Source: a virus
Virus record (IMG/VR): IMGVR_UViG_3300025872_000220
Location: 1-29,615 of that record
DNA: 29,615 bases
Direction: 5' to 3' (one strand)
The notes beneath the pieces were generated by a model. That model saw nothing but the letters and a program-made list of their open reading frames with translations. It had not been told where the DNA came from and made no database searches. Below, piece after piece: positions 1 to 29,615 of this stretch; the first letter of the stretch is position 1, and each line of letters begins with the position of its first letter. A program made the translations under genes and the position numbers.

Positions 1-128
1 CGCCGAATGGCTGCTGGAGTGGTCAAAAAGCTTGGACTTCCTCCGGGGATCACAAAGACGCATCGACGAAAACGCAATGCCTGACAGTCCAACCATCAAC
101 ACTGTGTTGCGGTTAGAACATAGGGTTG
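1..128. other. Left edge, no confident gene
   Basis: Two frames are open from the edge. One gives a basic C-terminus (ending KTHRRKRNA) and stops at 82-84, leaving a normal 44-base gap before the next gene. The other is open from base 2 to 223 but would overlap the coiled-coil gene by 95 bases. Only one can be real, and the sequence here is too short to decide. Bases 85-128 hold no clear promoter or strong ribosome binding site. Confidence 0.3.
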
Positions 129-566
129 ATGAACGTAGGCGAATTTTTTGCCCGCGCCACCGCGCTCCTCGGATCCGCCGAGCAGCACGCGTCCAAGGTC
201 GCGGCACTCACTGGCGAGCGTGACAAAGCGCTTTCCGATCTCTCGTCTGTTTCCCAAGACCGGGACCGGCTCAATGCCGAAGTCCAGCGTCTGACTGGCG
301 AGGTCGAGACCGCCAAGGCGTCTGCGTCCGCTGCTGCAAAGGCCGCCGAAGAGGCTAACGCCGCTGCCGAATCGCTCAAGCTTGAGGCGAGCCGACTGAC
401 TGCCAGTCCGTCTGCCCAGGCTGCCGCGATCCTTGGGACCGTCGGCCATCCGGCTGCCGCCGCCGATTCTGGCGCCTCGGCCAATCCGGTGAAGAAGACG
501 ATCGACCCTACCCTTACGGGGCTGGCGCGCGCCAAGGCCGCCCGCGCCGCGTCCGCCAAACCCTAA
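129..566 (+). CDS. Coiled-coil, scaffold-like protein upstream of the capsid gene
   Basis: A 145-residue protein. Residues about 20-100 form a long Ala/Glu/Lys/Leu-rich heptad segment (ERDKALSDL, AEVQRLTGEVETAKA), strongly predicted as coiled coil. The tail is Ala/Pro-rich and ends in a basic stretch (ARAKAARAASAKP). ATG at 129 is chosen over TTG at 126. It lies 14 bases upstream of the major capsid gene. Phages often place a scaffold or capsid-assembly protein there, and alpha-helical, charged, coiled-coil composition fits that role. The S49 head protease in this phage (11095-11886) has no C-terminal scaffold extension, so a separate scaffold is needed. The function is inferred from position and composition, not from a recognised family. 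Confidence 0.75.
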   Translation: MNVGEFFARATALLGSAEQHASKVAALTGERDKALSDLSSVSQDRDRLNAEVQRLTGEVETAKASASAAAKAAEEANAAAESLKLEASRLTASPSAQAAAILGTVGHPAAAADSGASANPVKKTIDPTLTGLARAKAARAASAKP

Positions 567-580
567 CCAAATAACACACG

Positions 581-1543
581 ATGCCAGTTCACACCCTGCT
601 CGATGTTGCCAAGCTTACCGGCAACGACGTGGCGGTTGGCCTGATCGAAGAGAATCAGACCTTCGCCCCCGAAGTGCTGTCGTTCATGTCGCGGGTCATT
701 CCCGGCACGAGCTACAAGACTGCGGTCGCCACGACGCTCCCCACCACCGGCTTCACCGCCGCCAACCAAGGTATTGCGCCGACCAAGTCGACGTTCGACC
801 AGCGTCTTACCGAGTGCTTCATTTTCCGTGGCGCTGTCGAGGTTGACCTTGCCGTCAGCCGCGCTTCTGAGGGTCTGGGTCTGCCTGACCTTGAGATGAT
901 CGAAGCCAGTCGTGTTACCCGCTCCGCGCTGGTGACGCTCGGCGGCCAGATCTTCAATGGAACGTCCGCGCTGGGCTTTACCGGCCTGAAGGCGTTCACT
1001 CCTAAGACCGCTGCATCCGGCACGTCCTCGATCGTCGTTGACGCCACTGGCACGACCTCCAGCACTGCGTCCTCGATCTACGCCGTCAAGTTCGGCCTCC
1101 AGGACTGTCACTTGGTGTTCGGCAACGGAAACACGCTTCAGCTCGGCGAGTTCCGCGACCAGCAGCTCACCGACGGCTCCGGCAATAAGTACGGTGGCCG
1201 GGTCGCTGACTTGACCGCTCACGTCGGACTCCAGTTGGGAAATGTCAACTGCGTGGGTCGAATCCTCAACGTCACTGCCGATTCCGGCAAGACCGCGAGC
1301 GACTCGCTGATCTCGCAGCTGATCGAGAAGTTTCCGGTCGGCTATACGCCGGACGTGCTCTTCATGAGCCGCCGGTCCGCTGGTCAGCTTGCCCGCTCCC
1401 GCTCGGTCACGATCTTCAGCCAGGCCGGTGTCGCGCCCAACGCTGCGCGCACCACGCCAAACATCGCGAGCCGCGTGCAGGACTGGGATGGAATCCCCAT
1501 CGTGCTGTCCGACAACATCGGCATCACGGACGCGATCGAATAA
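581..1543 (+). CDS. Major capsid protein, HK97-fold type
   Basis: A 320-residue protein that would form the icosahedral head shell. Features typical of phage capsid proteins are an N-terminal region with a TLPTTGFTAANQG-like segment, a middle with FRGAVEVDLAVSRASEGL, and a C-terminal part with VLFMSRRSAGQLARSR followed by WDGIPIVLSDNI, the classic P-domain ending in which a strand GIPI(V/Y)xxDxI closes the fold. There is no N-terminal delta domain of about 100 residues, so scaffolding is probably supplied in trans. It sits between a coiled-coil protein and a cement-like protein, the usual capsid order. No clear Shine-Dalgarno precedes the ATG. The assignment rests on recognised motifs and context; the exact capsid family is not certain. 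Confidence 0.85.
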   Translation: MPVHTLLDVAKLTGNDVAVGLIEENQTFAPEVLSFMSRVIPGTSYKTAVATTLPTTGFTAANQGIAPTKSTFDQRLTECFIFRGAVEVDLAVSRASEGLGLPDLEMIEASRVTRSALVTLGGQIFNGTSALGFTGLKAFTPKTAASGTSSIVVDATGTTSSTASSIYAVKFGLQDCHLVFGNGNTLQLGEFRDQQLTDGSGNKYGGRVADLTAHVGLQLGNVNCVGRILNVTADSGKTASDSLISQLIEKFPVGYTPDVLFMSRRSAGQLARSRSVTIFSQAGVAPNAARTTPNIASRVQDWDGIPIVLSDNIGITDAIE

Positions 1544-1570
1544 CGCAACTGCCCGAAAGGAACCAATACC

Positions 1571-1966
1571 ATGCCTCGTCAAACTCAGGACGCACTCCTT
1601 ACGGTCAGCCGTGCGCTGCCCGCCCAAAACACGAACGCCAACTCCTCGTCGATCGACCTGGGCGTGGCGCTTCCGGAATATGTTGGTGAGCAGTCCGAGC
1701 TTGTGATCGCTGTTCCGGCGACCACCTGCGCGACTGGTCAGACCATCACGTTCACGATCAACGACAGCGCTGACAACAGCTCTTTTGCTGCCGTCTCGCA
1801 GCTTGCGACGCTGGTTCTCACTGGCGCTTCCAACGCTACCGCCGCGACCACCCGCCGCTGGCGTTTGCCGTCGACGGTTCGCCGCTACATTCGGGTCAAC
1901 ATCGCGATGTCGGCAACGACTGGCGATCTGACCGCGATTACTGCTGGCATCCGCCTGGACACGTAA
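1571..1966 (+). CDS. Capsid decoration/cement protein candidate (Bbp16-like)
   Basis: A 131-residue, beta-rich, Thr/Ala/Ser-rich protein immediately after the capsid gene, with an AAAGGA ribosome binding site before its ATG. The order of elements is a short N-terminal arm, a SSIDLGVALPEY segment, then GQTITFTINDSADNSSFA and a final VRRYIRVNIAMSATTGDLT strand pair. This pattern resembles the Bbp16-type capsid cement family of Bordetella phage BPP-1, whose members bind between capsomers and stabilise the shell. Position supports this role. It could instead be another small head protein. The gene is followed by an intrinsic terminator, consistent with a high-abundance capsid transcript ending here. 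Confidence 0.65.
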   Translation: MPRQTQDALLTVSRALPAQNTNANSSSIDLGVALPEYVGEQSELVIAVPATTCATGQTITFTINDSADNSSFAAVSQLATLVLTGASNATAATTRRWRLPSTVRRYIRVNIAMSATTGDLTAITAGIRLDT

Positions 1967-2003
1967 TCTTACCGCTCGGCCCTTACCGCTCATTGGTCAC
2001 ACT

Positions 2004-2035
2004 GGGCCGGTCTGCTTATCCAGATCGGCCCTTTT
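2004..2035 (+). terminator. Strong rho-independent terminator after capsid genes
   Basis: GGGCCGGTCTG (2004-2014) pairs with CAGATCGGCCC (2021-2031) to give an 11-bp stem with one G-T wobble and a six-base loop. It is followed at once by TTTT (2032-2035) and CATT. It sits 38 bases after the cement gene stop and 8 bases before the fibre gene start. Two copies of CTTACCGCTC (1968-1977 and 1982-1991) lie just before it. It would uncouple abundant capsid transcripts from fibre expression. Confidence 0.85.
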
Positions 2036-2042
2036 CATTCCC

Positions 2043-2726
2043 ATGAACAGACTTTTGCTGGTTTTGCTTTTCCCGTTGTGCCTGTTCGGCCAAACGCGTG
2101 CAGTCATCAATACTGGAACGACTGCAAACGACGGAACCGGAGACTCGCTTCGGACCTTTGGGCTGAAATCAAACACCAACTTTGCGACGTTGTGGGCTTC
2201 GGTCTACACCAACGGAGTCACAAAGATTGGGACTAATATTGTGCTTTCTGGTTCGGGCGTACTTGATGGCAACCTGACCAACAGCTTTGAGCTTGATGAC
2301 ATCAATCAACTGAATCTCGATGGCATCAACACCGACATTGGAGGGGTTCAGACATTGTTCATTGATGGCGGAATCACAACGCTCAGAGGTGTCACAAACC
2401 TCAATTTGATCACGCCTGGAGTCACCGCTGGGACGGTCAGCAACGGATACGTCCTGAGGCTTTCCAACAGCACCGAAGGAACGGTTGAGTTTTCAAACCT
2501 TCCTGGTTCAATAATCACCGGAACGGCAACATTGTCATCCGGCGCGGCAACCGTCACGAACTCAAGCATAACCGCAACCAGTCGAATCTTTTTGACGACT
2601 CAGTCAGTATCTGGCGCTCACGGATATTTGCATGTTATTTCCAGAAGCAACGGAGTAAGCTTTTTGGTCAACAGCAGCAACGGAGGCGACAACTCAACCT
2701 TTGCTTGGATGATTGTCCAACCATGA
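2043..2726 (+). CDS. Tail fibre protein with N-terminal signal peptide
   Basis: A 227-residue protein. Residues 1-20 look like a Sec signal peptide: Arg3, a hydrophobic core (LLLVLLFPLCLFG), then a polar stretch with possible cleavage near QTRA. The next segment, INTGTTANDGTGDSLR followed by NTNFATLW, is a motif I know from many phage tail fibres. The middle is Thr/Asn/Gly-rich with beta-repeat character, and the end (GYLHVISRSNGVSF then FAWMIVQP) matches a common fibre C-terminus. The start lies 8 bases after the terminator, with no strong ribosome binding site. GC content is visibly lower than in the capsid genes, suggesting transfer. A signal peptide on a fibre protein is unusual. The stop overlaps the next start. 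Confidence 0.75.
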   Translation: MNRLLLVLLFPLCLFGQTRAVINTGTTANDGTGDSLRTFGLKSNTNFATLWASVYTNGVTKIGTNIVLSGSGVLDGNLTNSFELDDINQLNLDGINTDIGGVQTLFIDGGITTLRGVTNLNLITPGVTAGTVSNGYVLRLSNSTEGTVEFSNLPGSIITGTATLSSGAATVTNSSITATSRIFLTTQSVSGAHGYLHVISRSNGVSFLVNSSNGGDNSTFAWMIVQP

Positions 2727-3085
2727 GCATGACGACCAAAGGCCAAAGCGTAGATTCAGCAAACCCAATCTACAAAAAGCGCTACGAGGACATCTCGTTT
2801 GCGTTTTCATTTGCCGCGTCTGCTTCAGTAAGCTGGTCTGGATTAATGCTTAAGGGTCAGCTTAGGACGTATGATGACAGGCTGATTTGGGACAGTGGGA
2901 CCGTCTCCGCATCTGTTTCTGGGGACGGATCAGCATCGTCAACAATCACTATTCCTAGCGCAACAACCGGGTTGCTTGACGAGGGCACTTACTACATTGA
3001 CTTCTTTTTTTGGGGTTCGTCGGTAAACAAATCCGCAACCAAGACCTATCTGATTAAACTGGCAGACGGGCCGACTAACCTATGA
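2723..3085 (+). CDS. Small beta-rich fibre/baseplate accessory protein
   Basis: A 120-residue protein starting at the ATG that overlaps the preceding stop (ATGA). The sequence KGQLRTYDDRLIWDSGTV, then alternating Ser/Thr/Ala strands and GLLDEGTYYIDFFF, reads as an Ig-like beta sandwich. This resembles the N-terminal domain of BppU-type upper baseplate proteins, which anchor receptor-binding proteins. In phages this kind of small protein sits with fibre genes, as here. The family call is by eye and moderate. The stop overlaps the following start, so it is translated in a coupled set of four fibre genes. Confidence 0.65.
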   Translation: MSMTTKGQSVDSANPIYKKRYEDISFAFSFAASASVSWSGLMLKGQLRTYDDRLIWDSGTVSASVSGDGSASSTITIPSATTGLLDEGTYYIDFFFWGSSVNKSATKTYLIKLADGPTNL

Positions 3086-3462
3086 GCGACGTAAATGTCA
3101 GCGTGACATACGGCGGTCTCGGGCTGTCTTTTTCTCAATCGCCAGTAACGCTTCCCGTAACAATCCAGACCGTTTCCTCGGTTCAGGATGAGGATTCGAC
3201 ATTGATTGGTTGGGTTGCGTCGGAAGCGTATACACTGACATCAGCAACCCGCGATTCCGACGGCGTGATTACAACCGCCACTGTGTCATGGCCTGACGGT
3301 AGCGCGGGCACGTTCACGCGAACCACGAAGAACGCAACTTTTCTGACTATTGATGCGTATACAGTTACCCATTCCAACAGCGGCAAAACAGCCACCCAGA
3401 CAACTGTAACTAGAGATGCTGAAGGGAATGTAACAGCACAACCCGCAATCACAATCGCATGA
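3082..3462 (+). CDS. Small fibre-associated beta-repeat protein
   Basis: A 126-residue protein overlapping both neighbours by 4 bases. It contains a characteristic run: YTLTSATRDSDGVITTAT, WPDGSAGTFT, DAYTVTHSNSGKTATQ and VTRDAEGNVT. This SxTRDxDGxIxxAxVxWPDG pattern with a following DxYTVTH segment is familiar from phage fibre and adsorption modules, where it probably forms a beta-structured shaft or connector. No enzyme motif is present. It has the lower-GC composition of the 2043-4340 block. Role is inferred from motif and neighbours. Confidence 0.65.
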   Translation: MSDVNVSVTYGGLGLSFSQSPVTLPVTIQTVSSVQDEDSTLIGWVASEAYTLTSATRDSDGVITTATVSWPDGSAGTFTRTTKNATFLTIDAYTVTHSNSGKTATQTTVTRDAEGNVTAQPAITIA

Positions 3463-4340
3463 GCGCACTTTCATCCGCAGTGGATCCAAACGTAAGAACG
3501 GCCATCCGAAAGGATGGAATTGGAAACGGACGCATCAGAACAGAGCTTGCGGCTGGAGAGCTTGTGTTTGTTCCGTGGACATATGCGCAAGATGGTGCGG
3601 GGTTGCTTCCGACCTCGAATCCGTTTGCCGCCATGAACGCGGACAAATCAGGCACATACATTTTCATGGAATCTGTGGCCAATGGATTTGGAACAAACTA
3701 CGGTTTCTCTGGATATTTTCGCGGCAGATCGTTCGGAGTTCGTTTTGACCCATCAACCACGTCAGCGATTAGCCCAAACGTGCATTCTGATTTTGGTGTG
3801 ATGATTGATCGTGTGGGGTATGAAATTCCAAAGCAGGCTTGGAATCCTTATACTCAGGCAAGACAATCAGACCCATCGGGATCTTACGGAGTAGTTGTAA
3901 CGCGAGACCTATGTGATGGACTCCACCATTTTGAGATTGACCATCGCGTCTTTACTTCAAGCGCAAACGCTACATACGTAATGGGGCTTCTCCTTGAAAA
4001 GGCTGCCGGATATAGGGAGCCGCAGAACTTTGCGATACGTTCCAATCCATACGACGTTGCCACCACCAACACTGCAATTGTTGCGTCTGGATTTAGTGGC
4101 GCATTTAGAACGCCACGGGGCATTTTGGAGGCGACATACTATAACACTACAGTGTCTGCAATCACGATCACATGGAGGTTAAACGCTGTCGATTACTACG
4201 TCTTTAGCCTAGCCGCTGGTGAAAGCAGAACATTCCAGTTTACATTGCCCATTGCTGGTAATCATTTTTCGAGCAGTGCAAATTTTTACCTGCACCGCGC
4301 ATCAGCAACAGGAGTGAAATGCACTGTGGTAGGAGTTTGA
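3459..4340 (+). CDS. Probable receptor-binding or fibre-tip protein, family unknown
   Basis: A 293-residue protein overlapping the previous gene by 4 bases and ending 3 bases before the SGNH hydrolase. I do not recognise the family. It is rich in aromatic residues and Gly/Ser/Asn (FGTNYGFSGYFRGRSFGVRF, GLHHFEIDHRVFTSS), with a C-terminal region of alternating hydrophobic residues (ITITWRLNAVDYYVFSLAAG, TFQFTLPIAGNHFSS) suggesting a beta-sandwich such as a carbohydrate-binding or jelly-roll tip. Low GC compared with the capsid block suggests it travelled with the fibre module. Position after three fibre genes and before an esterase-like enzyme supports host binding. Function is inferred from context. 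Confidence 0.6.
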   Translation: MSALSSAVDPNVRTAIRKDGIGNGRIRTELAAGELVFVPWTYAQDGAGLLPTSNPFAAMNADKSGTYIFMESVANGFGTNYGFSGYFRGRSFGVRFDPSTTSAISPNVHSDFGVMIDRVGYEIPKQAWNPYTQARQSDPSGSYGVVVTRDLCDGLHHFEIDHRVFTSSANATYVMGLLLEKAAGYREPQNFAIRSNPYDVATTNTAIVASGFSGAFRTPRGILEATYYNTTVSAITITWRLNAVDYYVFSLAAGESRTFQFTLPIAGNHFSSSANFYLHRASATGVKCTVVGV

Positions 4341-4343
4341 TCT

Positions 4344-5357
4344 ATGGATCCAATTATTTACCCAAAGGTTCGAGCTGTTGCGTTTGGCGACAGCATCACG
4401 CACAATAACACAAACGGTGTCTTGGGAGTCGAGTTTTGGCCAGGCGCTGCCCAGCGTGAAATGCGGACTCAATACGGTCTCGAAACGCTTTTGTTCCGCA
4501 ATCTTGGAGCATCCGGCAACACTTCCACCCAATGCCTAAACCGGATTCATTCCGCGTTTCAGTGGCGCGACGGAGGAAGCGATGAATGGCCGATCTACAA
4601 CGTGCCGGAGATTGCCTTTGTGATGATCGGAGTAAACGACCCCGGAAATAGCATGACGACCGCGACTACGCAGGCTAACATTGAGGCAATCATCCGATGC
4701 CTCCTGAACCGTGTCGAGGGCGTCGTGTCTGCTGAGGGATCTCTGCCAACGGTGGACGCTGGCCAAACCCTGATCCCGATCGGAACCAGATATTGGGTCG
4801 TGGCGGATGGATCGACCACAGGCGGGATTGCTGACGCGGCAATACCGACCTCCTACGGCCAGCCTGCGCGAGTGACTGGGGCAATCGCGTCCGTGAAACC
4901 GGCAGGAGCGACTACCAACGGCGCGGTCTGGATCAAACGCCGACACGCTTCCGGGGCTGCCGGGTGGTCCCGAATCGCGGATGACTACACGCGAGGCGTG
5001 AAGCAGGTCGTCATCATGTCCACCCAATTCCTGCCGACCGAAACGCCAGGATCACCGGACTCAACCAACGCGACGCTTCGCACCGCGCAGCAAGCTGCCG
5101 TGACCGTCTCTCAGGCAATTAGCGGCATCGGGTCAACCCGAGCCAAATACCTGAACCATTGGCAGCAGTTCGCCGATGACGTGACGGCTGGCTATATCGC
5201 CGACATGAATGCTTTGGTCTACACTACAGGCAACCAGCACTACAACGCTGAAGGCCATCGGCAGATCGGCGTTCGGGTTGCCGACTGGCTTAAGACCAAT
5301 GCTGTGCCTGGCGTTACAGCTCAATCAAACTGGGTGGATTACTGGGCCGCGTCGTAG
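4344..5357 (+). CDS. SGNH/GDSL-family hydrolase
   Basis: A 337-residue enzyme of the SGNH esterase/lipase superfamily. Block I is VAFGDSITHN with nucleophile Ser17, block II is NLGASGNT with Gly55, block III is GVNDPGN with Asn98, and block V is QHYNAEGHRQIG with His299. In many family members block V reads DxxH; here the position three before His299 is Gly, so the enzyme may use a Ser-His dyad or another acid. Residues 110-200 form an insertion (LPTVDAGQTLIP) not typical of the minimal fold. The start follows an AGGAG site. Placement beside fibre genes suggests it deacylates host surface polysaccharide, as known for phage-borne SGNH deacetylases; a lysis role is a less likely alternative. 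GC content returns towards the genome level here. Confidence 0.8.
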   Translation: MDPIIYPKVRAVAFGDSITHNNTNGVLGVEFWPGAAQREMRTQYGLETLLFRNLGASGNTSTQCLNRIHSAFQWRDGGSDEWPIYNVPEIAFVMIGVNDPGNSMTTATTQANIEAIIRCLLNRVEGVVSAEGSLPTVDAGQTLIPIGTRYWVVADGSTTGGIADAAIPTSYGQPARVTGAIASVKPAGATTNGAVWIKRRHASGAAGWSRIADDYTRGVKQVVIMSTQFLPTETPGSPDSTNATLRTAQQAAVTVSQAISGIGSTRAKYLNHWQQFADDVTAGYIADMNALVYTTGNQHYNAEGHRQIGVRVADWLKTNAVPGVTAQSNWVDYWAAS

Positions 5358-5386
5358 TCTCTACGCAATTGCGAAAGACCAACATC

Positions 5387-5656
5387 ATGAGTAAGCCGCA
5401 AATCGACGAAACAACACGCGTAAACCTGCCTCTGCGATTGCTGTGGGCAATTCTGATCGGCGTTGCAGTTGGAGCTTTCATGGCTGCTGGCGTGTATTAT
5501 CAAACGTCTGACACCAGAGCCAAGGTGTTGAGCATTGACTCAAGATTGAAGCTGATGGCCGACAGATTGGAGGACCACGAAAGACGGCTGATACGGATTG
5601 AAGCAAAAACCGGAATTGCAAATGTGGACGGGGGGCAAAACGCAACCGTTTACTAA
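5387..5656 (+). CDS. Small membrane protein with coiled-coil tail (lysis-associated candidate)
   Basis: An 89-residue protein starting at ATG 5387, preferred over TTG 5369. Residues about 18-38 (LLWAILIGVAVGAFMAAGVYY) form one transmembrane helix, followed by a charged helical segment (LSIDSRLKLMADRLEDHERR) that reads as a coiled coil. The topology would be N-in with the helix outside, like Rz-type spanins or XhlA-type proteins. It heads a group of small membrane genes ending in a holin candidate and a lipoprotein. That context suggests a lysis role, but I recognise no specific family. Confidence 0.65.
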   Translation: MSKPQIDETTRVNLPLRLLWAILIGVAVGAFMAAGVYYQTSDTRAKVLSIDSRLKLMADRLEDHERRLIRIEAKTGIANVDGGQNATVY

Positions 5657-5697
5657 CCAAGGGTATTTATTGCATTTTGACATGCCAGAAGGTCAAA

Positions 5698-5790
5698 GTG
5701 ATTGCGTGGCCTCCGCAAACTCCAAAAACGATTAGCCTGCCCCCAGTGATCAAAGTGCCTGTCCAAAAACCAGCCGACCAACTTGCGTAA
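5698..5790 (+). CDS. Possible 30-residue proline-rich protein
   Basis: A short frame from GTG 5698 to TAA 5788-5790, encoding WPPQTPKTISLPPVIKVP within a 30-residue product. AGAAGG (5687-5692) lies 5 bases before the GTG, a good ribosome binding site. The stop is one base before the holin-candidate ATG, the spacing expected for translational coupling. The frame is open upstream, and TTG 5677 is an alternative start that would add MTCQKVK. Small proline-rich proteins such as Rz1 occur in lysis cassettes, but no lipobox with Gly/Ala before Cys is seen. A competing overlapping frame (ATG 5622 to 5735) is less well supported. Confidence 0.4.
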   Translation: MIAWPPQTPKTISLPPVIKVPVQKPADQLA

Positions 5791-5791
5791 T

Positions 5792-6067
5792 ATGACACTC
5801 GCTGAAGCTATCCCACTGGCAACCACGGCAAGTCTGGGTCTTGGAGCCTTGGCCAAGTCGTGGCCCAAATTTCCAAACGCCTACATCCCGACGCTGGCTG
5901 CGCTTGCTGGCGCTCTACTGGTGCCAGCGCTGTGCGGCTGGGATGCGTTGAACGTCGTCTCTGGATTTGTGGCGGGCCTCGGCGCAACTGGTATCCACCA
6001 AGGCGTCAAAGGCGCAGCGGATGACGTTAAGCGTCGAAGCGGGAACACCGAGATCATCAAGAAATGA
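5792..6067 (+). CDS. Holin candidate
   Basis: A 91-residue protein starting at ATG 5792 (TTG 5783 is rejected because the ATG abuts the upstream stop). It has three hydrophobic segments: residues about 6-20 (PLATTASLGLGALA), 29-49 (YIPTLAALAGALLVPALCGW) and 53-70 (NVVSGFVAGLGATGIHQG), then a positively charged tail ending SGNTEIIKK. Length, multiple membrane segments and charged C-terminus fit small phage holins, which form lesions in the inner membrane to time lysis. The following lipoprotein overlaps its stop codon. No endolysin is recognisable nearby, which weakens the call. Confidence 0.6.
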   Translation: MTLAEAIPLATTASLGLGALAKSWPKFPNAYIPTLAALAGALLVPALCGWDALNVVSGFVAGLGATGIHQGVKGAADDVKRRSGNTEIIKK

Positions 6068-6351
6068 AAAACGTTGCACTGATTGCCGCGCTTGCCGTGA
6101 CTGGCTGCGCATCATTTAACACCACCCAAACCGATGAGCGACAACTCCCGGACGGATCGTACACCAAGATCACCACGCGTGCCTCAAGCCGAACGATCTT
6201 TACGAGCAAATCGGATCTCGCGAATTTCAAGGCCCAGCAAACCGAGGGACAGCAATCCGCCACCGTCGGATCCCTCGGCCAAGCTTCCAGCGGAACCAAC
6301 GCAGTGCGAGCGCTCGAAGCCCTCGACTCCATCCTCGGCAAGATCCGCTAG
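6064..6351 (+). CDS. Small lipoprotein
   Basis: A 95-residue protein with a signal peptide ending in a lipobox, LAVTGC, with lipidated Cys15. The mature part is Ser/Thr/Gln-rich without membrane segments. It starts inside the holin-candidate stop (ATGA). Phage lipoproteins next to holins can be outer spanins or superinfection-exclusion proteins. The mature region is longer and less proline-rich than classical Rz1, so function is open. The lipobox implies a Gram-negative or at least lipoprotein-processing host. The reading frame shifted by one base stays open past the stop to 6451; see findings. Confidence 0.7.
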   Translation: MKNVALIAALAVTGCASFNTTQTDERQLPDGSYTKITTRASSRTIFTSKSDLANFKAQQTEGQQSATVGSLGQASSGTNAVRALEALDSILGKIR

Positions 6352-6447
6352 AGCGACCGCCCAGGAGCTTATCGACGCTGCGGATTCAGGCATTGTGCCT
6401 GAGTGGTTTTCAATGGCGGAAAAGGAAGCGGTTTACAAGCTGATGCG

Positions 6448-6819
6448 ATGAGCATTGCCAACATGACAAGGGCAGGTCTTTCGAGCCTGCGAACGCTTCT
6501 GGAATCGCCGACTTTTACCTGGAAGTCGCTGCCGGTCCCGTGTGTGCCTAACACGCTCGGCGTAGGATCAATCGTGGCCGACGGCGGCTACGACATGACG
6601 GTGTCACTGACGCTGTTTGTCGATCGCGAAGAGTTCCTGACTGTAGACTCTACGCTGATCACCATGGATTCCGAACTCTACACCATGGATAATGACCGAC
6701 CGACTCCGGTGACTGGCAAGACCATTGTCTATCAGGGATCCACCCGCAGAATCGTGAAGACTGCGTTTTCGCCTGACAACGTGTACATCATCCTGATGTG
6801 CGCTGATGCCAACGCGTGA
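6448..6819 (+). CDS. Head-closure / head-tail connector candidate
   Basis: A 123-residue protein from ATG 6448; GTG 6403 would extend it but lies within another open frame, and the ATG overlaps that frame's stop. The N-terminus is a short helix (TRAGLSSLRTLLE), then beta strands (TFTWKSLPVPCVP, YDMTVSLTLFVDREEF, GKTIVYQGSTRRIVKTAFSP) ending in NVYIILMCADANA. Small beta-barrel proteins with a terminal 'Y.G...RI.......P....I.L.C..A' pattern occur as head-closure proteins, and the next gene looks like a tail-completion protein. The call rests on pattern and neighbours. It overlaps the next GTG start by 4 bases. Confidence 0.6.
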   Translation: MSIANMTRAGLSSLRTLLESPTFTWKSLPVPCVPNTLGVGSIVADGGYDMTVSLTLFVDREEFLTVDSTLITMDSELYTMDNDRPTPVTGKTIVYQGSTRRIVKTAFSPDNVYIILMCADANA

Positions 6820-7589
6820 AGGCCGAACTCACAATTGAGACGGAGAGGTTCAACGAGGTGATGAAGCGCTGGTTGGTGACGACCAGTCGCGAAATGTCCG
6901 TGGCCGTAAATGCGCGCATGGCATTTCTTTTGATGCGGATGTTTGTCCTGATTCCTCCGCATCGTGTGCAGCAGAAGCGGGATGAGATCAGGACGTACAT
7001 GCAGCAAACGATCGGCGACAGGCGCATGGACAAAAAGACCGGCAAAGCCGTAGGTAGAGCACGACAGCTTCGGCGTGTTCATCTGATCGCCCAGACCAGA
7101 AATCGCAAGGCTGGCGGAATTGGGCTGTACGGTGAAAAGATGAAGACTGCGTCTGCATCGCTCAGACGCAAGGCGGTTGGCTCAGTGGGCTATCTGAAGT
7201 CTGGATTAATTGGAGCCATCAAAAAGTTCCAAGGACACTTCACGCAATTCGGCGGATCGTCCAAAAAGTCCAAAGGTAAGCAGATTTCCGGCAATGCCGC
7301 GTTTATGCGACTGGTGCGCGAATACGGCGGGCTCGAGGGAACCGGAAACGTGGCGAGACATAGGGGCGCAAAGTTTCAGGTCTCAACAGCTAAGCCGGGA
7401 TTTTCTGGTCCGAAGACGGAAGCGTGGATGAATTTGTCAATTGGCATCGCCGACGACCAACTGGAACGGGTGAACGCGATTTACACGGCTGCGGCCACTC
7501 GAGCTTTTCGGGACGAACGGATTGAGATGGAGAAGCACCTTGCGGACAAGCTTGCGCAAGCTGCCGACGAAGCCATAACTGGCGCGTGA
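6816..7589 (+). CDS. Minor tail / tail-completion protein candidate
   Basis: A 257-residue protein starting at GTG 6816 inside the previous stop. It begins with an antiparallel helix-rich segment (FNEVMKRWLVTTSREMSVAV), is very rich in Lys and Arg in the middle (GGSSKKSKGKQI), and contains AFMRLVREYGGLEGTGNVAR, which recalls the 'reyGt' segment of HK97 gp10-like tail-completion proteins. The C-terminus is a long amphipathic helix. Directly upstream of the terminase one would expect a small terminase subunit, but no helix-turn-helix is seen, so I favour a tail-completion role. The strongly basic middle leaves DNA contact possible. Confidence 0.55.
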   Translation: MKAELTIETERFNEVMKRWLVTTSREMSVAVNARMAFLLMRMFVLIPPHRVQQKRDEIRTYMQQTIGDRRMDKKTGKAVGRARQLRRVHLIAQTRNRKAGGIGLYGEKMKTASASLRRKAVGSVGYLKSGLIGAIKKFQGHFTQFGGSSKKSKGKQISGNAAFMRLVREYGGLEGTGNVARHRGAKFQVSTAKPGFSGPKTEAWMNLSIGIADDQLERVNAIYTAAATRAFRDERIEMEKHLADKLAQAADEAITGA

Positions 7590-9340
7590 TTGATCTGGCG
7601 GAAGAGTGGAGGAGAATACAGTGGGTGCCTGACCGTAGGCCGATCTCAGACTGGGCGGCGGACAATGTGACGTTGCCTCCAACGCTTACGTTTTCCGGCA
7701 AGTTTGATCCGTCGATCTCGCGTCACTTCATCGCGCCGTTGGACTCGCTCAAATCCGACCGCGTGCGAGAGGTTAACATTCTGGCTCCCCCTAGAACCGG
7801 AAAGACTCTGATCGCGGACGTGTTTGCTCCGTGGGCAATTGCCCAGGATCCCGGCCCGCTGCTTTGGGTGTTCGCTGTGGATGATCAGGCCCGGTTGCAC
7901 TGCGAAACGCGCCTGATGCCAATTCTGCACGCGTGCGAGGCCGTCCAGTCGCTGTTGCCGGAGAATCGGCACAAGGACCGATCGACCGAGATCCAATTGG
8001 CCAATGGGTACCCGGTTCACGTAAAGGGTCCAGCATTCGGCAATCTGCAAGCGCGAGGCTATCGTTACCTGATTGGCGACGAGCTTTGGCTTTGGCCTCA
8101 TGGTAGACTGGGACAGGCAAAGACGCGGCTTGGAGACTTCAGGCGCAATCAGTCCGACAAGTTCCTCGGCATCTCCCAAGGCGGAGAGACTGGCGGGGAA
8201 TGGTGGCAGCAATACACAGCCGGGACCGTGCATGAGTGGGAAGTGCCGTGCGACGCATGCGGCGTCTATCAGCGACCTGTTTTCTCAGGCAAGCACGACG
8301 ACGGCAGCCGCTACGGAATCGTGTTTGCAGCCGACAAAAGGGCGGATGGATCCTACGACATCGAGGGCGCCAAAGCGTCGACGCGTTATGTCTGCCAGTT
8401 CTGCGGGCACGAGCACAAAGAGTGCAAGCAGACGCAAGGCCGATGGAATGCCCTGGGTCGATACGCTCGTGTCGAGGGCGGGTCCTCCGAGTCGCATTCA
8501 TACCATTGGAACGATGTCATCTGCGCCCAATGGCGCGATCTTGTCGCATTGTTTTTGGCTGCCCGCGTCCAGTCCAAGCGCGGCAACTGGAAGCCGCTGG
8601 TCGATTTCACGCAGAAGCAATTAGCGGAGTTCGCTAATGAACGAACGGTTGCTGAATCGGAAAACCCGTTGCAACGCGTCGAAATGTCAGCTTCGGAGGA
8701 ATGGCCTGACGAGGCTTTCCGGTTCATGGCCGTGGACACGCAGCACGGTCACTTCCACGTCATGGCTAGGGCCTGGTCAAAGACCGGGGAAAGCCGCCGA
8801 CTGCATTGGGGGCAGGTCAAAACGCCAGAGGAGATCGAGGCACTGAGAATCGCGATGAACATCAAGCCACGATGCGTGATCATCGACGCAGCTTGGAATG
8901 CTCGCATGGTCTACACGTGGGCTGCCAATTACGATTGGGTGTGCATTCGCGGTGACGCTCGCAGGGCGTGGAAGCACAAGGTTGCCGAGCCAGGCAAAGC
9001 GCCGACATGGGTCGAGAAACCGTGGAGCCTGTCCTGGTGGGGAGACCCAGACTCCAACGGGCTGACCAGCAAAGGCAAAAAGGCTTTGGCGTTCTTCATC
9101 TCAAAGCCGTCGACCGCTGACCGTTTGCAGGCTTTGCGCGACTCTGGGCTATGGGTGGAGCCTAAGGTTGAGCCAATGACGAAGGCGGAACAGGACTACA
9201 CGGACCAGTTAAACTCAATGATGAAGATCCGAAAGAAGCCGGGAGAACCGGAAACGTGGGAGCAAGTTGGATGCGAACCGCACGCGTGGGACGTGGCACG
9301 GATGCAAGTTTTCGCCGCAATGGCAAAGGGCGTCGCGTAG
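7586..9340 (+). CDS. Terminase large subunit, GpA family
   Basis: A 584-residue DNA-packaging motor of the lambda GpA type. The N-terminal ATPase has Walker A at residues 67-74 (APPRTGKT) and Walker B YLIGDE at 161-166. A metal-binding insert follows, with CDACG and later CQFCGHEHKECKQ, as in other GpA proteins. The C-terminal nuclease domain carries acidic residues in FMAVDTQHG, CVIIDAAWN and the final HAWDVARM. The start is GTG overlapping the preceding stop. It cuts concatemeric DNA and translocates it into the prohead through the portal encoded 300 bases downstream. GpA-type enzymes often cut at cos sites. No small subunit is adjacent. Confidence 0.93.
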   Translation: MIDLAEEWRRIQWVPDRRPISDWAADNVTLPPTLTFSGKFDPSISRHFIAPLDSLKSDRVREVNILAPPRTGKTLIADVFAPWAIAQDPGPLLWVFAVDDQARLHCETRLMPILHACEAVQSLLPENRHKDRSTEIQLANGYPVHVKGPAFGNLQARGYRYLIGDELWLWPHGRLGQAKTRLGDFRRNQSDKFLGISQGGETGGEWWQQYTAGTVHEWEVPCDACGVYQRPVFSGKHDDGSRYGIVFAADKRADGSYDIEGAKASTRYVCQFCGHEHKECKQTQGRWNALGRYARVEGGSSESHSYHWNDVICAQWRDLVALFLAARVQSKRGNWKPLVDFTQKQLAEFANERTVAESENPLQRVEMSASEEWPDEAFRFMAVDTQHGHFHVMARAWSKTGESRRLHWGQVKTPEEIEALRIAMNIKPRCVIIDAAWNARMVYTWAANYDWVCIRGDARRAWKHKVAEPGKAPTWVEKPWSLSWWGDPDSNGLTSKGKKALAFFISKPSTADRLQALRDSGLWVEPKVEPMTKAEQDYTDQLNSMMKIRKKPGEPETWEQVGCEPHAWDVARMQVFAAMAKGVA

Positions 9341-9365
9341 CGGTGTTGCGGTTACGGGTTAAGGT

Positions 9366-9626
9366 GTGGCGTTCAACCCGTTCGTCGGACTGACTGAGGC
9401 GGAGTTGCTGGCTGCTCGCAGGAGCATCCAGACTGAGATGCTGTCTGGATCGCAATTGCAATCCTCGTCCGCTGGCGACGTTCAGGCGTCATCCATCATC
9501 CAGATGGGACCATTCCAGCGGTTTGTTTTGGTTCAAAAGGCACTGTTCGCCATCAACCCGGATCTGTATCCGCTTTCCCAGATTCCGCCGACTAGATCGG
9601 TGGCGGTCATGGGCGCTGCTGTCTAA
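9366..9626 (+). CDS. gpW-like head-tail joining protein
   Basis: An 86-residue protein starting at GTG 9366 with TTAAGG upstream and ending on a TAATG junction with the portal gene. It contains the LTEAELLAARRSIQTEML helix and a Ser/Gln-rich loop, resembling gpW-type proteins, which are alpha/beta, 60-90 residues long and lie between terminase and portal in lambda-like phages. The C-terminal part (PFQRFVLVQKALFAINPDLY) is longer than gpW. In lambda, gpW seals the portal end of the filled head. Position and length make the call; motif support is moderate. Confidence 0.65.
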   Translation: MAFNPFVGLTEAELLAARRSIQTEMLSGSQLQSSSAGDVQASSIIQMGPFQRFVLVQKALFAINPDLYPLSQIPPTRSVAVMGAAV

Positions 9627-11098
9627 TGGCCACGCAACCCGTCAGACTTTTTGACCAGTTCGGGCGGCTTATGCCGACCCGGATCAGCACTGCCGCCATT
9701 GGCTCGCAGCAACGCAGGGCTCGCACTGGATTCGATCGCGACTCGGCTAACCTGTACAGCGGCACGGATCGCCTGTTGCTGATGTCAATGGGGCGCTGGC
9801 TTTACGCCAACAACTCCCTGGTGGCTGGATCAGTCGACGATCAGGCCGCAATTGTGTCTGGCGAACTCACGCCGCAGTTTGCCGGGTCTGACTCCGAGTG
9901 GGGCATGCTGGCGGAACAATGGCTGGAGGATCACGACCGACTCTGCGACGTGCGCGGGGACCTGTACCCGATGCAGACTCTGCAACGCCTGTGGATGCTG
10001 CACATCATCCGCGACGGAGACGTAGGCGTTATCTTTACCGAGGGCGCTGGCGGATACCCTCTTTTGCAGACGATCCCAGCGCATCGCATCCGAGACAATG
10101 GAATTGGAACCGCTGGCTCCGACTCGCCTTGGGAAGGCTATCGCATCGTTGACGGAGTGATCGTAAATGACGTGGGGCGACCGCTTGCGTACCGGGTTTA
10201 CGACGACGCGAGGACGACATATCAAGACATCAGCGCCGTAGACATGAAGGTGCGCTTCCTGCCTCGGTACGCTGACCAGGTGCGCGGATTCTCGGCGCTT
10301 GGATGCGCGATGACGGACTTTCAGGATGTCGACGAGGTTCGGCGCTTCGAACTGATCGCGCAGAAGCTTGCGGCTTCAATCGTCTTAGCTGAGACCAACG
10401 AAACCGGACTTCCTCCAGCGACTGCGGAAAGCTTGCTGGGCGAGGATTCGACCGAGACAAACCCGGACGCAAATCTTGCCATGCACTCAATGCGTGGCGG
10501 CGAGATCCAATACTTCCGCAGCGGAACCGGAGGCAAGCTGGAGGCGCTCAAGGCTGACCGTCCTACTCCGGCACAACAGCAGTTTGCGGATTCAATCATC
10601 CGTCAGGCCATGGCCGGGATGGGATGGTCGATCGACTACTTCCTGGATCCGTCTAAGGTTGGTGGCGCTGCCATGCGGGTTGTGGTTGAACGCATCAACC
10701 GTCACGTCGGCATGATGCGCAGCCAATGCCTGTTTCCGCTGGCTCGTTCGGTTGACTCGTGGCGCATCGCCAAAGCTATCAAGGAAGGGATCCTGCCTCC
10801 GTCTGATGATTGGTATCGGTGGCGCTACCAGGGCGCTGCCAACATCACGGCAGACGCCAAATACGCCGCGCAGGTCTCTGAAATCCGAATGGAGCGCGGA
10901 TTGTCTTCGCCACAGATCGAGGCCGCGCAGATTGGAAACGACTGGGAACACGTGATGGATCAGCAAATCGCGTTTGCCATTCGGTTCCGCGAAAAGTGCG
11001 CTGAGGCTGGCATTTCGACTGACGAAGTGAAGGCGATCAATACGAACTCTGGGACGGCTCAACCGCCAACCGATCAGACGCAGGAGGTAACACCGTGA
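9626..11098 (+). CDS. Portal protein, lambda family
   Basis: A 490-residue portal, close to the usual length of lambda gpB. Recognisable parts are the N-terminal LFDQFGRLM, a wing segment with WLEDHDRLCDVRGDLYPMQT, the conserved MLHIIRDGDVGVIFTEG, HRIRDNGIG and MKVRFLPRYADQVRGFSAL, and the stem/crown segment (AMAGMGWSIDYFLDPSKVGG). The C-terminus is a Gln/Thr-rich tail. It forms the dodecameric ring at the head vertex through which DNA enters and to which the tail attaches. It starts right at the connector stop and overlaps the protease GTG by 4 bases, the lambda-like order. Confidence 0.9.
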   Translation: MATQPVRLFDQFGRLMPTRISTAAIGSQQRRARTGFDRDSANLYSGTDRLLLMSMGRWLYANNSLVAGSVDDQAAIVSGELTPQFAGSDSEWGMLAEQWLEDHDRLCDVRGDLYPMQTLQRLWMLHIIRDGDVGVIFTEGAGGYPLLQTIPAHRIRDNGIGTAGSDSPWEGYRIVDGVIVNDVGRPLAYRVYDDARTTYQDISAVDMKVRFLPRYADQVRGFSALGCAMTDFQDVDEVRRFELIAQKLAASIVLAETNETGLPPATAESLLGEDSTETNPDANLAMHSMRGGEIQYFRSGTGGKLEALKADRPTPAQQQFADSIIRQAMAGMGWSIDYFLDPSKVGGAAMRVVVERINRHVGMMRSQCLFPLARSVDSWRIAKAIKEGILPPSDDWYRWRYQGAANITADAKYAAQVSEIRMERGLSSPQIEAAQIGNDWEHVMDQQIAFAIRFREKCAEAGISTDEVKAINTNSGTAQPPTDQTQEVTP

Positions 11099-11886
11099 GC
11101 CAACACAAGATTTTCGCGATTCGCCCAGAGGTCACGTCCGAGGCTGTCGAAGCACTGCGCCCAAAAAAATGCCAAGACGAGCCGGTTTCAACACCCCCTT
11201 ACGAATTGATTGAGTTTGAGGATGAAATGACGGGCATGGAAATGTCCGTTGCCGTGATCAAAGCGCGCGGCGTTTTGGCGCTCAACGTCGACGGCTGGTT
11301 TGGATGCTGCGATCTGGACGAGCTTGCCGAAGAAATTGAGGAGGCCGACGCAGATGCTAACGTGACCGCCATCATCGTCGAGATGGACAGTCCAGGCGGA
11401 ACCGTCAACGGCACGCCTGAGGCAGCCGAGCGTATTGCGCGAATTTCAAAGCCTCTCATGGTGTGGACCGAGGGCGAGCTTTGCAGCGCTGCCTATTGGA
11501 TCACTGCAAGCGCGGACGTGATCTACGCAACGCCGTCATCGGTTGTTGGATCCGTTGGATGCGTCCTCGCGTTCTACGATTACAGCGCAATGCTGGATCA
11601 GTCCGGCATCAAGGTGCAGGTCTTCCGCAGCGGCGAGCTCAAGGCCGCAGGTTATCCTGGCACTGCGTTGTCGGAGGCTGAAGCCGCGCATTTTCAGTCA
11701 ATGGTGTCCGAGGTAGGCAGCGACTTCGCCGACTGGGTGACGACCTACCGGGACAACGTGGACGTTGACGTGTTCGACGGTCGCGCCGTAAGCGGAAAGC
11801 AGGGTGTCAGACTTGGCCTATTGGATGGCGTTTTCATAACTCGCGAAGAGGCGATCAAATCCTTTCTGGAGGGGATTAACCTGTGA
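11095..11886 (+). CDS. S49-family head maturation protease (ClpP fold)
   Basis: A 263-residue serine protease related to SppA and lambda gpC. Key residues visible are the oxyanion segment MDSPGGTVNG (98-106), nucleophile Ser131 in ELCSAAYWITAS, and the general base Lys183 in FRSGELKAAGYPG. It starts at GTG after a GGAGG site and overlaps the next gene by 4 bases. Lambda gpC carries a scaffold in its C-terminus; this protein ends about 80 residues after Lys183, too short for one. Its substrates are probably the portal, scaffold or capsid proteins. The capsid genes are not adjacent, which is unusual. Confidence 0.88.
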   Translation: MSQHKIFAIRPEVTSEAVEALRPKKCQDEPVSTPPYELIEFEDEMTGMEMSVAVIKARGVLALNVDGWFGCCDLDELAEEIEEADADANVTAIIVEMDSPGGTVNGTPEAAERIARISKPLMVWTEGELCSAAYWITASADVIYATPSSVVGSVGCVLAFYDYSAMLDQSGIKVQVFRSGELKAAGYPGTALSEAEAAHFQSMVSEVGSDFADWVTTYRDNVDVDVFDGRAVSGKQGVRLGLLDGVFITREEAIKSFLEGINL

Positions 11887-12332
11887 GCATCCTCAGCAAA
11901 ACCATGTTTGCGTTTCGCGACGCAATGGAGACGAAGGCTTGGACGTGGCCAGCGTCTATTCGCGCCGGGATTTCGCGGGGGCCGCTGGACGACGACGAAA
12001 CGGCATCGCCTGCCAGCAATCCGCTCCCTTCGATCATCGCCAACGCTAGCACGGCATCCCAGATCACGCCGCAAATTGCCAACTTTGAGGTGTCTGTCTC
12101 TGTCGAGGTCAGGCACCAGGCGGATGACAGTACGCCAGATGATCATCTGCAATCCGTGGCTGAGGTCGCGGATTGGATTCACGGCGACTCATTCATTTCG
12201 GATCTGAGTGCGTATTCTGGTTTCACGGCATTTGGTCGTGGAAACGTGAACCAAAGCTTCGACCAGATGGGTCGCAAGTGGGTCACTCGATTTGAGTTTC
12301 AACTGACGGCAGCGCCGTCCGACATCAGCTAA
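11883..12332 (+). CDS. Tail terminator-like protein
   Basis: A 149-residue protein with a GTG start. The N-terminal helix (TMFAFRDAMETKAW) is followed by a polar linker, then a beta strand with FEVSVSVEVRHQADDSTPDD, a helix (HLQSVAEVADWIHGDS) and a final strand (RKWVTRFEFQLTA). Alternating strands and a 'vev..h..d......h......v..wl' helix are seen in tail-terminator and completion proteins of siphoviruses. It is between the head genes and the tail tube, where a tail terminator belongs. No catalytic motif is visible. Confidence 0.6.
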   Translation: MSILSKTMFAFRDAMETKAWTWPASIRAGISRGPLDDDETASPASNPLPSIIANASTASQITPQIANFEVSVSVEVRHQADDSTPDDHLQSVAEVADWIHGDSFISDLSAYSGFTAFGRGNVNQSFDQMGRKWVTRFEFQLTAAPSDIS

Positions 12333-12341
12333 AGGATACAC

Positions 12342-12860
12342 ATGGCCTCACAAACGCAGGGTGCAGCAAACGGATTTGGGACATACGGCGGAAGCGCAGG
12401 CTCGCGGACGCCGGTCTCGTTCACGGTTTACAACGCCAGCAACACGTCGCTCGGCGCTGGGTTTGTGATGCCTACCGTCGACGGGTTCACGCTGACGCAT
12501 AACTACGAGACATCTAATACGCGTCTCGGCAACGGCGACTACGATTCCCACACCGTTCACGGCGAGTATCTCGAAATGTCGTGCGATTTGGTTTTCGTTG
12601 GATCGAGCGAAGCCAACCTTGCGCTTGCGGAGCGCGGTTTTCCGCCAGGTTCGACGATCGTGATTTCAGGAGCGCCGGTTCGTTCGATGGGATCTTTTAC
12701 TGACGCGATTAACGTCGCTGGCGGATCCGCTCCAGAGACCAGCCGCTGGCACCCAATGCCTGGAATGACCATCCGCCGCACGTCGACCGGCACCAGTACC
12801 GGCAGCATCACCTTGCGCCGTTACCCCGGCATCGTCGGCGGCGCTGCAATCGTTGTCTAA
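12342..12860 (+). CDS. Major tail tube protein candidate
   Basis: A 172-residue protein with AAAGGA upstream of its ATG. The sequence is beta-rich and Gly/Thr/Ser-rich, with PVSFTVYNASNTSLGAGF, VHGEYLEMSCDLVFVGS, and a C-terminal strand pair (GTSTGSITLRRYPGI). Length and composition fit tail tube proteins that stack as hexamers in siphovirus tails. It lies between the tail terminator candidate and the chaperone and tape-measure genes, the canonical place. The call comes from position and composition. Confidence 0.6.
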   Translation: MASQTQGAANGFGTYGGSAGSRTPVSFTVYNASNTSLGAGFVMPTVDGFTLTHNYETSNTRLGNGDYDSHTVHGEYLEMSCDLVFVGSSEANLALAERGFPPGSTIVISGAPVRSMGSFTDAINVAGGSAPETSRWHPMPGMTIRRTSTGTSTGSITLRRYPGIVGGAAIVV

Positions 12861-13402
12861 TGGACTGGGCAACAGCCATTCAGCCGACACGCGTTCTCGG
12901 GCTTACCTTGCGCGAGCCCGTGACGCTGGCCCATGTGCTGCTGCTCGCTGAGGTCGATTCCCCTGTGGTGACTGGCGGAATGGTCACCATTGGGGACGTT
13001 GCGCTGGCTGCGTTCATTTGCGCGTGGCCTGCTGCAAAGTCCCGCGATTTATTGTCCTCCCGATGGTGCCCGCTGGTGTTCAAGCTCTGGGGCAAGTTCT
13101 GGGCACCCAACGGAGACGCGGAACGGTTCATGGATTGGCTGAGGTTTCAGATCCAACTTCCCGAAACCTGGACCACAGACAGCAAAGGCCGAAAGACCGA
13201 GCTAGCCGCCCCGTGGTGGCTGAATAGGCTGTCTCAGGCACTGGAGGCAGGCATCAGCTATCAAGACGCCTTGGTGATGCCTTTGCGGACGTTGTCGCTG
13301 ATCGTGGCCGCAAGGCTTGAAGCAAGCGGCGCGGTCGAGTTCGTAAGCGATCGGCAACGCGATTACCTGCGCATGTGCGAGGAGTATTCCAAGAGGAACT
13401 GA
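12860..13402 (+). CDS. Tail assembly chaperone candidate
   Basis: A 180-residue, mostly helical protein starting at the overlap TAATG. It is rich in Trp and Leu (SRWCPLVFKLWGKFWAPNGD, WTTDSKGRKTELAAPWWLNR) with a C-terminal helix (RDYLRMCEEYSKRN). It lies between the tube and the tape-measure gene, where lambda gpG-type chaperones sit. I see no slippery heptamer near its end that would produce a gpGT-like fusion. An AGAGGA site precedes the next gene. Family not recognised; role by position. Confidence 0.5.
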   Translation: MDWATAIQPTRVLGLTLREPVTLAHVLLLAEVDSPVVTGGMVTIGDVALAAFICAWPAAKSRDLLSSRWCPLVFKLWGKFWAPNGDAERFMDWLRFQIQLPETWTTDSKGRKTELAAPWWLNRLSQALEAGISYQDALVMPLRTLSLIVAARLEASGAVEFVSDRQRDYLRMCEEYSKRN

Positions 13403-13403
13403 C

Positions 13404-14360
13404 ATGGCAATTTTCACATTTCTCGCCAAGCTCGGCCTAGACACGACGGACTTTCAAACCGGAATCAAGCGTGCGCAATCGTCCGCGTCTGGTCTCGGTA
13501 AAGGCATCTCGGAAAGCCTCAAGCGTGAGAACGACAGCATCAAAGGCGCGCTTGCTGGCATGTTCACGGTGTCGGCAGCAAAGTCCTATTTCGGCGACCT
13601 TAAGAACATCGTCGACGAGATAAAAGACATGTCCGAATTGCTCGGCGTGTCGACGGATGAGGTGCAGCGATTGCAGAAGGCATCCGCAGAAACTGGGCAG
13701 AACTTTGGCAGCGTCGTCACCGCATTCCAGCGCATTGAGCAGATGCGAGCGCAGGCAATGACCGGAGATAAGCGTGCGGTTGGAATCTTTGCGCTGCTTG
13801 GGATTGATCCATCAAAAGGATCCGGGATTGAAATCCTCAAAGCTGCAATCGACGCATCGTCACGCGGAGCGCAGGAGAATGCGGCAGCGTTTGAGTTGGT
13901 TGGGAAAAAGGTGACTGGATTGAAGCTAACGATGGAAGAGCTTCAGAGGCTCGGTCCAATCAAGCTTATTGATCAAGAGCAGCTTGACGCCATTGACAGC
14001 GCGATCAAAAAGCAAGAGGAGGCAATTCGGCAGATGAAGATTGCAGGCGCTCCGCTTATGGCAACCTTGGCTCAAGGTGCTACCGGAGTGCTCAACATGT
14101 TCAACAGCCAGAACAGAGAGCGCCAAAACGAAATTGGCGGCATGTACTCACGCGGTGAAATCGACTTCAGGAAGCGGTTGGAACTGGAATCAATGAGCCT
14201 GCTAGGGATGCAGTCTGAGGAAGGGCGCAAATATTCTGCGTTGCCGCTGCCTGGGAATCGCGCCAATCCAATGCCTCAAGACCAAAACGCGCTAATCCTT
14301 GAGGCTGCGCGAGCCAACATCAAAACATTCGAGATCCTCGCTAAGAACGTCGATCAATGA
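13404..14360 (+). CDS. Short tape measure protein
   Basis: A 318-residue protein with the opening typical of tape measures: LAKLGLDTTDFQTGIKRAQ, then a helical coiled-coil region (VDEIKDMSELLGVSTDEVQR, IKKQEEAIRQMKI) and a hydrophobic segment (LMATLAQGATGVLNMF). It follows tube and chaperone genes. Tape measures set tail length at roughly 1.5 angstrom per residue, which would give a tail near 48 nm if it works alone. It is much shorter than the usual 700-1500 residues. No muralytic domain is visible. It overlaps the next gene by 4 bases. Confidence 0.75.
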   Translation: MAIFTFLAKLGLDTTDFQTGIKRAQSSASGLGKGISESLKRENDSIKGALAGMFTVSAAKSYFGDLKNIVDEIKDMSELLGVSTDEVQRLQKASAETGQNFGSVVTAFQRIEQMRAQAMTGDKRAVGIFALLGIDPSKGSGIEILKAAIDASSRGAQENAAAFELVGKKVTGLKLTMEELQRLGPIKLIDQEQLDAIDSAIKKQEEAIRQMKIAGAPLMATLAQGATGVLNMFNSQNRERQNEIGGMYSRGEIDFRKRLELESMSLLGMQSEEGRKYSALPLPGNRANPMPQDQNALILEAARANIKTFEILAKNVDQ

Positions 14361-15169
14361 GCGCATACACTCAAGGCTCGCCATCGTTTGTCGCATCCGG
14401 CATCACGCTGGTCTCGACGCGCCCAGTCTTTGACCAAGGCAACGGCAACACGTGGGAATACACTTACGAGGGAACCGCCGCAGGCATTGCGACGCAGGCC
14501 GCAGACATGCAGGCGGCTGGAGCCAGAACAACGGTCGACAACAGCGGCCCGGTCTCGCGCCTTGTTGCGTCATTCGTCCGTGATCCAACGCAACCGGCGG
14601 CGGCTGAAACCACTTTTGACACTTGGTCGATCTCGCAGGAGGAATACCAAGTCAGCCTGTTCTCGATGGACCGCGCCGTTGAGGAGGCCCAAGGCTACGT
14701 CAGCAAGGCCCAGTACCGATCAGACATCGAGGAGGCGGCACGCGGAGGCGAGGCCTACCCGCTCGATCAGACCCAATACCCGGTTGGTTGGTACATCTAC
14801 AACTTGCTTTCGCAAGGCATCGACACTTACCCGCGTGGAATGCCGGTGCTTAACCGCAACCGCACGTATTCACTGACGTACACTGGCACCCCTCACCGGG
14901 TCGTGACGCAGGGTCTGGTCTACACGCGGGCAGCGTTGCTGCGTGACTTTGGCATCATTTCACCACTGTCCGAGCGCATCCCACTGGATCCTGCAGAGAC
15001 TCTGCCAGAGGGCTTTGTCTGGGGATGGTATTTGTCGCGTCAGGACTTCAGCTATCAACGCGAGCGGTCAGCGCTGAAGGTCACTGAAAACCTCGGATGG
15101 CGATTTGGTAGCTGGAACGCGTGGCCTGAGGGTTCCGCTCTGCAAGGCATCTACCGACTGATCCAATGA
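14357..15169 (+). CDS. Unknown tail protein (distal tail candidate)
   Basis: A 270-residue protein of a family I do not recognise. It has alternating strands and Trp/Tyr-rich segments (NGNTWEYTYEGTAAGI, PVGWYIYNLLSQGIDTYPRG, GFVWGWYLSRQDFSYQRER) and lacks enzyme motifs or membrane helices. Following the tape measure, it occupies the place of distal tail or baseplate hub proteins. It overlaps the tape measure stop and the next start by 4 bases each. Role is inferred from context only. Confidence 0.55.
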   Translation: MSAYTQGSPSFVASGITLVSTRPVFDQGNGNTWEYTYEGTAAGIATQAADMQAAGARTTVDNSGPVSRLVASFVRDPTQPAAAETTFDTWSISQEEYQVSLFSMDRAVEEAQGYVSKAQYRSDIEEAARGGEAYPLDQTQYPVGWYIYNLLSQGIDTYPRGMPVLNRNRTYSLTYTGTPHRVVTQGLVYTRAALLRDFGIISPLSERIPLDPAETLPEGFVWGWYLSRQDFSYQRERSALKVTENLGWRFGSWNAWPEGSALQGIYRLIQ

Positions 15170-15369
15170 GGATTCCGAACAAAGTTTCCGAGCAGGGTCT
15201 AGAGCCTGAGCTTCGCCGAGCGTTCAACCAAATGGTTGAGTACCTGCGCACGATCCAGCCACGCGACAGTGCCAGCGTCTCGGTCAGCACGACGACCAAC
15301 GGCGTCACGATGGCGGTCAAACCTTCGGCTCGTGGTAACGGTTCAGGCAGCGTTCCTCGATGGGGATAA
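15166..15369 (+). CDS. Small tail-associated protein
   Basis: A 67-residue protein starting in the previous stop and ending 3 bases before the next gene. An N-terminal helix (GLEPELRRAFNQMVEYLRTI) is followed by a Ser/Thr-rich strand pair (SASVSVSTTTNGVTMAV) and a Gly/Ser tail. Its helix-plus-strand layout suggests a small trimeric or hub-attached protein. No family is recognised. Confidence 0.55.
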   Translation: MRIPNKVSEQGLEPELRRAFNQMVEYLRTIQPRDSASVSVSTTTNGVTMAVKPSARGNGSGSVPRWG

Positions 15370-15372
15370 TTT

Positions 15373-15759
15373 ATGGCAAACGAGATCACTATCAGCTTGT
15401 CGATTTCGGCGAGCAAAAGCGGGGCTTCCGTCAACAGTGTGGGCGCAACTGGTCCGGCTACTGCGTCCTACGACATGACGGGTGCCGACATGAGTTCTGG
15501 AACGGTCGCGACTTCCACGACAACCGCCGCCTTAAGCGTCGGGGCTGTCACCGCGCCTTACCGGATTTACCTCTGCAACCTGTCGACGACCTCCGGCGAG
15601 GATGTCCGCATTGGAAATGCGAACGCTGACCCGATCACGTCGATCGTATCGACGTTGGCGCCTGGAGACGAGTGCTTTCTGGTCGTTCCGTCGGGCACGC
15701 TGTACGTTGAAAGCGCGGCGGGCACGCCAAACCTTTTCTACGTCGCAGTCGAGAAGTAA
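15373..15759 (+). CDS. Beta-rich structural protein
   Basis: A 128-residue protein with strong Ser/Thr/Ala content and alternating hydrophobic residues (EITISLSISASKSG, TAPYRIYLCNLSTTSGEDVR, GDECFLVVPSGTLYVESA). This reads as a beta sandwich like small tail or decoration proteins. It has no signal peptide. It lies 3 bases after the preceding gene and 9 before the large tail gene, whose AAGG site overlaps its stop. It could be a tail-tip component; function is inferred from context. Confidence 0.55.
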   Translation: MANEITISLSISASKSGASVNSVGATGPATASYDMTGADMSSGTVATSTTTAALSVGAVTAPYRIYLCNLSTTSGEDVRIGNANADPITSIVSTLAPGDECFLVVPSGTLYVESAAGTPNLFYVAVEK

Positions 15760-15768
15760 GGTCGGCGC

Positions 15769-18700
15769 ATGCCGATCACATTCACGCGAGCGGAGACGGT
15801 TGAGCCAGGCGACGCGATAACCTCGCGCCAATTGGCATCGCTTGCGGACGCCTTTAATTCGCGCATCCGGTCTGGTCTTGGTGACGCGACATACCGGATT
15901 CCGTACTATCTGTTCCAAGCCGCACGTCAGATTCGCAACTCTGACGGCGGCTTTCTGTTTCCCAGCCAGGGCGAGTTCTTCGAGCAGTACCAGGCATTGC
16001 GTCCGCAGGATGGGCAATGGCCAAACTCATTCGCGGGCACGCCCGAAGGCGTAAACGTCAGCAATCCGCTCGGTGCTTTCGTCTTCGGCAACCAGAGCGC
16101 GGACATCGACAACGAGACCGACCGCATTGAGACCGTCGCATTTTTGGTCAACGGCGCTGCACCTGCGACGCTTGCGGACTATTGGACGCTCGGTCAGCTC
16201 CAGCGCGGAGCAATCGACCCTGACACTGGCGCCATTGCATCGCCTGCCCTTGATGCTGCGCGGCTCTACATGCGGATCGCCTACAGCGTGCGGAGTCCCT
16301 ACGGCAACAGTTACGGAGGATTCCAACCAATCCCCGAGATTGGCGCGACGCCATGCGATCCGGCGGACGGATTCACGCCCGTCAACTACCTGTACAAGTT
16401 CACGAGCCTTATCGACGGATCGGTCGTCACCTATCCGGGATCTTGTCCTGAGGAGCCCACGCACGTCGGCTACATCCTGCGCCTGTCTGACCTCTACGTG
16501 GTCGTGCTCAACAACGGTGACACGGATTACTACAGGCGCAGCGAGTGGATCGAGGGACCGTACACCGGCGGCGGGTCGCTCAAGCGTGACGTTGGCGGGC
16601 AACTGGACCGCGCCGTTGACCGGTACACCAAAGATTTCCGTGGAACCGAAGCGCAGCGTGAGCGTGGCTGGAACAAAAACGCGTTCGATTTCCAACGGTT
16701 CCTGACTCGCCAATACAGTTTGGCGCCAAACCGAGGCCAACAGGTCGGCAACGAGATCACCGCGACGTACCCGACCTTCACCTGGACGAGCAATCAGGCA
16801 AGCGGGACGATTTCAGGCACCGGCCACGCATTCGCCTCGGGCTACGTCATGGATGCGGTCTACATCCGCGCCGACAACGTTGCGGATCCGGTCACGGTCG
16901 AGATCCTAGATGACGCCAACAATGTCTTGGCAACCGTCAGCGCCGTTCCTACAGGCGGCGTGGCGGAGGCGATTCACTGGCTCCCTAGTCCAGCCACCCC
17001 GACAGCAATCAGAGCGCGCCTTGCAGCTCCCTTGCGCTTTGTTGGTGGCACTGGGACGCTGACCGTTCAGACCACGGAACTGTACCCGTACAAGCCGAAC
17101 GCATCGGACGCCTATCTCCTCCTGAGGGTCGCGTCAGCAAAAACCGGCACCGTCCACGGCAGCGGTCTGGAGGAAGAGGCCGCGAAGGAGATCTGGGACG
17201 GATACAAGGCGTATGGCTGCATCGTACCAGGTGCTGGGCTGCCGTTCGAGGACGCCACGATCAACTCCAATGCGGTCTACGACGCGTTCCGCAGGATGTC
17301 CCAATGCGTCCGCATCCTGTCCCGCAACCAACTGATCGGGTACGCCCTCGAGGGCGGGAAGAGCGTCCTGTGGTTTGTGCGCCAGAACACGATCCGCGCC
17401 GATACGTTCGCTGGCATTGCGCCGGTCAACGGTGTCGGTGGAATTGCGCACACGGCAGAGCCTCAAGGTTACACAAATGAGTGGATGATGGGATTCCAAC
17501 TCAAGGCGTATCACCCAAGCGAAAGCAGCATCTGGAAGCCGTCGGCGTTTTCGGACTACTACACGTTTTCCGACCGCTGCCATTTCTACCATCCAACTTA
17601 TCCATCAGACCTCCAACAACACTTCGATTACGGTCAGACCTTGAGCCTGTCGCCTGAGGGCGCACCTGGGTATCGGTATGCGAAGGGCGTCAACAACTCC
17701 GTGGGCGATGTGGACCGGTACAAGTCATGCCGGATCTACGAGCCAGACATCGAGGTCGAAAGCGCCGAGGAACTGACCGAGAACGGCGTTGATGTGGTCA
17801 AGATCACGCTGACGGGCCGCCTGCATTACTCTGATGATGCGGTGTCATCAATTGACCGCGACGTGACCACGTGGGACGTGACCGCACTCCGCGCCGAGGC
17901 TTACAGGTCGACGGAAAACGCCATTCGCGAGTATCTGGTTTTCACGAACACCGGGCAGAACGCAATCGCTGGCAAGCCGGGTGACTCTGCGGTAGGGTCA
18001 GGCGTTGACTCGCTGGCTGACAATCCATTCGGAACAGTGTTCCCGACGATTGTCATGACCAAGCTGATGCCGGTCCCATATTTGGACGGCAACGACGCGC
18101 AGAATAGCGTAGACACGCCTTTGCTGCACGACACGCTCACGCAGGCGGAGCTTTACCTGCGGGCAATGTGCGAAGGCTACATTGACGGCAAAACGTCCGA
18201 GGAATACGCATGCTCGTCCGGCATCTCGTCATGGTATGACTACACGTTTACCAACCTATGTTTCGACGCGTTCCAAGGCCAATGGATTAGCCCATTGGCA
18301 TCTGAGGCCACAGCGTACACGCGAGCCAAAGACACACGCAGTGATCTACCGCAGAGCTTTGGTCCGTGGCCGAACACGCTGACCTCGGCAGAAGTGTGGA
18401 ACCAGTTCGCCACGGCGGTCAATTTGCTGACTCGCGTGCGCGTGATGCTGCCCATGAAGTTCGAAGCGGAAAGTCGCTCGGACACCTACTCGTCGTTCCA
18501 AACCCGCAACGCGACCAACTCAATCGGCACGGCTGCTGATTGCTCAAGCCCGACTGGCACTGGTTGGTATGCCAGTGTCGATGTGCCAACCACGATTCCG
18601 ACGACGGTCTCAAGTCCGCGAGCGACTGCAATCAACGCGAGCGCCGTCAATCGTGTTGGATATCAACTCAGCGGAGGCGCTTATGTGTGCAGTGGCGCGG

Positions 18701-19149
18701 CATTCGCGTTTGAGCAGTTCGCCCAGCAGGACGACTACTGGCTCGACCTGGTTGACCCTGACGCCGAGAACGCAATCCCTGAAGATTGGCGCGGGCAATT
18801 CAACGCGGACGGCGAGATGTTGTTCACGGTCACGACAACTGAGGTCTTCGATCGCGCAACGGTTGTTGCCGCTGGCGCTGGATCTGATTGCGCAGGGCTG
18901 ACTGCCTACCCGCTGGCGTCAGGCCAGGAGTGGCTCGTGGAAACGATCACGCAGACGACCAGCACGTGCGAGATACTGCCCATGCAAGGCACGGTCGAAA
19001 TGCCGGAACTCGGCACGGTCACTGTGTTTGGTGCGCTCAGGTCCGGCACGGTCTGCGCTGCCTCTACGGACACCAGCCGCGCAATTGAGCCGGTGACAAC
19101 GGACGCGTTCATGCTGCCGATTGCGCTGGCTGACTATTCCGGCGAATGA
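15769..19149 (+). CDS. Large tail protein of 1126 residues (tip or fibre candidate)
   Basis: The largest gene in the window. The start has AAGG 9 bases upstream. The opening segment EPGDAITSRQLASLADAFNS is a short helix, followed by a long region rich in Tyr, Trp and Asp with many alternating strands. A Cys-rich portion (YTFTNLCFDAFQGQW, TCEILPMQGTVEM) appears late. I find no known catalytic motif, no collagen repeat and no glycosidase signature. Length and place at the end of the tail operon fit a tip attachment or host-specificity protein like lambda gpJ, but the sequence does not resemble gpJ to my eye. It overlaps the next gene by 4 bases. Confidence 0.65.
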   Translation: MPITFTRAETVEPGDAITSRQLASLADAFNSRIRSGLGDATYRIPYYLFQAARQIRNSDGGFLFPSQGEFFEQYQALRPQDGQWPNSFAGTPEGVNVSNPLGAFVFGNQSADIDNETDRIETVAFLVNGAAPATLADYWTLGQLQRGAIDPDTGAIASPALDAARLYMRIAYSVRSPYGNSYGGFQPIPEIGATPCDPADGFTPVNYLYKFTSLIDGSVVTYPGSCPEEPTHVGYILRLSDLYVVVLNNGDTDYYRRSEWIEGPYTGGGSLKRDVGGQLDRAVDRYTKDFRGTEAQRERGWNKNAFDFQRFLTRQYSLAPNRGQQVGNEITATYPTFTWTSNQASGTISGTGHAFASGYVMDAVYIRADNVADPVTVEILDDANNVLATVSAVPTGGVAEAIHWLPSPATPTAIRARLAAPLRFVGGTGTLTVQTTELYPYKPNASDAYLLLRVASAKTGTVHGSGLEEEAAKEIWDGYKAYGCIVPGAGLPFEDATINSNAVYDAFRRMSQCVRILSRNQLIGYALEGGKSVLWFVRQNTIRADTFAGIAPVNGVGGIAHTAEPQGYTNEWMMGFQLKAYHPSESSIWKPSAFSDYYTFSDRCHFYHPTYPSDLQQHFDYGQTLSLSPEGAPGYRYAKGVNNSVGDVDRYKSCRIYEPDIEVESAEELTENGVDVVKITLTGRLHYSDDAVSSIDRDVTTWDVTALRAEAYRSTENAIREYLVFTNTGQNAIAGKPGDSAVGSGVDSLADNPFGTVFPTIVMTKLMPVPYLDGNDAQNSVDTPLLHDTLTQAELYLRAMCEGYIDGKTSEEYACSSGISSWYDYTFTNLCFDAFQGQWISPLASEATAYTRAKDTRSDLPQSFGPWPNTLTSAEVWNQFATAVNLLTRVRVMLPMKFEAESRSDTYSSFQTRNATNSIGTAADCSSPTGTGWYASVDVPTTIPTTVSSPRATAINASAVNRVGYQLSGGAYVCSGAAFAFEQFAQQDDYWLDLVDPDAENAIPEDWRGQFNADGEMLFTVTTTEVFDRATVVAAGAGSDCAGLTAYPLASGQEWLVETITQTTSTCEILPMQGTVEMPELGTVTVFGALRSGTVCAASTDTSRAIEPVTTDAFMLPIALADYSGE

Positions 19150-19367
19150 CCTTTCGCGTTACAGGCCGCGTCCGAATGCCGCAGGGAGTAGCCGTCACCG
19201 CAACCCGCCGGGTCATCGGCCCGTCACGCGAGATGTGCGGAGCGTGCGAGTGGTTCCAGCAGGAGGTGTCCAGGTGCTGCCATCCACGTAACGGATGCCC
19301 GCGAGGAGCCCACAGGATTTCACCGTGGACTCATCCGCAGGAGTGTCCGGTTTCCCGTAGGTCTTGA
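19146..19367 (+). CDS. Cys/His-rich small protein at end of the tail operon
   Basis: A 73-residue protein starting in the stop of the large tail gene. Cys31-X2-Cys34, Cys44-Cys45, Cys51 and Cys67, with His46, His56 and His63, suggest a metal-binding knot (MCGACEWF, RCCHPRNGCPRG). The N-terminal 28 residues are basic. No known family comes to mind. Being last in the structural operon, it may be a minor tail component or an unrelated regulatory zinc protein. Confidence 0.55.
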   Translation: MTFRVTGRVRMPQGVAVTATRRVIGPSREMCGACEWFQQEVSRCCHPRNGCPRGAHRISPWTHPQECPVSRRS

Positions 19368-19374
19368 GGGGATC

Positions 19375-19396
19375 ATCCCGAAATCTGTTTCGGGAT
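19375..19396 (+). terminator. Hairpin after the tail operon, possible terminator
   Basis: ATCCCGAAA (19375-19383) and TTTCGGGAT (19388-19396) pair perfectly over 9 bp with a TCTG loop. GGGATCATCC occurs twice (19369-19378 and 19392-19401). No T-run follows, so it is a weak intrinsic terminator at best. It lies 8 bases after the last tail gene and before the regulatory region, where transcription would be expected to stop. Confidence 0.5.
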
Positions 19397-19401
19397 CATC
19401 C

Positions 19402-19508
19402 GCCGTGAAGCCTCCATCATCTTTTGGCTGGCGTCCTAGGTGCGGTACACAACGCAGGATCGACGCCTTGACTCGGGCAATTTGCGGACGGGGAATGATC
19501 CCACCCAA
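19402..19508. promoter_or_regulatory. Intergenic regulatory stretch before the HTH gene
   Basis: No gene is supported in 19368-19565. TTGACT at 19468-19473 could be a -35 element, but no good -10 follows at 17 bases. A half-matching palindrome, TTGC-N6-GGAA, lies at 19482-19495. With the two full palindromes downstream this is best read as the promoter/operator region for the HTH gene; promoter strength is uncertain. Confidence 0.4.
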
Positions 19509-19544
19509 TTGCAACGGCGCAACTCCAAACTTGCGTCCGCGCAA
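19509..19544. promoter_or_regulatory. Operator pair upstream of the HTH gene
   Basis: Two palindromes of the form TTGC-N6-GCAA: TTGCAACGGCGCAA at 19509-19522 and TTGCGTCCGCGCAA at 19531-19544. Their starts are 22 bases apart, about two helical turns, so bound dimers would lie on one face of the DNA. They sit 22 bases before the HTH start. This is what autoregulatory operators look like. Confidence 0.65.
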
Positions 19545-19565
19545 TCCGGTCTGCATGGTCCGCCC

Positions 19566-19766
19566 ATGCATGATTTCAAGCGCGAGTTGCGAGCAATCCG
19601 TGATCGCCTGGCGAAACAGGATGTGAGCATCCAAGATTGGGCGAGCGCAGCAGACGTGTCCCACACGACCCTCTGGCGCATTCTGGAGCGCGGGCAGACT
19701 CCGAGCGTCAGCACGTACATGGCGCTGGTATTCGCCGAAAAGAAATTTGCGCCCATGCAAAAATAG
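19566..19766 (+). CDS. Small Cro-like HTH regulator
   Basis: A 66-residue protein starting at ATG 19566; a longer frame from 19440 is rejected because it would read through the palindromes and gives low-complexity sequence. After a basic helix (KRELRAIRDRLAKQD), residues about 20-45 form a helix-turn-helix: VSIQDWASAADVSHTTLWRI, with ILERGQTPSVSTYMAL completing the fold. There is only a DNA-binding domain, with no peptidase or oligomerisation domain, so it is Cro-like in size. Two palindromes flank each end of the gene, supporting self-control and control of the early operon. It is the only repressor-like gene in the window. Confidence 0.78.
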   Translation: MHDFKRELRAIRDRLAKQDVSIQDWASAADVSHTTLWRILERGQTPSVSTYMALVFAEKKFAPMQK

Positions 19767-19783
19767 TTGTTGCGTCCGCGCAA
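19747..19783. promoter_or_regulatory. Operator pair downstream of the HTH gene, upstream of early genes
   Basis: TTGCGCCCATGCAA at 19747-19760, inside the last codons of the HTH gene, and TTGCGTCCGCGCAA at 19770-19783, just after its stop. The second is identical to the site at 19531-19544. Their starts are 23 bases apart. They precede the first early gene by about 50 bases, where an early promoter would be expected. I could not find a clear -10 sequence. Confidence 0.6.
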
Positions 19784-19834
19784 AATGCGTGGCCTGATGA
19801 GCACGTCGATAACGAAACCACTACTGACGAGAAT

Positions 19835-20068
19835 ATGTCTACGAGCTACGAAATCAAAAAGTGGACCGCTGACGAATTGCTGGCTGGCGTGGCAGAATCA
19901 CCTGCCAAAGAGCGCATGGGTTTCCGGTATTGTGTGATTGCCGACGGCGCCACTTATCGGTTGAACACAAAGCGCGCACTTGAGCGGGAACTTTCCTGCA
20001 TCCTTTCAAAGGCCCCCAAGGTTTTCCGCAATTTCGATAAGGGTATCACCATCGATTTTGACGTGTAA
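19835..20068 (+). CDS. Unknown 77-residue early protein
   Basis: Begins at ATG 19835; the longer frame from 19637 overlaps the HTH gene and is rejected. The sequence has a helix (KWTADELLAGVAESPA), a basic YCVIADGATYRLNTKR strand-turn and a C-terminal VFRNFDKGITIDFDV. No family is recognised. It is the first gene after the operator pair, so its expression should respond directly to the HTH regulator, the usual place for an early regulatory or host-takeover protein. Confidence 0.55.
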   Translation: MSTSYEIKKWTADELLAGVAESPAKERMGFRYCVIADGATYRLNTKRALERELSCILSKAPKVFRNFDKGITIDFDV

Positions 20069-20092
20069 CCCAAACACCGAATCATTAGCACT

Positions 20093-20275
20093 ATGAGCAA
20101 CACCATAGCAGTGATCCTGCTTTCCATTTTAGCAGGAGTATCCATCTGGGCGCAGTGGTGCGCCATCAAGCGAGCGGAGGACCTCGCCTGCAAGCTGGCA
20201 GCAATGCGGTACGAGGCCAAACGCCTGTTTGATAAGAATCAAAAGCTCCGCGCTGAATTGGAGGCGAAGCGATGA
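20093..20275 (+). CDS. Small membrane protein with helical cytoplasmic tail
   Basis: A 60-residue protein. Residues 4-22 (TIAVILLSILAGVSIWAQW) form one transmembrane helix, followed by a charged amphipathic helix (MRYEAKRLFDKNQKLRAELE) that may form a coiled coil. It overlaps the next gene by 4 bases, so the two small membrane proteins are made together. In an early operon this suggests host membrane modification or superinfection exclusion, but no family is recognised. Confidence 0.55.
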   Translation: MSNTIAVILLSILAGVSIWAQWCAIKRAEDLACKLAAMRYEAKRLFDKNQKLRAELEAKR

Positions 20276-20415
20276 ATCCTCCCGCGCACATCGCAGCGAT
20301 TTGCACGCTGCTCTTCATTTTCGGGTGCCTGACGCTGGGCACTCTGTTTGAGAAAAAGCGCAACACGCGCCGAAACAGCCTGCGTAAGTGGCTGAAAATC
20401 ACACGCATCAAGTAA
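20272..20415 (+). CDS. 47-residue membrane protein
   Basis: Starts at ATG 20272 inside the previous stop and ends at TAA 20413-20415, two bases before the RecT-like gene. Residues about 6-26 (HIAAICTLLFIFGCLTLGTL) form a transmembrane segment, and the tail is strongly basic (KKRNTRRNSLRKWLKITRIK), predicting N-out/C-in orientation by the positive-inside rule. The spacing and overlap argue that it is real. Function unknown. Confidence 0.55.
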   Translation: MNPPAHIAAICTLLFIFGCLTLGTLFEKKRNTRRNSLRKWLKITRIK

Positions 20416-20417
20416 CA

Positions 20418-21338
20418 ATGAGCAACGCACTAACAACGCAGCAGCCGCAAAAGCAGATCGTTCCGATTGGAAACCGAGGCATCGCGCCGTCCAGCATGGA
20501 CGACCTGTATCGATTCGCCACGGCTGTCAGCAAGTCGGGTCTTGCCCCCAAGGGCATCGAGACGCCAGAGGCGATCTTCGTCGCGCTGGAGATGGGGTTG
20601 GAAGTGGGCCTCCCGATGATGGCTGCCTTGCAAAACATTGCCGTCATCAATGGTCGTCCCGCGATCTGGGGCGACGCCCAGTTGGCGGTTGTCCGCAGCA
20701 CCGGAGAACTGGCGCTGTTTGAGGAATGGTACGAGGAGGCCGGGAAACGGTTGGCGCGCAACCCAGCGACTTTCACGGACGCGACAACGGCAGTCTGCCG
20801 AGTGCAGCGTCAGGGCTACGAGCCTGCCGAGACTGCGTTCAGTGTCGCGGACGCCAAGCGCGCCAATTTGTGGGGCAAGGCGGGTCCTTGGACGCAGTAT
20901 CCTGCGCGGATGCTGAAGCACAGGGCGCGGTCGTTTGCGCTGCGCGACCAATTTGGCGATGCCCTGCGCGGCCTGCGCACCGTGGAGGAAGTCCAGGACG
21001 ACCCGGTGGCTACGGCGAGGAACGTCACGCCTCCGATGTTTGCCGCCCCGGCGCCAGAGCCAGAGCCGACACCAGAACCCGCACCGGTTGCGGAGGTCGC
21101 CGAGGAGGCTCCCCAGCCGTCTGATCTGGATCTGCGTAGGCAAGTGATTGCCGAAGCGTTCGTCGAAGTTGGCGTGAGTTTTGATCTGTTCCAGCAATGG
21201 ATGATGGACGTTCGCAAGATCGAAGTTCATGCCGACTCGTTTGCGGAGTTGGACGAGGCTTTGGTTGGGCGCATTGCGGACAATCTGGGCCCGATCGTTT
21301 CCAAGGCAAAAAAGTGGGTTGAAGGAGGTGGCAAGTGA
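20418..21338 (+). CDS. RecT-like single-strand annealing protein
   Basis: A 306-residue protein from ATG 20418, preferred over the in-frame ATG at 20388, which lies inside the preceding small gene. The core resembles phage RecT-type annealing proteins: MDDLYRFATAVSKSGLAPKG, then ALEMGLEVGLPMMAALQNIA, INGRPAIWGDAQLAVVRSTG, and later WTQYPARMLKHRARSFALRD. This 'G......a....G...G..p..alq.i..i.gkp...g' pattern is the hallmark of these proteins. A Pro/Glu/Ala-rich linker (APEPEPTPEPAPVAEVAEEA) joins a C-terminal acidic domain. It anneals complementary single strands during phage recombination, paired with the nuclease at 21690-22772. Confidence 0.8.
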   Translation: MSNALTTQQPQKQIVPIGNRGIAPSSMDDLYRFATAVSKSGLAPKGIETPEAIFVALEMGLEVGLPMMAALQNIAVINGRPAIWGDAQLAVVRSTGELALFEEWYEEAGKRLARNPATFTDATTAVCRVQRQGYEPAETAFSVADAKRANLWGKAGPWTQYPARMLKHRARSFALRDQFGDALRGLRTVEEVQDDPVATARNVTPPMFAAPAPEPEPTPEPAPVAEVAEEAPQPSDLDLRRQVIAEAFVEVGVSFDLFQQWMMDVRKIEVHADSFAELDEALVGRIADNLGPIVSKAKKWVEGGGK

Positions 21339-21697
21339 ACGCTCAAGACCGTATCGACGAACTGAAACGCGTGATTTGCGCGCAGGTTCCGATCCTGATT
21401 GACGAGGCGCGGGACAACATTACCGAGGCCATCACCGCGACCATGGAGGAGGCGCAGGAGAAGGAGGAAGGCAAAGCTGTCCTGTCGCTGGCGATCACCG
21501 CCAAATGGGATCTCGATGGATCCGCCGTCGTCGTATCAATGCCGGTGAACGTCCGACGCAAATTCACGGTGACTGCCAGCATGGACGATCCTAACCAACC
21601 CGCACTCCCGCTGGATCCAATCCGCGAGGAAGACCGGCTGGCGGTCGAGGAGGTCAAAGCCATGCACGCCGCAAGAATGAGAGGCAACCATGAGTGA
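21335..21697 (+). CDS. Unknown recombination-module protein
   Basis: A 120-residue protein with a GTG start after GGAGGTGG and a 4-base overlap with the RecT-like gene. It opens with a helix (AQDRIDELKRVICAQVPI), continues with a charged helical stretch (TATMEEAQEKEEGKAV) and ends with strands (KWDLDGSAVVVSMPVNV, RRKFTVTASMDDPNQPALPL). I recall no family. Its position between an annealing protein and a nuclease suggests a partner of that pair. The stop overlaps the nuclease start by 8 bases. Confidence 0.6.
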   Translation: MNAQDRIDELKRVICAQVPILIDEARDNITEAITATMEEAQEKEEGKAVLSLAITAKWDLDGSAVVVSMPVNVRRKFTVTASMDDPNQPALPLDPIREEDRLAVEEVKAMHAARMRGNHE

Positions 21698-22772
21698 CGA
21701 GCGCAACAACAAGCCTTCCGCTTCGTCAATGGAGCGGTACCAACTCTGCCCTGGCTCATGGCAGGCCGAGCAGGGCATCCCGGACCAGACCTCGGACGAC
21801 GCTGCGACCGGAAACCGCATCCACGCATGGCTGGCCGGTGAGACCATGACCGTGCCGCTTACCGCGGACGAAGTAGACCTTGCGCTGCGATGCCGCGAGC
21901 AGGAGGAGACAATCCTGAACACCGTCCTGCCGTACCGGGACGAGATCGTCCGCGAACATCGGTACTGGATGGATCACGACTGGTCTGGCAAGCCCGACGT
22001 GGTGGCCATTGACAGTCTCAGCGGTGACGGAGTGGTCATCGACTACAAGACCGGTCGTGGCGAGGTGACGAGCGCCGAGGGCAACCTCCAACTCCGCGCC
22101 CTGGCTGTGCTGGTCGGCATCCATCACGGCCTGACCAAAGTCACGGTTGCGATTGTCCAGCCGCTGGCAGGTGCCCCGACGATTTGCGAGTACTCGTTCG
22201 AGGATTTGATCGTGGCACGCGCTGAGGTTGGTCGGATCATCAACCGCATCAACTCACCGAATGCTCCGAGGATGCCTAGCGCGGACGCCTGCAAATACTG
22301 CAAGGCAAAGCCGTATTGCGTCGAGGCTAGGGAAGCCTCAGTTGCGCTGCCGGTCGCAGCTATTCCCGCAGGAACGACTGCGGACGCAATCGCGGCAACG
22401 CTGACCTCGCAGACGCTGGCTGAGTTTTTGGAACGCGCCGAGTTTGCGACTCGCGTGATCGACGCCTGCAAGGCCGAAGCCAAGCGCCGCTTGGAGCATG
22501 GCGACACTGTGCCTGGGTGGACGCTAAAGCCCGGGAGCGAGCGTGAAACGATCACGGACCCTACAACGGTGTTCAATCGCACCGCTGCGCTTGGGGTCAA
22601 CGCTGAAGCGTTTATGTCCTGCGTCTCAATCGCCAAAGGCAAGCTCAAGGACGCGGTCAAGGCTGCGACCCAAGAGAAGGGCAAGGCTCTTGAGGCTCGC
22701 CTAGAGTCGATCCTTGCCGGATGCACCGAAACAAAGGCGACCGCGCCGTCATTGGTAAAACTTTCCTCCTGA
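21690..22772 (+). CDS. PD-(D/E)XK nuclease with Fe-S cluster (DUF2800/Cas4-AddB-like)
   Basis: A 360-residue protein with the markers of a RecB/Cas4-type exonuclease. His46 in GNRIHAWL, Asp103 in SGKPDVVAID, Asp118 and Lys120 in VVIDYKTG, and Gln134 in NLQLRAL match the PD-(D/E)XK order. Cys20 in YQLCPGSW, together with Cys201, Cys204 and Cys210 in CKYCKAKPYC, gives C-Xn-C-X2-C-X5-C, the 4Fe-4S ligand set known from Cas4 and AddB. The remainder (about residues 220-360) is helical with a charged C-terminus. It would resect DNA ends for the RecT-like protein made two genes upstream. The match to DUF2800-type phage nucleases is by pattern. Confidence 0.8.
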   Translation: MSDERNNKPSASSMERYQLCPGSWQAEQGIPDQTSDDAATGNRIHAWLAGETMTVPLTADEVDLALRCREQEETILNTVLPYRDEIVREHRYWMDHDWSGKPDVVAIDSLSGDGVVIDYKTGRGEVTSAEGNLQLRALAVLVGIHHGLTKVTVAIVQPLAGAPTICEYSFEDLIVARAEVGRIINRINSPNAPRMPSADACKYCKAKPYCVEAREASVALPVAAIPAGTTADAIAATLTSQTLAEFLERAEFATRVIDACKAEAKRRLEHGDTVPGWTLKPGSERETITDPTTVFNRTAALGVNAEAFMSCVSIAKGKLKDAVKAATQEKGKALEARLESILAGCTETKATAPSLVKLSS

Positions 22773-22782
22773 GTGGGAGGTT

Positions 22783-22833
22783 CCTGCCGCTGGTCCGAAT
22801 TCAAGGACCGGATTGGCGGCGGGATTTTAATTT
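22783..22833 (+). terminator. Two-tier hairpin terminator candidate
   Basis: CCTGCCGC (22783-22790) pairs with GCGGCGGG (22816-22823) over 8 bp with one G-T wobble. An inner GGTCC/GGACC hairpin lies between them. ATTTTAATTT (22824-22833) follows, giving a reasonable U-rich tail. It sits 11 bases after the nuclease gene in an 86-base gap. It would reduce transcription into the small-gene cluster that follows. Confidence 0.55.
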
Positions 22834-22858
22834 GATTGGCCTACTGAAGGAGCGGACT

Positions 22859-23191
22859 ATGAACAACGAGGATATCAACGGAGCGATTGCGGAGCACTTG
22901 GGATGGGAAAAAGTGTCTGGAGGGTTTGGTATTGAAACTAGATACAAAGGAACACCAAGTGAAACCAGAGTCACGCTTCCAGTCCCCAACTACTGCGGCG
23001 ACCTGAACGCGATGCACGAGGCGGAGAAGGTGCTGGACGTTGACATCATGAAAGCCGGATCACCTAGGTACGTTTACTCAACGCACCTTTACACCATCGT
23101 CGCCAAGGATTGTCAGCCGTTTCGCGCCACTGCCCGCCAGCGAGCCGAGGCGTTTCTGCGGACGGTTGGAAAGTGGAAGGAGAACGAATGA
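22859..23191 (+). CDS. Phage ABA sandwich-domain protein
   Basis: A 110-residue protein starting at ATG 22859 after GGAG; the longer frame from 22721 is rejected because it reads through the terminator hairpin. The sequence INGAIAEHLGWEKVSGGFG, then VPNYCGDLNAMHEAEKVL and a C-terminal ARQRAEAFLRTVGKW matches the small 'ABA sandwich' fold found in many phage early regions: a helix near 'lGW', a central 'ysxdlxAawev' helix, and a final helix with 'aReRAea.l'. The biochemical role of the domain is not known. Confidence 0.72.
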   Translation: MNNEDINGAIAEHLGWEKVSGGFGIETRYKGTPSETRVTLPVPNYCGDLNAMHEAEKVLDVDIMKAGSPRYVYSTHLYTIVAKDCQPFRATARQRAEAFLRTVGKWKENE

Positions 23192-23418
23192 ACAACATTG
23201 AACGATTCACGCTGGAGTTGGCGAAGAGGCTGGCCGGATCACCTATGGCTTGGGGTGTTCGGGATGACATGTCCCGCGAAACACCGAACGACGTGAGGCA
23301 GGTCGAAACGCTGCATCAGGCCGTCAAGGAGTCCATCCACATCCTTATTCACACAGACCTCGAAACCCGCATTGAGCGCGCACGCCGGGAACTGGAGTTT
23401 CTGGAGGGGTTGCGATGA
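23188..23418 (+). CDS. Small charged early protein
   Basis: A 76-residue helical protein starting in the previous stop. The C-terminal half is strongly charged (LETRIERARRELEFLEGL) and probably forms a coiled coil. The N-terminus includes ERFTLELAKRLAGSPMAWG. No family is recognised. It belongs to a run of six short coupled genes whose members often differ between phages. Confidence 0.55.
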   Translation: MNNIERFTLELAKRLAGSPMAWGVRDDMSRETPNDVRQVETLHQAVKESIHILIHTDLETRIERARRELEFLEGLR

Positions 23419-23642
23419 ACAGGTGTCCCTATTGCGGATGGGAATCGCGAACTGATTACCCGGTGGAATTCTGGTGTGGGAGCGTGACGAATCGGCATCG
23501 CAGCAAGACGTGCTTGGCGCTGGAGATTGGCCTGCTGAAAGAGCGGGTGAAGCGGTTGGAGGAGGCGGGGGATGCGATGCATCGATACTGCGACGCGATC
23601 TCTGCCCTCAAGTGGGAGAAAGCCAAGGAGACCAAGCCATGA
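23415..23642 (+). CDS. Small zinc-finger-like protein
   Basis: A 75-residue protein overlapping neighbours by 4 bases. Cys4-X2-Cys7 at the N-terminus (MNRCPYCGWESR), Cys21, Cys32 and nearby His residues suggest one zinc site. The remaining part is a charged helix (LKERVKRLEEAGDAMHRYCD). No family is recognised; a role in nucleic acid or protein binding is plausible. Confidence 0.6.
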   Translation: MNRCPYCGWESRTDYPVEFWCGSVTNRHRSKTCLALEIGLLKERVKRLEEAGDAMHRYCDAISALKWEKAKETKP

Positions 23643-23872
23643 CCATCCGCACCGAGATCGCTGGGAACCTATGCATCCTCACGTTCCCGGACAAAGGCGG
23701 GCAGACCCGCATCCGTGGGCGGGTGTGGAGGTGGGAGTACAGCCACGGGATGTTTGGTTTGCTAAGGAAGGACGGCGAGCCGATGAGCATGAGTGCATGG
23801 CCTGGGGAGAAGCATCCGTTGTGGCGGGCTGTCCGGCGGTGGGAGAAGAGGAATAGAAAGGCAAAGCGATGA
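23639..23872 (+). CDS. Small basic protein, unknown
   Basis: A 77-residue protein from ATG 23639; the frame open from 23474 gives a Gly-rich shadow of the preceding gene and is rejected. It is basic (GRVWRWEYSHGMFGLLRKDG, RAVRRWEKRNRKAKR) and rich in Trp, with a probable small beta fold. It overlaps both neighbours by 4 bases. Function unknown. Confidence 0.55.
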   Translation: MTIRTEIAGNLCILTFPDKGGQTRIRGRVWRWEYSHGMFGLLRKDGEPMSMSAWPGEKHPLWRAVRRWEKRNRKAKR

Positions 23873-24285
23873 ACCATATTGGTGACGGCAACGAAATGGT
23901 GAGCGACACGCCCAGGACGGATGCGGAGATATTGGAACCCGAGATTGTCCACCAAGACAGTCACTCGGAAGGTTGGGTTTCGATTGACTTCGCCCGCCAA
24001 CTGGAGCGCGAGCTCGATCGGTGCAACAACCTATACCGGAAGCTGGATGTTCACTCGTTGAACCTGAGTGATTTGATCCGCAAGCTGGAGCGCGAGCTTC
24101 AGGAGGCCCAAGAGCGGATTCGACTACTCATCGCCGAGCGGGACAGCGCACGGCAGCGGGCAGACCAGAGCTGGAAGCTGCGGGAGGAGTTCACGGCGCT
24201 TCTCGGGACGGATGATGTGAAGGAAGCGGTGCGTAGGCTTCAGCTGATGAACGAGAAACAGATTTCAACAACACAAACCAAATGA
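23869..24285 (+). CDS. Coiled-coil early protein (SDTPRTDAE family)
   Basis: A 138-residue protein. The N-terminal MVSDTPRTDAEI segment, followed by WVSIDFARQLERELDRCNN, is a pattern I recall from many uncultured phages ('SDTPRTD...vpadFARqLEReL'). The rest is a long coiled coil (LIRKLERELQEAQERIRLLI) continuing to QSWKLREEFTALLG. The function of this family is not known to me. Start at ATG 23869 overlaps the previous stop; an internal ATG at 23896 is possible. Confidence 0.65.
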   Translation: MNHIGDGNEMVSDTPRTDAEILEPEIVHQDSHSEGWVSIDFARQLERELDRCNNLYRKLDVHSLNLSDLIRKLERELQEAQERIRLLIAERDSARQRADQSWKLREEFTALLGTDDVKEAVRRLQLMNEKQISTTQTK

Positions 24286-24833
24286 ACAACACTATGAGTA
24301 TTGAGGAGTTCTGTGGCCTGCACGGTGCGTGTGTTGATGGCCGCAAGTGGGCGTTGGAAAACTGCGTGTCGATGGAGGATGCGTGGGCGAAGCTGAAGCC
24401 TCGGTGGCTGTTATGGGTTGCGACGCGCCCGGGTGTGCTGACGCAGCGCGAGTTAAGGACGTTTGCGGTGTGGTGTGCGCGACAGGTGCAGCATCTGATG
24501 ACTGATCCGCGCAGTGTGGCTGCGTTGGACGTGGCGGAGAGACATGCTGAAGGGTTGGCAACGGATGAGGAGTTGAATGCTGCGTGGGATGCTGCGGGGC
24601 GTGCCTCGTGGGATGCTGCTCGGGCTTCTGCGCGGGCTGCGGCGCTGTCTTCTGCGGATGCTGCGCGGGCTTCTGCATTGGCTGATGCGCGGTATGCTGC
24701 GCGTGCGTCGTGGGATGCTGCACGGGCTGCGGCGCTGGCTCTTGCGCGGGCTGCTGCGGGGGATGCTGCGAAGGATGCACAAGCAGCGTGGATGCGGGCA
24801 AACACGAAGCCGAATTTCGGGAAAACCAAATGA
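24282..24833 (+). CDS. Alanine-rich repeat protein of phages
   Basis: A 183-residue protein. The first 95 residues have a conserved look: EEFCGLHGACVDGRKWALEN, KPRWLLWVATRPGVLTQREL, AVWCARQVQHLMTDPRSVAA. Residues about 100-170 are a degenerate repeat of AWDAA, ASARAAAL, ASWDAARA and similar, nearly all Ala, Arg, Ser and Asp. The repeat would form a long helix or solenoid. Related proteins are common in uncultured phage genomes; some databases label them immunity-like, but I would not transfer that. GCT and GCG codons make the DNA a short-period repeat. It overlaps both neighbours by 4 bases. Confidence 0.7.
   Translation: MNNTMSIEEFCGLHGACVDGRKWALENCVSMEDAWAKLKPRWLLWVATRPGVLTQRELRTFAVWCARQVQHLMTDPRSVAALDVAERHAEGLATDEELNAAWDAAGRASWDAARASARAAALSSADAARASALADARYAARASWDAARAAALALARAAAGDAAKDAQAAWMRANTKPNFGKTK
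24577..24790. repeat. Degenerate short-period repeat encoding the Ala-rich tract
   Basis: Many copies of GGGATGCTGC, GCGGGCTTCTGC and GCGGGCTGCGGCGCTG occur in varied order with a basic period of 3 and longer units of about 15. The stretch is open in five of the six frames, which explains several spurious frames here. Such tracts expand and contract by slippage. Confidence 0.75.
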
Positions 24834-25402
24834 ACATGAGAACACTGATGGCGATGATGGTGGCCTACTCAACGCAGGCCGCGACGGTGGTTCACACCGT
24901 GACGATCAACCCAACGCTGACGGATTGGAGTGCGACCAACCGGGTCCCGCAGTTCGACCAGCGGCTCGGCAAGCTCCGCTCCGTCCAGGTGACGGTGGAT
25001 GGGGCGAGCGAGGCGTTGGCGCGGGTGGTATTCAGCCGGGTGATCCGGCAGCCCGCGTATGAGTTGGCGGTGACCAACACGGCGTCTGTGTCGGCTGGCG
25101 GACTGGTGGCGTCGAGCGTTGTGGTTGGGGTGCACACCGGAGTGGCGGTATCCAACACAACGAATCTGGTGAACTTCCCGGTGGTGTTGGCCGGTGCGGC
25201 GACGACCAATCGCAATCTGTCCGCGTGGATCGGTACTGGCACGGTGCCGGTGGTGACGCAGGCCAGTGCGCGGACGTGGTACAGCGGGCCGGGTGACTAC
25301 ACGTTGGCATGGCGCACGGCAGCGAGCGCGGTGGCCACTGTGGCCTACACGTTCGACGGGAAGTGCGAAGAGGACTCCGACAAGGACAAGGACGGACGAT
25401 GA
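24830..25402 (+). CDS. Exported beta-sandwich protein (choice-of-anchor E-like)
   Basis: A 190-residue protein from ATG 24830 (ATGA overlap); a Cys-rich upstream extension from 24710 is a shadow of the Ala repeat and is rejected. Residues 1-18 (MNMRTLMAMMVAYSTQAA) look like a weak signal peptide. TLTDWSATNRVPQFDQRLGK and LRSVQVTVDG match the opening of choice-of-anchor E proteins, which read 'l.dW...l.lpqFDpsLGtLtsV.v...g'; GTGTVPVVTQASARTW and ATVAYTFDG fit the end. The tail CEEDSDKDKDGR is acidic, with no PEP-CTERM anchor. Such proteins are bacterial exported proteins; finding one among early phage genes suggests a moron gene that alters the host surface. The role is not known. Confidence 0.6.
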   Translation: MNMRTLMAMMVAYSTQAATVVHTVTINPTLTDWSATNRVPQFDQRLGKLRSVQVTVDGASEALARVVFSRVIRQPAYELAVTNTASVSAGGLVASSVVVGVHTGVAVSNTTNLVNFPVVLAGAATTNRNLSAWIGTGTVPVVTQASARTWYSGPGDYTLAWRTAASAVATVAYTFDGKCEEDSDKDKDGR

Positions 25403-25602
25403 GTGCGACCTGTACACACTGCAACGCGCCGATTCAGATCGAGACGGCGACGTTTACCGAGTTCCGATGCGGAGCCGGGTTCTATGCCGAGTCCGGCGAC
25501 CATTGGGAATGCGACGAGGCAACCAGAGCGCAGCGCATCGAGGACAACGATGGGTGGAAGAATGACGCGGAACGTATGGATCGGAAAGGGGTGACGGCGT
25601 GA
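25399..25602 (+). CDS. Small zinc-ribbon-like protein
   Basis: A 67-residue protein starting at ATG 25399, overlapping the previous stop. Cys5-X2-Cys8 (TCTHCNAPI), Cys24 (FRCGAGF) and Cys38 (HWECDEAT) could bind one zinc. The rest is acidic and polar (RIEDNDGWKNDAERMDRK). Similar short zinc proteins are frequent in phage early regions. No specific function is visible. Confidence 0.6.
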   Translation: MSATCTHCNAPIQIETATFTEFRCGAGFYAESGDHWECDEATRAQRIEDNDGWKNDAERMDRKGVTA

Positions 25603-26036
25603 AATCCCTATCCGTTTTTGTGCCAGGGCTACCTGTTGGCCAACCCAGACCTCGCGCAACGTCCTTTGGTGGGCGTGCGCGGATGTACGATCCCGGTACG
25701 TCCAACGAGTGGAAAGCCTGCGTCATCCATGCGGTGCGCGGGAATGCTGGCCTGTTCCCGGCGGGAATCCCGGTGCGGTGTGATCTGACGTTCTTTCTGC
25801 CCCGGCCCAAGGCTCACTACGGGACTGGGAAGAACGCCATCGTGTTGAAGGGATCGGCGCCAACGCGGCCTACCGGGAAACCGGACCGGGACAATCTGGA
25901 GAAAGCCGTGCTCGACGCACTCACGTCCGCCGGGATTTGGCACGATGATTCTCAGGTGACAGATGGGAGGTTGCGCAAGCGGTATGCGATTCTAAACACA
26001 GGATGTGAAATCAGAATCACGGAGGATGTAGAATGA
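25599..26036 (+). CDS. rusA: RusA-type Holliday junction resolvase
   Basis: A 145-residue enzyme, near the usual RusA length. It begins with a strand (SLSVFVPGLPVGQPRPRA) and carries the signature KPDRDNLEKAVLDALTSAG with Asp96 and Asp98, followed by WHDDSQV with Asp116 and Asp117. These acidic residues bind the metal for cutting four-way junctions. The start is GTG overlapping the previous stop. It resolves recombination intermediates made by the RecT-like protein and nuclease before packaging. Confidence 0.9.
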   Translation: MKSLSVFVPGLPVGQPRPRATSFGGRARMYDPGTSNEWKACVIHAVRGNAGLFPAGIPVRCDLTFFLPRPKAHYGTGKNAIVLKGSAPTRPTGKPDRDNLEKAVLDALTSAGIWHDDSQVTDGRLRKRYAILNTGCEIRITEDVE

Positions 26037-26212
26037 ACGACACGATCAAAATTCAGGAGTTTGCGGTTAAAGAAATCGGAGCAATCGACAGAATCAAATT
26101 CAACCAGGCGTTCCGCAAGTTTCTAGAACGTCACGGTCAGCACGAAGAAATTGCCGTGATGGATCGGATGAGCGGACGCAACAGAAGAAAAGCCGGTAAA
26201 ACCAAGAAATAG
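26033..26212 (+). CDS. Small basic helical protein, 59 residues
   Basis: Runs from ATG 26033, overlapping the RusA stop, to TAG 26210-26212, two bases before SSB. It is helical and basic: KEIGAIDRIKFNQAFRKF, then a terminal SGRNRRKAGKTKK tail. The tight fit between RusA and SSB supports it. No family is recognised; the basic tail suggests nucleic acid contact. Confidence 0.6.
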   Translation: MNDTIKIQEFAVKEIGAIDRIKFNQAFRKFLERHGQHEEIAVMDRMSGRNRRKAGKTKK

Positions 26213-26214
26213 TT

Positions 26215-26634
26215 ATGAACATCAACAAATGCATCATCGCGGGGAATGTGACTCGCGACCCAGAACTGAATCACACGACTGCGGGCAAGTCCGTGGTCAA
26301 CTTTACCGTCGCGTCGACCGAGAGATGGAAGAGCGAAACCGGAGAACAGAAGGAGCACACGGAGTTCATCGAGTGCCGGTCATGGAGCAAGCAGGCCGAG
26401 GTGATCGCCAAGTATTTCCGCAAGGGCTCGCGGATCTACATCGAGGGCAAGCTCAGGACTGAAAAGTGGGAAAAGGACGGGCAGAAGCGCCAGAAGATCA
26501 TTGTTGAGGTTGCTGCTTTTGAGTTCATCGACCGCAAGGACGACCATACTCCTCGTAACTCGGCACCTGCTCCGCAAGCTGCTGCGAAGCCTGCGAGACA
26601 AGCGCCGGACACTTCAGATGACGTACCATTCTGA
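26215..26634 (+). CDS. ssb: Single-stranded DNA-binding protein
   Basis: A 139-residue SSB. The OB fold is clear: MNINKCIIAGNVTRDPELNH, VVNFTVASTERWK, HTEFIECRSWSKQAEVIAKY, then GSRIYIEGKLRTEKW and KIIVEVAAFEFID. A Pro/Ala-rich linker (APAPQAAAKPARQAP) leads to the acidic tip DTSDDVPF, which in SSBs recruits partner proteins. It coats single strands during phage replication and recombination and would work with RecT and the helicase next door. Confidence 0.93.
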   Translation: MNINKCIIAGNVTRDPELNHTTAGKSVVNFTVASTERWKSETGEQKEHTEFIECRSWSKQAEVIAKYFRKGSRIYIEGKLRTEKWEKDGQKRQKIIVEVAAFEFIDRKDDHTPRNSAPAPQAAAKPARQAPDTSDDVPF

Positions 26635-26637
26635 CCT

Positions 26638-28827
26638 ATGAGCTACGATCAATTCATTGATACCAAACGCAAAACACACAAGCCGTGCGGATTTGATCCG
26701 GCTCCGTTTATCGTTCCGCTGTTTGACTGGCAGAAAGTGATCGTCACCTGGGCGGTTCGGCTTGGTCGCGCTGCGCTGTTTGAGGATTGCGGCCTTGGAA
26801 AGACTGCGCAGCAGCTTGAATGGGCAAGCCAGGTGTTTAGGAAGACTGGCAAGTCGGTTCTGATCCTCACGCCTCTCGCAGTCGCAGAGCAGACCGTTTC
26901 AGAGGCTTCCAAGTTTGGCGTGCCGTGCTCCTTGGTTGAGTCTGAGGACGAGATCCGGACCGCTGGAGTCTACGTGACCAACTACGAGAAGCTCGACGCC
27001 TTCTCTAGCCACGAGTTTGCCGGGGTTGTTTTGGACGAATCCAGCATCCTGAAATCATTCACCGGGAAGACGCGCAGGCAATTGACTCACCGCTTCTCAT
27101 CAACTCCATATCGGCTTTGCTGCACGGCTACGCCGTCGCCGAACGACTACACGGAGTTAGGCCAGCACGCTGAGTTCCTTGGGGTGTGCACGCCTGCGCA
27201 GATGCTTTGCACGTTCTTCATCAACGACACGTTCAACACCGGGGATTGGAGGCTGAAAAAGCATGCCGAGTCGGAGTTTTGGAAGTGGCTCGCCTCGTGG
27301 GCGGCGTGCGTCGCGAAGCCTTCGGACATTGGATTTAGTGACGACGGATACGACCTGCCAAGGTTGGATCTCAAGACGGTGATGGTTGACGTGGACGAGG
27401 GTAAAGACAGAGGGGAAGACCTGTTCCGAATCGCCACCCTGTCCGCGACAACCATGCACCGGGAAATGCGCCTCACTTCGGACGCAAGGGCATCAGCGGT
27501 TGCGGAAATGGTCAACGGATCCGTCGAGCAGTGGGTTGTATGGTGCAACACCAATGACGAGGCGGACGCCTTAGCCGCAAAGATTCCAGACGCTGTCGAA
27601 GTGCGCGGATCGGACACTGCAAAGGCCAAGCGATCAGCATTGTCGGAGTTCCTGGTTGGATCCGCTCGCGTAATCATCACCAAGCCATCAATCGCAGGCT
27701 TCGGACTCAATTGGCAGCACTGTAAGAACGTCGCATTCGTCGGCCTGTCTTACTCATTTGAGGACTTCTACCAAGCGCTCAGGAGAATATATCGGTTCGG
27801 CCAGAAGCGGGAGGTGAACGCATACATCGTACAAGCGAGGACCGAGGGTGCAATTCTTCGATCCATTCAGACCAAGATGAAGCAACACGCGGATATGCAA
27901 AAGAACATGAAAAATGCAGCTTTGGAACTCAGATTGATCAAGAGCAAGGACGCTCCAGAAAAGACGGACATCGACGTATACAAAGGTGACGGGTGGGAGG
28001 TTCACCACGGGGATTGCGTCAGGGTTGCAAAGACAATCCCTGATGCATCCATCGGGATGGCGGTTTTTTCGCCTCCATTTGCGGACCTGTTCACATACTC
28101 GTCAGACCTTCAGGATATGGGGAACTGCGAGAGCATGGACGAGTTCATGAAGCAGTTCGATTTCCTGATCGCCGAGATCGCCCGGATCATGAAGCCAGGT
28201 CGCGAGGTGTGCGTTCACTGCGTCGACCTGATCTCTACCAAGTGGAAGCATGGGCGCATCGAGCTTCAGGACTTCTCAGGCGCGATCGTGAGAGCTTTCT
28301 GGCGTCACGGCTTTCTGTTCCATTCCCGAATCACGATCTGGAAAAGCCCGGTCACGGAAATGCAGCGCACCAAGGCGCACGGCCTGCTCTACAAGACACT
28401 CTGCGCCGACTCGTCGGATTCACGGGTAGGAGTGCCGGACTACCTACTCGTGTTCCGCGCTCCTGGAGAATGCGAAGAACCGGTCACAAAGGACCGATCC
28501 AAGTACCCGGTCGACTGGTGGCAGGAGGTTGCAAGCCCTGTATGGATGACGGTTGACCAAGGCCGAGTTTTGAACGGCGAGGGCGCAAGGGACCACCGCG
28601 ACGAAAGGCACATCTGCCCGCTTCAACTGGACGTGATTGAAAGGGCTGTTGAGCTTTGGAGCAACCCTGGGGATCTGGTTTACAGTCCGTTTACCGGTAT
28701 CGGCTCCGAGGGATACGGAGCCGTCAAACTTGGAAGGCGATTCATTGGGTCGGAGTTGAAGGAAAGTTACGTGAATCAAGCGGTGGCGAATCTACAAAAC
28801 GCAACGAGCCAGCTGGCATTGTTTTGA
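26638..28827 (+). CDS. SNF2-like helicase fused to a DNA methyltransferase
   Basis: A 729-residue two-domain protein. Residues about 25-440 are an SF2 translocase: Walker A ALFEDCGLGKT (46-56), VLDESS (131-136) instead of DEAH, TATPSPND (163-170), ITKPSIAGFGLNWQHC, and motif VI QALRRIYRFGQKR near 379. Residues about 455-729 are a beta-class methyltransferase: GDCVRVAKTIPD, motif IV SPPF (478-481), then the AdoMet-binding motif I SPFTGIGSEG (683-692). SPPF is typical of N4-cytosine enzymes but also of some N6-adenine ones. No nuclease domain is visible. It probably modifies phage DNA while translocating, protecting it from host restriction. It starts 3 bases after SSB. Confidence 0.88.
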   Translation: MSYDQFIDTKRKTHKPCGFDPAPFIVPLFDWQKVIVTWAVRLGRAALFEDCGLGKTAQQLEWASQVFRKTGKSVLILTPLAVAEQTVSEASKFGVPCSLVESEDEIRTAGVYVTNYEKLDAFSSHEFAGVVLDESSILKSFTGKTRRQLTHRFSSTPYRLCCTATPSPNDYTELGQHAEFLGVCTPAQMLCTFFINDTFNTGDWRLKKHAESEFWKWLASWAACVAKPSDIGFSDDGYDLPRLDLKTVMVDVDEGKDRGEDLFRIATLSATTMHREMRLTSDARASAVAEMVNGSVEQWVVWCNTNDEADALAAKIPDAVEVRGSDTAKAKRSALSEFLVGSARVIITKPSIAGFGLNWQHCKNVAFVGLSYSFEDFYQALRRIYRFGQKREVNAYIVQARTEGAILRSIQTKMKQHADMQKNMKNAALELRLIKSKDAPEKTDIDVYKGDGWEVHHGDCVRVAKTIPDASIGMAVFSPPFADLFTYSSDLQDMGNCESMDEFMKQFDFLIAEIARIMKPGREVCVHCVDLISTKWKHGRIELQDFSGAIVRAFWRHGFLFHSRITIWKSPVTEMQRTKAHGLLYKTLCADSSDSRVGVPDYLLVFRAPGECEEPVTKDRSKYPVDWWQEVASPVWMTVDQGRVLNGEGARDHRDERHICPLQLDVIERAVELWSNPGDLVYSPFTGIGSEGYGAVKLGRRFIGSELKESYVNQAVANLQNATSQLALF

Positions 28828-28830
28828 CAT

Positions 28831-29058
28831 ATGAGCACACGCATCACACACCCAAACCTAAAGTTTGTCCCAACTCGCGAAAGCCAGGCGGAAAAGGTGT
28901 ACCAGCGGTACTACCAGAAGCCGATGAAGATCAGTCGCAATGAGGCATTGGAAGCCGCGAACAACCGCGAGATCTACCACAATGCCGCAGCGATTGCGGC
29001 CGCCGCAGTGAGGTCCGGTTTGCTCAAGATGCCGACAAAACGGAAGGACATCATGTGA
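28831..29058 (+). CDS. Small helical protein, unknown
   Basis: A 75-residue protein 3 bases after the methyltransferase gene and overlapping the next by 4 bases. Basic N-terminus (ESQAEKVYQRYYQKPMK), then an Ala-rich helix (NREIYHNAAAIAAAAVRSG). No motif is recognised. Its place suggests it accompanies the twin-HTH protein. Confidence 0.55.
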   Translation: MSTRITHPNLKFVPTRESQAEKVYQRYYQKPMKISRNEALEAANNREIYHNAAAIAAAAVRSGLLKMPTKRKDIM

Positions 29059-29471
29059 AGACTTTTGACCTGCCATCGCAGGAGTACATCCGGCGCGTTA
29101 CGCGATGGGCGGAGCCGCTGCCGAAGGTAAAACCTCAGGAGACAGCAAAGCCGCATCCGCTCAAGGGCAAGCCGAAGGCGTCCACGATCACGCCAGCGGA
29201 GGTCCACGAGATGCGACGCTTGAAGATGTCCGGGATGCTCAACAAGGAGATCGCCGAGAAGATGGGAAGATCCTACACGGCGGTTCAAGTGATCGTGACG
29301 GACCTGACCAAGGCAACCCGCAACGAGGCCGATCAGAAACGCGCGATCATCCGGCAACTGCGAGACCGTGGGGCGACCTACCGGGAGATAACGAAGGCCA
29401 CGGGAGCAGGCAAAACGGCGATCCAGTGGGCGGTGAATAAGCCTGTGAGATTGGCAAGGAAAGCGCGGTAA
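29055..29471 (+). CDS. Twin helix-turn-helix protein (small terminase or late regulator candidate)
   Basis: A 138-residue basic protein with a GTG start. After a Pro/Lys-rich N-terminus come two HTH-like units: STITPAEVHEMRRLKMSGM with NKEIAEKMGRSYTAVQVIV, and KRAIIRQLRDRGATYREI with TKATGAGKTAIQWAVNKP. Two sequence-recognition helices suggest resolvase-like or homeodomain-like DNA binding. It is the last early gene before the non-coding end. Small terminase subunits are HTH proteins and none is beside the large subunit; a regulator of late transcription is equally possible. Confidence 0.65.
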   Translation: MKTFDLPSQEYIRRVTRWAEPLPKVKPQETAKPHPLKGKPKASTITPAEVHEMRRLKMSGMLNKEIAEKMGRSYTAVQVIVTDLTKATRNEADQKRAIIRQLRDRGATYREITKATGAGKTAIQWAVNKPVRLARKAR

Positions 29472-29615
29472 AAGAAACCCAAACAAACCACTGGTCAGTC
29501 GCAGAACAATCGCTAGAGAGAAGCCGTTGACGCGAGGTGTGAGAGCCGGACGTCAAACCTACATCACCGACATGAAACAGTTTTCCCCCTCTTTTTGTCT
29601 CGGACCCGGCGCTTT
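29472..29615 (+). promoter_or_regulatory. Non-coding right end with inverted repeat and possible late promoter
   Basis: No gene is complete here. TTGACG (29527-29532) could be a -35 element, and with CGTCAA (29551-29556) it forms a 6-bp inverted repeat with an 18-base spacer. No good -10 follows. An ATG at 29572 opens a frame that runs off the edge; if the contig is circular it continues at base 2 to 223. It would be a suitable place for a promoter reading into the capsid genes. Confidence 0.35.

Follow-up and report, generated by a model that had tools for sequence, protein, structure and literature searches.

Small exported phage lipoproteins are known to act on receptors in the host envelope from the periplasmic side, namely Llp of phage T5, which blocks FhuA, and Rtp45, which blocks LptD (PMC9586334, PMC12685063). 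Choice-of-anchor domains have also been recorded in phages. These belong to choice-of-anchor A (gp21 of Burkholderia phage phi644-2) and choice-of-anchor D (the cellulase gp095 of phage S6), which follow the same naming scheme as choice-of-anchor E but are different families. One resembles a sequence found just after a tail-fibre ORF and one lies within a glycoside hydrolase (PMC5135824, PMC9544554), and neither was reported as an exported early protein. A further mention among the phage papers examined concerns a host gene. Neither the literature searched, which included few subscription journals, nor the named phage records searched yielded a choice-of-anchor E protein from a phage.

The window analysed here comprises the 29,615 bases of an IMG/VR virus record and includes a gene for a choice-of-anchor E-like protein (choice-E), listed with the other features in Table 1. 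The window encodes a GpA-type TerL, a lambda-type portal and an S49 protease. Among named phages, TerL has distant relatives in Verrucomicrobia phage P8625 (24% identity) and an Akkermansia phage, and the top listed relative of the exonuclease is from another Akkermansia phage. These relatives hint at a Verrucomicrobiota host.

Table 1. Features of the choice-E locus and of the tail-fibre region in the window
Feature	Position	Strand	Basis or remark
Tail-fibre/receptor-binding module	2043..5357	+	Type matches choice-E class in four phages
Junction J1 (GATTTCAACAACACAAACCAAATGAAC), here before the Ala-repeat gene	24261..24287	+	Recurrence in relatives
Ala-repeat gene, accessory neighbour upstream	24282..24833	+	phrog_18326, E 4.8e-23
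Junction J2 (CCGAATTTCGGGAAAACCAAATGAAC), before the choice-E gene	24810..24835	+	Recurrence in relatives
Choice-of-anchor E-like, probably exported protein gene (190 aa)	24830..25402	+	NF033208; purifying selection overall
Sec signal-peptide-like leader (MNMRTLMAMMVAYSTQA-A), predicted cleavage near residues 17-18	24830..24883	+	Weak h-region
N-terminal core, conserved (W33, VPQFDxRLG)	24884..25006	+	pN/pS between homologs
Variable middle, class I in the window	25007..25200	+	DNA identity, pN
Conserved C-terminal core (ARTWYSGP...ASAVATVAYTFDG)	25201..25363	+	Alignment A2
Lone invariant Cys179, then unanchored acidic tail CEEDSDKDKDGR	25364..25399	+	Homolog comparison
Small zinc-ribbon-like gene downstream (67 aa)	25399..25602	+	Varies between phages
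RusA-like resolvase gene	25599..26036	+	phrog_140, E 4e-33; linked neighbour on two backbones

Kinship to choice-of-anchor E had been proposed in the initial annotation, which made it depend on a profile match or an export signal. The match is present: against a cut-off of 23.8 for NCBIfam NF033208 (choice-of-anchor E), the protein reached 44 bits (E 2.9e-11), with residues 22-175 aligned to profile positions 3-172 of 172, i.e. the whole profile. Every homolog tested also matched (seven; 8/8 in alignment A2), and five shuffles and the reversed sequence of the choice-E protein did not. The W...VPQFD...LG pattern described in the initial annotation is invariant across eight homologs (W33, VPQFD at 39-43 and LG at 46-47). 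Searches of Pfam, PHROGs and PDB sequences with the choice-E protein returned no match. AlphaFold gave all-beta models for both the full protein (pLDDT 49.5) and the trimmed domain (51.9), but their quality was too low to base a fold search on.

The gene is under purifying selection, with dN/dS of 0.23 relative to the 92% identical copy in G001, and overlapping antisense ORFs (e.g. 24869-25417, minus strand) were rejected as genes for this reason. Pairwise between homologs, pN was 0.03-0.15 and pS 0.19-0.72 in the N-terminal core, and pN reached 0.30 in the C-terminal core.

The choice-E gene has RecT, exonuclease, RusA, SSB and helicase-methylase genes around it, and we call it early because of this gene content. 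It overlaps both neighbours by ATGA (24830-24833 and 25399-25402), and RusA starts at 25599 with a GTGA overlap with the preceding gene, which agrees with the tightly coupled operon described in the initial annotation. Promoter and terminator scans did no better than chance level. Upstream, the Ala-repeat gene has a 12-base periodicity and its repeat part varies in length among phages; it is present in 6/10 choice-E-bearing records and missing from G001. Across the 67-aa downstream gene, DNA identity in a sliding comparison drops mostly to 0.2-0.5. Judged by eye from its CTHC, the zinc-ribbon label given to this gene is plausible, although no profile matched. Further along, positions 26638-28827 form a single 729-aa ORF in which a helicase and an N6/N4 DNA methylase domain are fused. 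A tyrosine integrase (PF00589) was found in none of ten records, all of which may be fragments.

Homologs of choice-E were found on 11 other IMG/VR records, nine at 54-92% identity and two cut by contig ends. There was no credible match in INPHARED phages or PLSDB plasmids, and two pattern scans of bacterial genomes yielded no close relatives. A degenerate W-x5-VPQFD-type pattern run over IMG/VR added no homolog, its four other matches being out-of-family frames. A TerL related to that of the window is present in G001 (99%), G007 (99%) and G003 (86%); no such TerL was detected in the L013, L015-L017, L019 and L020 records. In the records of L015-L017, the putative terminase is a different one and RusA has a ThyX-like gene next to it (both named by eye), L019 and L020 have yet other gene neighbours, and G002 has only an early cassette of approximately 2.5 kb in common with the window. 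RusA relatives are 93-96% identical on backbones A and B. The choice-E gene is thus carried by at least four unrelated backbones, though several of the records are fragments. As TerL is different or undetected among these backbones, the gene's function is not bound to a single virion.

Two sequences recur at the gene boundaries. Both junctions end in AACCAAATGAAC, with the ATGA stop-start overlap inside it, and they represent two upstream variants. Exact copies of AACCAAATGAAC lie at 24276-24287 and 24824-24835 in the window, and the junction recurs at 4588, 5115 and 5594 in L015. The small genes that it precedes are three: choice-E, the Ala-repeat gene and, in L015, a third one. J1 stands before choice-E in G001, G005/G006 and G007, and before another gene in G004; in G001, without an Ala-repeat gene, choice-E follows this first junction type. 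J2 precedes choice-E also in G002, G003 and G004, and a variant of J2 stands before the Ala-repeat gene in G004. For mosaic phages, comparable sequences at gene boundaries have been proposed. From their recurrence, the junctions are likely cassette boundaries where homologous recombination swaps small genes between phages.

The variation within choice-E is concentrated in the middle, defined as residues ~60-125 (alignment columns 60-127). Four deep classes were distinguished: class I (window and G001), class II (G002 and G003), class III (G004 and G007) and class IV (G005/G006 and G008/G009). In the middle, pN is 0.32-0.57 between classes and 0.05-0.10 within them, and a sliding comparison revealed a valley of DNA identity at ~25010-25200, with 0.32-0.67 between classes compared to 0.70-0.98 within. 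Each allele class is conserved, as within-class dN/dS is 0.15-0.23. The pairs G003/G002 (class II), G007/G004 (class III) and G006/G008 (class IV) each span different backbones, with identities of 0.70-0.97 in the middle, whereas the window and G007, despite their 99% identical TerL proteins, belong to different classes. Old alleles have thus been exchanged between phages. Such a pattern fits a protein that bears specificity and acts on the envelope, and the sharing of the gene together with the swapped middles suggests that the envelope concerned is that of a shared host.

In the four phages with the window backbone, a tail-fibre-like protein has a conserved first ~150 residues and differing C-termini, with lengths of 227 aa in the window and G001, 567 aa in G003 and 711 aa in G007. 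In the window and G001, an SGNH hydrolase module lies two genes after the 227-aa protein. The window protein (2043-2726) has a weak T4 gp9/10-type N-terminal match. Its N-terminus is a Sec leader of textbook form, MNRLLLVLLFPLCLFGQTRA-VINTG, which is odd for a virion fibre and is kept in L142, L143 and L145 despite their different C-termini; L146, from a 51.7-kb record, is a different protein that starts with MKTLLAFLLFPLCLFGQ.

The choice-E classes split in the same way as the tail modules in these four phages of one backbone, with class I in the window and G001, class II in G003 and class III in G007. A match between class and tail module is what an exclusion role would predict, and the observed match is in line with one, bearing in mind that it amounts to one concordant pair among six (chance approximately 1 in 6) and that this sole pair, window and G001, is also the closest overall. 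As the leading mechanism we put forward, tentatively, that choice-E acts at the envelope by superinfection exclusion or by masking a receptor. Exclusion of other phages and alteration of the cell surface were both suggested in the initial annotation. The beta-rich choice-of-anchor E domain was probably acquired from a bacterial surface protein and is now unanchored. The protein would be made during infection from the recombination/replication operon and routed through Sec by its leader. Once in the periplasm, or outside, the protein would keep its fold through the conserved ends and use the variable middle to bind an envelope component that varies from one host strain to another. By blocking or masking the receptor used by the phage's own tail-fibre module, the protein would cause its allele to be kept matched to that module, with alleles swapped between phages that have common hosts. 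Further points against this model are the weak leader in the window, the poor structural models, and the lipoprotein nature of the known proteins of this type, as choice-E lacks a lipobox.

A somewhat unlikely alternative is that choice-E changes the host surface or matrix, through adhesion, aggregation or polysaccharide binding, as may also hold for its bacterial relatives, and excludes nothing, the benefit being the spread or protection of infected cells. Choice-E does belong to a family of exported surface proteins, and PEP-CTERM proteins are a class carrying choice-of-anchor-type domains. The link of a PEP-CTERM gene to floc formation (PMC9850573) also favours this possibility. However, choice-E has no anchor, and a general matrix role does not predict a variable middle paired with tail type.

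The C-terminus bears on a further possibility. It ends in DKDKDGR, without a hydrophobic segment or an anchor (PEP-CTERM, LPXTG or other), so choice-E is a member of the domain family rather than an anchored choice-of-anchor protein; the acidic tail without anchor had been recognized in the initial annotation. Cys179 is the only cysteine, and one cysteine occupies the same place before the acidic tail in 9/9 homologs checked, two of which are incomplete. The lone conserved Cys followed by a DxDxDG-like acidic tail (25364-25399) might permit a disulfide dimer or calcium binding. A soluble, unanchored protein with an acidic tail could, after secretion or release at lysis, serve as a decoy or shield that binds receptor fragments or rival virions and so spares progeny from debris, and the stated role of exclusion proteins includes preventing adsorption to debris (PMC9586334). 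We regard this as improbable, as nothing indicates secretion of choice-E beyond the periplasm.

As regards export, the window leader is weak, as initially described, with a best 10-residue hydropathy of ~1.5, and the h-region is weak in most homologs as well. Together with the position of the gene among DNA-metabolism genes, this favours a protein that is not exported, either cytoplasmic or part of the virion, with a retained fold and a residual leader. However, the distant L019 homolog has a strong, textbook leader (hydropathy 2.1), MKKLVYVGMVLASAVSA followed by GTVVHTV, with a predicted VSA-G cleavage site. This leader is unrelated to that of the window, yet the mature start after it is nearly identical. 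Unrelated leaders before one conserved mature start support export, such a swap being expected of a signal peptide, and a positive n-region and small residues ahead of the mature start are found in all homologs. From the comparison of leaders, export is likely and a cytoplasmic or virion location improbable. Finally, the repeated junctions would permit passive exchange of a passenger gene without important function, but the low within-class dN/dS and the invariant motifs make this highly improbable.

The exclusion idea can be tested directly through the allele classes and tail modules. If it is correct, a bacterial surface-domain family whose role is unknown would gain a function, and phages would be seen to compete at the envelope of uncultured bacteria via a modular protein whose specificity is readable from sequence. 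The full version of this proposal is that unrelated phages of one host group use an exported, host-derived, beta-rich scaffold with swappable, tail-matched specificity regions as a soluble system for exclusion or surface masking, typed by allele and spread through cassette junctions; in this complete form we consider it doubtful.

Compared to the bacterial exported proteins of NF033208, the phage proteins share the full-length domain, above cut-off in all homologs, with a putative leader ahead of it. Full bacterial members are typically anchored (PEP-CTERM, LPXTG or other), the anchor not being part of the domain model, whereas phage choice-E has no anchor, a one-Cys acidic tail, a position among replication genes and deep classes in the middle. 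Llp of T5, Cor of the T1 family and Rtp45 of phage Rtp, which acts on LptD, resemble choice-E in being small phage proteins that are exported (for choice-E, probably), early (for choice-E, by gene content) and have a proposed envelope target. However, all are lipoproteins, Rtp45 of ~6 kDa, while choice-E belongs to a different sequence family, its exclusion role is putative and its only cysteine is at position 179. By analogy with T5 Llp and Rtp45, choice-E may be a small exported phage protein with an envelope target that is built on a different scaffold.
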